A program made the translations under genes and the position numbers. A stretch of 62,668 bases of DNA from an uncultured Hyphomicrobiales bacterium (GTDB taxonomy: Bacteria; Pseudomonadota; Alphaproteobacteria; Rhizobiales; TMED25): NCBI GenBank assembly GCA_905181735.1, contig CAJIYR010000002.1:1-62668 (forward strand), given 5' to 3'. The notes under the pieces were generated by a model. That model did not search any database, was not told the origin of the DNA, and was given only the letters and a program-made list of their open reading frames with translations. Numbering within the stretch: the first letter of the stretch is position 1; each line of letters begins with the position of its first letter. Positions 1-62,668 of this stretch are shown here, piece by piece.

Positions 1-690
1 AATTTAGTTATTACCGTTGATGTGCCGGTCTCGGGCAACAGAGCTGCAACTTTACGCAAAGGTTTTGAATATCCTATTCGCCCTAACTTTAACATGGCTG
101 TTAATGCACTGACGCATCCAAGTTGGTTAATTAAAACTTTTTTCCGCACATTATTATCAACCGGTCTTCCACATATTGAAAACTATGGGCCTACACGCGG
201 CATTCCAATTATTTCACTAGGCGCACCTCAACGTAAACATGTTCGCGATGGTCTTAATTGGGAAGATATACAATGGTTACGAGAACGGTGGAAGGGCAGG
301 CTCATGATTAAAGGAGTGTTATCAGCCGAGGACGCAAAAATTGCGAATTCTATAGGTCTTGATGGCATTTTTGTATCAAATCATGGTGGCAGACAACTCG
401 ATACTGCAGTTGCCCCTTTGAAAGTGCTCGCTAGTATAGTAGCTGAAAAAGGTAATATGGCTGTCTTTTTTGATGGAGGTATTCGTCGTGGTACTGATGT
501 TATTAAAGCGTTGGCGGTTGGTGCAGACTTTATTTTTGTTGGACGGCCTTTTCTTTATGCAGCTGCGCTTTACGAAGAAGAGGGAGTGACTCACGTAATT
601 AATTTGCTTTCTGAGGAGATTGATAGGAATGTAGCTCTTCTTGGGTGTTCTAATTTAAATGAATTGGCTTCACGTATTATTTCACTGTAA
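1..690 (+). CDS. FMN-dependent alpha-hydroxy-acid dehydrogenase (L-lactate dehydrogenase-like), 5' end missing
   Basis: This is the C-terminal part of a TIM-barrel flavoenzyme that oxidises an L-2-hydroxy acid to the 2-oxo acid. The reading frame is open from base 1, so the gene starts before the window; about 230 of an expected 380 or so residues are present. The visible signatures are the TVDVP strand, the catalytic segment SNHGGRQLD, and the FMN phosphate-binding run FDGGIRRGTD followed by GADFIFVGRPFLYA. These fit the LldD/glycolate oxidase family. The exact substrate (lactate, glycolate, mandelate) cannot be told from this part. It ends just before a convergently oriented tRNA gene. Confidence 0.9.
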   Translation, partial: NLVITVDVPVSGNRAATLRKGFEYPIRPNFNMAVNALTHPSWLIKTFFRTLLSTGLPHIENYGPTRGIPIISLGAPQRKHVRDGLNWEDIQWLRERWKGRLMIKGVLSAEDAKIANSIGLDGIFVSNHGGRQLDTAVAPLKVLASIVAEKGNMAVFFDGGIRRGTDVIKALAVGADFIFVGRPFLYAAALYEEEGVTHVINLLSEEIDRNVALLGCSNLNELASRIISL

Positions 691-694
691 ATAT

Positions 695-771
<77 letters not shown>

Positions 772-846
772 ACAATTAAGAAACCATTGATAGTAATAAC
801 TTACCCTACATGTCAAGTAATAAATTATTTAACCATGTGATTACAA

Positions 847-1797
847 TTATTCTTTAACTTCAAGTCCTGTTGGAACAACAACATTCTCAGAAACAAGAGT
901 CATTCCAGCGCCATCAGCAACTGTTTCAATCAACATACCAAAATCTTTCGCAAGATTATCTTCGGATAGCTTTTGCACCCTACCAGCATGCTGCTGAACA
1001 GCTTGACGTGTCGCTGCAGTAACAGGCATTGAAACACCCAATTCCTTTGCAGAGGTTAGACCTAAATCGAGATCTTTTAATAGCAAAGGCGCTGTAAATG
1101 TAGTAGTCCAGTCAAGATTTACAAAAGCATTCGATTTATACTTAGTAAATATTGATCCCATAACTGAATTGTTCATGAAATTTAAGAATGCGTGCCTTGG
1201 TACGCCAGCTTTTTCTGCCAATACAGTAATTTCTGCAAGGTTTTGTATTACAACTCCTAACATTACATTGTGTGCAATTTTACAAAATCTAGCTAGTTCG
1301 CCTTCGCCAACGTAAGATACTCCCTTAGGTGCTATAATTTCTAAGTAAGGTTTAACTGTATCAAAAGTTCCTTTTGGACCAGATGCTACGATACTTAATA
1401 CACCAGCTTTTACAGCTTTACCGTTACCACTTACTGGACAGGCTAAGTATTCAATACCCATATCGCTTAACTTACTTCTGATAGCTTCTGACTCATCTGA
1501 GCCAACTGAAGAGCAATCTATGAGAATTTTTGGTTTCTTTGCACTATTTGAAAGAACGCCCTTACTACCGAAGTAAACATCATTCAAATCTTTACCCGTT
1601 GAAACCATGGTAAATAGAACATCAACATCATATAATTCATCTAAATTAGTTACTACAGAAGCTCCATATTCAGATAATGGATCTGCTTTAGCTTTAGTTC
1701 TATTCCAAACGTTAACATCATATCCTGCTTTTGCAAGTCTAGCAGCCATGGGATAACCCATTCTACCTGTTCCAACCCAACCAATTTTATGACTCAT
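847..1797 (-). CDS. 3-hydroxyisobutyrate dehydrogenase-family NAD(P) oxidoreductase
   Basis: A 316-residue beta-hydroxy-acid dehydrogenase. The N-terminal Rossmann motif GTGRMG lies at residues 9-14, the substrate-binding segment DCSSVG at about 94-99, and the catalytic lysine K173 with N177 in FCKIAHN. The family oxidises 3-hydroxyisobutyrate, tartronate semialdehyde or related C3-C4 acids; the substrate here is not settled by sequence. It follows the E1/E2 dehydrogenase genes by 15 bases on the same strand, so it is probably the last gene of that operon and may handle a related short-chain acid. An AAAGGAGAT ribosome site precedes the ATG. Confidence 0.88.
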   Translation of the reverse strand: MSHKIGWVGTGRMGYPMAARLAKAGYDVNVWNRTKAKADPLSEYGASVVTNLDELYDVDVLFTMVSTGKDLNDVYFGSKGVLSNSAKKPKILIDCSSVGSDESEAIRSKLSDMGIEYLACPVSGNGKAVKAGVLSIVASGPKGTFDTVKPYLEIIAPKGVSYVGEGELARFCKIAHNVMLGVVIQNLAEITVLAEKAGVPRHAFLNFMNNSVMGSIFTKYKSNAFVNLDWTTTFTAPLLLKDLDLGLTSAKELGVSMPVTAATRQAVQQHAGRVQKLSEDNLAKDFGMLIETVADGAGMTLVSENVVVPTGLEVKE

Positions 1798-1812
1798 CTC
1801 TGTATCTCCTTT

Positions 1813-3201
1813 TTAATTAATTTCATTTAACCAATCGTAATTCTCTATTATATTATCAACCTCTTTCAAAAAACTAGCGGCGTAAGCGCCATCAAAAGCT
1901 CTGTGATCAAAGCTCTGTCCAATTATACCACTGCGTCTTATTGCAATAGTATCTCCATGATCTGCATCCTCTATAACAACGGGTTTTTTATTTACCCCAT
2001 CAAAAGAGAGTATTGCAACTTGCGGCGGATTTATAATGGGTGCCGTTAAATATGTGCCCATACTTCCATTATTTGAAATAGTATAGGTTCCACCATTATA
2101 TTCTTCTTGTTTTAGATTGCCGCTTTGTGCTCTATTAACTAAATCATTTAAGGAATCGTTTAATTCAATTATATTCATTTTTTGGGCATCTTTAATAACA
2201 GGAACCAAAAGACCTTTATAATTTAAATCAATGGCAATACCCAAGTTTACAATCTCCGATAACAACAGCTGTTTACCATCAAAATAGGAGTTCACTCGGG
2301 GATAGGATTTAATCGCAATACAAACAGCTCTTGCAACAAAAGATAAGTAAGAAATTTTAAAATCTTTGTTATCTTTATTTTTCTCTTTTAAATGTTTTCT
2401 TGCACGATCTACATTGCTAAATATCACCTCAACGGCTTGAAAAGCTTGCGGTATATTTGGCCAGCTGTTTGACAACCTTTCTGCAGTAGTTCTTCTTATC
2501 CTATTTAGAGGATCGATCTCTGTATATATAGATCTATCTGCTTTAATAGTATTTTGATTTATAGGTTGATTTTTGGATTCCTGAGGTGCTCTAGATTGAA
2601 ATTCTTCAACCTGAATCTTTGCTATTTTTTTTATACCAGTAGTTTTAAAATATTCGATGACTTCTGAAATATTAATATCGTTATTTGATAAAATTCTTTT
2701 TGCTAGAGGCGTAAATCTAAAACCGCTTTCGATATCAATTTTTATATATTTTTCTAGCGGCGTTAATACTTCACAAAATGGCTCAAACCAAGGAGGAGGA
2801 TCTAAAGAGAAAACTCCATCAGATTCTATGTTTAATTGCGTGGGTGCGTCCTCTTTATTAACGCTTGTATTCTCTATACTTCCCGTATCTTCAATTTTTT
2901 CTTCTAAAACTTCATCTGCTGTTTCTTTTTTAGCATCAATGTTTTTGATAATCGTATCTTCATCTTCATTATCCGTTAACAAAACAGCAAGGACAGTGCC
3001 TACGGCAACAGTCTCTCCTTCGTTAACCGTAATTTTTAATAGCTTACCTTCGTTTGTTGCCTCAATTTCCATTGAGGTTTTATCGGTTTCTATCTCAAAC
3101 AAGACCTCGCCAAGAACAACAGATTCCCCTGCCTTCTTATGCCATTTGGATAGCACACCTTCAGCAACTGTTTCACCTAATTGTGGCATTATAATATCCA
3201 T
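1813..3201 (-). CDS. Dihydrolipoamide acyltransferase (E2) of a 2-oxo-acid/acetoin dehydrogenase complex
   Basis: A 462-residue E2 subunit that carries acyl groups on lipoate to CoA. One N-terminal lipoyl domain is seen, with the lipoyl lysine K41 in ETDKTSM. A charged linker follows, then a peripheral-subunit-binding domain (TPLAKRILSNNDINISEV, near 160-200) and the catalytic domain with DHRAFDG at 432-438, where H433 and D437 are the expected catalytic pair. The commoner form is DHRVVDG, so the two middle residues differ. It lies directly after the E1 alpha and E1 beta genes. No E3 (lipoamide dehydrogenase) gene is in the window, so E3 must be shared. Confidence 0.9.
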   Translation of the reverse strand: MDIIMPQLGETVAEGVLSKWHKKAGESVVLGEVLFEIETDKTSMEIEATNEGKLLKITVNEGETVAVGTVLAVLLTDNEDEDTIIKNIDAKKETADEVLEEKIEDTGSIENTSVNKEDAPTQLNIESDGVFSLDPPPWFEPFCEVLTPLEKYIKIDIESGFRFTPLAKRILSNNDINISEVIEYFKTTGIKKIAKIQVEEFQSRAPQESKNQPINQNTIKADRSIYTEIDPLNRIRRTTAERLSNSWPNIPQAFQAVEVIFSNVDRARKHLKEKNKDNKDFKISYLSFVARAVCIAIKSYPRVNSYFDGKQLLLSEIVNLGIAIDLNYKGLLVPVIKDAQKMNIIELNDSLNDLVNRAQSGNLKQEEYNGGTYTISNNGSMGTYLTAPIINPPQVAILSFDGVNKKPVVIEDADHGDTIAIRRSGIIGQSFDHRAFDGAYAASFLKEVDNIIENYDWLNEIN

Positions 3202-3211
3202 AAGGGATACC

Positions 3212-4189
3212 TCACTTCAATACTTGTTTAACTTTGCTGTATATTCTATCAACTGACGGAATGGTTATATCTTCTAAATTATCTGCGGCTGGAAGAGGCA
3301 TGTGTGGAGTTGTTATTCTTACGATAGGACCATCCAAACTCCAAAATAATTCATCGGCAACTATCGATGCAATTTCAGCTCCCCATCCACATAATCTTGG
3401 ATTTTCTTCAACGGTGAATAATCTTCCAGTCTTCTTCACGGAAGCATTAATTGTTTGCATATCAAGAGGAACAAGAGACCTTACATCAACAACTTCTACA
3501 TCAATACCCGTATCTTTCATAAGTTTGTCTGCTGCTGCAATGGATCTTGGGACCATCATAGCCAATGCTAGTATAGTAGCATCCTTACCTTTGCGAACAA
3601 CTTTCGCAGTACCTATAGTATCAATATATTCACCATCTGGAACTTCGCCCTTTGTTGCGTAAAGTGACTTGTGTTCAAAGAATAGAACAGGATCATTATC
3701 TCTTATTGAAGCTGCCAAAAGACCTTTAACATCAGCAGGTGTAGACGGAGCAACAACTTTAATTCCAGGTATAGCCATCGCCCAATTTTCTACTGACTGT
3801 GAATGCTGAGCTCCAAATCTTGACCCCCCACCATTACCAGTTCGAATAACAAGTGGACACTTTAATTGTCCATTCGACATATAATGAGATTTAGACATTT
3901 CGTTAGCTACAAAATCCCAACATACAGCTAAAAAATCTGAAAACATTATTTCAACGATTGGTCTCATACCAGTCATTGCAGCACCCATTGCAGCACCCAT
4001 CATTGCCTGTTCTGATATGGGGGTATCAATAACTCTTTTGGGACCAAATTTATCCAGCAAACCAACTGTGGCTTTAAATACACCACCAGCACCAGCTACA
4101 TCTTCTCCTATAAAGGCAACAGTCTCATCTCTATACATTTCTTGTGCGATTGCTGCTGCAACGGCTTCTCTATAAGTTAATTGCGCCAT
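3212..4189 (-). CDS. 2-oxo-acid/acetoin dehydrogenase E1 component, beta subunit
   Basis: About 325 residues matching the transketolase-like beta subunit of pyruvate, branched-chain or acetoin dehydrogenases (AFIGEDVAGAGGVFK, DTPISE, the FEHK strand and the C-terminal domain from about 200). With the alpha subunit it performs ThDP-dependent decarboxylation and passes the acyl group to E2. Two in-frame ATGs exist six bases apart. I chose the second, because GGAGG lies six bases before it, while it abuts the first. Its start overlaps the end of the alpha-subunit gene, indicating coupled translation. Whether the substrate is pyruvate, a branched oxo acid or acetoin is not resolved. Confidence 0.92.
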   Translation of the reverse strand: MAQLTYREAVAAAIAQEMYRDETVAFIGEDVAGAGGVFKATVGLLDKFGPKRVIDTPISEQAMMGAAMGAAMTGMRPIVEIMFSDFLAVCWDFVANEMSKSHYMSNGQLKCPLVIRTGNGGGSRFGAQHSQSVENWAMAIPGIKVVAPSTPADVKGLLAASIRDNDPVLFFEHKSLYATKGEVPDGEYIDTIGTAKVVRKGKDATILALAMMVPRSIAAADKLMKDTGIDVEVVDVRSLVPLDMQTINASVKKTGRLFTVEENPRLCGWGAEIASIVADELFWSLDGPIVRITTPHMPLPAADNLEDITIPSVDRIYSKVKQVLK

Positions 4190-5193
4190 GCCCATCCTCC
4201 ATCTGAATATACATTCTCCGTTAATATACTTTCTGGCGGCATTGGTGATGCTTTAGCAAATTCTGTTGCTTCATCAACCTCTTTAATTATATCACTTTCA
4301 ATTTTCTTAACTTTAGAAGCATCAATTAAAAATTCGGCTAGTCTTTCTTTGTATCTCTTAATTGGATCATTGTTTTCTTTCCAATATTCTAGCTCTCCCT
4401 TAGGTCGATAAGAACCTGGATCAGCTCTACTATGACCAGAATGTCTATATGTCTTGCATTCTATTAAAGACGGACCATTGCCTTCTCTAGCTTTTTTATA
4501 TGCATCTTGGGCTGTTCTATAGACTATATCCGCATCATTACCGTCTATAAGTATGCTTTCTAATCCATATGCAGACGCTCTATCCGCTGCAGGATTTTTA
4601 ACAGCAGTTATTGATTCAATTGGCGTATATTCCATATAATTATTATTTTCACAAACAAAAACAACTGGTAATTTAAAGACTACAGCATAGTTTAAGGCCT
4701 CATGAAAAGCACCAATATTTGTTGTTCCGTCTCCAAAGAATACCGTTGTTACATCGTCTTGGCCAAGATACTGAGCTCTCCAAGCAGACCCAACTGCCAT
4801 TGGAAGATGCGCTCCAATTATAGCATAAGATCCCATAACCCCATTATCAACATCGGTTAAATGCATCGATCCGCCTTTTCCTCTCATTAGACCACAATCT
4901 CTTTGCATTAATTCTCCAATAACACCTCTTACTGATGCTCCTCTTGCTAATGTATGTGCATGTCCTCTGTAGGTACAAAAACTTTTATCATCTTTTTGCA
5001 TTGCTACGCCAAAACCTGCGGCAATTGCTTCTTGCCCTAGAGATAAGTGACTAGTACCTTTTACTAAATTTTGTAGAAATAAATCATAGGCACGCTGCTC
5101 AGAAACTCTTATAAGGTACTGACTGCGATATAATTCTAACCTAATCTCTTCGGCAATATCGTCATTAACCAAAGCGGCTTTTTTATCCGACAT
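4177..5193 (-). CDS. 2-oxo-acid/acetoin dehydrogenase E1 component, alpha subunit
   Basis: A 338-residue ThDP-binding E1 alpha subunit. The ThDP motif begins with GDGTTNIGAFHEAL and ends at CENNNY about 30 residues later. TYRGHAHTLARG and the phosphorylation-loop-like YRHSGHSRADPGSYR region are also typical. The length suits the PdhA/AcoA class. It is first in a tightly packed alpha-beta-E2-dehydrogenase operon. The separate alpha and beta chains and single-lipoyl E2 are equally compatible with pyruvate or acetoin dehydrogenase; a neighbouring ThDP enzyme and 3-hydroxyisobutyrate-type dehydrogenase make a dedicated catabolic role more likely than central metabolism. Confidence 0.92.
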   Translation of the reverse strand: MSDKKAALVNDDIAEEIRLELYRSQYLIRVSEQRAYDLFLQNLVKGTSHLSLGQEAIAAGFGVAMQKDDKSFCTYRGHAHTLARGASVRGVIGELMQRDCGLMRGKGGSMHLTDVDNGVMGSYAIIGAHLPMAVGSAWRAQYLGQDDVTTVFFGDGTTNIGAFHEALNYAVVFKLPVVFVCENNNYMEYTPIESITAVKNPAADRASAYGLESILIDGNDADIVYRTAQDAYKKAREGNGPSLIECKTYRHSGHSRADPGSYRPKGELEYWKENNDPIKRYKERLAEFLIDASKVKKIESDIIKEVDEATEFAKASPMPPESILTENVYSDGGWAWRN

Positions 5194-5219
5194 ATTAATT
5201 TTCCGATTAATAATAAAGT

Positions 5220-6518
5220 TTAATATCTATTGGCAATTGGCAATGTTTCTGCTGGGAATAGTGATATCACCTTACATCCCTTATCAGTTACAACAACCTC
5301 TTCTTCAATCCTTGCGGCTGAAAAACCATCCTTTGCTGGACAGTAAGTTTCTAGAGCAAATACCATACCTGTTTTTATTTCCATTGGATTCTCTAATGAA
5401 ACTAGACGTGATATTATAGGTCTTTCATGCAAAGCTAAACCTAGCCCATGGCCAAACTGTAGTCCGAAAGCAGCCATTTCATTCGGGAAGCCAAATTCTT
5501 CAGCCTTTGGCCAAACTTTTGCAACAGTATCTGTTGTTACACCGGGTTTTATTAGCTCAATAGCTTTATTTAGCCATTCACGGCACTGTACATAAGCATC
5601 TGTCTGTTCTGGAGTAGACATTCCAATATTAAAAGTCCTGTAATAACAGGTTCTATAACCTTGATATGATTGTAATATATCAAAAAATGCTTGATCACCA
5701 GGTCTGAACATTCTGTCAGTAAAATTATGAGGGTGCGGACTACATCTTTCTCCAGAAATAGCATTAATAGCCTCTACATCATCTGAACCCATTTCGTAGA
5801 GCATTTTATTTGCCATAGCAACTATGTCATTTTCTCTAATACCGGGCCTTAATTCTTTATAAATCATATGATAAACGCCATCAACCATACTTGCAGCTTG
5901 ATTAAGCAAAGTTATTTCATCAACATTTTTGATTTCCCTGGCATTTAACATCACTTGCTGGCCATCAACTATATTAATTCCTGCATTTTGTAATTCAAAA
6001 AACATTGCAGTCTCTGCTATATCTAAACCAACCTTCATATTACTTACGCCGGCTTTCTTTAGATAGCTCATTATTTCTTCTGCATGATTTTTCATAAGAC
6101 CTACGGATGGTGGAACGGTTCCTCTCATACCAGTCATACCGGCAACGCATTTTGCTGGATCAAGCCAGTCACAATTCGCCTGATGATGCATAGCAGCTGA
6201 ACCAAAATCCCAAACTATAGGCTCTTCATCACCTGCCAATAGAGCAAAACGACATAATTTATCTCTTTCCCATTCACCAATCTTTGTACCTGTAACATAA
6301 CGAATATTATTAACATCAAATAACAACATTGCACCAAGATCTGATTCTTTAAGCGCATTCTTTGCTCTTGACATTCTGTATTTACGAAGCCTTTGCATAT
6401 CAATTCTAGTTTCAAAATCAACTTCACGAAATCCAGGAGATGGAATTTCTCTGTCCCAATTCCAATTTTGATTAGCATCTTCAGGTCTTAATATTCTTGG
6501 CGAAAAGGCATTTATCAT
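5220..6518 (-). CDS. M24-fold peptidase/creatinase-like protein with an incomplete metal site
   Basis: A 432-residue 'pita-bread' fold protein: an N-terminal creatinase-like domain (LLFDVNNIRYVTGT, IVWDFGSA) and a C-terminal M24 domain. Ligand positions visible are D in AFFDI, H in GHGLGLALHE, E in ALETYCP and E in RIEEEVVV. The second aspartate expected in YxxDxxRTF is a cysteine here (GYRTCYYRTF). M24 members that lost ligands act as creatinase-type C-N hydrolases or other lyases rather than aminopeptidases. The N-terminal half recalls the DMSP lyase DddP, but DddP-specific aspartates are absent. It sits between the E1/E2 operon and a ThDP enzyme. Function unknown. Confidence 0.8.
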   Translation of the reverse strand: MINAFSPRILRPEDANQNWNWDREIPSPGFREVDFETRIDMQRLRKYRMSRAKNALKESDLGAMLLFDVNNIRYVTGTKIGEWERDKLCRFALLAGDEEPIVWDFGSAAMHHQANCDWLDPAKCVAGMTGMRGTVPPSVGLMKNHAEEIMSYLKKAGVSNMKVGLDIAETAMFFELQNAGINIVDGQQVMLNAREIKNVDEITLLNQAASMVDGVYHMIYKELRPGIRENDIVAMANKMLYEMGSDDVEAINAISGERCSPHPHNFTDRMFRPGDQAFFDILQSYQGYRTCYYRTFNIGMSTPEQTDAYVQCREWLNKAIELIKPGVTTDTVAKVWPKAEEFGFPNEMAAFGLQFGHGLGLALHERPIISRLVSLENPMEIKTGMVFALETYCPAKDGFSAARIEEEVVVTDKGCKVISLFPAETLPIANRY

Positions 6519-6658
6519 ATCTATCTCACTTCTAATTTATATCTATTATTTATTTAAATTTACATAACAATAATATACTACTTGAGATCATATAACAATG
6601 AAATCTCTATTATGCAATGCAAATAACATATATTAGGCATGCATTATTTACATGGATA

Positions 6659-8347
6659 TTAAATTGTGTATGCAAGAGGTGCCAAAGCATCAATATCTGT
6701 TACAACATCAATAATAACAGGCCTTTTTGAATCGATTGCTTTTGCTAAAGCTGGAGCAAAGTCTCCTGGTTTTTCAACTCGCAAACCCAATGCACCGATG
6801 CTTTCGGCAACTTTTGCAAAGTTAACCTCTCCAAAAGTCCACATCTCCCTTGCTTTCTCAGTTTGTTCGCCTCCATAAACTCTATCAAAACCTCTTTTTG
6901 ATTGATTTCCAGATCTATTATTATTAACAACAATCACAGCGTTAATATTCCAACGTACAGCTGTTTCAATTTCACCAATATGATACCAAAATCCTGCATC
7001 ACCAGTGAAACACACCACAGGTCTATCTGGAACAGCACTTTTTGCTCCCAAAGCCGCAGGGAAAGCCCAACCTAGATGTCCTCCGGAACGCATATAATTT
7101 TGTTTTGGTGATTTTAAATCGTACATACCCCCCATCCACATTCCACCATGGCCAGTATCAACAACAACAAACGCGTCATCTGGAAGATTTTTACTTAATT
7201 CATGACATATGCGTTCTGGTCGAATTGGAACAGCATCAGACGTTAGCAGTGAATTATATTCTAAATACCACGCGTCAGAGTATCCCTTTACTTTACTTAT
7301 CCATTCGGTTCTTGAAGATGCCGTTCCAGCATCAGCTCGTTCGACCATTTCATCTATTGTTAATTTAGCGTCACCCAATATTGAAACTTTAAGAGGATAA
7401 TTTCTACCCATAACTTCTGGATCGGTATCAATCTGAATCGCAGGAATACCAATCTTAGGGGTTGTCCAAAAATTTGTTATCATTCCTCCAAGATCAGTTC
7501 CAATAAACAGAACGAAATCTGCTTCAACAACAACCCTGTTAGCGGAAGCTCTAGAATAAGTACCAACTACGCCCATATTTAACTTATTATTACTGGTTAG
7601 CGTATCTTTACCATTTAACGATGTTACCATTGGTATTTGCAGTATATCTGCTAATTTTGCGATTGAATCACCAGCACTTGACCACTTGGCACCGCCTCCA
7701 ATAACAATTACAGGCTTTTTGGCATCTTGTAATAATTCCAATCCTTTTTTTATAGATTCAGGGTCACCTTTTATTCTATAAGGAGGAACTTTTGTGAATG
7801 TACTATCTATTTTTGAATTCAGGTTTTCATTAAAATTTTCTTGATCAACCTGTCCTTCATTTCCTTTAAATTGAAGATGCACAGGCCCCGGAGAACCAGA
7901 TACAGCAATTCTGAATGCTTGGTTAAGCATATCAGGAAATCTATCGGCAGAATCAACGGTTGCGTTAAATTTCGTAACAGGTTCAAAAGCTGGAAGATCA
8001 TCTACCTCTTGATAGGCTTTTTTAAATTTTGTTGCTTGATCACGTCCACCTGTCAACGCTATAACTGGAGATTTAGCTAACCATGCATCTCTTAAACCGG
8101 CTGCAAGATTTAACGCTCCAATAATTTGTGCGGCACAAATACCAGGTCGACCAGACGCCCTCGCATAACCATCTGCCATATATGCAGCAGATTTTTCACC
8201 GTGTGCATGTATTCTTCGAATAGATGTAGAAACCTCTAATTCAACCATAGTTGTTCGCAAAACAGCTGGTACATGGAAAATATCTGTTACACCATAATCA
8301 TCTAGCATTTTTGCTAAAACTTTTGCTCCTGTTAATTTGTTAGTCAT
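6659..8347 (-). CDS. ThDP-dependent acetolactate synthase-like enzyme (decarboxylase/lyase)
   Basis: A 562-residue three-domain ThDP enzyme. The activating glutamate is E51 in AHGEKSAAYMADGYAR, a central ThDP-enzyme M domain spans about 190-320, and the C-terminal ThDP motif starts at GDAGFWYHIGE and ends in VVNNNRSGN. The usual GxPG loop near residue 25 is replaced by FHVPAVL. It is not likely to be IlvB, because no regulatory subunit gene is nearby and the context is catabolic. Benzoylformate-decarboxylase-, oxalyl-CoA-decarboxylase- or sulfopyruvate-type chemistry are all possible. It is followed within the same strand by an M24 gene 140 bases away. Confidence 0.85.
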   Translation of the reverse strand: MTNKLTGAKVLAKMLDDYGVTDIFHVPAVLRTTMVELEVSTSIRRIHAHGEKSAAYMADGYARASGRPGICAAQIIGALNLAAGLRDAWLAKSPVIALTGGRDQATKFKKAYQEVDDLPAFEPVTKFNATVDSADRFPDMLNQAFRIAVSGSPGPVHLQFKGNEGQVDQENFNENLNSKIDSTFTKVPPYRIKGDPESIKKGLELLQDAKKPVIVIGGGAKWSSAGDSIAKLADILQIPMVTSLNGKDTLTSNNKLNMGVVGTYSRASANRVVVEADFVLFIGTDLGGMITNFWTTPKIGIPAIQIDTDPEVMGRNYPLKVSILGDAKLTIDEMVERADAGTASSRTEWISKVKGYSDAWYLEYNSLLTSDAVPIRPERICHELSKNLPDDAFVVVDTGHGGMWMGGMYDLKSPKQNYMRSGGHLGWAFPAALGAKSAVPDRPVVCFTGDAGFWYHIGEIETAVRWNINAVIVVNNNRSGNQSKRGFDRVYGGEQTEKAREMWTFGEVNFAKVAESIGALGLRVEKPGDFAPALAKAIDSKRPVIIDVVTDIDALAPLAYTI

Positions 8348-8365
8348 TTGTAGATCCTATCTTTA

Positions 8366-9337
8366 TTATTTAATTGCTATTGGGTTAACTGGCGAACCAA
8401 CTGCACCTGTGATAGGTATTGAAGGGGCAACAAATAAAAATTCATAAACGCCATCAGCTAAACAATCTTCTGCAAGTTCCTTTAAATTGAATATTTCACC
8501 CATTGTCATGCCTTGAATAGGAATAGTTATCCAGTGCCAAGGTTGATTAATACCATCTTCACTTTGGTTAGGCCGAACTTCACAACCCCATGTATCACTT
8601 GCTAAAGCAGCTAATTCTGTCTTTTGAATCCATTCAAGAGTATCAAAGCCCATTCCAGGTGCGTCGCCACCTGGGTAACCATCCCAACTGCCTTTTCTAA
8701 GACATTCTTCCATTTGTCCTGTTCGTACTATAACAAAATCACCTTTATTAATTTTGATACCTTGTTTTTCAGCTGTAAGATCAAGATCTTCACATGTAAT
8801 TGCATAACCATCTTCAAGAAAATCCTTGCCTAAAGCCCTTGCAACATCTAACAAAACGCCCCTACCGACCATCTTATCTTTTGTATTTTCAATACCACAT
8901 TTTTGTGCACCAGCAGATGTTACTTCTCTACAATCATATCCATTCCACATGTGATGTTCATAAAATACATGCCCTAATCCATCCCAATGAGTTCCACCGT
9001 GCGTTGGTAACATAACCATATCATCCGCAGCTTTAATTCCTCGTTTATCAAGAACACCAGAATAAGCATCAGTTCCCGTTCTTAACATAGAGTGAATGGG
9101 GTTAGTCCTGCCCATTGACGGATATTTAGTCTTGGCACCTTGGGGTCCTGTATGATCAAAATTCAATGCAAGTGATATCACTTTTCCTTTTTTAACAAGT
9201 TGCGCTGCTTCAATTATATCATTTGCAGTCACGTTGTTTAGAGTACCAATCTCATCATCTGGACCCCACTTACCCCAATTCTTATATTTATCAGCAGCAT
9301 CAGCTAAATCTTGTCTAGTTACTTTTTTTTCAATCAT
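8366..9337 (-). CDS. Cyclase-family metal-dependent hydrolase (kynurenine formamidase-like)
   Basis: A 323-residue member of the cyclase family (COG1878). The metal-binding motif HGGTHWDGLGH lies at residues 113-123 (H113, H117, D119, H123), matching HxGTHxDxPxH except for Leu in place of Pro. Family members hydrolyse amide or cyclic imide/ester bonds, for example N-formylkynurenine or isatin. The upstream in-frame TTG extension is not used, I think, because AAGGAG lies correctly before the ATG at 9337. It is 14 bases after an alpha/beta hydrolase gene and 18 bases before a ThDP enzyme, so the three probably act in one degradative route of unknown substrate. Confidence 0.87.
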   Translation of the reverse strand: MIEKKVTRQDLADAADKYKNWGKWGPDDEIGTLNNVTANDIIEAAQLVKKGKVISLALNFDHTGPQGAKTKYPSMGRTNPIHSMLRTGTDAYSGVLDKRGIKAADDMVMLPTHGGTHWDGLGHVFYEHHMWNGYDCREVTSAGAQKCGIENTKDKMVGRGVLLDVARALGKDFLEDGYAITCEDLDLTAEKQGIKINKGDFVIVRTGQMEECLRKGSWDGYPGGDAPGMGFDTLEWIQKTELAALASDTWGCEVRPNQSEDGINQPWHWITIPIQGMTMGEIFNLKELAEDCLADGVYEFLFVAPSIPITGAVGSPVNPIAIK

Positions 9338-9351
9338 ATTTTTCTCCTTAT

Positions 9352-10464
9352 TTATTTTAATTTTGCTGACATCCAATCAGCGGTTTGGGTTCTATATTTA
9401 TAAATTCTATTATTTGCAACATGTGTTGCATCTTCAATCATGTTATAAGTTACCTCACCTTTTGCTGCTTGAGCAAGAAGCTTGGACTCATCCGGAGGAA
9501 CTACTCTATCTAGGCCACCGCCAACAATATATAGTGGACATTTTATATTAGATGCACAATTACTAAGATCCATTCGACTTGCAAATTCCCTAGCTTCTTT
9601 TACATTTTTAGTATTACTTCTTTTCATAAAAGCATCTTTTGTTAATCCTGGAATTAAATCAAAAATATTATTCCAATTAAATGGACCAGTTAAAGATATG
9701 CACGCCTTAATCCTATCATCAAAAGCTGCAGCGCGTGGTGCATAGTACCCCCCCAAACTAACACCCCAAACTCCTATTCGGGATGAATCTAAATCATCTC
9801 TTTTTTCTATAAAATCAATTACAGCAGTAACGGGCTTTTCATATTCTGGGCATATTATTGAAGTATACTCTGATTCACCCTGACCCGGTCCATCGAATGA
9901 TAATGTTGCCATTCCTCTATCAAGGAAGACTCTTTCATTTGTTTCCATTTCTTCTTTAGCAGAATCTAATCCCATAACCATTATAACGATCGGTGGGTTT
10001 GAAACATTACTTGGTTTTCTTAAGTTACCAATCATTTCTAATCCGTCCCAATCTATTTTAACTCTCTCTGCAATAGGATTTTGCAATTTCAAAGATTTTC
10101 GGTGGTATTCAATGGCAAGTTTATGTGTTTTCTTCATAACTTCTTCATCATGCACAAACAAAAATTTACCAAAATGACAGCACACAGCAGCAGTATTATA
10201 ATGGGTCCCAGCGCTTAATAAAAAATCTGAAGAGATAGATTTTTCAGCTAATTCTGCGTGCATTCTACCTTTTTCTTCCCATGCAGGACACCAATCATCC
10301 CATACAGATACGCTATTTGCTACATCATTAAAATCAGATAAATGTATTCCATTTGACACAAACCTATAAGACCAATGACTCACAGCCGCTATTATCTTTG
10401 GATCTTTACTTTCCATATTAAATATCCTAACGATTGATTTATTACATACAATATTTGTCATCAT
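9352..10464 (-). CDS. Alpha/beta hydrolase (FrsA/DUF1100-like esterase or C-C hydrolase)
   Basis: A 370-residue protein with an N-terminal helical cap region (1-135) and an alpha/beta hydrolase core. The nucleophile is S236 in GVSLGG, with D319 (GGGLDRVVPP) and H348 (DATHVAN) as the likely acid and base. The oxyanion region is VMGLDSAKEE and the LSFDGPGQGES strand is typical of the family that includes FrsA-like esterases and 2,6-dihydroxypseudooxynicotine hydrolase, which cuts C-C bonds. No signal peptide is seen. It is first in a minus-strand set with the cyclase and the ThDP enzyme. The start could instead be the ATG at 10416. Confidence 0.85.
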   Translation of the reverse strand: MMTNIVCNKSIVRIFNMESKDPKIIAAVSHWSYRFVSNGIHLSDFNDVANSVSVWDDWCPAWEEKGRMHAELAEKSISSDFLLSAGTHYNTAAVCCHFGKFLFVHDEEVMKKTHKLAIEYHRKSLKLQNPIAERVKIDWDGLEMIGNLRKPSNVSNPPIVIMVMGLDSAKEEMETNERVFLDRGMATLSFDGPGQGESEYTSIICPEYEKPVTAVIDFIEKRDDLDSSRIGVWGVSLGGYYAPRAAAFDDRIKACISLTGPFNWNNIFDLIPGLTKDAFMKRSNTKNVKEAREFASRMDLSNCASNIKCPLYIVGGGLDRVVPPDESKLLAQAAKGEVTYNMIEDATHVANNRIYKYRTQTADWMSAKLK

Positions 10465-10531
10465 ATGTTATAACTACACATAATTAAAACAAAAAAATTC
10501 ATTAAATTTACTACATTAACAGGGGAGTCAT

Positions 10532-11500
10532 ATGTATAAAGTAATTATCGGTGGTAAAATACATAACGATGGAATAAAATTACTACAATCAGTTGAAAAT
10601 TTTGACGTTACCGTATTACCTGACGCATCAACAGAAACCCTTGAAAATAATCTATCAGATGCTGATGCAATACTCCTCAGATTGCAACCTTTCAATAGCT
10701 CTATGATTGAAAAATCTAAAAATCTAAAAATATTATCAAGAAATGGCGTTGGTTACGATGCTATTGATATCGACTCTCTAAATAAAAGGAAAATTCCCTT
10801 AACAATAGTTGGAGATGTTAATTCCTCAAGTGTAGCCGAGCATACAATAATGTTTATGCTTTCGTTATTAAAACAAATGAAATTTCACGATAATATAATT
10901 CGTTCCAACCAATGGTCAAAAAGAGACCAATTATTATCAAGTGATATAGAAGGCAAGAAGATATTCATAATTGGCTTCGGTAAAATAGGACAAAAAGTTG
11001 CAAAAATACTCGATGCAATGGCTGGAAAAGTCATCGTTTATGACCCCTATGTCAACAAAGATCAACTAGTTAGAACAAACTACGATTTAGTTGATAATAT
11101 TGACAATGGAATTGCTGATGCGGATATCATAACTATTCACGCTCCAAGCTCTGGAAGTAATTATCTCATTGATAAGCATCAATTTTCACTAATGAAGAAG
11201 AATGTAGTTCTTATAAACACATCAAGGGGGTCGCATATTAATATCGATGAATTAGCGACCGCACTAGAAAAAGGTATCATATTAGGTGCAGGACTAGATG
11301 TTTTTCCAACAGAGCCTCCGGCGATAGAACATCGCCTATTCAAGCTAGACAACATACTATTTAGTCCTCATATAGCAGGTTTAACAAATGAATGTGCAAG
11401 CAGAATGTCTCTTGGATCAGCGCAGAATATTATTGATGCTTTGAATGGAAAGTTAAATACCAACCTATTAGTGAACAAAGATATATTAGAAAATTATTAA
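10532..11500 (+). CDS. D-isomer-specific 2-hydroxy-acid dehydrogenase
   Basis: A 322-residue NAD-dependent dehydrogenase of the phosphoglycerate/glyoxylate reductase family. The NAD motif GFGKIG is at about 149-154, the catalytic arginine is in NTSRGSHI, the glutamate in VFPTEPP and the histidine in SPHIAGL. A strong AGGGGAG ribosome site precedes the ATG. It reads away from the alpha/beta hydrolase gene, the two sharing a 67-base spacer, and its 3' end overlaps the convergent GST gene by four bases. A short length without an ACT domain argues against SerA of serine biosynthesis, so it is more likely a catabolic 2-oxo/2-hydroxy acid reductase. Confidence 0.88.
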   Translation: MYKVIIGGKIHNDGIKLLQSVENFDVTVLPDASTETLENNLSDADAILLRLQPFNSSMIEKSKNLKILSRNGVGYDAIDIDSLNKRKIPLTIVGDVNSSSVAEHTIMFMLSLLKQMKFHDNIIRSNQWSKRDQLLSSDIEGKKIFIIGFGKIGQKVAKILDAMAGKVIVYDPYVNKDQLVRTNYDLVDNIDNGIADADIITIHAPSSGSNYLIDKHQFSLMKKNVVLINTSRGSHINIDELATALEKGIILGAGLDVFPTEPPAIEHRLFKLDNILFSPHIAGLTNECASRMSLGSAQNIIDALNGKLNTNLLVNKDILENY

Positions 11501-12258
11501 TTATCAAATTTTAAGTGTGGATACTTCTCACTTAACAATGACCCTTTGTAATAAGTATCCTTGAATGCTCCGTGATTTTTAATCCTATCTAACCATCTTC
11601 CTATTGAAGAATAATCATCCCAATAATTTGATAGATTAATATCTTCCATTCTAATTATTAGTGGCATTACTGAAATATCAGCGTAAGTTAATTGATCTCC
11701 CATCATAAAATCACCATTATTAGAATTAATCCACTCATCCATTCTTACTATTGTTCTTTTTAACCTTCCGAGAGCTTCATCCATATCTTCTTTTGAAAAT
11801 CCTGTTCTACCCATCTTCAACAAGAATTCTCTTCTCAATGGCTTAGAATCTGCTAATGCAAGAAATTCTTCTTCTGTCATATCCTTAAAATGTTGCAAAA
11901 AGGCTAAATTATAAGTTGGTATTCTAACAGCTGGTCCGGGAACTTCGTCAATGAATCTTATCATAGTTCTCATCTCTGCTATCCGAACAGGATCCGTTGG
12001 TCTCATGGGATTATTATCTGGTAATATATCTTCTAAATATTCAATAATAACTGAACTATCAATTATAATATCATCCTTATGCTTCAATGCCGGCACAACA
12101 CCATTAGGATTTATAGATAAATATTCAGGTTTTAATTGATCGCCAGAAAATAAATCTAAAAGAATCTGTTCGAATTCAATTTTCTTTGCATTCAAAGTAA
12201 ATCTCACTCTTTGGCTGCAAGTTGACTGCGGTGTATTGTATAAAATAAAATCAACCAT
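11497..12258 (-). CDS. Glutathione S-transferase family protein
   Basis: A 253-residue protein with an N-terminal thioredoxin-like domain (FILYNTPQSTCSQRVRFTLN, then NPNGVVPALKH and the glutathione-binding DSSVIIEYLED) and a helical C-terminal domain with the N-capping YADISVMPLI segment. The S/C-x-x-C active-site region suggests a bacterial beta/zeta-like class. It may detoxify or isomerise an intermediate from the surrounding catabolic genes; the particular reaction cannot be read. It is 40 bases downstream of the acyl-CoA dehydrogenase gene on the same strand. Confidence 0.88.
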   Translation of the reverse strand: MVDFILYNTPQSTCSQRVRFTLNAKKIEFEQILLDLFSGDQLKPEYLSINPNGVVPALKHKDDIIIDSSVIIEYLEDILPDNNPMRPTDPVRIAEMRTMIRFIDEVPGPAVRIPTYNLAFLQHFKDMTEEEFLALADSKPLRREFLLKMGRTGFSKEDMDEALGRLKRTIVRMDEWINSNNGDFMMGDQLTYADISVMPLIIRMEDINLSNYWDDYSSIGRWLDRIKNHGAFKDTYYKGSLLSEKYPHLKFDN

Positions 12259-12298
12259 ATATCTGTATCCTTATAGATAAAATTAAATAATTTTAGAA

Positions 12299-13498
12299 CT
12301 ATTTTCCATAAATATCACTGTCGTACATCATATTTGCGGCTTTTAAAAATAAAGTTCTATTAACACCATCAGAATGCAACCATCCAGCGGCATCTCTGAG
12401 TAATTTTTCGACGCCAAATTCTTTCATATAGCCATGCCCACCATGAAGTTCCATTGTCCAAGTCGCTATTTTCCATACAGCCTGACTGGCCATTGCTTTT
12501 GGAAGTGCTCCAAGCGTTGGATCCCAACCTTCATCTTGATTATCTGCCAGATAACACGCTCGATGTGTATAGCATCTTGATGCATCGAGTAGCATTTTCA
12601 TCTCAGCTAATTGTGCCCTGATACTTCCGTGTTCGATTAACGGTTTACCACCTTGAACTCTAATTTTAGCCCATTGTTCAGCTTTATTAAACAACGCAAC
12701 ACCTACGCCAAGGCAACTTGCTGCAGCAAATGAATTACTTGATGGGAAAAATTTCTGCAATAAAGGGAAACCTTTACCGACTTCACCAACTACGTTGGCG
12801 TCTGGAACAAAGCAATCTTGAAAAATCAATTCCGCATTATTTGCAGTTCTTTCGCCCATTTTATCATGAACTCTTCCAATGGTAAAACCTTCACGACCTC
12901 TTTCTAATAGAAAACAAGTCGTACCTTCTAGCATTGCTTTACCTTTTGTAGTTTGTACAAATAGCAGATAAAAACTTGCTCGATTTCCATTTGATATAAA
13001 ATGCTTCATTCCGTTAATAACATAACCACCGTCTACTTTTTCAGCTGATGTCCTAAAAGGGGTTGGATATGGGAGGAAATAATTCGATGCATTATCTGGC
13101 TCTGTTATACCAATAGCAAGAACTCCTCTTGGATCTTCTGAAAATGGGATCAATACTCTCTCAGCTTGTTCTTCGTTTAATGCTTTTTCCATGATTGTCG
13201 CTAATTTCATTGTCTGTGCCATAGTAACAGAAACACCAACATCACCAACCGCAAGCTCTTCAACAACCATAGCTGTTGTTACTGAGTCAACTTCTAAACC
13301 ACCATATTTTTCAGATAAAGTCATCGTTCTTAATCCGATTGCATCAGCAGCTTCTACTATTTCGTTGCTATATCCATCTGCGGGATCTTTCATAGCATCT
13401 AGATCAGCAGATTTTGGTTTAACTACATCTTCTACAAAACGAGCTACTGTTTCTAAAATTGCTCTTTGCTCATCATTTTGAATAAACATCTCTTCCAT
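12299..13498 (-). CDS. Acyl-CoA dehydrogenase
   Basis: A 399-residue FAD-dependent acyl-CoA dehydrogenase. The N-terminal helical domain is followed by the middle beta domain (AIGITEPDNASN, MKHFISNGNRA) and the C-terminal domain ending with MELHGGHGYMKEFGVEKLLRDA, whose glutamate after GYM is in the usual position of the catalytic base. The family introduces an alpha-beta double bond in an acyl-CoA and passes electrons to ETF. The short or branched-chain type is plausible beside a 3-hydroxyisobutyrate-type dehydrogenase, but this is inference. GAGGG lies about eight bases before the ATG. It heads a two-gene unit with the GST gene. Confidence 0.92.
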   Translation of the reverse strand: MEEMFIQNDEQRAILETVARFVEDVVKPKSADLDAMKDPADGYSNEIVEAADAIGLRTMTLSEKYGGLEVDSVTTAMVVEELAVGDVGVSVTMAQTMKLATIMEKALNEEQAERVLIPFSEDPRGVLAIGITEPDNASNYFLPYPTPFRTSAEKVDGGYVINGMKHFISNGNRASFYLLFVQTTKGKAMLEGTTCFLLERGREGFTIGRVHDKMGERTANNAELIFQDCFVPDANVVGEVGKGFPLLQKFFPSSNSFAAASCLGVGVALFNKAEQWAKIRVQGGKPLIEHGSIRAQLAEMKMLLDASRCYTHRACYLADNQDEGWDPTLGALPKAMASQAVWKIATWTMELHGGHGYMKEFGVEKLLRDAAGWLHSDGVNRTLFLKAANMMYDSDIYGK

Positions 13499-13689
13499 GG
13501 AACTACCCTCTTTAATAAAAATTTCTAGTCACAACTTTATTATATAATATGTTTAGAGCATAAAAACAATTGCTGCATTTTATTTATAGAATAATATTAA
13601 CAAACATAAAATAACATTGTTCAAAATTTAACTATCTTTAGTTATTAATAAAAAATATTAGGAGTATGCTAATAATTCTACAAAATTTA

Positions 13690-13717
13690 TTGACATTGTT
13701 CTTAGTTGTATTAATAG
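13690..13717 (+). promoter_or_regulatory. Sigma-70-type promoter of the potDBCA-typA operon
   Basis: TTGACA at 13690-13695 is followed after 16 bases by TAATAG at 13712-13717, close to the vegetative consensus. It is the best candidate in the 281-base gap between the divergent acyl-CoA dehydrogenase and binding-protein genes and lies about 80 bases before the start codon. Seen by eye only. Confidence 0.55.
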
Positions 13718-13722
13718 AACTA
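13703..13722. promoter_or_regulatory. Candidate operator palindrome overlapping the -10 box
   Basis: TAGTTgTATTAATAgAACTA is a 20-base palindrome with one symmetric mismatch. It covers the -10 hexamer of the promoter just described, the usual position for a repressor site. A second smaller inverted repeat, TAACTA-tctt-TAGTTA at 13629-13644, shares the TAGTT half-site. The regulator is not in the window. The low complexity of A+T-rich DNA makes chance palindromes possible. Confidence 0.4.
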
Positions 13723-13795
13723 TTTTTTATTTATTTTTAAATGAAAATAACATAACATATTACTGTCAATAACTAATTATATGAGGCTCCATGAA

Positions 13796-14878
13796 ATGTA
13801 TAAAAATAATAGAGGTATATCAAGACGTAACTTAATACTTGGCTCCAGCGCTTTCGCTGCTGGACTAACCCTTAGCCCCTATTCTAGCAATGCGTATTCA
13901 TCAAAAGAAGAAAATAAATTAAACTTCTATAATTGGGATACATATATTGGAGAAGATACGCTTAGTAATTTTAAATCTGAGACAGGAGTGGTGACAAAAA
14001 TTGATTTCTTTGCTGATAATGACGAATTATTTGCAAAATTAAGGGAGGGTAACCCTGGCTATGATGTAATCGTGCCGTCTAATAATTTTGTTGAGAAAAT
14101 GATCGAAGCAAATATGCTGTCCCCTTTAAACCATAATAAAATAAAAAATATATCTAATATAGAAACAAGATTCTTGAATGCATCTTTCGATAAAAATCGA
14201 AAATATTCTCTACCCTATATGTGGGGAACAATGGGAATTGGTTATGCAAAAGATAAAGTAAAAGAAATTCCAGATAGCTGGTCCTTTATTTATGAATCTG
14301 ATAAGTATTCCGGAAGAATTGCCATGCTGTCAGAGGCAGCCGATGTGATTGGTATGGGCTTAAAATACCTTGGACACTCAATAAATTCTAAGAATCCGTC
14401 CCATTACAAAGAAGTTGAAGAGCTAATAATATCACAAAAAAAACATATTAAAGTTTTTGCAGAAGACAACGGCCAAGATCTGCTCGCTTCAAGGGATGTT
14501 TACTTGGCGCAAGAATGGAATGGAGACGTTGGTCAAGTTATGTTAGAAGACAATAATATTGATTATTTAATACCAAAGGAAGGCAGTCTAATTTGGGAAG
14601 ATTGTTTATGCATACCAAATGGGGCACCTCACCCAAATAACGCTCACAAATTTATTGATTACATATATGATGCAAATGTTGGAGCTGAAATTGCTGATTA
14701 CATTCAATATGCCACGCCAAATAAAGCAGCACGCAAACTACTTGGCGATGACTACAACAAGAATACATCAATCTTTCCAGAAGAATCTGTATTAGATAAA
14801 TGTGAAAGTCAGTTATATCTTGGAGAAGATATCCTAAAAATAATTGAGGATAGCTGGACAAGAATAAGAGCGGCCTAA
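13796..14878 (+). CDS. potD: Tat-exported periplasmic binding protein of a polyamine-type ABC transporter
   Basis: A 360-residue extracellular solute-binding protein of the PotD/PotF class. The N-terminus has a twin-arginine signal (SRRNLIL followed by a hydrophobic stretch and an AYS cleavage region), so it is exported folded through Tat, whose tatABC genes are in this window. The body starts with LNFYNWDTYIGEDTL, the typical first strand of spermidine/putrescine binders. I place the start at 13796, where GAGG lies nine bases upstream; the in-frame ATG at 13781 has no ribosome site. It heads the operon with two permeases and an ATPase. Ligand (polyamine, opine or other cation) is not determined. 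Confidence 0.88.
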   Translation: MYKNNRGISRRNLILGSSAFAAGLTLSPYSSNAYSSKEENKLNFYNWDTYIGEDTLSNFKSETGVVTKIDFFADNDELFAKLREGNPGYDVIVPSNNFVEKMIEANMLSPLNHNKIKNISNIETRFLNASFDKNRKYSLPYMWGTMGIGYAKDKVKEIPDSWSFIYESDKYSGRIAMLSEAADVIGMGLKYLGHSINSKNPSHYKEVEELIISQKKHIKVFAEDNGQDLLASRDVYLAQEWNGDVGQVMLEDNNIDYLIPKEGSLIWEDCLCIPNGAPHPNNAHKFIDYIYDANVGAEIADYIQYATPNKAARKLLGDDYNKNTSIFPEESVLDKCESQLYLGEDILKIIEDSWTRIRAA

Positions 14879-14922
14879 CAAACACATGAACATACAGGTG
14901 ATATTTGAAATAAAGAGGCGCA

Positions 14923-15843
14923 ATGGATAGCTGGAAAGTGAAGAAGAAATTCTTCACTTTCTCTATCATTCCAGGATTCGCTTGGATAATGGTGTTTTTT
15001 TTTCTTCCATTAGCATTTGTATGGATAATGAGTTTTGGTGAAAAATCTAATATTATTGATGTTGTAATAACAGGAACACTCGATAATTATACCAGAGCTT
15101 TTGATAGAGTATACTTTAAAGTCCTCGCACATTCATTTTTAATTAGCTTAATAACAACGTTTATATGTCTAATTATATCACTTCCAATAGCCTTTCTAAT
15201 AAGCTTTTCATCAAGAAGAATTAAGACATTTCTACTGATTTTAATAATCCTTCCTTTTTGGACAAATCTATTAATTAGAACTTATTCATTGATTGCAATT
15301 CTTAGGACGGAAGGTCATGTGAATAAAATCTTAGAATTTCTCTGGATTAAAATAAATAATGTCCTATTATTCCTAGGAATTTACGATGGACAGCTAACCC
15401 CAAATGAATTTATTCCATTAAATTTATTATACAATAATTTTTCAGTTATATTTGGGTTAGTTTATATCTATATCCCTTTTATGATAATCCCAATATATGT
15501 TGTATTAGATAAATTTGATAAATCCTACATAGAAGCCAGCCTAGATCTAGGTGCCGGGCAAATAAAAACTCTATTCAAAATAATAATTCCTCTCATATAT
15601 CCTGGTATTATATCTGGAGTATTATTAGTGCTTATACCTTGTTTGGGCTCTTTTGTTACACCGGATCTATTAGGCGGTTCAAATTCACAAATGATTGGCA
15701 ATGTCATTGAAAGGCAATTTAAATCAGCAAACGATTGGCCGTTTGGAGCTGCATTGTCATTCCTATTAATCTACATAACCATTGGTCTAATATTAATTCA
15801 TTCGTTATTCAGTAAAAAAATAGTTGAAGAAAAAATATTATAA
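14923..15843 (+). CDS. potB: ABC transporter permease, PotB-type
   Basis: A 306-residue inner-membrane permease with six or so hydrophobic segments. The cytoplasmic EAA loop that contacts the ATPase reads EASLDLGAGQIKTLFKIIIP at about residues 205-224. The first hydrophobic helix (about 12-35) is followed by a large periplasmic loop as in PotB. It follows the binding-protein gene by 44 bases and its stop codon shares one base with the next permease start, so the subunits are translated together. Confidence 0.9.
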   Translation: MDSWKVKKKFFTFSIIPGFAWIMVFFFLPLAFVWIMSFGEKSNIIDVVITGTLDNYTRAFDRVYFKVLAHSFLISLITTFICLIISLPIAFLISFSSRRIKTFLLILIILPFWTNLLIRTYSLIAILRTEGHVNKILEFLWIKINNVLLFLGIYDGQLTPNEFIPLNLLYNNFSVIFGLVYIYIPFMIIPIYVVLDKFDKSYIEASLDLGAGQIKTLFKIIIPLIYPGIISGVLLVLIPCLGSFVTPDLLGGSNSQMIGNVIERQFKSANDWPFGAALSFLLIYITIGLILIHSLFSKKIVEEKIL

Positions 15844-16682
15844 TGACTAAAAAGCAATCGATTATAAGGCGCGGTCCTCTAGAATATTCAAAAATAAAAT
15901 GGCTAAAATATTTTTCCGTAGTTTTTTTTATAGTTCTATATGCCCCTATTATAAATTTAATTATATTCAGCTTTAACGATTCAAGGTTAAATATAGTATG
16001 GAGAGGATTTACTATAAAGTACTATGTCAAAGCATTGCAAAATGAAACTCTGATATTATCTTTTATTAACTCTTTATCTATTGCCTTTATATCAACAATG
16101 ATATCTACCCTAATTGGATTATCAGCGGCAATTTGTCTATGGAAATTTAACTTCAGACTAAAAACCTATTACGATTTGTCATTGCTTGTGCCTATTATAA
16201 TTCCAGAAATATGTATGGGTGTAGCAATGCTGATATTCTTCAATTCAGTTCATTGGCCTGTATTTACAATTTGGCCACTAAACCTATCCGAAATAATTAT
16301 CGCTCATATTTCATTCTCTTTTCCATTTGTTGTAATAATAATTAGAGCGCGATTGGGAAATTTAAACAAATCGCTCATCGAAGCATCAAAGGACCTTGGC
16401 GCAACGGAATGGATTACATTCAGATACGTAATTTTTCCTTTTATAAAACCTGCTTTAATTGCATCATCTTTATTAACCTTTATACTATCTTTAGATGACT
16501 TTATTATCACTTTTTTTACTTCAGGCCCTAATAATATAACCTTACCTGTAAAGATTTATTCTATGGTGAGATTTGGTGTAAGCCCAGAAATTAACGCTGC
16601 CTCAACAATTTTAATTATGATTGTAATAATCAGTACCGTATTAATAATTAAATTTTTAAACTACGAAAAAGATTTAAAATGA
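15843..16682 (+). CDS. potC: ABC transporter permease, PotC-type
   Basis: A 279-residue permease, the second membrane subunit of the transporter. It has about six membrane spans, a positively charged N-terminus before the first helix, and the EAA loop EASKDLGATEWITFRYVIFP. The segment SLDDFIITFF near residue 220 is characteristic of PotC. It starts inside the stop of potB and its own stop overlaps the start of potA by the ATGA arrangement. Confidence 0.9.
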   Translation: MTKKQSIIRRGPLEYSKIKWLKYFSVVFFIVLYAPIINLIIFSFNDSRLNIVWRGFTIKYYVKALQNETLILSFINSLSIAFISTMISTLIGLSAAICLWKFNFRLKTYYDLSLLVPIIIPEICMGVAMLIFFNSVHWPVFTIWPLNLSEIIIAHISFSFPFVVIIIRARLGNLNKSLIEASKDLGATEWITFRYVIFPFIKPALIASSLLTFILSLDDFIITFFTSGPNNITLPVKIYSMVRFGVSPEINAASTILIMIVIISTVLIIKFLNYEKDLK

Positions 16683-17800
16683 GAGATGTAGAGAATAAAT
16701 CATTATCCCCTTGTATAAGAATTAGAAATTTAACCAAACATTTTGGTAATTCTATTGCAGTTAAAAATATCTCACTTGATATTTATAAAAATGAATTCTT
16801 TGCAATTTTAGGACCGTCAGGATGTGGTAAAACAACATTACTGAGATTAATTGCAGGTCTTGAAATTCAAGAAACAGGTGAAATATATATTTCAGATACG
16901 GATTATAGCAGTTCACCTCCAAATGTCCGTCCTGTAAATATGGTCTTTCAATCTTATGCTTTATTTCCACATATGACTGTTAGAAAAAATATTGAATTTG
17001 GACTTAAAATTGATGGCTTAAACAAAAAAACCATAAAAACTAAAGTCCTTGATGTTCTTAACATGGTCAAGATGAACGATCATATCGACAAATATCCAAG
17101 TCAATTATCGGGTGGAGAGAAACAAAGAGTTGCTCTTGCGAGAGCAATAACAAAAAATCCAGACGTCATATTATTAGATGAACCTCTGTCCGCTTTAGAT
17201 GCCAATCTAAGAAGAGAGATGCAAATAGAATTATCTAACCTACAAAAGAGTCTAGGTATTACTTTTGTATTAGTAACACATGATCAAGATGAGGCCTTAT
17301 CAATTGCTTCTCGTATTGCAGTTATGAATGAGGGAGAAATAGTGGAGGTTTCTACACCTGATGAAATATACGAATCGCCAAAGGATATATTCTCAGCTAA
17401 ATTTATTGGAAAAATAAATATCCTTGAAGGTGAAATAAAAAAAATAGACGATACTTTCGTATATGAAACAATAGACTTTGGGCATATCAATATTTCTGCC
17501 AACAAAAATAACCCTAGTTCTTTTGCGATTGGAATAAGACCAGAGAAAATTTCTATTGGGCGAACCTGTTCCTCAAAAAAAGATGATCTGTCTGTTAAAG
17601 GAGAAATTATTGAATGGAATTATTATGGAAATATAAACTATTTAGTAGTAAAAACTTCAAATAATAGTGATTTGTATGTTCATATGCAGAATAAAACTAA
17701 ATCATCTATTAAAGATTTAAAAAAAGAACCTTTCATTTGGTTAACATTTAATGTTAAAGACTTAATGATTATTAAAAAGAATACAACACAAAGAACATAA
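16679..17800 (+). CDS. potA: ABC transporter ATP-binding protein, PotA-type
   Basis: A 373-residue ATPase. Walker A is GPSGCGKTTLL, the signature is LSGGEKQRVALARA, Walker B is VILLDEPLSALD and the switch histidine follows in VTHDQDEA. From about residue 245 there is a TOBE-like regulatory domain (IGIRPEKISIG). The architecture is the spermidine/putrescine/opine (PotA) subclass. It overlaps potC by four bases and is followed after a single base by typA, so the transporter and the translational GTPase share one transcript. Confidence 0.92.
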   Translation: MRDVENKSLSPCIRIRNLTKHFGNSIAVKNISLDIYKNEFFAILGPSGCGKTTLLRLIAGLEIQETGEIYISDTDYSSSPPNVRPVNMVFQSYALFPHMTVRKNIEFGLKIDGLNKKTIKTKVLDVLNMVKMNDHIDKYPSQLSGGEKQRVALARAITKNPDVILLDEPLSALDANLRREMQIELSNLQKSLGITFVLVTHDQDEALSIASRIAVMNEGEIVEVSTPDEIYESPKDIFSAKFIGKINILEGEIKKIDDTFVYETIDFGHINISANKNNPSSFAIGIRPEKISIGRTCSSKKDDLSVKGEIIEWNYYGNINYLVVKTSNNSDLYVHMQNKTKSSIKDLKKEPFIWLTFNVKDLMIIKKNTTQRT

Positions 17801-17801
17801 A

Positions 17802-19619
17802 ATGACACTACGTAACATTGCAATTATAGCTCATGTTGATCATGGGAAGACAACACTTATTGATAAATTACTATCACAATCAGGATCCTTTAGAGAAAAT
17901 CAACATGTTGATGAACGTATGATGGATTCTAATGATTTGGAAAAAGAGAGAGGCATCACGATATTGGCAAAATGTACTTCATTAGAATGGCAAGGTACAA
18001 GGATTAATATTATAGATACTCCTGGTCACGCAGACTTCGGTGGAGAAGTTGAAAGAATTCTCAGTATGGTTGATAGTGCAATTATTCTCGTAGATGCTGC
18101 AGAAGGGCCAATGCCTCAAACGAAATTTGTTCTTGCAAAGGCTCTACAAATTGGACTCCGTCCTATCGTCATAATAAATAAAGTAGACCGTCACGATTCA
18201 AGGGCGGAAGAAGTTGTAAATGAAATATTTGACTTATTTGCTGTATTAAATGCAGATGAACATCAACTTGACTTTCCTATATTATATGGCTCGGGCAGAG
18301 ACGGGTGGGTTACAGATGATCTAGAAAAGAAAAATGATAATTTATCTCCTCTTTTTGATCTTATCGTAAAGCACACTCCTCCTCCAAAAATTGAAGAAGG
18401 CGAATTCAAGATGCTTGGTACAATTTTAGGCTCTGACCCCTATCTCGGAAGAATTATAACTGGAAGAATTTATTCAGGGCAAGTTCATACTAATCAACAA
18501 GTGAAGGTAATTAATTCAGAGGGGAAAACAGTTGATACTGGAAGAATAACAAAAATATTAGCCTTTAGGGGTATGGAAAGAACCGCAATAGAAGTTGGTT
18601 TTGCAGGAGATATTGTGGCCTTATCCGGATTATCGAAAGGCACAGTTGCTGACACTTTCTGCTCTCTAGAAAATACAATAGCCTTAAAAGCTCAGCCTAT
18701 TGATCCTCCGACTGTTCAAATGTCTTTCCTAGTAAATGACAGCCCCCTTGCTGGACTTGAAGGGGATAAAGTGACCGGAAGAGTGATAGGGGACAGACTT
18801 ATAAAGGAAGGCGAAGGCAATATTACACTTACAATAGAAAAATCTGCAGCTGATGGTGGTTATTTAGTTTCTGGTAGGGGTGAATTACAACTATCTGTAT
18901 TGATAGAAACAATGAGAAGAGAAGGTTTTGAATTAAGTGTGTCTCGACCAAAAGTAGTTATGAAAAAAGGAGAGAATGGCGATATTCTTGAACCTATTGA
19001 AGAAGTTATCATTGATGTCGATGATGAGTATACTGGATTAATTGTACAAGAATTAAATCTTAGAAAAGCTATCATGATTGAGATGAAAGCGTTTGGTGTA
19101 GGGAGAACTAGAATGGTATTCCATGCTCCAACTCGTGGTTTAATTGGATATCAATCTGAACTATTAACTGCGACCAGCGGAACAGCTGTTATTAATAGAT
19201 TATTTCTGAAGTATGAGCCTTACAAGGGTGAAATTAGCGGAAGGACGAATGGAGTTCTAATCTCAAATGAGATAGGAACATCTGTTGCATTTTCTTTATT
19301 TAATCTTGAGGATAGAGGTCAAATGATGATTCCTCAAGGAGTACCAGTATATAGAGGTATGATCATTGGGATTCATACAAGGCCCAATGACTTAGAGGTT
19401 AATATACTAAAAGCAAAAGCACTAAATAATATTAGAACACATCTTAAAGACGAGGCTGTTAAACTTAAACCTCATCTAGATATGACTCTAGAAAAGTCAA
19501 TTGCGTGGATAGCTGATGACGAATTGATTGAAATAACACCAAAAACTATAAGACTTAGGAAGAAGATATTAGATCCCGTAGAAAGAAAAAGGCTTTCCCG
19601 AGCTAAAATTAAACTTTAA
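17802..19619 (+). CDS. typA: Translational GTPase TypA/BipA
   Basis: A 605-residue ribosome-binding GTPase of the EF-G family. The G1 motif is AHVDHGKTT, switch I RGITILAK, G3 DTPGHADFGGE, and G4 NKVDR; domains II, III, V and the TypA-specific C-terminal domain (GRTRMVFHAPTRGLIGYQSELLT, split here by position about 430-450) follow. TypA assists 50S assembly and stress adaptation. The length is normal. What is unusual is the location: its ATG comes one base after the stop of potA, placing it at the end of an ABC transporter operon. Confidence 0.97.
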   Translation: MTLRNIAIIAHVDHGKTTLIDKLLSQSGSFRENQHVDERMMDSNDLEKERGITILAKCTSLEWQGTRINIIDTPGHADFGGEVERILSMVDSAIILVDAAEGPMPQTKFVLAKALQIGLRPIVIINKVDRHDSRAEEVVNEIFDLFAVLNADEHQLDFPILYGSGRDGWVTDDLEKKNDNLSPLFDLIVKHTPPPKIEEGEFKMLGTILGSDPYLGRIITGRIYSGQVHTNQQVKVINSEGKTVDTGRITKILAFRGMERTAIEVGFAGDIVALSGLSKGTVADTFCSLENTIALKAQPIDPPTVQMSFLVNDSPLAGLEGDKVTGRVIGDRLIKEGEGNITLTIEKSAADGGYLVSGRGELQLSVLIETMRREGFELSVSRPKVVMKKGENGDILEPIEEVIIDVDDEYTGLIVQELNLRKAIMIEMKAFGVGRTRMVFHAPTRGLIGYQSELLTATSGTAVINRLFLKYEPYKGEISGRTNGVLISNEIGTSVAFSLFNLEDRGQMMIPQGVPVYRGMIIGIHTRPNDLEVNILKAKALNNIRTHLKDEAVKLKPHLDMTLEKSIAWIADDELIEITPKTIRLRKKILDPVERKRLSRAKIKL

Positions 19620-19679
19620 ATTATTGTTTTTTAATATTACAACTAAACATATAAATAAAAATGACGAAAGGTAGAAATC

Positions 19680-20654
19680 ATGTCACTCATTAAGAACTCA
19701 AGAGTTATTGCAATAGAAGAACATTATATAGATCCAAATGTCACTAAACTCCAAGAGAGTATGCAAAAAAATGCAAGAATTAGAAATCCTAAGATGGTTG
19801 AAAGGATGGAAGATTTTGGAGGAGAAAGAATTGAAGAAATGGATGCCGCTGGAATTGACGTCCAAGTATTATCTATAGCACCTCCTGGCGTGCATAACTT
19901 TAGCGACGAACTTGCAGTTAAAGTGGCAAAAGATGCAAACGACTACCTTGCACAAAAAATTGCAACAAATCCTAAAAGATTTTTTGGATTTGCGGCTTTG
20001 CCAATGCAAAATCCAGCAGAAGCTGCCGATGAACTTGAAAGATCTGTCACTAAATTAGGTTTCAAAGGTGGCATGATTCATGGGCTTACAAATAGTAAGT
20101 TCGATGATACTAAAGCATCTTGGGCTGTGTACGAACGAGCTGCTGCACTTGATGTACCAATTTATTTGCATCCAGGAATGCCTCATGCTGAAGTAAGAGA
20201 TATTTATTATAAAGAATATACAGAGGAATTCGCTTTATTTCCGCAAGCAGCTTGGGGGTATACAGTTGAAACTGCAACAATGGCCATTAGATTAGTTCTA
20301 TCAAGAGTTTTTGAAAAACATCCAAATCTAAAAATAATCCTTGGTCATTTAGGCGAGACTCTCCCATTTTTACTTTGGAGAGTAAACCACAATCTAAAAA
20401 GACCTGGGAATGCGCCTATAGAGTTTAGAGACGTTTTCTGTAATAATTTTTATGTAACAACAAGTGGAAATTTCTCAGATCCTGCTTTAATGTGTTGCGT
20501 TCAAGAGCTTGGTATTGATAGAGTTCTCTTTGCAGTAGACTGGCCTTTTATTGACAATAAACCAGGCGTTGATTGGATTGAAAGAGTGCCTCTTTGTAAA
20601 GAAGATAAGCTAAAAATACTTAGTGGAAATGCAACAAGATTGCTAAAGCTATAA
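19680..20654 (+). CDS. Amidohydrolase-family decarboxylase (gamma-resorcylate decarboxylase-like)
   Basis: A 324-residue amidohydrolase_2 protein. The N-terminal IEEHYID matches the LEEHF start of gamma-resorcylate/2,3-dihydroxybenzoate decarboxylases rather than the HxH of true hydrolases. Other metal or active-site positions are H in IYLHPGM, H in GHLGETLP and D in AVDWPF. The family removes CO2 from hydroxylated aromatic or related acids using a divalent metal. It is followed by a hairpin terminator. An AAAGG ribosome site is present. Substrate is not known; ACMSD-like activity is an alternative. Confidence 0.85.
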   Translation: MSLIKNSRVIAIEEHYIDPNVTKLQESMQKNARIRNPKMVERMEDFGGERIEEMDAAGIDVQVLSIAPPGVHNFSDELAVKVAKDANDYLAQKIATNPKRFFGFAALPMQNPAEAADELERSVTKLGFKGGMIHGLTNSKFDDTKASWAVYERAAALDVPIYLHPGMPHAEVRDIYYKEYTEEFALFPQAAWGYTVETATMAIRLVLSRVFEKHPNLKIILGHLGETLPFLLWRVNHNLKRPGNAPIEFRDVFCNNFYVTTSGNFSDPALMCCVQELGIDRVLFAVDWPFIDNKPGVDWIERVPLCKEDKLKILSGNATRLLKL

Positions 20655-20660
20655 TTTAAA

Positions 20661-20696
20661 AGAATGGACACAGAAATCGTATTCTGTGTCCATTCT
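20661..20696. terminator. Bidirectional terminator hairpin
   Basis: A perfect 15-bp inverted repeat (AGAATGGACACAGAA and its complement) with a six-base loop, lying between two convergent genes. The minus-strand exit is followed by TTTAAATTAT; the plus-strand exit has no T run. It most likely ends transcription from both sides. Confidence 0.8.
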
Positions 20697-20717
20697 ATCA
20701 ACGCTTACGGCAAGTAA

Positions 20718-21323
20718 TTATAATTTAGGAACATCGATTCCAATACCAATCACTTCATCTTCAATCGGAATTCTAAATGCATCATTAAATTTATTTAGAA
20801 CACTCATTGCTGTTGCCGTTAAAGCAATTTCTATACGTTCCTTCGGGCTATAATGTTCCTGGAAATCTTCTACTACATTGTCTGGTATATTGGATGCGTC
20901 AGTCATCATATGGTCTACAAATGCTAAGGCTGCTTTCTCAGATGCTGTGAATGAATCATCAGTTAAATATGATTGTATATTTTTAATCTTATTTTCATCG
21001 CAACCAAGCCTTCTTAAATGTTCTATTTGATGTGTAGAGCAATAGAAACATGTATTTGTTGTTGCTACTTTAAACCTAATTAAAGCCTTAAAGGGTTTCG
21101 AGAGATCCCCAAGATCCCATGTAGACTGGAGATAATTTCTAGTGGCCATTCCAAATTCATCGGCATGAGCCATCGCACGTGCACTATTATTAATTCGGTT
21201 AATCTTACTTGATTTTGCTTCTTTTAACCTTCTAACCATTACCATAAATTCTGGGCTGAATTCATCATCTTTAAGCAATGGCACCACAGTTTTTTGTCCT
21301 AAATTCTTATCTAATTGACTCAT
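20718..21323 (-). CDS. Carboxymuconolactone decarboxylase/AhpD-like protein
   Basis: A 201-residue helical protein of the CMD/AhpD family. The redox motif C92-x-x-C95 followed by H98 (TCFYCSTHQIEHLRRLG) is that of AhpD-like alkylhydroperoxidases, so a peroxidase role is favoured over lactone decarboxylation. Such genes are often found beside aromatic-acid decarboxylases, as here with the convergent amidohydrolase-family gene. No partner AhpC is visible in the window. Confidence 0.85.
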   Translation of the reverse strand: MSQLDKNLGQKTVVPLLKDDEFSPEFMVMVRRLKEAKSSKINRINNSARAMAHADEFGMATRNYLQSTWDLGDLSKPFKALIRFKVATTNTCFYCSTHQIEHLRRLGCDENKIKNIQSYLTDDSFTASEKAALAFVDHMMTDASNIPDNVVEDFQEHYSPKERIEIALTATAMSVLNKFNDAFRIPIEDEVIGIGIDVPKL

Positions 21324-21463
21324 AGTTTTTCCCCTCTATTTGTATCTCTTTCAAAAAAAATAATCTACATCCAAAACTTGAATTAAAACATATATCTATA
21401 TATAACTATTATTGCTAATATAGCATTTAATATTAATCACACTTAAAAACATAGGTACAATTT

Positions 21464-22486
21464 ATGACAAAAATATTCATCCCTCAAGAGATTTCTTCAA
21501 TAGCCGTTGAGAAACTAAAAACAATTGGTGAGGTAACAATGTATACAGGTACAGATGGACCTATGCCTCATGATGAAATATTAAAGCAAGTAAAAGATAA
21601 AGATATTCTCTTTGCACTGGGTGAAATTGAGTTTGACAGAGAAGTAATAATGGAATCAGCACCACTTAAATTAGTTTCCGCAATGCATATGAAAGCTACG
21701 TTTGTTGATAAAAATGCTTGTACAGAAAGAAAGGTACCACTTTGTGGTATACCAAATTTTGTTAGCAAAACAACAGCTGAATTTACCTTCGCGCTACTTA
21801 TGTCAACAGCTTGGAGACTTCCAGAAGCACATGAATATTTAAAGAATGGAAAATGGACACAAAATCAATCTACATCTTTCTTAGGATCTAGGCTTTATGG
21901 CAAAACAATTGGAATTGTAGGGATGGGTGCCGTTGGATCTGGGGTAGCAAAAAAAGCTGCTGCTTGTGATATGAATATCATTTATCACAAAAGAACACGA
22001 TTAAGTGCTGCTGAAGAATATATGCTTGGTGACGCCGAATATAGGGCAATTGAAGATCTCTTCATGGAAGCAGATTTTGTCGTGCTATGCACTTCACTTA
22101 CAAATGATACTAAAGGACTTGTAGGCAAGGATCTAATTGAATTAATGAAACCAACTTCGATACTTATTAATACATCACGTGGGCCAATAGTTGATGAAGA
22201 AGCCCTAGAAAATGCACTGAAAGAGAAAGTTATATTGGGAGCAGGATTAGATGTTTTTCATAGAGAGGTCCCTGAATCAGACCCAGGCCCTAGGAAAGGA
22301 TTATTCGATCTAGAAAATGTTGTGATGACTCCCCACATAGGATCAGCAGCAAGGGAAACAAGAGATGAAATGGCGCTGAGAGCTGTGCATAATATAGAGA
22401 GATTTCTCAAAGGAAAGAGACCTTTTGATGTCTTAAACCCTGAAGTTTATGGGGAAGCTTCTAAAAATGATGAGGTTATCGGATAA
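21464..22486 (+). CDS. D-isomer-specific 2-hydroxy-acid dehydrogenase
   Basis: A 340-residue NAD(P)-dependent dehydrogenase. The Rossmann motif GMGAVG lies near residue 150, the catalytic arginine in NTSRGPIVDEEA, the glutamate in VFHREVPESD and the histidine in TPHIGSAA. It is a different subfamily from the one at 10532 but has the same chemistry: reversible reduction of a 2-oxo acid. Its stop is four bases from the convergent ThDP enzyme gene. A role in a 2-oxo acid route together with that enzyme is plausible but is inference. Confidence 0.88.
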   Translation: MTKIFIPQEISSIAVEKLKTIGEVTMYTGTDGPMPHDEILKQVKDKDILFALGEIEFDREVIMESAPLKLVSAMHMKATFVDKNACTERKVPLCGIPNFVSKTTAEFTFALLMSTAWRLPEAHEYLKNGKWTQNQSTSFLGSRLYGKTIGIVGMGAVGSGVAKKAAACDMNIIYHKRTRLSAAEEYMLGDAEYRAIEDLFMEADFVVLCTSLTNDTKGLVGKDLIELMKPTSILINTSRGPIVDEEALENALKEKVILGAGLDVFHREVPESDPGPRKGLFDLENVVMTPHIGSAARETRDEMALRAVHNIERFLKGKRPFDVLNPEVYGEASKNDEVIG

Positions 22487-22490
22487 CATC

Positions 22491-24122
22491 CTATACTGCA
22501 CTTGGCATCCTCAAATACTCATCACCATCTAATATAACTTCAATTGTTGTAGGTATATTTTTATCGATAGCGTCGAGAACAGCTTTTCTAAGAGCAGCCT
22601 TATTATTAACGCTTACTCCATGTATTCCCATGCTTCTTGCGATAGCACAATAATCTATTGCCTGGAAACTTGTGGCTTCTGTATTAAATCCTTGCTTTTC
22701 TTGTTTCGATTTAACCTGCGTCAGAGAATGATCAACCATCACTACTTGGATCATAGGAATATTCAATCTTGCCCAAGTGGCCAATTCACCTGCATACATT
22801 AAAAAACCACCATCACCAACAAAAGATATAACAACCTTATCAGGTTCGGCTAATTTTGCCCCCATCGCAGCACCAATAGAAAAGCCCATTGGTGACAACC
22901 CATTTGAAACAAAATAACCTTTAGGACCATACGATTCCCAAGCCTGAGAAGCCAATGATTTATGTGCACCTGCATCGGCTGCTATAATAGTATCTTTTGG
23001 TGTTATTTTCCTAATTTCTTTATATACATCTTGAGGGGCAATTCCATTAACCTCTGAATGTTCTTTGCTAACAGTCAATTCATAATTATGAATTCTATCG
23101 TAACAAGAATGTGCCTCGTCTGCACCCCATTCTAGATCTCGATCATCTTTTATTCCATTGCATAATGATGATAATATTTTGCCAATATCTCCTACCAATC
23201 CATTTGTTACTGGCTGGAAGGTCCTATCATTTGCATCAACAGAATCTATACTAAGTATAGGAACCTCTGATTTAAATGGCCTTATAATATCCCATCCATC
23301 TAACCCAACCGTGATAATTAAATCAGCTTCTTTCATCATTTTGTCTATTGGGGTTCCAAACCAACCGTACATACCTATATAATACTTATTATCGCAAGGT
23401 ATTTGACCTACTGCTTGTAATGTTACACATGCCGGTGATCGCAATTTTTCAATAAAGGCAACAGCTTCCTTTGAGGTGTTAGTGCCAACCACACTGACCC
23501 CAACTAAAGTAAGTGGTCTTTTTGCCTTAGATATTAATTCTAATGGAACAGATATATCTGGAACCACTATATTTTTAACGGAAACTTTTTTATTTATAAT
23601 TTCTATAGCCTCGTCATCGCTCATATTGACCTCAGCAACAGACTGTACTGGAGATATAGGAAGATAAACAGCACCAGGTCTTGACTCTAATGACAAGGAA
23701 TATGCGCGTTCAATCAATTCAACAACATTCTCTGAAGTAATTTCTTCTGATAATTTTGAAATTAAACCACAGAATGGAACTAAAGCAACCTCTTGGTGAG
23801 GATTTCTTGCTAGTAGCTCTGGGTCTAATATTGCAGAGAAAACAATTATAGGCCTTCTGTCAAGATATGCAGCTGCAATACCTGAAGTAATATTAGTCAC
23901 TCCTGGTCCTTTTGTTACAATTACAACACCTGGAACACCGGTGATCTCGCCGTAAGTAGAAGCCATATAAGCCGCTGTATTTTCATGGTGAGTAAGTATA
24001 TATCTTATGCCCTCTTCTGAAAAAGCATTAATAAGGTTTATAGTATCACTTCCAGGTGTGCCAAAAACCTGTTTAACTCCTCTATTTTTTAGAAACTTTG
24101 CTATATATTGACATGTTAACAT
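22491..24122 (-). CDS. ThDP-dependent acetolactate synthase-like enzyme
   Basis: About 543 residues. The N-terminal domain has VFGTPGSDTI and the activating glutamate E47 in THHENTAAYM; the C-terminal ThDP motif begins at FVGDGGFLMY. The asparagine-rich end of the motif is atypical (VDHSLTQ). I start at the ATG at 24122 preceded by GGAT rather than at the upstream extension. A true IlvB is unlikely, as no IlvN is nearby. It stands seven-to-30 bases after the DUF35 and thiolase-like genes on the same strand, suggesting an oxo-acid or CoA-ester route with carbon-carbon bond cleavage. It is the second ThDP enzyme of this class in the window. Confidence 0.85.
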   Translation of the reverse strand: MLTCQYIAKFLKNRGVKQVFGTPGSDTINLINAFSEEGIRYILTHHENTAAYMASTYGEITGVPGVVIVTKGPGVTNITSGIAAAYLDRRPIIVFSAILDPELLARNPHQEVALVPFCGLISKLSEEITSENVVELIERAYSLSLESRPGAVYLPISPVQSVAEVNMSDDEAIEIINKKVSVKNIVVPDISVPLELISKAKRPLTLVGVSVVGTNTSKEAVAFIEKLRSPACVTLQAVGQIPCDNKYYIGMYGWFGTPIDKMMKEADLIITVGLDGWDIIRPFKSEVPILSIDSVDANDRTFQPVTNGLVGDIGKILSSLCNGIKDDRDLEWGADEAHSCYDRIHNYELTVSKEHSEVNGIAPQDVYKEIRKITPKDTIIAADAGAHKSLASQAWESYGPKGYFVSNGLSPMGFSIGAAMGAKLAEPDKVVISFVGDGGFLMYAGELATWARLNIPMIQVVMVDHSLTQVKSKQEKQGFNTEATSFQAIDYCAIARSMGIHGVSVNNKAALRKAVLDAIDKNIPTTIEVILDGDEYLRMPSAV

Positions 24123-24149
24123 CTCATTGATCCTTATTATCAAAAATTC

Positions 24150-24452
24150 TTATTCTTTACGACCTAGTATTGCTCCGTCTTGCTGAAATAAAATTACTTT
24201 ATCCCCCGATTCAATTTCATCTGATAAACCTACAGTTAAAAGCACACCTTTATTAGTTCGAACACTCCCAATTTTTCTTGGCTTCCAATCTTTACTACCC
24301 AACATATGCCTAATGATAGAAGTCTCTTCTACAATAGCATATTCACTATCAATCATTATAAAATCTGTTGATCTACAATGATTGCAAATTAATTTTTGAG
24401 GGAAAGCTTCCTTTGAGCACTTCGCACATTTGTAAACTTGAAGAATGTCCAT
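24150..24452 (-). CDS. DUF35 zinc-ribbon/OB-fold acyl-CoA-associated protein
   Basis: A 100-residue protein with a rubredoxin-like zinc ribbon, C9-x-x-C12 and C23-x-x-C26, followed by an OB-fold (GSVRTNKGVLLTVGLSDEIESG). DUF35 proteins pair with thiolases, aldolases or hydratases and bind CoA esters. It is one base after the thiolase-like gene, which is the classic arrangement, and probably forms a complex with it. Confidence 0.88.
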   Translation of the reverse strand: MDILQVYKCAKCSKEAFPQKLICNHCRSTDFIMIDSEYAIVEETSIIRHMLGSKDWKPRKIGSVRTNKGVLLTVGLSDEIESGDKVILFQQDGAILGRKE

Positions 24453-24453
24453 A

Positions 24454-25599
24454 TTATTCTACCTCTAAAATAGCTGCCGCTGCGGTTCCGCCATACCTGT
24501 ATAGTGTCATTCCATATCCTGTAACAATGCCATATTTTGCATTTCTAACTTGCCTTTCTCCAGCTCTTCCTTGTAACTGCTGAACAACTTCTCCGATCCC
24601 ATTTAGTCCTCCTGCTGGTCCACCAGGTTGTCCTGCAGATAACATGCCCCCCCAAGTATTTATTGGTTTATTTTTTAGCATTATTTCATTGTTCAAAAAA
24701 CTTTTAATATCTTCATCTGGTATCATTTTTAAATCATTCAATTGCGCTATTACCATAGCAGGGTAATCATCATATATACTAAGTACATCAATATCATCTG
24801 GAGATATTTTTGATTCTTCCCACATTTTATCAGAAAATGTAGATATTCCAGTATTTGTTCCGTCCCCTTCTTGATTATCAAAGTTAAAACTTTGCATAAA
24901 AGATTTTATGAATACCGGTTTTCTATCTACAGGACAATTATCTTCACTGCTTATAATTAAAGCATAAGACCCCGCTACAACTGGAACACAGTCATATCTA
25001 GCTAGAGGGTCTGCTACCATCGGAGCATCAATATACTCTTCAATAGTTAATTCATGTTTGTAGACAGCATGAGGATTTAGTGATGCCCATTTTCTTTGAG
25101 CTACCGCCATTCTACCATAATCAATTTTATCTATATTATATTTCTTCATCTGCCTAGATGTAACCAATGCATAAACACCGTTTGGCCCTCCGTGACCAAT
25201 TGGAGACAGATGGTCTCTAGTAGCTGTATTATATGAATTTGCAATTTTTGCGTAGCCAGATAGGCCAGTGGCATCCCCAGCAACAATAATTATGTTTGAA
25301 GCAGCATTAGTTTCTATTGCTCTAGAAGCATGACCTAACATATTCATTGCAGAAGACCCGCCATTGCTATCTTGCAGCAACCATTTTAATGATAATCCAA
25401 GTCTCCAAGCAATATCAATCGCGGAATCTGGAGCAATTGAAAAGGATGTTATCGCAAGGCCGTCAATATCTGATAATTTTAACCCAGAATCCTTAATGGC
25501 AGATATTATAGCATCCCTCATTAATGTTCTGGTATTTTGATTCTCATCAGGATGACGAGTATATACAGATTGCCCAATAGCTATAATCGCAGGTCTCAT
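24454..25599 (-). CDS. Thiolase-like lipid-transfer/aldolase protein lacking the nucleophilic cysteine
   Basis: A 381-residue thiolase-fold protein of the SCP-x/Ltp2 type. The loop that normally carries the acylated cysteine reads DSNGGSSAMNML (residues 77-88) with no cysteine. A tyrosine-containing segment SIYDDYPAMV near 285 resembles the catalytic region of the retro-aldolase Ltp2, and the glycine-rich C-terminus (WGGMLSAGQPGGPAGGLNG) is typical. A retro-aldol role on a CoA ester with its DUF35 partner is a better guess than thiolysis. It may start the operon running through DUF35 and the ThDP enzyme. Confidence 0.85.
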   Translation of the reverse strand: MRPAIIAIGQSVYTRHPDENQNTRTLMRDAIISAIKDSGLKLSDIDGLAITSFSIAPDSAIDIAWRLGLSLKWLLQDSNGGSSAMNMLGHASRAIETNAASNIIIVAGDATGLSGYAKIANSYNTATRDHLSPIGHGGPNGVYALVTSRQMKKYNIDKIDYGRMAVAQRKWASLNPHAVYKHELTIEEYIDAPMVADPLARYDCVPVVAGSYALIISSEDNCPVDRKPVFIKSFMQSFNFDNQEGDGTNTGISTFSDKMWEESKISPDDIDVLSIYDDYPAMVIAQLNDLKMIPDEDIKSFLNNEIMLKNKPINTWGGMLSAGQPGGPAGGLNGIGEVVQQLQGRAGERQVRNAKYGIVTGYGMTLYRYGGTAAAAILEVE

Positions 25600-25753
25600 A
25601 TAGAGGTTTCCATTATATAATTAAATTTATTGTTCTAATTTTTACACTATTAGTTTAATATTCACAAATAAATATATTTAATTTATTTGAATTCTAAAAA
25701 ACATCTCCGCTTATAAATATATGTTAAATTAAAAAAATTGATTGATTAAAAAC

Positions 25754-27397
25754 ATGAATACAAAAAAAGATATATCTATATTATGGGAGAAAATTAACAC
25801 TAATGCCATGAGTGTAAAAAAGAAATCCCTTAAAAAATTATTCGAGGAAGACAAAGATAGGTTTAAGAAATTTTCAATAATGACAGAAGACCTTCTTCTT
25901 GATTTTTCAAAAGAAAATATTAATCAAAAATCCTACGAAGACTTAATTGATTTTGCTAAAACAATCGGTATAAAAAAAAGCATTAAAAAACTGTTTAACG
26001 GCGAAAAAATAAATATAACAGAGGGTCAATCCGCTCTTCATACGTTGCTCAGATATGATTCAAAAAATCCATTGTCTGAACATACGGATGAAAAAAAAAT
26101 AAAAGATGTTCTAACAGAAAGAAATAGAATGCTTCTATTTTCGGAGAACATAAGAAGTGGCATTTATCTTAGCTCTGTTAATAAAAAATATACCGATATT
26201 CTCCATATAGGTGTTGGAGGATCTTCACTTGGACCTAAAATGGTTATTAACGCATTGTCTCCAGATGCCGATGGTCCAAACGTTCATTTTATATCAAACC
26301 TTGATGGTTCTAATTTATCTGATGTCATTGAAAATTTATCTCCTTCAACGACATTGATAATCATTGCGTCAAAATCATTCACAACACATGACACATTAAT
26401 CAATGCCAAATCTGCAATCCAATGGCTTAGGGATAATGGGATTAAAAATATAAAAAACCACATTGTAGCTATTACTAATAGTTTAAGTGTTGCAAAAGCT
26501 TTTGGAATTAATGAAGAAAATATATTTAAAATATGGGACTGGGTGGGCGGAAGATTTTCTCTTTGGTCATCAATGGGGCTTCCTATTGCCATCGCAATTG
26601 GAACTGAGAAATTTATAAAAATTCTTGAAGGCGCCAATGAAGCAGATGATCATTTCTTAAACCAACCTATTGAACAAAATATACCTATATTAATGGGTTT
26701 GATAGCAATTTGGCGCCGTAATATAATGAATTATAGCTCAACTTGTGTTGTCCCTTATGAGCATCACTTATCCTTACTTCCGAGTTATCTCCAACAACTT
26801 GAAATGGAGTCCAATGGAAAAACTCTGATGTGGAATAATAGTATCTCCACACTCAAGACTTCACCAATTATATGGGGAGGCACCGGTACAGAAGTGCAGC
26901 ATTCTTTCTTCCAATTAATGCACCAAGGAACAGACGTTATACCAGTAGACTTTCTTATTGGAAAAAATACAAGATCAAAGATTAAAACCCATCATAATCT
27001 CCTTGTTTCCAATTGCATAGCCCAGAGCAGAGCAATGGCTTTTGGAAGCAGCAAGAAAATAATTGAAAAAGAGTTATCAGAAAAATCTCTATCTAGTGAA
27101 AAATTTAGCGAACTTACAAAACATATGGAGGTTAGTGGCAATAAACCATCTACAACATATATGTTTGATTCCTTAACCCCAAAAGTATTAGGGAAGCTAA
27201 TAGCATACTTCGAACACAAGGTGTTTGTAATGGGGTATATCTGGAATATTAATTCATTTGATCAGCTTGGCGTTGAATTAGGAAAAAAACTTGCCCAAGA
27301 AATAAACGAAATAATCACAGAGCGTAACTTATTAAGCCATAACTTAGATAGTTCAAGCGCTGGATTAATTGCTAATTTTAAAAATAAATCTTCCTAA
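25754..27397 (+). CDS. pgi: Glucose-6-phosphate isomerase
   Basis: A 547-residue isomerase interconverting glucose-6-phosphate and fructose-6-phosphate. The phosphate-binding GVGGSSLGP, the catalytic signature LEMESNGKT, the GTGTEVQHSFFQLMHQGTD region and a C-terminal lysine segment (LGVELGKKLA) are all present; the length suits the bacterial long form. I use the ATG at 25754 rather than an in-frame TTG 12 bases earlier. It overlaps the convergent universal stress gene by four bases. Confidence 0.97.
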   Translation: MNTKKDISILWEKINTNAMSVKKKSLKKLFEEDKDRFKKFSIMTEDLLLDFSKENINQKSYEDLIDFAKTIGIKKSIKKLFNGEKINITEGQSALHTLLRYDSKNPLSEHTDEKKIKDVLTERNRMLLFSENIRSGIYLSSVNKKYTDILHIGVGGSSLGPKMVINALSPDADGPNVHFISNLDGSNLSDVIENLSPSTTLIIIASKSFTTHDTLINAKSAIQWLRDNGIKNIKNHIVAITNSLSVAKAFGINEENIFKIWDWVGGRFSLWSSMGLPIAIAIGTEKFIKILEGANEADDHFLNQPIEQNIPILMGLIAIWRRNIMNYSSTCVVPYEHHLSLLPSYLQQLEMESNGKTLMWNNSISTLKTSPIIWGGTGTEVQHSFFQLMHQGTDVIPVDFLIGKNTRSKIKTHHNLLVSNCIAQSRAMAFGSSKKIIEKELSEKSLSSEKFSELTKHMEVSGNKPSTTYMFDSLTPKVLGKLIAYFEHKVFVMGYIWNINSFDQLGVELGKKLAQEINEIITERNLLSHNLDSSSAGLIANFKNKSS

Positions 27398-28221
27398 TTT
27401 ACAAGAAAAATTGGAATTTCTGAATTTAATAACAAATGCCTTGTGGCGCCACCAAATATTATTTCTCTTAATCTACTCTGTGTGTAGGCACCTTTAATTA
27501 TTAGATCGGCATCAATAGATTCGCTGTATTCAATTATCGAAGAACCAATATCCTTCTGTTCTCTTTCTAGTAATACCCTATCAGCTTTTATATTGTGAGA
27601 TAACAATAAATCCACTACATCATCAGCGCTCGGACCTTCAGTAACAACTTTTTCTACAGTTAATACAGTTACTTTTTTTGCTTTTTTTAATATCGGAAGA
27701 GAAGAAAAAATAGCCCTTGAACTCTCAGTAGTACAATTCCATGATATTAAAACTTTTTCGCCTATTCTAACCTCTTTGTTTGTTGGAATTAATAAAACAG
27801 GCCTTCCTCCATCAAACAATACAGTTTGAATTGAACTTAAACCAGCGCTTTGCATATCTTGATAGGGTCTTGATACTATCACTAGATCGAATACTCTAGA
27901 TATATCACCCAAATATTTTTGATTTTTAAATTCTTCACTTAACCATCTACAATCAAGATCTACAAATTTATGGTTTCGGTTTTTTGCTGTATTAATATGC
28001 TCATGAAATTTTAACCCAAACTCTTCAATATTAATTTTATGATTACCTTCATGATAAGCATCAAATATGATAGACCCTTCCTGTGCAACAAAGCTATCAA
28101 TTCTTTGTTGAAGAGCTAAACCATTTATTGCAGAGCCAAACTCGGAGGCTATAGATAAAGCACAATCAAGTATGTGTGGCATAGTTTCTATATATTCAAA
28201 TGGAACTAATATATTTTTCAT
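27394..28221 (-). CDS. Tandem-domain universal stress protein
   Basis: A 275-residue UspA-family protein with two domains: residues 1-145 and 150-275. The C-terminal half keeps the ATP-binding signature G-x2-G-like KGAYTQSRLREIIFGGATRHLL; the N-terminal half has NILVPFEYIETMPHILDCAL and a degenerate end. Fusions of this kind are common in alphaproteobacteria and act in stress survival, with no enzymatic activity known. It is 30 bases after the Gfo/Idh gene on the same strand. Confidence 0.88.
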   Translation of the reverse strand: MKNILVPFEYIETMPHILDCALSIASEFGSAINGLALQQRIDSFVAQEGSIIFDAYHEGNHKINIEEFGLKFHEHINTAKNRNHKFVDLDCRWLSEEFKNQKYLGDISRVFDLVIVSRPYQDMQSAGLSSIQTVLFDGGRPVLLIPTNKEVRIGEKVLISWNCTTESSRAIFSSLPILKKAKKVTVLTVEKVVTEGPSADDVVDLLLSHNIKADRVLLEREQKDIGSSIIEYSESIDADLIIKGAYTQSRLREIIFGGATRHLLLNSEIPIFLVN

Positions 28222-28251
28222 AAAATTTCTCCTATTTAAATATTTTGAATT

Positions 28252-29382
28252 TTAGCTTAAACCCTTCATTAACTCTACTGGATCTATAGGAAGTTGGATT
28301 TCTTTCCCAGTTTTTGCGGAAAGATCCATTGCCATTGTTAAGACAAGATTTCTGTGACCCTCGGCAGCCGTAGCATGAGGCGTCTCTTTTCCAAGATAAA
28401 TTCTCCCAAACCAAGAGTTTGTTTCTTCTCTCATTGGCCCCCACAATTCACCATCATGTAAATCACCAGGGGGAAAACTAGTTAAAAAATCAACATTTCT
28501 GTTAGCTTCAATCTTTAATCCGTCAGGTCTGTATGCTGGCCCTTGATTAAGTTCACTTGCTATAATGACATCTCTATGAGTATCTTCAATATCTATAACA
28601 CCTTTGTCGCCAACAACACCAATTTCTAATCCATAAACCGCACCAGGCCATACCTTTGGCAATGCCCAGCAAATATTCATGCTAAATATTGTTCCGTCTT
28701 CCATTGTAAAAACACCAAATGTGGCATCTTTTGTGCCCATTGCACCCATAATTTTATCTGTTGATTTGGCGTAAACAGAAACAGGTTTTGCTTGATCGCC
28801 AAGCATCCACATTGCCATGTCTAAACTGTGTGTTCCTGAAACAACCATTGGCGTCAAATGCCTTCTATCTTGGGTAAGTCTAAGTTCACCAGTTGGCGCC
28901 ATCTGATTCATAAAAGCACGAACCACAACTGCTGTTGCTTCACCTATATGTCCTGTCTGAATTCTTTCTTTAACAACTAAAAATCGTCTTCTAAACCTTT
29001 GTGTATAACCAACAACAGCATCAACGCCAGCATCTTCAATTGCTTTCAAAACCATTGCAGATTGAACGGCATCGGTTGCTAATGGCTTCTCGATTAACAT
29101 TGGCAATTTTCTTTCCACGGCAGCTAATATAGGGTCAACATGACTCCAGGTAGATGTGGCAACAATTACAGCATCTACTTCTGGTCTAGCTATGAGTTCA
29201 GCAAAATCTGAAGTGAAATAATCAGCCTCAATATCATCTTTTAATTTCTTACCTAAGTCTTCATTAATATCTGCAAGTCCTATCCAACCAATCCCTGGAT
29301 AATCTTTTGCGAATGTTGAACGCATTCTCCCTACAACGCCACATCCAATAACAGCTAAGCCAATTTGTTTTCTCTCGCCCAT
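28252..29382 (-). CDS. Gfo/Idh/MocA-family oxidoreductase
   Basis: A 376-residue NAD(P)-dependent oxidoreductase. The Rossmann motif GCGVVGRM is at 13-20, the family lysine in IEKPLATD near 97-104, and the C-terminal beta-sheet domain begins at about 130. These enzymes oxidise sugars, inositols and related polyols; the substrate is unknown. It lies after trmD, where the ribosomal protein gene rplS would be expected in many genomes, which suggests this and the stress protein gene are later insertions. Confidence 0.88.
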   Translation of the reverse strand: MGERKQIGLAVIGCGVVGRMRSTFAKDYPGIGWIGLADINEDLGKKLKDDIEADYFTSDFAELIARPEVDAVIVATSTWSHVDPILAAVERKLPMLIEKPLATDAVQSAMVLKAIEDAGVDAVVGYTQRFRRRFLVVKERIQTGHIGEATAVVVRAFMNQMAPTGELRLTQDRRHLTPMVVSGTHSLDMAMWMLGDQAKPVSVYAKSTDKIMGAMGTKDATFGVFTMEDGTIFSMNICWALPKVWPGAVYGLEIGVVGDKGVIDIEDTHRDVIIASELNQGPAYRPDGLKIEANRNVDFLTSFPPGDLHDGELWGPMREETNSWFGRIYLGKETPHATAAEGHRNLVLTMAMDLSAKTGKEIQLPIDPVELMKGLS

Positions 29383-29488
29383 AATAATTCCCCATTAAAT
29401 TCAATAAATAAGTTTAAACTCTATACTACTAATATTTTCAATTTATACAATTCTAATATTACTATTAACTGTAGATTAATTTTAAAAT

Positions 29489-30217
29489 TTAATCACTTTT
29501 TAAATATTTTCTCCATAAATCTGGCCTATTGTTCTTTGTAGTATTAATTGATTTTTCTATTCTCCATTTTTTAATTTTTTCATGATTTCCTGACAATAAT
29601 ATGTCTGGAATTTCATGTTCACCATAACTTCTTGGAAGTGTATATTGAGGATATTCTAATAAACCATTTTCAAAACTTTCTTCAAAGGAAGATTCTTTTT
29701 TTCCCATCACACCGTCAATTAATCTAACGCAACTATCTATAACTAGCGAAGCTGCTATGTCACCTGAAGATAAAACCATATCGCCAATTGAAACCTCTAG
29801 TGCTCCAACTGAATCAATAACTCTTTGATCAATGCCTTCATACCTTCCACATATAATTATTAAACCTGCTCCAGAAGAATATTTTTTTGCATCTAATTGA
29901 TTGAACACCTTACCCCTTGGAGTCATGACCATTATTGGTCTTCTGTCAGCCTTAGTTTTAATTTTATCAATAATTGGCAAGATGACATCTGCTCTTAAAA
30001 TCATGCCTGGCCCACCTCCAACCGGAGGCCCATCAGCACGCAAGTTTTTTTTGTTTGCATATTCTTTGATGTCGTGAATGTCTAAATTCCATAATCCATC
30101 TTTAAGCGATTTTCCTGCATTACTAACACCTAGGGTTCCAGGGAATACTTCCGGGGTTACAGTCAAAACGCTTGCCGTCCAACTATCGTTTTCTTTATCT
30201 ATTTTTTTTACAGACAT
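29489..30217 (-). CDS. trmD: tRNA (guanine37-N1)-methyltransferase
   Basis: A 242-residue SPOUT methyltransferase making m1G37 in tRNAs. The trefoil-knot motifs are visible: GGGPGMILRADV, MTPRGKVFNQ, IICGRYEGIDQR and SIGDMVLSSGD; the C-terminal domain has the YPQYTLPRSY segment with the tRNA-binding residues. It is 32 bases after rimM, in the standard rpsP-rimM-trmD order. Confidence 0.97.
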   Translation of the reverse strand: MSVKKIDKENDSWTASVLTVTPEVFPGTLGVSNAGKSLKDGLWNLDIHDIKEYANKKNLRADGPPVGGGPGMILRADVILPIIDKIKTKADRRPIMVMTPRGKVFNQLDAKKYSSGAGLIIICGRYEGIDQRVIDSVGALEVSIGDMVLSSGDIAASLVIDSCVRLIDGVMGKKESSFEESFENGLLEYPQYTLPRSYGEHEIPDILLSGNHEKIKKWRIEKSINTTKNNRPDLWRKYLKSD

Positions 30218-30249
30218 GGTTCTAGCTCTATATAAATAATTATTTCATT

Positions 30250-30738
30250 TCATTCTATATTAGAAATATATATTTTTTTAGATTTTAAATCTATTTCTGG
30301 AAAATTATCTTTTGTAAATAGGATTATAGTCGTAGAGAGATCGTTTTTTTGTATTTCAATTAGGTCCCCAGCACCATAATTATGAACCATTATTACTTTA
30401 CCTAATTTTTCTAAATCTAAATTATAAATATCAAGATTTATAAGATCTGCAGAGTAAAACTCGTCGCTGGGTAAATTTACCAATTCTAAGCGATCAATAT
30501 AGATTAGTTCTCCATTTAATGCTTCAGCTTGGTCACGATTTTCAATATCTTTAACCTGAGCTATAAATAGATTTTTATTTTTTCTATTTAATATTTTAAC
30601 AGAAACTTTTGAAGAAAGTATTGTCTGCGTTTTATAGGACAGTATACTTTTTGGATCATCTGTATAAGACTCAACCAAAATATTTCCTTTTACACCATGT
30701 GCACTAGTTATTTTTCCAATACAAATACTGGAATTCAT
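30250..30738 (-). CDS. rimM: 16S rRNA processing protein RimM
   Basis: A 162-residue ribosome maturation factor with the two expected parts: an N-terminal beta barrel beginning ICIGKITSAHGVKGNILVESYTD and a C-terminal PRC-barrel domain (EFYSADLINLDIYNLD). RimM helps 30S head assembly and binds S19. It follows rpsP by 24 bases within the rpsP-rimM-trmD operon. Confidence 0.95.
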   Translation of the reverse strand: MNSSICIGKITSAHGVKGNILVESYTDDPKSILSYKTQTILSSKVSVKILNRKNKNLFIAQVKDIENRDQAEALNGELIYIDRLELVNLPSDEFYSADLINLDIYNLDLEKLGKVIMVHNYGAGDLIEIQKNDLSTTIILFTKDNFPEIDLKSKKIYISNIE

Positions 30739-30762
30739 CTGATTACTCGATTGAATTTTATA

Positions 30763-31197
30763 CTAACTTTTTACCTCTGCTTCTACTGGAGCCTCTACTT
30801 CTGCTGCTGGGGCTACTTCTACTGGAGCCTCTACTTCTGCTGCTGGGGCTGCTTCTACTACTTCTGCTGCCGCTAGATCATTCTCTATTTTTTCGAGAGC
30901 TTTTTTACCTGGCTTGCCTTTAATTGGGTTATTCTGCGGTGATCTTTTTGCTAAACCTGCTTCATCTAAAAATCTTAAAACTCTGTCTGTAGGCTGTGCC
31001 CCAACACCTAGCCAATACTTTATTCTCTCCTCATTAAGAATAACTCTGTTTCCAACTTCTTTTGACAACAGTGGATTATATGTACCGACCTTCTCTATAA
31101 AACGACCATCTCTAGGATTCCTAACATCCGTTACAACAATTCTATAATATGGTCTCTTTTTTGAACCACCTCTAGCAAGTCTTAGCTTTAACGCCAT
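30763..31197 (-). CDS. rpsP: 30S ribosomal protein S16 with acidic Ala/Pro/Glu/Val-rich extension
   Basis: A 144-residue protein. Residues 1-80 or so are S16 ([46 protein letters not shown]). The remainder is a low-complexity tail, largely repeats of [10 protein letters not shown], encoded by a 36-base tandem repeat. Tails of this kind occur on S16 in several alphaproteobacteria, but the repeat is likely to vary in length. It opens the rpsP-rimM-trmD set after ffh. Confidence 0.96.
30779..30850. repeat. Two-copy 36-bp tandem repeat inside rpsP
   Basis: Two adjacent 36-base units (30779-30814 and 30815-30850) differ only at their first base. They encode two 12-residue copies of the S16 tail. 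The in-frame length allows expansion or contraction without frameshift. Confidence 0.9.
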
Positions 31198-31248
31198 AAT
31201 TATTCCTTCATTATTAAAATATTTATTTTTTATTATTCATACCTATAT

Positions 31249-32745
31249 TCATTTTTTTCGTCCAGTCAAATTTAATAATCCTGATAATTTATTTTTATTA
31301 TCAGAAAGGCCCGGCAGACCAGGAAGACCCTTTGTAGCAGATTTTCCAATGTCAGCCAGCATATTATCTGTTAAATTTAATGGCTTATCTAATGAATTAG
31401 CATTATCCTTTGACATTCCTACACCGAAATTGTCATTAAGCATACCTCTTTTACCAAATTTTTTCATCATATCTGATGTTTGCCTGTGTAATTTCACTAA
31501 TTTGTTGATTTCTGGAACACCTGAACCCGATCCCTTTGCAATTCTTTTTTTGCGTGATGCGTTTAATATCTTTGGAGACCTTCTCTCTTTCGGTGTCATA
31601 GAGGAGATAATTGCAATTTGTCTTTTTACAACAGAATCATCAAGATTAGCTTCTGCCATTTGTTTTTTTATCTTACCAATACCTGGTAACATCCCCAACA
31701 ATCCACTAATACCACCCATCTTCGACATTTGCTGCAATTGACTGGACATATCATCTAAATCAAAAATTCCTTTAGCAATCTTATTAGCAATTTTTTCTGC
31801 TTTCTCAGAATCTATAGTCTCTTTTGCCTTCTCTACTAAGCTTACGATATCGCCCATACCTAAGATTCTGCCAGCAAGTCGACTTGGATAAAATTCCTCT
31901 ATATCGTCTATCTTTTCTCCCACACCAATAAATTTAATCGGTTTTCCTGTTATTGCTCTCATTGAAAGTGTAGCTCCACCTCGTGAATCACCATCAAGCC
32001 TTGTTAATATAATCCCTGTTAAAGGAAGCTTTTCAGAGAATGAATTTGCTACGTTTACAGCATCTTGCCCTGTAAGAGAATCTGCAACTAACAATATTTC
32101 ATGAGCTGTAACATTTGAATTAATAGTTTCCATTTCATCCATTAATTCTGAATCAACATGAAGCCTTCCAGCTGTATCAAGTATTACTGAATCGTAACCG
32201 CCAACTTTAGCTGCTCCAATTGCCCTCTTAGCTATTGAAACCGGGGTTTGATCTTTTATAATAGGCAATGTATCAATTTGTATCTGTTTACCTAATATTT
32301 CTAATTGTTCCTGAGCGGCAGGCCTTTTAACATCTAGCGATGCCATTAAAACTTTCAATTTATACTTGTCTCTTATAAGTTTTGCTAATTTTGCAGAGGT
32401 TGTAGTTTTACCTGAACCCTGAAGACCAACCATCATAATAACTGAAGGTGGGCTAACTTTGAGATTTAAAGTGGATTCATCCGATCCCAACAAATCAGTT
32501 AAAGTATCATTTACTATTTTAATAACCAATTGTGCTGGTGATACAGATTTTAAAACCTCTTGACCAATAGCTCTTTGGCGTACCTTATCAAGAAAATCTT
32601 TTACAACTACTAGTGCTACATCAGCTTCTAGAAGAGCTCTTCTGACTTCTTTTAGCGCCTCATCAACGTTTTCTTCGGAGAGGTAACCTCTTTTCGTAAG
32701 TTTTGAAAATATACCTGAGAGTCTATCGGACAAAGTATCAAACAT
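31249..32745 (-). CDS. ffh: Signal recognition particle protein Ffh
   Basis: A 498-residue SRP GTPase. N domain (1-90 or so), G domain with GLQGSGKTTTSAKLA, DTAGRLHVD and TRLDGD, and a methionine-rich M domain (DDMSSQLQQMSKMGGISGLL, SSMTPKERR, RIAKGSGSGVPEINKL) that binds SRP RNA and signal sequences. I use the ATG at 32745, which has GGGG six bases upstream, instead of an in-frame TTG. It precedes rpsP in the conserved order. Its receptor gene ftsY is also in the window. Confidence 0.97.
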   Translation of the reverse strand: MFDTLSDRLSGIFSKLTKRGYLSEENVDEALKEVRRALLEADVALVVVKDFLDKVRQRAIGQEVLKSVSPAQLVIKIVNDTLTDLLGSDESTLNLKVSPPSVIMMVGLQGSGKTTTSAKLAKLIRDKYKLKVLMASLDVKRPAAQEQLEILGKQIQIDTLPIIKDQTPVSIAKRAIGAAKVGGYDSVILDTAGRLHVDSELMDEMETINSNVTAHEILLVADSLTGQDAVNVANSFSEKLPLTGIILTRLDGDSRGGATLSMRAITGKPIKFIGVGEKIDDIEEFYPSRLAGRILGMGDIVSLVEKAKETIDSEKAEKIANKIAKGIFDLDDMSSQLQQMSKMGGISGLLGMLPGIGKIKKQMAEANLDDSVVKRQIAIISSMTPKERRSPKILNASRKKRIAKGSGSGVPEINKLVKLHRQTSDMMKKFGKRGMLNDNFGVGMSKDNANSLDKPLNLTDNMLADIGKSATKGLPGLPGLSDNKNKLSGLLNLTGRKK

Positions 32746-32967
32746 TTTAAACCCCAAAAAAAAATTTAAATTAAATTCATTACAATTATAATTTCAAAAA
32801 TATATACACATAACAAGATATTATATGTTTCTATATATGAAAATATATAATATATATGTTTCAATAAAATTAATCTTTATTAAAATAATAATTATAAAAT
32901 AAAGTATCCATATAAGTATATATAATTAAAATTCAACGAGTACCAATAATATTGTCAGAAAGTTTTT

Positions 32968-34143
32968 ATGGTTAAATCAAATAAAAATATTAACAACCCG
33001 TTAGAAGAAGATTTGTTTCCTATAAATTTTATTGATCTTAAAAAACAATATAATGAGATAGAGAAAGAAATAACATCTAGTGTAGCTTCAGTATTAAAAA
33101 GCGGTCATTATATTCTAGGTCCAATTGTTGAAAAGTTAGAAAATGAGCTGTGCTCTGTCACTGGTTCAAAATATGCGGTGTCAGTTTCATCTGGAACGGA
33201 TGCTCTTTTTATAACCTTGCTATCATTGGGAATAGGGAAAGGTAGCAAAGTTTTTTTACCTTCTTTTACATATACAGCAACTGCTGAAGTAATAGTTTTG
33301 GCAGGTGCAATACCTGTCTTTGTTGATGTAGATGAACATACATTCAATATTTCTAATGAAGATTTAGTTAAAAAAATTATAGAAAGCAACGTTAAAATAT
33401 CGGATAATAAATCTGCTATCCTTGCTGTAGATCTTTTTGGATTACCTGCGGATTATGAAGAGATCCGGAAAACAGCAGAAAAATATAATCTACCACTAAT
33501 ATCTGATGCCGCGCAGTCTTTTGGCGCTAGTGTAAATAATATCAAAGTAGGAAAATTAGCAGATATAACAACAACTAGTTTCTATCCAACCAAACCACTT
33601 GGTTGCTACGGGGATGGAGGCGCAATATTCACAGATAATGAAGAATTGGCGATTATTTTAAAATCAATACGTTCTCATGGCCAAGGCAATGACCCTTATG
33701 ATAACATACGAATTGGTATAAATGGAAGGCTAGATTCTTTGCAGGCCACAGTATTGTTAGAAAAATTAAAAATATTTAATTCAGAATTAAAAGTAAGACG
33801 TGATATCGCAAAATTATATAATAAAGGACTAAGCGATTTGGTTCAAGTTCCGGTTATAAGAGATGGCACCAACTCTTCTTGGGCTCAATATACAATCTTA
33901 ACAAACAAGAGAGATGAGTTAAAAGAATACTTATATAGCAAAAATATACCCACAATGATCTATTACCCAAAGCCAATGCATCATCAATCTGCTTATAAAA
34001 AATATCATAAAAAGAGTTCTAATCTTATCGTCAGCGAACGGTTGAGCAAAGAGGTTATAAGTCTTCCCTTTCATCCTTATTTGAACAATAATCAAATTAC
34101 TTTTATAATAGAAAAAATTAGAAATTTTTTTTCTAAAGATTAA
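32968..34143 (+). CDS. DegT/DnrJ/EryC1/StrS-family PLP-dependent sugar aminotransferase
   Basis: A 391-residue fold-type-I aminotransferase. The PLP lysine lies in SFYPTKPLGCYGDGGAI, the cofactor-stacking region is SSGTDALFITLLSLGIGKG, and D in ISDAAQSFG pairs with the pyridine nitrogen. The family aminates keto-sugars for surface polysaccharides. No other sugar-nucleotide gene is nearby, so it is an orphan inserted between ffh and dapF. A 222-base, very A+T-rich gap that shows no gene precedes it. Confidence 0.9.
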   Translation: MVKSNKNINNPLEEDLFPINFIDLKKQYNEIEKEITSSVASVLKSGHYILGPIVEKLENELCSVTGSKYAVSVSSGTDALFITLLSLGIGKGSKVFLPSFTYTATAEVIVLAGAIPVFVDVDEHTFNISNEDLVKKIIESNVKISDNKSAILAVDLFGLPADYEEIRKTAEKYNLPLISDAAQSFGASVNNIKVGKLADITTTSFYPTKPLGCYGDGGAIFTDNEELAIILKSIRSHGQGNDPYDNIRIGINGRLDSLQATVLLEKLKIFNSELKVRRDIAKLYNKGLSDLVQVPVIRDGTNSSWAQYTILTNKRDELKEYLYSKNIPTMIYYPKPMHHQSAYKKYHKKSSNLIVSERLSKEVISLPFHPYLNNNQITFIIEKIRNFFSKD

Positions 34144-34184
34144 TTTGAATTAAATAATTATAACTAAAATTAAATATGTGAAAT

Positions 34185-35042
34185 ATGAATACACACGATT
34201 CTATTAAGTATTACAAAATGAATGGCCTTGGCAATGACTTTATCATTTTTGATAATAGACAGTTAAAAATTAAAATAACAAAAAAACTAATTCGAATTGT
34301 AGCTAATAGAGAATTAGGCATTGGGTGCGACCAAGTAATATTAATAGATAATTATGGTGAGAATAATATCTATATGAGAATATGGAATCAGGATGGCACA
34401 GAAATTAGTGCGTGCGGAAATGCAACTCGATGCGTAGCTTCAAAGATACTAGAAGAAAGAAGTTCTAATTCTCTAAAGATTATAACTAAATCTGGTGAGC
34501 TTATTTGCACAAAACAAAGTGAAAAAAATATCAAAGTTGATATGGGAATCCCAAAATTTAAATGGGAAGATATTCCCCTTTCAAAGAAGATTAATGATAC
34601 CAGTGCTGTAACTTATGATTTTAAAATAGATGGTCTAAATATGTTATATTCTCCAAGTCTGGTAAATGTTGGAAATCCCCATTGCATACTATGGTTAGAA
34701 AATCTTACATCAATAGATATAAGAAATATTGGTTCAAAGATTGAAAATGATATACTTTTTCCAAAAAAGGTTAATGTTAGTTTTGCTAACATTAAAAATA
34801 GAAAATCAATTGATCTAATGGTTTGGGAGAGAGGCGTTGGAATTACAAAAGCATGCGGCACTGCAGCGTGTGCAGTTGCCGTAGCGGCAAGCAGAATCAA
34901 TAAAGTTGAAAGAGAAGTTGAGATTAATCTACCCGGTGGTAGTTTAGACATTATATGGGATAAAGACGATCACATTCAAATGATTGGGGAAGCTGTCTTT
35001 GATTACGAAAATTATTTACCTAAAGATTTAATTGCCTTATGA
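34185..35042 (+). CDS. dapF: Diaminopimelate epimerase
   Basis: A 285-residue epimerase converting LL- to meso-diaminopimelate for lysine and peptidoglycan synthesis. Both catalytic cysteines are seen, in SACGNATRC and TKACGTAACA, as well as the N-terminal KMNGLGNDFIIFD. It is followed seven bases later by mtaB, the usual alphaproteobacterial order. Confidence 0.97.
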   Translation: MNTHDSIKYYKMNGLGNDFIIFDNRQLKIKITKKLIRIVANRELGIGCDQVILIDNYGENNIYMRIWNQDGTEISACGNATRCVASKILEERSSNSLKIITKSGELICTKQSEKNIKVDMGIPKFKWEDIPLSKKINDTSAVTYDFKIDGLNMLYSPSLVNVGNPHCILWLENLTSIDIRNIGSKIENDILFPKKVNVSFANIKNRKSIDLMVWERGVGITKACGTAACAVAVAASRINKVEREVEINLPGGSLDIIWDKDDHIQMIGEAVFDYENYLPKDLIAL

Positions 35043-35049
35043 GTGAAAC

Positions 35050-36315
35050 ATGAGTGAAAAAAATTTAGATTTCATAACTTTCGGATGTAAATTAAATATG
35101 TTCGAATCAGAGATTATGAGAGAAAAAGCCTTAGAAAACGGTTTAGAAAATATAACTTTCTTTAATACATGCGCTGTCACAAATGAAGCTATAAGGCAGG
35201 CAAGACAAAGAATAAGGAAGGAAAAGAAAAACTATCCAAATAAAAGAATTATAGTTACCGGTTGCGCAGCCCAACTGCACCCAGAAGAGTTTAATAAGAT
35301 GGATGAAGTGGACTTCATTATTGGTAATAGGGAAAAAATATTATCAAAAACATACAAAGAACTAAAGCACGATATCTTAACAATTCCATCAATTAAAGTA
35401 ACCGATATCATGGAAGTTAGGGAAACATCTTTGCATCTCTTAAAAAGTTTCGGAAGCAAGACAAGAGCTTTTGTAGAAGTTCAAAATGGCTGTGACCATA
35501 GATGTACTTTCTGCATAATACCATATGCTAGAGGTAACTCTAGATCCGTTCCTACCGGTCATATTATTGAACAAATGAAAAATCTTGTTGGTACAGGTTA
35601 TTCAGAAATAGTCCTTACGGGTGTAGATATCACTTCATACGGCAAAGACTTGGATAGCAATATTAATCTTAGCAAACTCATAGCCTTAATAATGAAAGAT
35701 ATACCTGACCTTAAACGCCTAAGAATATCTTCCATTGATTCAATAGAGCTTGACCAGGAGTTTATTGATATCTTTGTATCCGAAAAAAAAATCATGCCTC
35801 ATCTTCATTTATCCATTCAGTCAGGAGATGACCTAATCTTAAAAAGAATGAAAAGAAGACATCTATCTGAACATACAGTCGAATTTTGTCAAAAAATTAA
35901 AGCATTGAGAAGTGAAACTGTGTTTGGTGCAGATATAATCACAGGATTCCCAACAGAAACAGATAAAATGTTTAAAACAACAAAAGACCATATAGATAAG
36001 TGCTCTCTTACTTACCTTCATATTTTTCCGTTCTCAGCAAAAAAAGGAACACCTGCTGAAAAAATGCCTCAAATACAAAATAGCATTATCAAAACGAGAG
36101 CAACAGAACTTAGGCAACTAGGAACCCGTAAGCTAAATTCTTTTCTTAAAGGGCAGATCGGACAACGCCATAAAATACTAGTTGAAAAAAATGGATTCGG
36201 AAGGACAGAACAATACTCTGAGGTTAATTTCACTGGAAATTTTAACCAAGGAGAAATTATTACTGGTTTAATTAAGTCTGTTAATCAAAATAAATTAAAT
36301 GCCAAAATTATCTAA
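35050..36315 (+). CDS. mtaB: tRNA (N6-L-threonylcarbamoyladenosine37-C2)-methylthiotransferase MtaB
   Basis: A 421-residue radical-SAM methylthiotransferase. The N-terminal UPF0004 domain has cluster cysteines C13, C41 and C72, and the radical-SAM cluster is C148-x3-C152-x2-C155 in GCDHRCTFC. It inserts a methylthio group in t6A37 of tRNAs reading ANN codons. The MtaB subclass (rather than MiaB or RimO) is inferred from sequence feel and from its place between dapF and ftsY. A TRAM domain is short or partial at the C-terminus. Confidence 0.92.
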   Translation: MSEKNLDFITFGCKLNMFESEIMREKALENGLENITFFNTCAVTNEAIRQARQRIRKEKKNYPNKRIIVTGCAAQLHPEEFNKMDEVDFIIGNREKILSKTYKELKHDILTIPSIKVTDIMEVRETSLHLLKSFGSKTRAFVEVQNGCDHRCTFCIIPYARGNSRSVPTGHIIEQMKNLVGTGYSEIVLTGVDITSYGKDLDSNINLSKLIALIMKDIPDLKRLRISSIDSIELDQEFIDIFVSEKKIMPHLHLSIQSGDDLILKRMKRRHLSEHTVEFCQKIKALRSETVFGADIITGFPTETDKMFKTTKDHIDKCSLTYLHIFPFSAKKGTPAEKMPQIQNSIIKTRATELRQLGTRKLNSFLKGQIGQRHKILVEKNGFGRTEQYSEVNFTGNFNQGEIITGLIKSVNQNKLNAKII

Positions 36316-36329
36316 CAAACAAAAAGGCA

Positions 36330-37274
36330 ATGCAATTGAATAAGTTAAATTGGATATCAAGGCTTAAAAAAGGATTGTCAAGATCTTCTTCTGCAATTTC
36401 TGATGGCATAAACAATATAATATCTAAGAAAAGACTTGATGCCGATACACTTCAATCTCTTGAGGACTTGTTAATCGAAGCAGATCTTGGACTAGATTTA
36501 TCGATCAGTATTATAGAAAAATTAAAATCTGAAAAATTTGAGAAGAATATTAGCGTTGAAGAAATTAAAATATTTCTATCGAAAGAGATCGAACAAAAAT
36601 TAAATCCAATTTCATTACCTCTAGAAATTAATAAATCAGCAAAACCTCATGTGATACTCATGGTCGGCGTTAATGGTTCAGGAAAGACAACAACAATAGC
36701 TAAATTAAGCAATAAGTTTATTAAACAAGGGTATAAAGTTTTTTTTGGTGCAGCAGATACATTTAGAGCTGCAGCTGCCGAGCAATTAAAAGTATGGGCT
36801 GATCGATTGGATATTGAAATAATAGGAATTAATGGTGAAAAAGATTCTTCTGGTGTCGCATATGATTCCTTAATTAGAGCCCAACAACAAAACGCAGACA
36901 TACTTATTATAGATACAGCAGGACGCTTACAAAATAAATCTGGATTGATGGATGAATTAGCTAAAATAAACAGAGTGTTAAAAAAAATTGATCCAAATTG
37001 CCCTCATTCCATTCTATTAACTATTGACGCAACATCTGGACAAAATGCAATTCATCAAGCTGAAGTATTTCAAAAGGTATCAAATGTAACTGGGTTAATC
37101 ATAACAAAATTAGATGGAACAGCCCGTGCTGGATTTTTAATATCTATAGCTGATAAGCTTAATATACCAGTTCATGCTATTGGAGTTGGAGAAGATATTG
37201 ATGATTTAAATGACTTCAATAGTAATGATTTTGCTGATATCATTGTTGGTCTAGATAGGAATAGATTGGATTAA
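36330..37274 (+). CDS. ftsY: Signal recognition particle receptor FtsY
   Basis: A 314-residue SRP receptor consisting of the NG domain only: N region to about 100, then G motifs GVNGSGKTTTIAKL, DTAGRLQNKSGLM and TKLDGTARAG, ending IGVGEDIDDLNDF. The long acidic A domain of enterobacterial FtsY is missing, which is common in alphaproteobacteria. It follows mtaB by 14 bases. Confidence 0.97.
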   Translation: MQLNKLNWISRLKKGLSRSSSAISDGINNIISKKRLDADTLQSLEDLLIEADLGLDLSISIIEKLKSEKFEKNISVEEIKIFLSKEIEQKLNPISLPLEINKSAKPHVILMVGVNGSGKTTTIAKLSNKFIKQGYKVFFGAADTFRAAAAEQLKVWADRLDIEIIGINGEKDSSGVAYDSLIRAQQQNADILIIDTAGRLQNKSGLMDELAKINRVLKKIDPNCPHSILLTIDATSGQNAIHQAEVFQKVSNVTGLIITKLDGTARAGFLISIADKLNIPVHAIGVGEDIDDLNDFNSNDFADIIVGLDRNRLD

Positions 37275-37292
37275 TAGAATAAACAGTTTAAA

Positions 37293-37733
37293 ATGAAAAA
37301 AAAATCTCCACCAAAATCAATAGATCCTGATAACTCAATTTTCCTTTTATTTCACAAGATAGAACAAAAAATAAATTCTATCTTAAATTCTATACTAGAA
37401 AAATATAATATTACACCAAGACAATATCTATTATTACAAGCAATTGATTATCTAGCAGGAACAACCCAAATTGAGCTTCAGAATAAAACAAATATTGATA
37501 GAACTACAGTTAGTCATTTAGTCAAAAAACTGCTTGATAAAGAATTAATTAAAATGCAAATAAACTCAACTGATTCTAGATTAAAAAATATCAGAATTAC
37601 TCCAAAAGGAAGGGTATTCACAAGGAAAATCCAAAATAAAATTGTTCTGGCTGAAGAAGAGTTTTTAAATAAGCTTAACATTGCAAAAGAAGATGGATTC
37701 CTCGAAAATTTGAAGAAAAAAATTAACGAATAG
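37293..37733 (+). CDS. MarR-family transcriptional regulator
   Basis: A 146-residue winged-helix protein: dimerisation helices at the ends, the helix-turn-helix around TQIELQNKTNIDRTTVSHLVKKL, and the wing DSRLKNIRITPKG. It follows ftsY by 18 bases on the same strand and converges on ccmG. Ligand and targets are not evident; it lies at the join between the SRP and cytochrome c maturation genes. Confidence 0.88.
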   Translation: MKKKSPPKSIDPDNSIFLLFHKIEQKINSILNSILEKYNITPRQYLLLQAIDYLAGTTQIELQNKTNIDRTTVSHLVKKLLDKELIKMQINSTDSRLKNIRITPKGRVFTRKIQNKIVLAEEEFLNKLNIAKEDGFLENLKKKINE

Positions 37734-37751
37734 AACATGTTGTCGTGTTAA

Positions 37752-38291
37752 TTATTTTCTTAATTCCATAATTTCCTTAGCATTCGCAATAGTTAATGGA
37801 CCAACATATTTTTTTAAAACAACTCCGTTGCCGTCTACGACAAAAGTTTCTGGAATTCCATAAACGCCAAGATTAATAGCTGAAATACCATCACTATCAA
37901 TGCCTATATAACTGTAAGGGTTTCCTAAATCAGAAAGGAAACGAGAAGCATTTAATAATTTATCCTTATAATTAATACCAAATATAACAATTCCATTGTT
38001 CCTTAAAAACATTAGAACCTCATGTTCAGCCCTACAAGGAGTACACCATGACGCCCAAATATTCACTATAGATAATCGACCTTTCTTTAAATCATTAGTA
38101 GAAAAACCTGGAGTCAGAGGCATTAGATTTTCTTCTCGATTAAACGTGATATCAGGAAAATCCTTACCAACATAAACTGAAGGCACCGATGATGGGTCTA
38201 TAATTTTTAACGAATTGAATAATATTGCAATAATTATTACCGCTAGAATTACTGGAAGCGCATAGATTAAGGAAAATTTACTCTTTAACAT
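37752..38291 (-). CDS. ccmG: Cytochrome c biogenesis thiol:disulfide oxidoreductase
   Basis: A membrane-anchored periplasmic thioredoxin of about 179 residues. One N-terminal membrane helix is followed by a thioredoxin domain with the active site WCTPC (C83 and C86). CcmG (DsbE) reduces apocytochrome c before haem attachment. The reading frame is open 33 bases further upstream through ccmD, but I place the start at the ATG at 38291, just before the membrane anchor. It is the last gene of the ccmABCDG order. Confidence 0.92.
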   Translation of the reverse strand: MLKSKFSLIYALPVILAVIIIAILFNSLKIIDPSSVPSVYVGKDFPDITFNREENLMPLTPGFSTNDLKKGRLSIVNIWASWCTPCRAEHEVLMFLRNNGIVIFGINYKDKLLNASRFLSDLGNPYSYIGIDSDGISAINLGVYGIPETFVVDGNGVVLKKYVGPLTIANAKEIMELRK

Positions 38292-38310
38292 TTTATTATA
38301 CATTTCGTAA

Positions 38311-38466
38311 TCATTGAATATCAATTTGAGAAAATTTTTGCTTTAGTTTTTCTAAAGTATTTTTTTTTCTTATTAGATTAATCTTAAAATATAAAAATAA
38401 GGAAATAAAGAGTAATCCTGTAATTAAATAAGAAGAGGTGATAAAATAAATATATTCACTTTGCAC
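38311..38466 (-). CDS. ccmD: Haem exporter small subunit CcmD
   Basis: A 51-residue protein with a GTG start at 38466, eight bases after AGGAG. It has one hydrophobic helix (YFITSSYLITGLLFISLFLYF) split at about residues 6-26, then a strongly basic tail (KINLIRKKNTLEKLKQK). Size, topology and position between ccmC and ccmG are those of CcmD, which helps release holo-CcmE. An upstream in-frame ATG at 38490 would add eight residues but lacks a ribosome site. Confidence 0.85.
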   Translation of the reverse strand: MQSEYIYFITSSYLITGLLFISLFLYFKINLIRKKNTLEKLKQKFSQIDIQ

Positions 38467-38490
38467 AATTATTCTCCTAAAAATATTCAT

Positions 38491-39219
38491 TTAATCATTA
38501 ATATCATTTATTCTTTTTTGATTGATAGCCCTAATTTTATTTTTTATTAATTCTATTCTCATTGAGAGAAGTAGTAGGTATAAAAATAAAATAGAAAAAG
38601 CAAAAAACATTATAATCAAAGGGTACAACATCGATGAATGTATTGATGGGCCGTCAATTTTCAAAATACTAGCAGGCTGATGCAATGTATTCCACCAATC
38701 AACTGAAAATTTAATTATTGGTATATTAATAAAACCAATTATTGCATAAATCGCGGCTATTTTTTCAGATTTCATTGTAGTATTTTGAGTTCTTAAAAGT
38801 AAAATATAACCTATATAAATAAAAAATAAGAACATAACTGACGTAAGCCTGGCATCCCATACCCACCAAACACCCCACATTGGCCTACCCCATATAGCAC
38901 CAGTCAACAATACATTTAATGTAAATATCAACCCAATTGGCGCTGCAGATTTTGCTGCAATCGCAGTAATTGGATTTCGAAAAATTATCGTAGTCATGCT
39001 CATCAATGCTATGAACGAATATATCAATAAGGCCATCCATGCAGAAGGCACGTGGATATACATAATTCTGACCATCTCTCCCTGTTGATAGTCGATTGGT
39101 GCAATTACTAAACCCCAATAAATTCCTACAATAAATAGGACTAAAGAAAACAACCCAATGAATAGAATTATTTTTTCTGAAAGTTTATTAAAATTAGTTG
39201 GATTAATTAAGCTTATCAA
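38491..39219 (-). CDS. ccmC: Haem exporter protein CcmC
   Basis: A 242-residue membrane protein with six spans and the tryptophan-rich haem-handling motif MWGVWWVWDARLT at about 120. It loads haem on the chaperone CcmE. The periplasmic histidines on either side of the WWD motif are visible (YIHVPSAW and NTLHQPAS). It is 57 bases after ccmB. Its product is the best conserved of the Ccm proteins, which makes the assignment secure. Confidence 0.95.
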   Translation of the reverse strand: MISLINPTNFNKLSEKIILFIGLFSLVLFIVGIYWGLVIAPIDYQQGEMVRIMYIHVPSAWMALLIYSFIALMSMTTIIFRNPITAIAAKSAAPIGLIFTLNVLLTGAIWGRPMWGVWWVWDARLTSVMFLFFIYIGYILLLRTQNTTMKSEKIAAIYAIIGFINIPIIKFSVDWWNTLHQPASILKIDGPSIHSSMLYPLIIMFFAFSILFLYLLLLSMRIELIKNKIRAINQKRINDIND

Positions 39220-39276
39220 AATTCTTTCCTAAATTTAAATTTATTTAAAGACAACATCTATCTTTTTTTCTTAAAG

Positions 39277-39945
39277 TCAACATGAGTTTGATCTTAGTAT
39301 CAGAGAAATAAGAAAAGGAGATAATGCAATTGATAACATAGAGAATCCAGATATTAGCATTACTGAAACTGAATAACTATTAACTCCTATAACATTATTG
39401 CTAATGGCTGAAATACCTAAAATAATCAACGGTATATAAAGAGGTAAAATTAAAATGGTTATCAATATGCCTGATCGCTCCATGCCAAGAGTAAGCGCAG
39501 ATCCAACCGCTGCTATGAATACAAAAGCTGGGCTACTAATGAAAATTATAAATATAATGGGCAATATCAGATCCATTGGTATATTTAGAAGTATGCTCAT
39601 AATTGGTATTACTATAATTAGAGGTAACGTTACAGATAACCAATAAGCAAATACTTTACATATAATTATAATTTCGAAGATAGCACTATCCGTGATCATA
39701 AAATCCATAGTGCCATCAATATAATCGTCTTTAAATAGACGGCTGATAGTAAGAAGTGTTGTGAGTAAAAATGCGATCCATAATAACCCGGGCGCAACTT
39801 TTGGTAAAATGTCTATATCCGATCCGATGCCAATAGGCAAAATGGAAACAATAACCAAAAAAAAACCAAAACCCATAGCAATATGATCACCATCTTTATA
39901 AGAAATTAAGAGGTCACGCTTTATTATCGCTAAGTAAGTACCCAT
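39277..39945 (-). CDS. ccmB: Haem exporter permease CcmB
   Basis: A 222-residue membrane protein with six predicted spans, beginning YLAIIKRDLLISYKDGDHI, the typical CcmB amphipathic N-terminus. It is the membrane partner of CcmA in the ABC complex that powers release of CcmE from CcmC. It is 12 bases downstream of ccmA. Confidence 0.93.
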   Translation of the reverse strand: MGTYLAIIKRDLLISYKDGDHIAMGFGFFLVIVSILPIGIGSDIDILPKVAPGLLWIAFLLTTLLTISRLFKDDYIDGTMDFMITDSAIFEIIIICKVFAYWLSVTLPLIIVIPIMSILLNIPMDLILPIIFIIFISSPAFVFIAAVGSALTLGMERSGILITILILPLYIPLIILGISAISNNVIGVNSYSVSVMLISGFSMLSIALSPFLISLILRSNSC

Positions 39946-39957
39946 AATCTATATCAC

Positions 39958-40548
39958 TCAAAGACTCAATAAAATTTGATTACCAAACTTTAGATCTGTA
40001 TGCGTTGTAATTATTATTAATTTACCTAAATTTATATGTTTCTCAATTAATTTTTTTACTACTATTTGAGATTCGCTATCCAAACCTACCATTGGCTCAT
40101 CAAGCAACCATATCAACCTTTCTGCAAGAAAGACTCTAATGAGAGATAATTTTTTCATTTGACCGTATGACAACAATCCAACTGATATGTCAGATAAACT
40201 ATCAAGCTTCAATTTAATCAATAAATCTTTATTTATTTCTTTTTTATAATAACGCCCCCAAAATGTTATATTTTCTTGAACCGTCAACTCATTTTTAATT
40301 GCTAATTTATGACCAGAATAATTACATTGATGCAAATAATCTGTCTTTTCGTCAGTTTCATTAAAGAAAGAAATATTTCCAGATACTGGCTTTAATAGAC
40401 CGGCGATCGATCTTAAAAGTGACGTTTTCCCCGAGCCATTCGAGCCTCTAACGATAATAGGCTTGTATGATTCTAAAAAAAAAGACAGGTTTTTGAATAA
40501 AAATTTATCTCCACGCTCTAAATGTAAATTGTCTATAATCAACTTCAT
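39958..40548 (-). CDS. ccmA: Haem exporter ATP-binding protein CcmA
   Basis: A 196-residue ABC ATPase with Walker A GSNGSGKTSLL (35-45), signature LSYGQMKKLSLIR, Walker B WLLDEPMVGLD and the switch histidine in TTHTD. The signature glycine-glutamine spacing (SYGQ) is that of CcmA. It begins the ccmABCDG operon and is 107 bases downstream of the aconitase gene, as in many alphaproteobacteria. Confidence 0.94.
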   Translation of the reverse strand: MKLIIDNLHLERGDKFLFKNLSFFLESYKPIIVRGSNGSGKTSLLRSIAGLLKPVSGNISFFNETDEKTDYLHQCNYSGHKLAIKNELTVQENITFWGRYYKKEINKDLLIKLKLDSLSDISVGLLSYGQMKKLSLIRVFLAERLIWLLDEPMVGLDSESQIVVKKLIEKHINLGKLIIITTHTDLKFGNQILLSL

Positions 40549-40655
40549 TTATTAATTATCCAATTTTATAATTATTATTAATTTAGAAATTTTCTATACA
40601 TTTTTAAAAAATTAGACACATACATACTCAAATATAAGTTCTTAATATCGCCGAA

Positions 40656-43448
40656 TTAATAATGTACCGACATAGGATCAAGAGGCTTTTCTATTGGTGG
40701 AGTAAAATTGGTAAGATCAATCCCTTCTATTGCATCCCTATATTCTTCTATACTTGGCGTTCTTCCAAGAATTGCGGAAAGGACTACGACTGGAGTTGAA
40801 GCAAGTAAAGATTCACCCTTCTTTTCTGAAGAATCTTCAACCACTCTTCCTTTAAAAAGTCGCGTTGATGTGGCAAGAACAGTATCCCCTTTAGCGGCTT
40901 TTTCTTGGTTTCCCATACAAAGGTTGCATCCAGGTCTCTCTAAATATAATATATTCTCGTATTTTACACGCGCAACATCCTTAGGCAAAACATCATCGAA
41001 TTCAAAACCAGAATACTTTTGCAAAATACTCCAATCACCTTCTGCCTTTAATTCATTAATGATATTATAGGTTGGTACGGCAAGCACTAAAGGCGCTTTA
41101 AATTCAACGCTCCCAGACCTCTTCTCAAGATTACGTAGCATGTGAGCAACAATTTTAACATCACCTTTGTGGATCATGCAGGACCCGACAAAACCTAAGT
41201 CTACCTTTTTTTCAGCTTTATAGTATGAGATTGGTCTTATTGTGTCATGGGTATAGCGCTTGGATATATCCATATTATTAACATCTGGGTCAGCAATCAT
41301 CGGCTCATCTATTTTATCTAGGTCTATAACTACATGCGCAAAATACTTGGCATTATCGTCCGGTGCTAATGCTGGTTTCTGCCCTGATTTAATTTCTAAG
41401 ATTCTTCTCTCAGCAATATTCACCAAGTTGTGAAGCATTTGTTTATCATTTTCCATACCTTGATCAATCATGATATTGATACGGTCTTTTGCAATTTTAA
41501 GAGACTCCACAAGAGTACCATCTGCAGAAATACAAATAGATGCTTTTGCCTTCATTTCAGCGCTCCAGTCTGTAAAAGTAAAAGCTTGGTCTGCAAGCAA
41601 TGTCCCCGTATGAACTTCGATAACACGTCCTTGAAAAACATTGTCACCAAATTGCTTCAGCATTTGTGATTGTGTTGCATGAACAACATCACGGAAGTCT
41701 ACATGATTTACCATTTTACCTTTGAATGTTACCTTTACTGATTCAGGTATCTGCATCGACGCTTCCCCAGTTGCAAGGGCGAGAGCAACGGTTCCAGAAT
41801 CGGCACCGAATGCAACTCCTTTAGACATACGAGTATGAGAGTCTCCACCGATTATTATTGCCCAATCATCAACCGTAATGTCATTCAGAACCTTATGGAT
41901 AACATCTGTCATGGGATGATAAACGCCTTTTGGGTCCCTACCTGTAATAAGGCCAAAATTTTGCATGAATTTCATTAATTTAGGGGTATTTTCCTGTGAT
42001 CTTAAATCCCAGACTGAAGCCGTATGACATCCTGATTGGTAGGCGCCATCTACGGTTGGTGAAATAATTGTCGCTGCCATAGACTCTAGCTCTTGCACTG
42101 TCATTGGACCAGTTGTATCCTGAGATCCAACAATATTTACTTTCACTCTAGCATCCGATCCTGCGTGCAGAATGTTACCCTTTTCTACACCAAGAGCATT
42201 CGCATTGAAAATTTTCTCAACAGCGGTAAGACCTTGCCCTGGATTGGACACTTCTTTCGAAGGTGCGAATGCAGATTTTAGATCAATACCTAGTGTTTCA
42301 CAGGCAAAATTTTGTAGCTTTGTACCAAAGACAATTGCGTAAGAACCTCCAGCTTTGATAAATTCTACTTTTTGAGGGGTAAAAGATGAAGAAATATCAA
42401 CAAGCTCTTTATCCCCTTTTTCATTATAGAGTTTTTTATCTTTTGTATTAATCTTAAGAATAGTTCCCGTTTCAACGGAATATTTTTGTTCAAGAACAGC
42501 AGTATCGTCATTATTCATAATTGGATTACCATTGGCATCTAATTTTTTTATCCAATTCTTTAGATCTATACCAATACCTCCTGTCACACCCACCGTTGTT
42601 AGAAAGATCGGAGAAATCCCATTTGTTCCAGCAACAATTGGTGCATTGTTAACGAAAGGCACATATGGGCTAGAAGGCTTTCCAGTCCACAAGGCTACAT
42701 TATTGATACCAGACATTCGAGAAGACCCTACCCCCATAGTCCCCTTCTCCGCAACTAACATAACACGTTTATCTGGATTTAATTCTTGAAGTTCTTTAAT
42801 TTCAGTCTGAGCTTTCTCTGAAATAAAACATTTTCCATGGAGCTCTCTGTCAGACCGAGAATGAGCCTGATTTCCTGGAGATAACAAATCAGTTGATATA
42901 TCTCCTTCTGCCGCTACATAAGTAATAACATTAATTTCTTCTTCAACATCGGGTAGATTTGTAAAAAACTCGGCTTTAGCATAACTATTTAAAATGCCTT
43001 TAGCGATTGCATTCCCTTCTTTGTAAGCACCTTTAAGACGTTCTGTGTCTTCATCATAAAGAAAAAACTGGGTTTTGAGTATTTCTGAGGCATTTTGTGC
43101 AATTAACATGTCAGCGCCCAAAGCTAGATCAAGAAGAACACCTATGGATGATCCGCCTTTCATATGGGACAGTAACTCCAAGGCAAAAGATTTAGAAATT
43201 TCTTCTATGGTATTTTCGCCAAGGATAATCTGCTTTAAAAACTTTGATTTTTCAGTTGCAGCACTCGTTGTGCCAGGCAAAATATTGTAGACAAAAAAAT
43301 GCAAAGAATCTTTTCTATACTTGCTTTTACTATCCTTAATTTGTGAAATAAGTTCTTTTACTAAAGAGCCATCGTCAATTGGCTTAGGATTTAGCCCTTG
43401 TTCTTTTCTTTTTTCGATATCGTTTAGATAGGCTGTATAAAAATTCAT
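40656..43448 (-). CDS. acnB: Aconitate hydratase B (AcnB-type), long Bacteroidetes-like form
   Basis: A 930-residue aconitase interconverting citrate and isocitrate, probably also active on 2-methylisocitrate. The iron-sulphur ligands are C757 (GSCMIHKGD) and C841-x-x-C844 (GCNLCMGNQ). Other marks are the N-terminal HEAT-like domain, DISTDLLSPGNQAHSRSDRE split over about 195-215, and GGDSHTRMSKGVAFGADSG. It is longer than E. coli AcnB (865) and has extra residues between the first and second cysteines, as in Bacteroidetes proteins. AGGAA precedes the ATG. A sampled line (41881-41940) has 25 G+C of 60 against 19 of 60 in neighbouring htpG (44401-44460). Confidence 0.96.
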   Translation of the reverse strand: MNFYTAYLNDIEKRKEQGLNPKPIDDGSLVKELISQIKDSKSKYRKDSLHFFVYNILPGTTSAATEKSKFLKQIILGENTIEEISKSFALELLSHMKGGSSIGVLLDLALGADMLIAQNASEILKTQFFLYDEDTERLKGAYKEGNAIAKGILNSYAKAEFFTNLPDVEEEINVITYVAAEGDISTDLLSPGNQAHSRSDRELHGKCFISEKAQTEIKELQELNPDKRVMLVAEKGTMGVGSSRMSGINNVALWTGKPSSPYVPFVNNAPIVAGTNGISPIFLTTVGVTGGIGIDLKNWIKKLDANGNPIMNNDDTAVLEQKYSVETGTILKINTKDKKLYNEKGDKELVDISSSFTPQKVEFIKAGGSYAIVFGTKLQNFACETLGIDLKSAFAPSKEVSNPGQGLTAVEKIFNANALGVEKGNILHAGSDARVKVNIVGSQDTTGPMTVQELESMAATIISPTVDGAYQSGCHTASVWDLRSQENTPKLMKFMQNFGLITGRDPKGVYHPMTDVIHKVLNDITVDDWAIIIGGDSHTRMSKGVAFGADSGTVALALATGEASMQIPESVKVTFKGKMVNHVDFRDVVHATQSQMLKQFGDNVFQGRVIEVHTGTLLADQAFTFTDWSAEMKAKASICISADGTLVESLKIAKDRINIMIDQGMENDKQMLHNLVNIAERRILEIKSGQKPALAPDDNAKYFAHVVIDLDKIDEPMIADPDVNNMDISKRYTHDTIRPISYYKAEKKVDLGFVGSCMIHKGDVKIVAHMLRNLEKRSGSVEFKAPLVLAVPTYNIINELKAEGDWSILQKYSGFEFDDVLPKDVARVKYENILYLERPGCNLCMGNQEKAAKGDTVLATSTRLFKGRVVEDSSEKKGESLLASTPVVVLSAILGRTPSIEEYRDAIEGIDLTNFTPPIEKPLDPMSVHY

Positions 43449-43602
43449 GTTATTCCTGCGCAATTATATTGGTTGAGGCCTCAAAGCCGAGAGTTAATCT
43501 CTATCTAATTACTATAATTAAATTCAAAATGAAAGCAAGCCCCTCATCCTAGATTAGATTACCTTTTTGCAACGTATATTAAAAATTTTGCCAATTAGAA
43601 AT

Positions 43603-45510
43603 TTACATCGAACGTTTCAGTATCTCTTGCAGATTCTGGCCAAAAACACTAATATCAGATGGTTTTTCACCATCCATAATTAATGCATAATCATATAAAA
43701 TACGGGCTATTATTTCAAGGTCTTTAGATTTCTTTTTTGAAAGTTTATCTGTAAATTGTTTTATTAAAGAATGATTAGGATTAATTTCTAATATTGGTAA
43801 AGCTTTTTCAGTTCCCTGTCTTTCCATAAGAATTTTTTCTAAAGTTTTATCAACTCCTCCATCAGCAATAGATAAGCAAACAGGGCTATCAACAAGACTC
43901 TCGTTTAATCTAACGTCAGCCACTAATATATCTAAAACAGTCTTCAAGTATGGAATTGCTTCTGATAAATTTTTATTATCTTCTGAAGATTTATCTTTTT
44001 TCTTATCTTTCTCTTCGATAATTGGTATTAACTTTAATTCATCTTGTGCTTGTGAAACTTGTTTAAATGACTTCCCTTCAAAACCCAATACCGTACTTGT
44101 CCAAAAACTATCTACTGGATCCGTAAGAGTAAGAACCTCAACTCCCCTTGCCTTAAACCCCTCTAATTGTGGATTCGCATTGATCGTGTTAAGGACTTCA
44201 CCAGTTATATAAAATATTGAAGTTTGATTTTCTTTTATATCAGCTACATATTGGTTGAGAGACCTAAGATCAGCCCCATGAGTTGATTGGAATCTTAATA
44301 ATTTTAATAAATCGTCTCTTTTTTCATAATCTTCATAAAGACCTTCTTTTATAACGGCACCAAAATTATTCCAAACCTCTGAGTATTTAACGCTATCATC
44401 TTCAGCTAACTTAGAAAGCGTACTTATCAACCTGTTTCTAATAGCTTTCTTTATTGCAATTACAACTGAATTATCTTGAAGTACATCTCTGCTAACCGTT
44501 AATGGAATGTCGGGACAGTCTATAACGCCGCTAACAAATCTAAAGTATGAGGGAATAATGTCTGTATTTTCAGAGATCAATATCTTCTTAACATAAAGCT
44601 TGAGTTTAGATCTTTTTCCCGGATCAAATAAGTCAAAAGGCTTTGTGGAGGGTAAAAATAATAGAACATCATACTCATATCTACCTTCTGCCTTATAATG
44701 AATAGTCATTTCAGGATCGTCAAAACTTTGCGCTATGGAATGGTATAACTCAAGATATTCTTCTTTAGTAACATCAGATTTTGATTTAGACCATATAGCA
44801 TTTGATGTATTTGCACTCTCCACTTCACTCAAAATGCCTTCCTTAAACTCGGCAATTTCTATTGGAAATGATATATGATCTGAATGGGTACGAATTATAT
44901 TTTTTATATTTAATATATTCAAAAATTCATCCATTCCATCCCTTAAGGACAAGAATATACTGGTGCCATTACTTGTAGGAGTTTCAAAACTATTTTGTTC
45001 TATGGTAAAAGTCCCCGACCCATCTGAAATCCAAACCCACGAATCTTCTGAATCAACATTTTTTGAAATAACTTTTACTTTTTCTGCAACAATAAAAGCC
45101 GAATAGAAACCAATCCCAAATTGCCCAACCTGAGATATATTTTTTTCTTCTTCTTTTATCCCATCGACGAATTCTTTGGTTCCTGACTTTGCAATTGTAC
45201 CCAAATTATCAATCATCTCCTGTCGGCTCATCCCAATGCCATTATCAGAAATAACCAATTCATTATTCTTACTATCTACTGTAATATGAATTTTTAAATT
45301 GGAAGAGCTTTTAACAAGCCTATCATTTGTTAAGGCCTGGTAACGAAGCTTATCACAAGCATCGGAAGCATTTGATATCAATTCTCTTAGAAAAACTTCT
45401 TTATTCGGATACACAGAATGAACAAGAATATCTAATAGTCTAGATACTTCTGCTCCAAATTGCTTTTTCTCTTTTTTGTTTTTCTTTATATTGCTAGTTT
45501 TTTTAACCAT
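43603..45510 (-). CDS. htpG: Chaperone HtpG (Hsp90)
   Basis: A 635-residue Hsp90. The ATP-binding Bergerat fold is shown by ELISNASDACDKLRYQ, DNGIGMSR and GQFGIGFYSAF; the middle domain carries RGVIDCPDIPLTVSRDVLQ-type sequence and the C-terminal dimerisation domain ends the protein. A lysine-rich N-terminal stretch before GAEVSRLL is a small extension. AGAAGG precedes the ATG. It assists folding under stress and is transcribed toward acnB, 140 bases away. Confidence 0.97.
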   Translation of the reverse strand: MVKKTSNIKKNKKEKKQFGAEVSRLLDILVHSVYPNKEVFLRELISNASDACDKLRYQALTNDRLVKSSSNLKIHITVDSKNNELVISDNGIGMSRQEMIDNLGTIAKSGTKEFVDGIKEEEKNISQVGQFGIGFYSAFIVAEKVKVISKNVDSEDSWVWISDGSGTFTIEQNSFETPTSNGTSIFLSLRDGMDEFLNILNIKNIIRTHSDHISFPIEIAEFKEGILSEVESANTSNAIWSKSKSDVTKEEYLELYHSIAQSFDDPEMTIHYKAEGRYEYDVLLFLPSTKPFDLFDPGKRSKLKLYVKKILISENTDIIPSYFRFVSGVIDCPDIPLTVSRDVLQDNSVVIAIKKAIRNRLISTLSKLAEDDSVKYSEVWNNFGAVIKEGLYEDYEKRDDLLKLLRFQSTHGADLRSLNQYVADIKENQTSIFYITGEVLNTINANPQLEGFKARGVEVLTLTDPVDSFWTSTVLGFEGKSFKQVSQAQDELKLIPIIEEKDKKKDKSSEDNKNLSEAIPYLKTVLDILVADVRLNESLVDSPVCLSIADGGVDKTLEKILMERQGTEKALPILEINPNHSLIKQFTDKLSKKKSKDLEIIARILYDYALIMDGEKPSDISVFGQNLQEILKRSM

Positions 45511-45626
45511 GTTTTACCTTCTGGAATAAATCAATTAAAGTTATGTATAGTATAAAAATTATTTTTTTCAAATTATATTTATACTATGGTAGGATATAGA
45601 AAATTATCTTTTATAAGGAGATTTAA

Positions 45627-45998
45627 TTGAATAAAAGAAATATATTACAATTATCAAATTATAAACACAGTTCAAACAATAAAAATTTTATACCTAGATT
45701 TATCTCATTTACAAGACGAGAGTTAAGTCTCATTTTATCAGTATACGGAAGAAAAGTCGCATCCGGTGAGTGGAAAGATTATGCAATTGATTGCCTTCAG
45801 GACAAAGCAATTTTCTCTGTTTTTAAAAATTCCCACGAAGTCCCTACTTATATGATAATAAAAGATCCAAATCTTTCGAAGCTTCAAGGCGCTTATATTG
45901 TTAGATCATCAAGTGGCCATATCTTAAAAAGAGGGCATGACCTAGAAAACGCTCTACAAATTCTAGAAAAAGCAAAAAGATTCAGAGCATTAGGTTAA
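45627..45998 (+). CDS. DUF2794 family protein
   Basis: A 123-residue conserved protein of unknown role. The core is SFTRRELSLILSVYGRKVASGEWKDYAI (split here at about 27-54), FSVFKNSHEVPTYMI and GHILKRGHDLENAL, all typical of DUF2794, which is nearly confined to alphaproteobacteria and so helps placement of the organism. A strong AAGGAG site precedes a TTG start at 45627; the next in-frame methionine is far downstream. It stands alone between htpG and a convergent membrane protein gene. Confidence 0.88.
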   Translation: MNKRNILQLSNYKHSSNNKNFIPRFISFTRRELSLILSVYGRKVASGEWKDYAIDCLQDKAIFSVFKNSHEVPTYMIIKDPNLSKLQGAYIVRSSSGHILKRGHDLENALQILEKAKRFRALG

Positions 45999-46015
45999 GC
46001 TTCCTTAGAAAATAA

Positions 46016-46720
46016 TTATCTTCTGTTACCAAATAATTGTAAAAGCAATATAAACATATTTATAAAGTCTAAATAAAGCCTTAGAGCGCCCATAATAGCT
46101 TTACGACCTGATACTTCCTTACTATCTCCTGCATGATACATTTCTTTTATTTGTTGAGTATCGTAAGCTGTTAATCCTGCAAATACTAGAACACCAATAA
46201 CCGATATAGCAAATTGCATAAAACTTGAGCCAATAAAAATATTAACAATCGAAGCAAGTATAATACCAACTAAACCCATAAATAGGAACGAACCCCAACC
46301 AGAAATATCTTTCTTGGTTGTGTAACCATAAAAGCTAAGAGCTCCAAAGGTTGCTGATGTTATCAGAAATACTCTCGTAACACTATCGCCGGTATACACA
46401 AGAAATACATACGACAAAGATAAGCCCATTAAACCAGAAAATATCCAAAACGCTATTTGTGCTGTACTGGTACTCATTCTAGATATTCTTGCACTTAAAT
46501 AAAAAACCATTCCAATAGGCGCAAGCATTACAACCCATATTAAAGGAGATTGGGCTATTGAATAGTAAACTCCTGTAGAGGCTCCCAAAAATGCGACAAT
46601 CGCTGTGATCAATAGGCCTGACGCCATATAATTATATACACGCATCATATAAGATCTTAATCCTTGGTCAATTTCTGACAAATCAGACACTAGTGTTTTA
46701 TTATAAATTTTTGGTTTCAT
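46016..46720 (-). CDS. Bax inhibitor-1/YccA-family membrane protein
   Basis: A 234-residue protein with seven hydrophobic segments and the C-terminal signature AYDTQQIKEMYHAGDS followed by ALRLYLDFINMFILLLQLFG (about 200-230). The family has calcium-leak or stress-related functions in bacteria, mostly unproven. I start at the ATG at 46720, preceded by GAGAG, not at the in-frame upstream codon. Confidence 0.92.
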   Translation of the reverse strand: MKPKIYNKTLVSDLSEIDQGLRSYMMRVYNYMASGLLITAIVAFLGASTGVYYSIAQSPLIWVVMLAPIGMVFYLSARISRMSTSTAQIAFWIFSGLMGLSLSYVFLVYTGDSVTRVFLITSATFGALSFYGYTTKKDISGWGSFLFMGLVGIILASIVNIFIGSSFMQFAISVIGVLVFAGLTAYDTQQIKEMYHAGDSKEVSGRKAIMGALRLYLDFINMFILLLQLFGNRR

Positions 46721-46925
46721 TTTATTTATTCTCTCTTTAAAATAAAAATTATTAAACATATTACTCTATATAATATGTTGTACTATCATAAAAATTTCAA
46801 GTAAAATTAAATTATATATTTATCATAATCAAAGAAAAATGTTATAAATTTATTAAAATAAAAAATAATTTCATTAAAAATAAATTTTTTTATTTTATAG
46901 TATTTTTTATAAGAAGGGCTCTAAA

Positions 46926-47192
46926 ATGGATATTAAAAGCGAACTAAGCTCTCTAAGCAATTGGACAAAAATACGTGAATCATCTTCTATCCAAAGGAAA
47001 ATTAAATTTAAAAATTTTAAAGAAGCCTGGAATTTTATGAATCTTGTAGCAGAAAAAGCTGAAGAACTCGATCATCATCCAGAATGGCTAAATGTCTATA
47101 ATAGAGTAGAAATCATTTTAAGTACTCACGATCAAGGTGGAATAACTACCCTTGACATCAAGCTAGCAAAATTTATTGATAGCATTTCTTAA
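46926..47192 (+). CDS. phhB: Pterin-4a-carbinolamine dehydratase
   Basis: An 88-residue protein with the family motif ELDHHPEWLNVYNRVEI and a C-terminal GGITTLDIKLAKFID; the two histidines and the aspartate are the catalytic set. It dehydrates 4a-hydroxytetrahydropterin and in many bacteria supports an unknown pterin function, as no phenylalanine hydroxylase is nearby. AGAAGGG lies before the ATG. The following methylase gene starts 22 bases after its stop. Confidence 0.92.
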   Translation: MDIKSELSSLSNWTKIRESSSIQRKIKFKNFKEAWNFMNLVAEKAEELDHHPEWLNVYNRVEIILSTHDQGGITTLDIKLAKFIDSIS

Positions 47193-47214
47193 CAACAACA
47201 GAATAATAAACAAT

Positions 47215-47790
47215 ATGAACAATACATTTATACACCCCAATAGATTAAGAGGTTACTTTTCAATCGGTGCAGAAAATATATCTAAACCAATGAATTTAGG
47301 GAATTTATTTAGATCTGCCCATGCATTTGGTGCGAATTCAGTTTTTACAATCTCACCACATAAAAAAGTATCCAATAATATGCAGGCTATGAATAAGTCG
47401 GATACATCAAAGTCTACCGAACATCTTCCTTATTATGAATGGGAATCAGTTGAGAAAATGCAAATTCCAAAAGGATGCGAAATAGTAGGAATTGAGCTTC
47501 TCGAAGATGCTAAAGAATTGCCAAGCTTCAGACATCCCATGAGGGCAACTTATGTTCTTGGTGCTGAAGCAGGATCCCTATCTGAATCGATGATAGAGCG
47601 TTGCGATCACATTATAAAAATACCAACTACTTTTTCAATTAATGTCGCAATAGCTGGAGCAATCGTAATGTATGACAGAGTAAGGAGTCTTGGAAAATTT
47701 CCTAGACCTCCAGTTACGTCAAGAGGAATAGAAGAAGAAATATCCGAACATCTTTACGGAAAATCAATAAATTTAACCCATAATAGATAA
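47215..47790 (+). CDS. SpoU/TrmH-family RNA 2'-O-methyltransferase
   Basis: About 191 residues of SPOUT fold. Three motifs are visible: NLGNLFRSAHAFGA, YVLGAEAGSLSE and IPTTFSINVAIAGAIVMYD. The protein is short, with no extra N-terminal RNA-binding domain. The target (tRNA or rRNA ribose) is unknown. I take the ATG at 47215 because the frame further upstream overlaps the dehydratase gene. Confidence 0.9.
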   Translation: MNNTFIHPNRLRGYFSIGAENISKPMNLGNLFRSAHAFGANSVFTISPHKKVSNNMQAMNKSDTSKSTEHLPYYEWESVEKMQIPKGCEIVGIELLEDAKELPSFRHPMRATYVLGAEAGSLSESMIERCDHIIKIPTTFSINVAIAGAIVMYDRVRSLGKFPRPPVTSRGIEEEISEHLYGKSINLTHNR

Positions 47791-47804
47791 TTAAAGGAGC
47801 TAAC

Positions 47805-48311
47805 ATGTTAAAAAAAGTAATAACGTTAATTTTATCTATATTTATTCTTATGGTTAATATAAACCCCAGTCTGGCTGAACCTATTCTCAAAGGCAAGTAT
47901 GGTGATTGGAATGTTTTTATTAACCCTGACACCGACAGTCAAATGTGCTTCATAGCTAGTAAACCAATAAAACAAATACCTTCATCAAAAAGCTGGGACC
48001 CAACTTTCTATATAACAACATTTGGTGAAGCATCCAATGAACCAAGTGTGAGCGCTGGTTATAATTATAAAAACGAAACGCAAGCAAGTATAAAAATATT
48101 AGAATACACATTCCTATTGTCAACCAATGGACAGGGAGCTTGGCTTGGAACGGTAAAAGAAGAAGAAAAATTAATTGATGCTATGAAAAAAGGGGCTTCA
48201 ATGGTAGTAAAAGGTGAATCAGAATTCAATACATTGACTACAGATACCTATTCGCTTAAAGGGGTAACAAGAAGCATTCTAGAAATGAATAAATTATGCC
48301 CAATCAAATAA
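47805..48311 (+). CDS. Invasion-associated locus B (IalB)-family exported protein
   Basis: A 168-residue protein with a signal peptide (basic MLKKVIT, hydrophobic core to about 22, cleavage after SLA) and the IalB core: KYGDWNVFINPD, QMCFIASKPIKQIP and DTYSLKGVTRSILEMNKLC, including paired cysteines. The family is periplasmic or outer-membrane associated. Despite its name it is common in free-living alphaproteobacteria, typically directly before rlmN as here. AAGGAG precedes the start. Confidence 0.88.
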   Translation: MLKKVITLILSIFILMVNINPSLAEPILKGKYGDWNVFINPDTDSQMCFIASKPIKQIPSSKSWDPTFYITTFGEASNEPSVSAGYNYKNETQASIKILEYTFLLSTNGQGAWLGTVKEEEKLIDAMKKGASMVVKGESEFNTLTTDTYSLKGVTRSILEMNKLCPIK

Positions 48312-48326
48312 AAAATATTTAAACCC

Positions 48327-49499
48327 ATGCAACAGGATATAAATTTAAATAATGGATTAAACTCATCAGAAGCTGTCGGTAATCTGGACCCTCTGTACGG
48401 CATTAGTCGCGAAGACCTGTTATTAAATTTATCTTCTCTAGATATTATACCTGACAAGCAAATACCAATGCGTATCAAGCAATTGTGGAATTGGACTTAT
48501 GTAAACGGTGTTGATAATATCAATTCAATGCAAAATATATCAAAACCAATCAGAGATAGATTGAAAGATATATACACATTGCATAGACCGAAAATTGTTA
48601 CAGAACAAAAATCTTCAGACGGTACCGTCAAATGGTTAATAGCTCTAGAAGATAAGCTTGGAAATTCAAGTGGCAATGAGATTGAAACAGTTTATATTCC
48701 AGACGGGAAAAGAGGAACATTATGTTTGTCTAGCCAAATTGGATGTACATTGAATTGTTCATTTTGTTTCACAGGGACCCAAAAACTTGTCAGGAATTTA
48801 TCTACTTTTGAAATATTATCTCAAATCTTAATTGCTAGGGATAGGTTGGATGATTGGCACAAAAACAATTTGAATGGACAAAGAAAGATTACAAATATTG
48901 TTATGATGGGGATGGGAGAACCTCTTTATAACTTTGAAGCTGTCAAAAATGCTTTACTAATTGCTTCGGATGGAGATGGTCTGGCAATCTCAAAACGTAG
49001 AATTACTTTATCAACTTCAGGTGTTGTGCCAATGATTGAAAAAGTTGCAACAGAAATTGGGGTAATGCTTGCTATATCATTGCATTCGGTATCGGATGAA
49101 ATTAGAGATAAATTGGTACCTATAAATAAAAAATATCCTATAAAAGAATTATTAAAAGCCTGCAAAAATTTTCCAGGTTTAAAAAATTCTAGTAGAATTA
49201 CATTTGAATACGTTATGCTGAAAGACATTAACGATAGTGAATATGACGCAAAAAAATTAGTAAAAATGTTAGAAGACATCCCTTCAAAAATTAATATAAT
49301 TCCATTTAATCCATGGCCAGGATCTAATTATAAATGCTCTGATTCTAAGCAAATTAAAAAATTTGCAGATATATTAAACAATGCTGGGTTTTCTAGTCCT
49401 ATTCGTAGACCGAGAGGTAGTGATATAATGGCCGCTTGCGGACAATTAAAATCATCAAGCGAAAGAATCCGCACTAATAAAATAATTAATGAATTTTAA
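48327..49499 (+). CDS. rlmN: Dual-specificity 23S rRNA/tRNA adenine-C2 methyltransferase RlmN
   Basis: A 390-residue radical-SAM methyltransferase making m2A2503 in 23S rRNA and m2A37 in some tRNAs. The cluster cysteines are C140, C144 and C147 ([12 protein letters not shown]), and the methyl-carrying C371 is in DIMAACGQL. Other marks are [12 protein letters not shown] and [13 protein letters not shown]. It follows the IalB-family gene by 15 bases. Confidence 0.97.
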
Positions 49500-49548
49500 T
49501 CTATTTTATATTAATTATAACAATATTCGATAAATTTGGTGGTAGAAG

Positions 49549-50763
49549 ATGAAAAAAATAAAAAAAGTTGTATTAGCTTATTCTGGTGGATTAGACACAT
49601 CTATAATACTTAAATGGTTACAAACTGAATATAATTGTGAAGTGGTGACTTTTACAGCCGATCTTGGTCAAGGAGAAGAAATAGAACCAGCCAGAAAAAA
49701 AGCAGAACTACTTGGGATAAAAGAAATATATATTGAAGATCTAAAGGAAGAGTTTGTAAAAGATTATGTATTCCCAATGTTTAGAGCCAATACTGTCTAT
49801 GAGGGTCAGTATTTACTTGGCACTGCAATAGCTAGACCTTTAATAGCAAAAAGACAAATTGAAATAGCGCTAGAAACCGATGCTGACGCAGTTTGTCATG
49901 GCGCTACGGGAAAAGGGAACGATCAGATAAGATTTGAACTTGGGTATTATTCATTAAACCCCAATATAAATGTAATAGCTCCTTGGAGAGAGTGGGGATT
50001 GAGTTCTAGAAGCAAGCTGATAGAATTTGCAGAAAAAAATCAAATACCTATTCCTAAGGATAAAAGAGGAGAAGCTCCATTTTCAGTTGATTCAAATATA
50101 CTACACACATCATCAGAGGGTAAAATCATTGAAGATCCTTCAATACCATGCCCAGAATTTGTATACCAAAGAACTTTATCGATCGATCAAGCAAACAACG
50201 AACCTGCTGATATTTCCATAACATTTGAAAAAGGTGACCCTGTATCTATTAATGGAGAGAGTTTATCTCCAGCTAATCTGTTGGAAAAACTTAATATTTA
50301 TGGCAAAGAAAATGGAATAGGCAGACTTGATATAATTGAAAATAGATTTGTTGGAATGAAAAGTAGAGGTGTATACGAAACGCCTGGTGGCACTATACTT
50401 CTAAAAGCTCACAGGGCAATAGAGGAATTAACCCTTGATTCAGGCGCAGCTCATCTTAAGGATGAATTGATGCCTAAATATGCAAAATTAATATATAATG
50501 GATTATGGTTTTCTCCTGAAAGAATTATGTTACAGAAAGCAATTGATATATCTCAAGAATTTGTAAGTGGAACAATTAAATTGAGGCTGCATAAAGGAAA
50601 TATTCTGACCTTAGAAAGATCGAGTACTAACTCATTATATGACCATGATCTAGTTAGTTTTGAGGATTCTATAAATGATTATAACCAAAAAGACGCCGAA
50701 GGTTTTATTAAATTGAATGCGCTGAGATTAAAATTAATAAGCAAGAGAAACAATAAAAAATAA
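49549..50763 (+). CDS. argG: Argininosuccinate synthase
   Basis: A 404-residue enzyme condensing citrulline and aspartate with ATP. The ATP pyrophosphatase loop is [14 protein letters not shown], and [15 protein letters not shown] and [10 protein letters not shown] are diagnostic. It follows rlmN by 49 bases and converges with folD seven bases on. GGTGG or a weaker AAGATG sequence is the probable ribosome site. Confidence 0.97.
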
Positions 50764-50770
50764 ACTTAAT

Positions 50771-51667
50771 TTATTGATTAATGTTATGCTGTAGTTTTGT
50801 TGCTAGAATAGTATTTCTCATCAAACACGCAACAGTCATAAGCCCTACACCTCCTGGAACTGGAGTGATAGCGGAAACCACTTGTGTAGCAGAATCAAAT
50901 TCAACGTCTCCAACAAGACGACTTTTTATTGTACCATCTTTTGTATATGATATTCTGTTCATACCAACATCTATAACAACAGAGCCTTTCTTAATCAGGT
51001 TCCCTTTAATATAATTTGGGATACCGACTGCAGCAATTATAATATCAGCATTTAATGTAAGCTGATCTATGTTAGTTGTTTTTGAATGAGCATGAGTAAC
51101 CGTACAGTCTGCATTTAGCAATAATTGTGCCATTGGCTTTCCAACTAAATTTGACCTTCCTATAACTAATGCATTTTTTCCAGATAAATTAATACCAATA
51201 CTCTCAAGCATTATCATACATCCTTGAGGTGTACACGGAACTAATCCGTTAATTTGATTCAACAATTTTCCTGCATTGATAGGATGTAATCCATCTACAT
51301 CTTTTGCGGGATCAATTTCATTTATCACTAATTGCTTATTTATATGATTGGGTAATGGAAACTGTACTAAGATTCCATTCAGATCATTATCATTATTTAA
51401 TTTACCTATTAATTCTAATAATTCTGTTTCTTTAACTATTGATTCCAATTTATATTCAATTGACCTTATGCCAACCTCATCACATGTACGTTTCTTATTC
51501 CTGACATAAACTTGGCTTGCAGGATCATCTCCAACAAGCACAACTGCTAAGGATGGAATAATAGAATTCAATTTTAATTTTTCTATTTCATGCTTGACGT
51601 CTACTAACACAGACGCGGAAACAACTTTTCCATCAATTAATGTATATTTATTTGTTAAATCGTTCAA
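50771..51667 (-). CDS. folD: Methylenetetrahydrofolate dehydrogenase/cyclohydrolase
   Basis: A 298-residue bifunctional enzyme of one-carbon metabolism. Motifs are YVRNKKRTC with the catalytic lysine, VQFPLPNH, KDVDGLHP, PCTPQG, GRSNLVGKP for NADP and TPVPGGVG. It is 28 bases after the YggT gene on the same strand. Confidence 0.97.
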   Translation of the reverse strand: MNDLTNKYTLIDGKVVSASVLVDVKHEIEKLKLNSIIPSLAVVLVGDDPASQVYVRNKKRTCDEVGIRSIEYKLESIVKETELLELIGKLNNDNDLNGILVQFPLPNHINKQLVINEIDPAKDVDGLHPINAGKLLNQINGLVPCTPQGCMIMLESIGINLSGKNALVIGRSNLVGKPMAQLLLNADCTVTHAHSKTTNIDQLTLNADIIIAAVGIPNYIKGNLIKKGSVVIDVGMNRISYTKDGTIKSRLVGDVEFDSATQVVSAITPVPGGVGLMTVACLMRNTILATKLQHNINQ

Positions 51668-51695
51668 TTTATCTGCTCTTATTTATGTTTTTCTA

Positions 51696-51983
51696 TTATA
51701 AATTAATTATAAGCATATGAATAACATCCTTCATCAATATCAAGAAAAAAATTGCTATTACCATTGAAAAATCAAGACCACCAATATTTGGAATTCTCTT
51801 TCTTATTGGACGCAAAAGAGGATCAGTTAATTTATAAAACAAATCCCTTAACACATTAACAGCATAACTTCTTGTATCTAATATTTTAAAATGCACCAAC
51901 CAAGTTAATAATGCATTTAACCCCAACAAATATATGTAAACTAATACAATCCATTGAATGAACATTAAAGTCTGATAAAACAT
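51696..51983 (-). CDS. YggT-family membrane protein
   Basis: A 95-residue membrane protein with two hydrophobic segments (about 5-30 and 70-92) and the family core DLFYKLTDPLLRPIRKRIPNIGGLDFS (about 46-72). Function is not known; relatives link to osmotic stress and cell division in some bacteria. It is just upstream of folD. Confidence 0.9.
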   Translation of the reverse strand: MFYQTLMFIQWIVLVYIYLLGLNALLTWLVHFKILDTRSYAVNVLRDLFYKLTDPLLRPIRKRIPNIGGLDFSMVIAIFFLILMKDVIHMLIINL

Positions 51984-52091
51984 GATAAAGCCTTCTTTTT
52001 TTATTTTGAATAAAATATAAAATACTTAAAAAATCAATAAAACCGCTTATTTATGACTTTCTTATAAGGCATTTATCAGTTTATAGAAAGT

Positions 52092-52865
52092 TTATTTTTT
52101 ATAAAACACTCTTGCCAGAAGTATTGATATCTCATAAAGAAATATGATTGGTGTTGCAAGCATCACTTGGCTAATAACATCTGGTGGCGTTAAAATCGCA
52201 GAGGCAATAAATGCTATTAATATCGCATATTTTCTTCTTTTAGCCAGCCATTCTGATGTTATAAATCCAGCTTTAATTAACAATAATAATATAATTGGCA
52301 ATTGGAAGCATAATCCAAATGCAATAATTAATCTCATCACCAAAGACAGATATTCAGAAATTCTTGGCTCTATTTCTATTGGCAGCGTGCTTAATGAAGA
52401 ATTTATTTCAAATGATAAGAAAAATTCCCAAGCAAGGGGCATCACTAAGTAATAAACAATCGAGGCCCCTAACAAAAAAAGAAACGGTGTAGCTATTATA
52501 AATGGTAATAAAACCTTTCTCTCATTTTTATATAAACCAGGCGCGATAAATCTCCATATTTGGGTTAATATAATTGGCAAAGATACAATAATAGAAATAA
52601 AGAAAGCTACTTTAATTTGTGTAAAAAAACCTTCATGCAGTGCAGTGAATATCATTCTCCCACCGCGCTCCTCTAATAGAACTGCTAATGGTTTTTGCAG
52701 AAACATGTAAACAAGATCTGAAAAACTCACCGGAGGACTGCCTAATTTAACTAAACATAAAAAGAAAATAACAAAGAAAACTAAAGCGCTAACTAGCAAT
52801 CTTGTTCTTAACTCAACAAGGTGCCCGTATAAGGACATTTTTTTATCTGGGACACTGTCGTTCAT
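52092..52865 (-). CDS. tatC: Sec-independent protein translocase TatC
   Basis: A 257-residue six-span membrane protein that receives twin-arginine signal peptides. The N-terminal HLVELRTRLLVSA and IWRFIAPGLYKNERK are diagnostic. It follows tatB by 76 bases in the tatABC order. The exported binding protein at 13796 is an in-window client. Confidence 0.95.
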   Translation of the reverse strand: MNDSVPDKKMSLYGHLVELRTRLLVSALVFFVIFFLCLVKLGSPPVSFSDLVYMFLQKPLAVLLEERGGRMIFTALHEGFFTQIKVAFFISIIVSLPIILTQIWRFIAPGLYKNERKVLLPFIIATPFLFLLGASIVYYLVMPLAWEFFLSFEINSSLSTLPIEIEPRISEYLSLVMRLIIAFGLCFQLPIILLLLIKAGFITSEWLAKRRKYAILIAFIASAILTPPDVISQVMLATPIIFLYEISILLARVFYKK

Positions 52866-52941
52866 AATTTATTTTCTTATACTTAAAAACGTTAATAAAT
52901 TATTCCAAGAAACATACTGTGAGCATATATATTCATGGATT

Positions 52942-53226
52942 CTACTTATCGTCGTCGGAGATAATTTTCTTAATTTTCATTACGTCTTCTTTTATTTCTG
53001 TACCAAAATCACTATCTTTTATTTTCTTAATACTTTTTTTAATCCCATCAATATCTTTCTCATCACCAATAGATTCTAAGCCGGAAATAAATTGATTAGA
53101 AATTTTCTTTATCTTTTTTATTGAATTAAAAAACCAATTTAATGCCACTGGTAATTCTTTAGGGCCAATGACGACAAGCAATACCAATGAAATTATCAAA
53201 AATTCTTGCCAACCAAGATCAAACAT
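52942..53226 (-). CDS. tatB: Sec-independent protein translocase TatB
   Basis: A 94-residue protein with an N-terminal membrane helix ending VVIGPKELPVALNW, the GPKELP hinge typical of TatB, then an amphipathic helix and a lysine-rich tail. It forms the receptor with TatC. Confidence 0.92.
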   Translation of the reverse strand: MFDLGWQEFLIISLVLLVVIGPKELPVALNWFFNSIKKIKKISNQFISGLESIGDEKDIDGIKKSIKKIKDSDFGTEIKEDVMKIKKIISDDDK

Positions 53227-53253
53227 AAGCAGCTATTCCTATTTGTATGACTT

Positions 53254-53457
53254 TTAAACCGAATCTTTTTTCTTATTTTTCTTACTTTTGTCATCTTCTA
53301 GTGCATCAGATTGATCTTTGTCCTTAATGCCTTCCTTAAAATTTTTAAATCCAACGCCAATGTCACCCATTAATCTAGAAATTTTACCTGGTCTTGCAAA
53401 TAATAAGACAACAATCAGACCGACCACGAGCCATTGCCATATACCTGTAATACCCAT
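53254..53457 (-). CDS. tatA: Sec-independent protein translocase TatA
   Basis: A 67-residue pore-forming subunit: one helix (about 6-21), then an amphipathic helix (GKISRLMGDIGVGFKNFKEGI) and an acidic/basic tail. The hinge usually reads FG; here it is FARPGK, so the conserved glycine is replaced by alanine. It is 27 bases before tatB. Confidence 0.92.
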   Translation of the reverse strand: MGITGIWQWLVVGLIVVLLFARPGKISRLMGDIGVGFKNFKEGIKDKDQSDALEDDKSKKNKKKDSV

Positions 53458-53698
53458 TTTATTATTCCTCTTATATATATTATATATTTAAATTGTTATT
53501 TTTAAATATAGCGTTTCATTATATACTAATTATTAGCACAAAATTTGACAGTTTATATTAACTGACAATTTTCAAAAAAATTACTTTGATATCTAAATTC
53601 ATCTCCATTATTATTAATTATAATAATATAAAAATATACATTTAGTAAGAATAATTTTATAATAATATTAAATACACAATATTCACCTAGGTATCCTT

Positions 53699-53977
53699 AT
53701 GTTCAATAAAATAAAAACTATTATTAGTGGCAGCAGCTCTTCACCTGAAATAATTTATAAAGATTTTACAATCATTCCAAAACCAAGAAAAGTTGATGGT
53801 TCTTGGCTTACCGTTGGTATTATTAGAAAAACTATAGATAATAGTATTCAGGAAAAAGAATTTATAAGGACTGATAACTTTGCTTCTAAACATGATGCCT
53901 CAGATTGCGCGGCTAGAAAAGCTAAAATTATTATTGATGAAATGGGTGATAAGATATTTGAAGTTGATTGGCTATAA
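53699..53977 (+). CDS. HlyU-family protein
   Basis: A 92-residue protein matching the HlyU family (PF10115 as I recall it): EIIYKDFTIIPKPRK, GIIRK, KEFIRTDNFASKHDASDCAARKAKIIIDEMG (about 57-87) and FEVDWL. The Vibrio protein of that name is an unrelated-looking winged-helix activator, so the label does not imply function. It stands alone between tatA and a terminator; a 241-base gene-free gap precedes it, in which I see only A+T-rich sequence. Confidence 0.8.
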   Translation: MFNKIKTIISGSSSSPEIIYKDFTIIPKPRKVDGSWLTVGIIRKTIDNSIQEKEFIRTDNFASKHDASDCAARKAKIIIDEMGDKIFEVDWL

Positions 53978-53982
53978 AAAAT

Positions 53983-54027
53983 AGTAGGCTCAATTAAAAT
54001 TAATCTTTGATGTCAACTGAGCCTACT
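53983..54027. terminator. Bidirectional terminator hairpin
   Basis: A perfect 10-bp inverted repeat, AGTAGGCTCA and TGAGCCTACT, with a 25-base loop, lies between convergent genes. On the minus strand the stem is followed by ATTTTTTATAG, a good T run; on the plus strand by only TTAAG. It should end the amidohydrolase-family transcript and perhaps also the HlyU one. Confidence 0.75.
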
Positions 54028-54041
54028 TAAGATATATTAGC

Positions 54042-55127
54042 TTATTTAAAGTAATCTTTATCAATTTTCATTAAAGACAAAGCGTTTAAACCGCAGATAT
54101 TTTCTCTTTCCTTCTCAGATAGTCCGTCTACTTGATAAACATGTTCAACTGGATTAAACTCAGCCATATCAAAAGGATAGTCTGTACCAAGAATTATACG
54201 ATCAGACCCAAATCTACTAATTAAGTAACTAAGTTGTTCTTTAGAAAAAACTAATGTGTCAAAATAGAATTTTGATAAATAAACACTTGGTTTTTGATGA
54301 ATCTTATCACGACAATCAGGTCTTGCCCCATATGCATGATCCATACGTGCCGAATAATGTGATGCAAAAGCACCTCCGTGACTTAGTACAAATTTTAAAT
54401 CAGGAAACATCTCCATTACACCGCCAAAAATTAGATAATGAACACCAACTGTTGTATCGAGCGGATTACCAATAATATTCATCATATGATGCTTGGCTAA
54501 CCTTGGGCTAGAAAAAGACGAAGGATGAATTAATATAGGTATATCGAGTTCTTGAGCAGCTTCCCAAAAAGGAAATAATCTAGGAGAATCCAATTCTTCA
54601 GTCTCGGTAACTCTTGCGCCTATCTGCAAACCCTTAAACCCAAGCTCATTAATACACCTTTTCATCTCTTTAATTGCTAAGTCTGTATCCTGCATCGGAA
54701 CAGTACCTAACCCAACATGAGAACCTTTATAATCCTTAATATTGTCAGCTATCCCGTCATTAACAATTTGACTAGATTCATGGCCTAAAGAAGGATCTGT
54801 AGAATAGTAAAACTGGCGTGGCGCGCAAGATACTGCAGCCACATCTACTTGCATATCTTTCATATCTGGTAGGCGACGATCTATATCAATTAAATAAGGC
54901 GCTCTTTCTTGATGATGCTTTAAAGTTTGTTGCTTTGACGCTTCATCAGCAAACCTTAATTGTACATTAGAATCATCGGGTATTTGACTTCCAATTAAAT
55001 CATCGGCTGCCGTGATTCTCATATGAATATGAAAATCCACAGTTGTAGTTTTTGGACGAGGACTATCTTCCAGATGGTCTCTTCCTGCAGTAGGGCCATA
55101 TGGTTTCATTGGTATATCGTGTTTCAT
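54042..55127 (-). CDS. Amidohydrolase-family protein (ACMSD-like)
   Basis: A 361-residue amidohydrolase_2 protein. Metal-ligand positions are DFHIHM (HxH), H in ILIHPSS, H in SHGGAF and D in GTDYPFD. Unlike the decarboxylase-like protein at 19680 it keeps the HxH motif, so it fits the 2-amino-3-carboxymuconate-6-semialdehyde decarboxylase subtype or a hydrolase. It is a lone gene with a terminator behind it. Substrate unknown. Confidence 0.85.
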   Translation of the reverse strand: MKHDIPMKPYGPTAGRDHLEDSPRPKTTTVDFHIHMRITAADDLIGSQIPDDSNVQLRFADEASKQQTLKHHQERAPYLIDIDRRLPDMKDMQVDVAAVSCAPRQFYYSTDPSLGHESSQIVNDGIADNIKDYKGSHVGLGTVPMQDTDLAIKEMKRCINELGFKGLQIGARVTETEELDSPRLFPFWEAAQELDIPILIHPSSFSSPRLAKHHMMNIIGNPLDTTVGVHYLIFGGVMEMFPDLKFVLSHGGAFASHYSARMDHAYGARPDCRDKIHQKPSVYLSKFYFDTLVFSKEQLSYLISRFGSDRIILGTDYPFDMAEFNPVEHVYQVDGLSEKERENICGLNALSLMKIDKDYFK

Positions 55128-55262
55128 TATATAATCTCCATAATTTATTAATATAACAAGGATATATTACATATATAGTAAAGTAAATTATGAACTTCAG
55201 AGCTTTTCCGAAACATATTAAAAGTGCATTTATCAGGACAACAAAAGAATAATATTAATTAA

Positions 55263-55667
55263 CTATTGGATAATAGATCTTGTAACAATATATCCTGCAC
55301 AGGCTGAAAAACCTGTAAGAATAGTGCCCCACAGTATATCAACAAAAGTTATAATTATTGGCCAGTTCTTTACTGTTGAATAATTAGTCATGTCATAAGT
55401 TAAGTAAGCAAAAAATCCAAATAAACTACCGTATATCAGTGCAGTGCTTGCTGAATTTATTTTAAATGCAGGTGAAATAGCAAAAATAACAATACCAATT
55501 ACATATATTAAGTAAAAAATACCAGCAGCAATAAAGTTTGGTTTTTCGGCTAACAGATAACCTAAATTATTAAAGTAAAATTTCTTCGCAACAATTCCCA
55601 ACCATATGGCATCTATCGATAAAAATATTAAAGCTGTTATAAAATATGATATTAAATATTTTTGCAT
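55263..55667 (-). CDS. DUF2177 membrane protein in the RpoE-ChrR gene neighbourhood
   Basis: A 134-residue protein with four hydrophobic segments, beginning ISYFITALIFLSIDAIWLG and containing GFFAYLTYDMTNYSTVK, the core of DUF2177. Function is unknown. It diverges from the FAD oxidoreductase gene over a 108-base spacer that holds paired TGATCT-N16-CGTA elements, one pointing to each gene. AAGGAG precedes the ATG. In other alphaproteobacteria this family turns up in the same oxidative-stress gene group. Confidence 0.85.
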   Translation of the reverse strand: MQKYLISYFITALIFLSIDAIWLGIVAKKFYFNNLGYLLAEKPNFIAAGIFYLIYVIGIVIFAISPAFKINSASTALIYGSLFGFFAYLTYDMTNYSTVKNWPIIITFVDILWGTILTGFSACAGYIVTRSIIQ

Positions 55668-55689
55668 TTAATTTACTCCTTATTTCCTA

Positions 55690-55715
55690 TACGACATACA
55701 TTAAGAAAAAGATCA
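55690..55715 (-). promoter_or_regulatory. Candidate RpoE-type promoter for the DUF2177 gene
   Basis: On the minus strand TGATCT (55715-55710) is followed after 16 bases by CGTA (55693-55690). The -10 element lies 22 bases before the start codon. It shares the AATGTA and TCGTA positions with the opposite promoter. Confidence 0.65.
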
Positions 55716-55721
55716 ATTATA

Positions 55722-55747
55722 TGATCTATAGAAGAATGTAATTCGTA
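55722..55747 (+). promoter_or_regulatory. Candidate RpoE-type promoter for the FAD oxidoreductase-DUF1365-cfa operon
   Basis: TGATCT (55722-55727) is followed after 16 bases by CGTA (55744-55747), 28 bases before the start codon. The -35 boxes of this and the opposite promoter form the palindrome AGATCA-N6-TGATCT, so both cannot be occupied at once. Confidence 0.65.
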
Positions 55748-55775
55748 ATAGTAGTAACTTCACAATGGATATTAA

Positions 55776-57056
55776 ATGATTAAAAAAAAAATAGCAATAA
55801 TTGGCTCTGGAATATCCGGGCTATCTGCGGCTTGGCTTCTATCAAAAGATCATGAAGTAACAGTATATGAAAAAAATAATTATGCCGGAGGACATGCTAA
55901 TACAGTCAAGGTACCAACAGATGACGGTGATGTGTTTGTTGATACCGGATTCATAGTTTTCAATAAAAAAAATTATCTAAATCTAACAGAGTTGTTCAAA
56001 AAACTTAATGTTAAAATCCATAATACTATAATGAGCTTTTCCCTATCAGTAGATAATGGGAGCTATGAATATTCAGGTTCTGGAGCATTAGGATATTTTG
56101 GTCAATTTTCTAATATTATAAACCCGTATCATTGGTATTTACTCTATGAAGTAAATAGATTTTTTTCTAATGCTGAGAATAATGTAAAAAAATATAGCAA
56201 AGATATTACAATCGGTAGTTTTTTAGAAAATGAGAAGTATTCACAAATATTTATAAAAAGACATATACTTCCGATGGGAGCTGCAATCTGGTCTTCTGAT
56301 CCCAATGAAATGCTCAACTATCCAGCACATAACTTTATTGCCTTCTATGCAAATCATGGGATGTTAAACTTTAAGAATAGACCATCTTGGAATACCGTTT
56401 TTAATGGAAGTAAAAACTATATCAGCAAAATTATTTCTAATTCAGATTTTGATTTAAAATTAAATACAGCAATAAAGAAAATAAAAAGAAATTCCAAGGG
56501 TGTTGAGATTATAGATATAAACAACAATACAGTAAACTTTGATCATGTAGTATTAGCTTCTCATGCAGACCAATCACTGGTTTTGCTAACCGATCCAAGC
56601 GAAAATGAGAAAAAAATATTAAGTGCATTTCGTTATCAGAAAAATATTGCAGTATTGCACAAAGATGAGAAACAGATGCCAAAAAGAAAAAAATTATGGT
56701 CAAGTTGGAATTATCTTAAAAAAAATCATAAACATTCTGAAAAATTGTCAGTAACATATTGGCTAAACAATCTGCAAGAGCTAAACACAACACAAGAACT
56801 ATTTATTACTATAAATCCGACTCATCGTATCCCAATTGATCTAATAATAAATCAGTATATTTATGAACATCCCATATTTGATAATAAAGCAATTCAATCA
56901 CAAGAATCGTTATCTAAAATACAAGGGATAGATAATACTTGGTATTGCGGTAGTTATATGGGATATGGCTTTCATGAAGATGGCATTAAGAGTGGACTAA
57001 ATGTTGCCGAATTACTTGGTTCAAGAAAACGACCGTGGTCATTTGCAGATAAATAA
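55776..57056 (+). CDS. FAD-dependent amine-oxidase-like oxidoreductase
   Basis: A 426-residue flavoprotein: FAD-binding GSGISGLSAAWLL (9-21), YEKNNYAGGHANTV, VDTGFIVFN and the C-terminal FAD segment TWYCGSYMGYGFHEDGI. The family is the one found beside DUF1365 and a cyclopropane-synthase-like methyltransferase in RpoE-ChrR regulons, where in Rhodobacter sphaeroides the group is linked with furan fatty-acid formation; a desaturase-like role on phospholipid acyl chains is therefore inferred. It opens the plus-strand operon. Confidence 0.88.
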   Translation: MIKKKIAIIGSGISGLSAAWLLSKDHEVTVYEKNNYAGGHANTVKVPTDDGDVFVDTGFIVFNKKNYLNLTELFKKLNVKIHNTIMSFSLSVDNGSYEYSGSGALGYFGQFSNIINPYHWYLLYEVNRFFSNAENNVKKYSKDITIGSFLENEKYSQIFIKRHILPMGAAIWSSDPNEMLNYPAHNFIAFYANHGMLNFKNRPSWNTVFNGSKNYISKIISNSDFDLKLNTAIKKIKRNSKGVEIIDINNNTVNFDHVVLASHADQSLVLLTDPSENEKKILSAFRYQKNIAVLHKDEKQMPKRKKLWSSWNYLKKNHKHSEKLSVTYWLNNLQELNTTQELFITINPTHRIPIDLIINQYIYEHPIFDNKAIQSQESLSKIQGIDNTWYCGSYMGYGFHEDGIKSGLNVAELLGSRKRPWSFADK

Positions 57057-57093
57057 AATATAATCACATAAAATATAATCTGAGTAATCTATT

Positions 57094-57867
57094 ATGGTAT
57101 CTAAAAATAACGGGATATTAATCGGTGATATATTTCACAAGAGATTAACTCCCGTGAAGCATATGCTAAAGTACAAGGTATTTGCTTTAATGATTGATTG
57201 TGACAAGATTGGTCAATTAAGTAATGAGATGAAATACTTTTCATATAACAGATTTAATTTATTTAGCATTCGTGATAAAGATCATGGAAATAAAACTAAT
57301 ATTACCAGCTTTCTTAACGATATAAAAATTCAAGCAAAAACAACAAATGAAGTTAAAAAATTTACGATGGTTTGTTATCCAAGAATACTGGGGTGCGCAT
57401 TTAATCCGTTAACGCTTTACTTAGGTTACAATAACAAGAATACAATTGAACTGGTTGTGTACGAAGTTAACAATACCTTCAATGGGAGAATCGTATATGT
57501 TATTCCAACAAACAATATGGATGGAGATACAATCTATCAAAATTGCAAAAAAAAATTATACATCTCCCCTTTCAATGGTAATACTGGCGAATATTTCTTT
57601 CATGTAAAAAAGACAGATCAAGAATTAAACATAGGAATCGCTTTGAAAGAGAAAACCACTCCTATTTTAAAAGCTTATTTTAAAAATAATATTATTGAAC
57701 TAAATGATTATAATTTATTAATTACATTAAAAAATAATATCTCAATGATTTTCAAAGTAATATTAGCAATCCACTACGAAGCCTTAAAACTATGGGTAAA
57801 GGGTTTAAAAATAAAAAAAAGAGCAAACGTTCCCAATTACCAAATAGAGTATATTAAAATAAAGTAA
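57094..57867 (+). CDS. DUF1365 family protein
   Basis: A 257-residue protein of DUF1365: GDIFHKRLTPVKHMLKYKVF, LSSFR-like FNLFSIRDKDHG, PRILGCAFNPLTLYLGY and YEVNNTFNGRIVYV. Biochemical function is unsettled, but it nearly always lies between the FAD oxidoreductase and the methyltransferase seen here. It is 37 bases after the former and 20 before the latter, in one operon. Confidence 0.9.
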   Translation: MVSKNNGILIGDIFHKRLTPVKHMLKYKVFALMIDCDKIGQLSNEMKYFSYNRFNLFSIRDKDHGNKTNITSFLNDIKIQAKTTNEVKKFTMVCYPRILGCAFNPLTLYLGYNNKNTIELVVYEVNNTFNGRIVYVIPTNNMDGDTIYQNCKKKLYISPFNGNTGEYFFHVKKTDQELNIGIALKEKTTPILKAYFKNNIIELNDYNLLITLKNNISMIFKVILAIHYEALKLWVKGLKIKKRANVPNYQIEYIKIK

Positions 57868-57887
57868 TGCTAACAGAGAGTTAAAAA

Positions 57888-59084
57888 ATGAAGTTTATAA
57901 AAAATAATACTAAACATAAAATAATTGAAAATTTATTGTTTAAAGAACTTGATTGGACTCCATTAGGTTGCCTCTCCATAACGTTACCTAATGGTAAGGA
58001 ATTCATCTTTGGTAAGAAAAATAGTGGAATCAATGCCTCAATTAAATTGCATAATTACAAACTATTTAGATCTTTTTTATTCAAAGGACCCCTTGCGTTT
58101 GCGGATTGTTATATTTCAAATGAATTTGAATGTGAGGATTTAACAAATTTGTTCAAATTTTACATTCACAACAAAGAATGTTTCCAAAATACTTTCTTAA
58201 AATATTTTAAAATATTCAATTATGATTATCTACGGAAATTGCTCAATAAAAACACAATAAATCGTAGTAAAAAAAATATATCACTTCATTATGACTTAGG
58301 TAATAATTTCTTCCAACAATGGCTTGATGAGACTATGCAATATTCTAGCGCTCATTATGAAAATAAACATAAAAACCTTAAGGATGCTCAATATAATAAA
58401 TTCAAAAATATCAATAATTTATTAGATCTCTCTAAAGATGATAACGTTCTTGAAATAGGTTGCGGATGGGGTTCTTTAGCTCAATATCTCTTTAATGAAA
58501 ATGATATTAGCATTGACGCAATAACAATTTCAGAAAAACAACTCCAGTATGCAAAAAAACTTAGCCTTAAATCAAAGTCCAATAATTGCTCTTTTAAATT
58601 GCTAGACTATAGACACACCAGCGGATTATACGACAAAATAGTCTCCGTCGAAATGATTGAAGCCGTTGGGATAAAATATCTTCCTGTCTACTTTGAAACA
58701 ATTAAAAATAGACTTAAACCGAATGGATACGCGATTATTCAAGCTATAACAATTGGAGAAGAAAGCTTTAGTAATTATTCCCGTAACGTTGATTTCATTC
58801 AAAAATATATTTTTCCTGGTGGAGTGCTACCAAGCATAAAACAACTTGAGAAAGAAACCATGAGACATGGACTTGAAATTGAAAATATCAATATATTGAA
58901 TGATTCTTATGCAAAAACTCTTCAAGAATGGAGAAATAAATTTAATAATAACTGGGAGATCATAAAAAAAATAGGATACGATGAAAAATTTAAAAGAACC
59001 TGGAACTATTATTTATCGTATTGTGAAGCAGGATTTGCTGAAAGAACTATTAATGTAGGTCTCTATAAAATAAAATCAATGTAA
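57888..59084 (+). CDS. Cyclopropane-fatty-acyl-phospholipid synthase-like methyltransferase
   Basis: A 398-residue SAM-dependent methyltransferase. The SAM-binding motif is VLEIGCGWGSLAQYL, LHYDLGNNFFQQWLDETMQYSSA (split about 131-154) is the Cfa N-cap, and VEMIEAVG and GGVLPS follow. The N-terminal domain is present in short form. In RpoE-ChrR gene groups such enzymes methylate unsaturated acyl chains (UfaM-type) rather than making simple cyclopropanes; which of the two holds here is inference. It converges with an SDR gene two bases on. Confidence 0.9.
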   Translation: MKFIKNNTKHKIIENLLFKELDWTPLGCLSITLPNGKEFIFGKKNSGINASIKLHNYKLFRSFLFKGPLAFADCYISNEFECEDLTNLFKFYIHNKECFQNTFLKYFKIFNYDYLRKLLNKNTINRSKKNISLHYDLGNNFFQQWLDETMQYSSAHYENKHKNLKDAQYNKFKNINNLLDLSKDDNVLEIGCGWGSLAQYLFNENDISIDAITISEKQLQYAKKLSLKSKSNNCSFKLLDYRHTSGLYDKIVSVEMIEAVGIKYLPVYFETIKNRLKPNGYAIIQAITIGEESFSNYSRNVDFIQKYIFPGGVLPSIKQLEKETMRHGLEIENINILNDSYAKTLQEWRNKFNNNWEIIKKIGYDEKFKRTWNYYLSYCEAGFAERTINVGLYKIKSM

Positions 59085-59086
59085 TA

Positions 59087-59845
59087 TTATTTCCATATAA
59101 ATTTTTTTACTATCCAAAAATATAAACTATTCGGAATTATTCTTAATAACTTTAATAATAATGAAAAATGTAATGGGAATGCTATTTCATATTTATCTTT
59201 CTTTAATCCATTAAATATTTTCTCTGCAGCAAATTTAGCAGAAACAATAGAAGGCATTGGGAATTTATTCACTTTCGTCATTTCCGTATCGACAAATCCT
59301 GGGTTAATTAATGTAACCACAATCCCGTACTTTGAAAGTTCTGATCTTAATACTTCTGCTAAATTTATTAATGCAGCTTTTGTCGGCCCATAAGCTATAG
59401 AATTAGGCAAACCTCTATATCCAGCTACAGATGATACAATTGCTATGTGCCCTGTTTTTGCTTTAATCATCTTAGGAATAATAATACCGAGAGAGTGTAT
59501 AACTCCCATATAATTTACCTCAAAACATTCTCTAATAGCTTTAGAGTCAAGATCATTGACTTTAAACAAAGAACTCTTACCTGCATTTAAAACAACCAAA
59601 TCAATGTTACCGTTCGATTTTTTTTCTATCTCCTCAATACAAATCCTGCTTTCTTTTTCGTTGGTAATGTCTAATTTATGGCTATGTATGTTATTATAAT
59701 TATCAGCTAACTCTTTTAACTTACTTTCTCTTCTTGCCGACACAGCAATGTAAGAGGCTTCACTGGATAGTAATTTTGATAACTCATATCCTATACCTGA
59801 ACTAGCACCGGTGATCCATATTGTGTTCCATTTATTCATATTCAA
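59087..59845 (-). CDS. Short-chain dehydrogenase/reductase
   Basis: A 252-residue SDR with TGASSGIGYEL at the N-terminus, NAGKSSLF, the catalytic serine in IVSSVAGYRG and Y-x3-K in AYGPTKAAL. The C-terminus has a hydrophobic, basic stretch (FPLHFSLLLKLLRIIPNSLYF) that may rest on the membrane. It is eight bases after chrR and so is in the rpoE-chrR operon; a lipid-linked substrate would suit the neighbours. Confidence 0.9.
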   Translation of the reverse strand: MNMNKWNTIWITGASSGIGYELSKLLSSEASYIAVSARRESKLKELADNYNNIHSHKLDITNEKESRICIEEIEKKSNGNIDLVVLNAGKSSLFKVNDLDSKAIRECFEVNYMGVIHSLGIIIPKMIKAKTGHIAIVSSVAGYRGLPNSIAYGPTKAALINLAEVLRSELSKYGIVVTLINPGFVDTEMTKVNKFPMPSIVSAKFAAEKIFNGLKKDKYEIAFPLHFSLLLKLLRIIPNSLYFWIVKKFIWK

Positions 59846-59853
59846 TAAATCTC

Positions 59854-60528
59854 TTAAATACGGTAGAAAGATTGAAATACATTAGCAAAAAAACTTTTAA
59901 ATACCATTGGCCCTTCCGTTGCAACAATACATACGCAAGGCTGCTTCCCGGAGACTGTTGGCTGGTGCTCAATCTCTTGATCATGATCAGCGATATCACC
60001 AATACTGTATGCCCCTGTTTTATCTTCGAAAGAACCTGAAACAACAAATGTCATTTCTTCTCCAGTATGCGTATGCTGTGGGATCTTTTTTCCCGGAGCA
60101 ATATGCAGAAGTGACAAATAGGCATCTTTCTCACCCTCAATTAATATTGTAAACTTTTTGATACCAGGCGCTAAATATTTCCATTTAATCTTTTCAAGAG
60201 AAGATCCTATATATTTATATAAAGGGAAAGGTATTTCTATCATTTCGTTTTCTTGTTTAACATCTGTATTTACTCTACCAATAGTTAATTCATCACTATT
60301 CTCATTTTCTATTGAATCCATAAACTTGCTTAAAGCCTCTTGGCTAAGAGTTATACCTGCTATATCTTCGACCAAAACGCCCCCCACCTCATTATATAAC
60401 CTAACCTTTTCTGTACATTTACTACAAAGAGAAATGTGCGCTGAAATAAGTATAGAGAATGGAGTTGATAGACCCCCACTACTATATGATAATAAAGACG
60501 CTGGATCTGGGTGTTGGGACAACTTCAT
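59854..60528 (-). CDS. chrR: Zinc-binding cupin anti-sigma factor ChrR
   Basis: A 224-residue anti-sigma factor that holds RpoE until singlet oxygen or organic hydroperoxide acts. The N-terminal anti-sigma domain has zinc ligands H6, H31, C35 and C38, the same positions as in the Rhodobacter sphaeroides protein as I recall it. The C-terminal cupin has H152-x-H154-x3-E158 and H188, and the paired C198/C200 corresponds to the CxC of that protein. Its ATG overlaps the stop of the sigma gene (ATGA), the normal coupling of a sigma/anti-sigma pair. Confidence 0.95.
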   Translation of the reverse strand: MKLSQHPDPASLLSYSSGGLSTPFSILISAHISLCSKCTEKVRLYNEVGGVLVEDIAGITLSQEALSKFMDSIENENSDELTIGRVNTDVKQENEMIEIPFPLYKYIGSSLEKIKWKYLAPGIKKFTILIEGEKDAYLSLLHIAPGKKIPQHTHTGEEMTFVVSGSFEDKTGAYSIGDIADHDQEIEHQPTVSGKQPCVCIVATEGPMVFKSFFANVFQSFYRI

Positions 60529-61070
60529 TGATACTCCTTAAAACATTCTTTTAATTTTATATAAGCTAACCTCATGCGAGATTTTACCGTTCCTATTGGA
60601 ATCTCTAATCTCTTTGCTATTTCTTTCTGAGTTAGATCCTCATTAAATGCCATTTCAATTATAATTTTTTGTTTTTCTGGTAACTGCCTTATTATTTTTT
60701 TTACATTCCCCGCTAGCTGAGAATCTAACATTAATTTTTCACTATCAGGGTCGTTAGACATTATTTCTACTTCATTAATGTCGACATATGGCTGCGAAGA
60801 TTTCTTCCTTAAAACATCTATTCTTTTATTTCTCGCTATTGTATAAATCCACGAGCTAAAGCTTCCCTTGCTTGGGTTATATAAATCAATTTTTTTCCAT
60901 ACCGTTAACATTGTATCATGCATTATATCTTCTGCAAAAGCATAGTCAGAACCACCTCTAATCATGAGGGCCTTAATTTTTGGCCCATAAAGTTGAAATA
61001 ACAAGCTAAAATCTTTGGGGTTTTTCTTTATTTGAAGTTTTTTAACAAATGTTAAGTCTATCTGTATCAT
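60525..61070 (-). CDS. rpoE: ECF sigma factor RpoE (ECF11-like)
   Basis: A 181-residue ECF sigma factor. Region 2 is FSLLFQLYGPKIKALMIRGG through SWIYTIARNKRIDVLRKK (about 20-95), and region 4 is LPEKQKIIIEMAFNEDLTQKEIAKRLEIPIGTVKSRM (about 130-168). The pairing with ChrR marks it as the singlet-oxygen-responsive class. A TGATCC-N16-CGTT element 52 bases upstream suggests self-activation. The start codon has only a weak ribosome site. Confidence 0.95.
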   Translation of the reverse strand: MIQIDLTFVKKLQIKKNPKDFSLLFQLYGPKIKALMIRGGSDYAFAEDIMHDTMLTVWKKIDLYNPSKGSFSSWIYTIARNKRIDVLRKKSSQPYVDINEVEIMSNDPDSEKLMLDSQLAGNVKKIIRQLPEKQKIIIEMAFNEDLTQKEIAKRLEIPIGTVKSRMRLAYIKLKECFKEYQ

Positions 61071-61121
61071 TTACTTACTTTATATAAAGTCATGTTAATT
61101 TTAAAATGACCCCACTATATG

Positions 61122-61147
61122 AACGTTTTTAAAAATATAATGGATCA
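61122..61147 (-). promoter_or_regulatory. Candidate RpoE-type promoter of rpoE-chrR-SDR
   Basis: On the minus strand TGATCC (61147-61142) is followed after 16 bases by CGTT (61125-61122). It has the same spacing as the two elements at 55690-55747. The -10 end is 51 bases before the rpoE ATG. Confidence 0.65.
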
Positions 61148-61178
61148 AATTATTTTTTGTGATTTAAATTATGCAATA

Positions 61179-61204
61179 AAATCCATTATAGTTTTATAAA
61201 CGTT
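61179..61204 (+). promoter_or_regulatory. Candidate weaker RpoE-type promoter of the divergent SDR gene
   Basis: AAATCC (61179-61184) in place of TGATCC, then 16 bases and CGTT (61201-61204), 21 bases before the SDR start codon. The -35 has two mismatches to TGATCC, so it may be weak. Confidence 0.45.
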
Positions 61205-61225
61205 ATAGAGAAAAGGGTAAACTCT

Positions 61226-61975
61226 ATGCATACTAATCTTTTATCAAATTTTAACAATGATTTAAATATAGCGGTTATTGGATCCTCTGGTGGTATAGGC
61301 AATGCGCTTGTGTCTGCAATGGAAAGTACAGTTAATGTAAAAAATATTATACATATCGCAAGATCTAATTCTAAAACAAGCACTAAACAAAACTGTCTGC
61401 ACATTGATCTTCTAGACGAAGAAACAATAATAAATTGTTCAAATAAAATATCTGAAATATATAAAGATTTAGACATAATAATTAACGCTTCTGGTTTTCT
61501 TCACGATAATGACCACAAGCCAGAAAAATCATATAAAATGATCGACGCAGCATACCTAGAAAAATCATTTAGGGTTAATACATTTGGCCCGTTCCTTCTA
61601 GCCAAACATTTCATACCCTTGCTAAGAAAGGACAGAAAATCTATTTTTAGTTGTATATCTGCAAGGGTTGGCAGTATCGAAGATAACCAACTTGGTGGTT
61701 GGCATAGCTATAGGGCGTCAAAAGCTGCTCTAAATATGCTATTAAAGAATCTTTCTATTGAATTAAAATATACCAATAAACATGCAATATGTGTTGGACT
61801 CCATCCTGGTACTGTTGATACAAATCTATCAAAACCCTTTCCAAAATCACGTTCTCACTATAATGTTTTTACCCCTAATGAATCTTCTCAGCATCTCATT
61901 TCAGTGATTAATAAATTAGAACCCAAAGATTCTGGAAATACTTATGATTGGGCAGGTAAAAGAATCCCATTTTAA
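61226..61975 (+). CDS. Short-chain dehydrogenase/reductase (C-factor-like)
   Basis: A 249-residue SDR. The coenzyme motif is GSSGGIGNAL, the catalytic set is S in FSCISARVG and Y-x3-K in YRASKAAL, and PGTVDTNLSKPF is the C-factor-like lid. It starts 155 bases from and diverges from rpoE, behind a TGATCC-like element, so it probably belongs to the same stress regulon. Its substrate is unknown. A 76-base gap with no further feature follows. Confidence 0.9.
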   Translation: MHTNLLSNFNNDLNIAVIGSSGGIGNALVSAMESTVNVKNIIHIARSNSKTSTKQNCLHIDLLDEETIINCSNKISEIYKDLDIIINASGFLHDNDHKPEKSYKMIDAAYLEKSFRVNTFGPFLLAKHFIPLLRKDRKSIFSCISARVGSIEDNQLGGWHSYRASKAALNMLLKNLSIELKYTNKHAICVGLHPGTVDTNLSKPFPKSRSHYNVFTPNESSQHLISVINKLEPKDSGNTYDWAGKRIPF

Positions 61976-62051
61976 TCCAAAATATACATATATTTTTCAA
62001 AATATTTTGTTATGATAATAAAGTGATATAATTAATATTGGGGATATTTGT

Positions 62052-62668
62052 ATGTCTAAAAATAAAAAAATAGCTGTTCTTGGAACTGGAGCGAATGGAA
62101 GTTGCTCAGCAGCAGACCTAACAAGATTTGGTTACGACGTTACTTTAATAGACCAATGGCCAGAACACGTAGATACTATGAATCAAGATGGCCTTACCAT
62201 TCAAATGCCCGAAGAAGAAATCAACGTAAAAGTCAAAGCTTACCATCTTTGCAAGTTGTGTGAATTGAACATTAAATTTGATATAGTTTTACTATACGTT
62301 AAAGCCTATGATTCTGTTTGGATGACTGAATTGATTAAACCCTACCTAGCTGACGATGGCATTATGGTAGGAGTGCAAAATGCAATGACAGCAGAAGATA
62401 TCACGAATATTGTTGGTTCACATAGGACACTTGGATGTGTCATTGAATTATCTTCTGAATTATTTACACCAGGAATTATTCAAAGAGATACACCTCCCGC
62501 AAGAACATGGTTTGGTATTGGTGCCTTGACAGCTGATATGGAACCAAGATTAAAAGAAATTGAAGAGATTTTATCAAATATAGGCAATGTAACTATATTA
62601 GAAAATATTCTCTCGGCTAAATGGATGAAATTAATTGTTAATGCAATGTGTATGGCTCCATTTGCAAT
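62052..62668 (+). CDS. Ketopantoate reductase-family protein, 3' end missing
   Basis: The frame is open from the ATG at 62052, preceded by GGGGAT, to the end of the window (about 205 residues). The NADPH motif is GTGANGSCSA (10-19), and YVKAYD, VGVQNAM and the catalytic-lysine region SAKWMKLIVNAM match the PanE/ApbA family. PanE makes pantoate for CoA; related paralogues reduce other 2-oxo acids, and sequence here does not tell which. Confidence 0.88.
   Translation, partial: MSKNKKIAVLGTGANGSCSAADLTRFGYDVTLIDQWPEHVDTMNQDGLTIQMPEEEINVKVKAYHLCKLCELNIKFDIVLLYVKAYDSVWMTELIKPYLADDGIMVGVQNAMTAEDITNIVGSHRTLGCVIELSSELFTPGIIQRDTPPARTWFGIGALTADMEPRLKEIEEILSNIGNVTILENILSAKWMKLIVNAMCMAPFA

Follow-up and report, generated by a model that had tools for sequence, protein, structure and literature searches.

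The closest described system is the singlet oxygen regulon of Rhodobacter sphaeroides and its relatives, in which an ECF sigma factor of the ECF11 type (RpoE) is paired with ChrR and has its own promoter of the form TGATCC-N16-CGTW, with cfa, amine oxidase, and SDR genes as core neighbours; the locus described here shares the sigma factor, ChrR, promoter type, and core neighbours, but its divergent partner of rpoE is a PRK09009-like SDR gene, where most facing-pair loci examined outside the family have an amine oxidase-like gene. The RpoE-ChrR (ECF11) consensus is given as TGATCC-N16-CGTA in the available parts of two papers (PMC5507510; PMC4336711). In Shewanella oneidensis, RpoE2 is listed as driving the promoters of both rpoE2(-chrR) and its neighbour SO_1987, and the phr-SO_4170 locus, with an SDR gene of the CsgA type, is likewise RpoE2-dependent (PMC4336711, available part). 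Unlike at the present locus, however, the two promoter spacers reproduced in that part differ, as judged by eye, and the SDR gene lies elsewhere (PMC4336711). Template switching, which homogenises the arms of short inverted repeats, provides a second type of precedent (PMC8604942). The present locus is similar in that its arms are nearly identical while those of related genomes are imperfect, although the cases in the available part of PMC8604942 concern yeast coding genes on tracked branches, whereas here the comparison is with a distant sister genus. In the literature searched we found no paper on an inverted duplication of divergent sigma-factor promoters, and none of the matches listed for OCS116 and rpoE concerned this locus.

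The window, i.e. the whole 62,668-nt stretch of DNA analysed, contains an rpoE locus with the features expected of the ECF11/RpoE-ChrR group: sigma regions 2 and 4, an adjacent ChrR, its own promoter, and core regulon genes nearby (cfa, DUF1365, amine oxidase, and SDR; Table 1). The ChrR translation has His6, His31, Cys35, and Cys38, which we take to be the zinc ligands. The SDR gene downstream of chrR is the probable counterpart of RSP_1087, judging from Table 2 in the available part of PMC5507510.

Table 1. Coordinates of the genes, promoter-like sites, and repeat arms in the window
Feature	Position	Strand	Remarks
Amine oxidase, DUF1365, and cyclopropane fatty acid synthase genes	55776..59084	+	ECF11 core regulon neighbours; conserved order
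SDR gene downstream of chrR	59087..59845	-	adh_short; kept in place in the family, L039, and L040
chrR, anti-sigma factor	59854..60528	-	TIGR02451, 193.3 bits (cut-off 124.5); Cupin_7
rpoE, ECF sigma factor (ECF11 type)	60525..61070	-	Pfam Sigma70_r2 and r4 (PF04542, PF08281); paired with ChrR
Divergent SDR gene, PRK09009-like	61226..61975	+	adh_short; NF006532/PRK09009, 236 bits, below the cut-off of 330
ApbA/PanE-like reductase, next after the SDR gene	62052..62666	+	Runs off the window
rpoE promoter, ECF11 type, TGATCC-N16-CGTT	61122..61147	-	51 nt upstream of rpoE ATG
Gap between the two -35 hexamers, 31 bp	61148..61178	.	
SDR promoter candidate, AAATCC-N16-CGTT	61179..61204	+	21 nt upstream of SDR ATG
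Inverted-repeat arm 1	61122..61145	-	Repeat search
Inverted-repeat arm 2	61181..61204	+	Repeat search
Second facing pair, DUF2177 side, TGATCT-N16-CGTA	55690..55715	-	Conserved in G001
Second facing pair, amine oxidase side, TGATCT-N16-CGTA	55722..55747	+	Conserved in G001

The region that separates rpoE from the divergent SDR gene contains two facing promoter-like sites of the RpoE-ChrR (ECF11) type. The rpoE site fits the ECF11 autoregulatory type, with CGTT rather than the consensus CGTA as its -10. The SDR-side site is the weaker; its CGTT -10 and 16-nt spacing fit ECF11, and its -35 (AAATCC) matches at four of six positions. By analogy with its relatives, ChrR would release RpoE under singlet oxygen, and the freed sigma factor would then transcribe its own rpoE-chrR-SDR operon leftwards and, as the SDR-side site suggests, the divergent SDR gene rightwards. 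The opposed orientation of the sites requires no inversion event, since divergent gene pairs under one sigma factor always have inverted promoters. A sigma70 reading was considered and set aside: both arms of the repeat described below have TATAAT on the opposite strand to their ECF site, but a sigma70 consensus scan returned four promoter-like sites against 2.6 expected. By eye, a TGATTT is also seen at a distance of 12 nt from the rpoE -35, and may be the relic of an old SDR -35.

The 155-bp intergenic region is also the site of an inverted repeat. The earlier note had described a 24-base segment repeated in inverse orientation with 22 matches, running from the -35 end to the -10, and this description is borne out by repeat search and shuffling: the arms are complementary at 22/24 positions (92%) and separated by 35 nt, and constitute the sole 24-nt inverted repeat in the window when 20 or more matches are required and the arms may be separated by about 100 nt at most. 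When the intergenic region was shuffled 1000 times with its dinucleotides preserved, the best repeat usually had 15–17 matches of 24, with a maximum of 21, and 22 was never reached. A search of the 1.39-Mb genome for further copies of an arm with at most three mismatches returned none. The repeat begins within the -35 hexamer, at ATCC of TGATCC on the rpoE side and of AAATCC on the SDR side, and extends through the spacers, which alone match at 14/16 positions. Only 138 of 200,000 letter shuffles of the SDR spacer attained this value, and of the 3568 window 16-mers with at least 15 A/T (both strands), three have 14 or more matches to the rpoE spacer, namely that spacer, the SDR arm, and a further 16-mer located elsewhere in the window. 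Chance is an unlikely source of the match.

Facing ECF11 pairs from the window and 108 further loci, each with at least one strict site (TGATCY-N16-CGTW), were used as a yardstick. Upstream of rpoE (from -250 bp to +30 bp within the gene), 49 of the 109 sequences have a strict site, 20 a relaxed one, and 40 none. In the 23 distinct pairs obtained, a rough set, since GC-rich genomes contribute most of them and some may be inactive as promoters, the spacer matches of the window's genus are the highest (14 and 12), the other 21 ranging from 1 to 10 of 16. The strict-site rule excluded one pair from the sister genus (G004, 5/16), which has TAAACT on both sides. On this rough yardstick, strong spacer likeness is not normal for facing ECF11 promoters, and the earlier note's statement that the likeness includes the spacer thus holds beyond both chance and the usual pairs. 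The window has a second facing pair, between the DUF2177 and amine oxidase genes, in which the sites are 6 bp apart and the spacers 8/16 alike; relative to the congener G001 its spacers differ at a total of three positions (14/16 and 15/16 identical).

We compared 14 genomes of the family, comprising two of the window's genus (G000, the window's own genome, and G001) and others including a sister genus; the counterparts are OCS116-cluster, Rhodobiaceae, and Rhizobiales metagenome-assembled and single-cell genomes. This rpoE is present in 13 of them, the one without it (G007) being 77% complete, and in all 13 the same SDR gene is adjacent and divergent, with 88% identity in G001 and 46–50% in the sister genus. 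The order ApbA<SDR<|>rpoE>chrR>SDR|<CFA<DUF1365<amine oxidase|>DUF2177>amidohydrolase is kept in 8/8 family records (L031–L038), with ApbA always on the same side of the SDR gene, although about 2.5 kb away in L032. A profile search of the other 88 rpoE loci, some with little upstream DNA, found no comparable SDR gene adjoining rpoE upstream. In alphaproteobacterial loci, rpoE repeatedly has facing ECF11-type sites, most often next to a putative amine oxidase gene, which is the divergent neighbour in nine of the 12 facing-pair loci examined outside the family; the calls were made by eye (GSGISG...GGHA start) and by tblastn for L045, L070, L075, L079, L086, L103, and L105, and no amine oxidase-like divergent frame was found in L063, L073, or L026. 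In the family the SDR gene occupies the divergent slot and the amine oxidase operon is convergent downstream, implying that the slot has changed hands. The PRK09009-like SDR gene is added here as a family-wide neighbour of rpoE in an OCS116-like marine lineage and a candidate member of the singlet oxygen regulon. A scan of viral sequences returned only distant sigma factors (24–32%).

The rpoE-side site, as T[GA]A[TA]C[CT]-N16-CGT[AT], is present in all 13 family genomes with this rpoE, at 51–52 nt upstream of the gene in G000 and G001 and at 41–44 nt in 11/11 sister-genus genomes. An SDR-side site is recognisable in six of the 13, at 21 nt from the SDR start in G000 and G001 and at 19 nt in G004, G005, G008, and G011, and in none of the other seven of the 11 sister-genus genomes (G002, G003, G006, G009, G010, G012, and G013). 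By eye, G010 retains the -35 box of G004, with no -10 at the right distance. Within pairs, the spacers match at 14 (G000), 12 (G001), 5 (G004), 7 (G005), 6 (G008), and 7 (G011) of 16 positions. Homology between the SDR spacers of the two genera was tested and is not visible (5–7/16 only). In a midpoint-rooted tree of joined RpoE and SDR proteins, G000 and G001 lie on one side and the rest on the other, where G004+G010 and G005+G008+G011 form separate supported groups; since SDR-side sites occur in separate groups, they would either go back to the ancestor of the family and have been lost in some members, or have arisen repeatedly. With seven of 11 sister-genus genomes lacking such a site, an ancestral SDR promoter is argued for by parsimony and position, and strict positional homology is unproven because the gap between the -35 boxes is 31 bp in the window and 14 bp in the four sister-genus genomes (46 bp in G001). 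In part of the sister genus (L003–L009 and L013) the rpoE -35 is TAAACT instead of TGATCY, as it is in both facing promoters of G004, as if the -35 preference of the sigma factor and its promoters had shifted together.

Both between-arm differences of G000 are also present in G001, and the likeness is therefore older than the split of these two genomes; it presumably arose after the genus parted from the sister genus, whose pairs are unlike. The earlier note's term "recent" for the duplication applies only in this relative sense, as the congener has both arms. Three further arm differences between G000 and G001 each leave G000 the more symmetrical, as would be expected equally if the symmetry had decayed in G001 or if the arms of G000 had converged later. 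G001 also has a perfect 15-bp tandem repeat of 2.2 copies at the rpoE -35 region (L033 7902–7934), so that rpoE is preceded by two TGATCC boxes at a 15-bp interval.

Since the facing sites are real and their spacer match exceeds both chance and the usual pairs, a copying event is a fair inference, and we consider it probable that the locus represents an old facing ECF11 pair, one arm of which was overwritten by a copy of the other in an ancestor of the genus. The gene pair would have existed before this genus, probably along with an RpoE promoter on the SDR side, and in the ancestor of the genus the two promoters would have become near copies, most likely with one arm serving as template for the other. 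The -35 and -10 boxes shared by the promoters in themselves form a short imperfect inverted repeat, able to seed template switching; a tract that spans the -35 core to the -10 is the extent expected if the boxes were the seeds. A short inverted duplication overwriting an older SDR promoter would look the same. Against copying, the SDR -35 is AAATCC where a fresh copy would carry TGATCC, and the nearest outgroup, the sister genus, is too distant to display the state before copying. Copying, if it took place, would be a simple way for the divergent promoters of one regulon to become homogenised. Of the earlier note's duplication proposal, the two facing RpoE-type sites and the copying thus stand, the latter as a reasonable reading, whereas the copy as recruiter of the SDR gene does not (see below). 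The pair is best regarded as an ordinary ECF11 arrangement, to judge from its sequence, with a small evolutionary curiosity.

A rather doubtful alternative is that the arms converged, i.e. that in this AT-rich lineage the preferred spacer of RpoE promoters is first T-rich and then A-rich, and that the match reflects this preference plus luck. Some sister-genus rpoE spacers follow such a trend, e.g. ATTTTATAGAATAAAA and TTTTTCTAGAAAAAAA, and in five of the eight sister-genus genomes compared the rpoE spacer matches that of the window's genus at 9–11/16 positions. The spacers may moreover be constrained, since 140 of the 155 aligned intergenic bases are identical between G000 and G001 (15 differ), whereas 162 of 615 four-fold sites have changed in eight neighbouring genes. 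However, a general preference of this kind would not readily account for sister-genus SDR spacers that match their own rpoE spacers at only 5–7/16, for the rarity of 14/16 among shuffles of the SDR spacer, or for the window's two other ECF11 sites, which match the arms at 3–6/16.

The proposal of the earlier note that the rpoE promoter was recently duplicated in inverse orientation, and that this brought the SDR gene under RpoE control in one step, is very unlikely. It would account for the 22/24 repeat, but the SDR gene is divergent from rpoE in every family genome with the locus, four of the 11 sister-genus genomes have SDR-side sites with dissimilar spacers at a near-equal distance from the start codon, and the copy is also in G001. 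The proposed comparison of the spacer in relatives, to see whether copy and gene appear together, returned the gene without the copy and, in these four genomes, SDR-side sites with unlike spacers, the latter being the sequence half of the evidence named in that note as contrary; the relatives thus already largely refute one-step recruitment as read from sequence. The link between copy and recruitment fails, since genomes without the copy still have the gene and, in some members of the sister genus, an unlike promoter-like site as well. Traces of promoter duplication in a sequence are therefore no sure sign that a regulatory link arose with them; here the gene predates the likeness, and the link probably does too.

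That the repeat is instead the operator of a dimeric regulator or an RNA hairpin, as its symmetry and 35-nt separation might suggest, is the least probable reading, given that correctly spaced ECF11 -35 and -10 boxes lie on both arms, that transcripts from either promoter would be expected to start outside the arms, that neither an Rfam match (up to E = 1 in 60900–61400) nor a terminator-like site was found, and that the sister genus lacks the symmetry.

Copying within an old pair, our preferred reading, may have a wider counterpart: we tentatively suggest that facing promoters of one sigma factor evolve in concert, their boxes allowing template-switch copying that includes the spacer. If so, the divergent promoters of a regulon could be rewritten in one mutation, with this locus as a natural example, and the 15-bp tandem duplication in G001 would be a second local copying event.

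A whole-genome scan for TGATCN-N16/17-CGTW returned 32 sites, against 18 for a reversed control pattern; as most sites in the 11 stretches inspected around AT-rich or strict sites lie inside genes and a few before genes, the scan was rejected as too noisy to define a regulon. Three ECF11-like sites that do lie shortly before genes mark candidate RpoE targets: a predicted membrane transporter gene (L219 780–805) and an acyl-CoA-dehydrogenase-like gene (L221 1849–1874), both named by eye, and an unnamed gene (L224 826–851).
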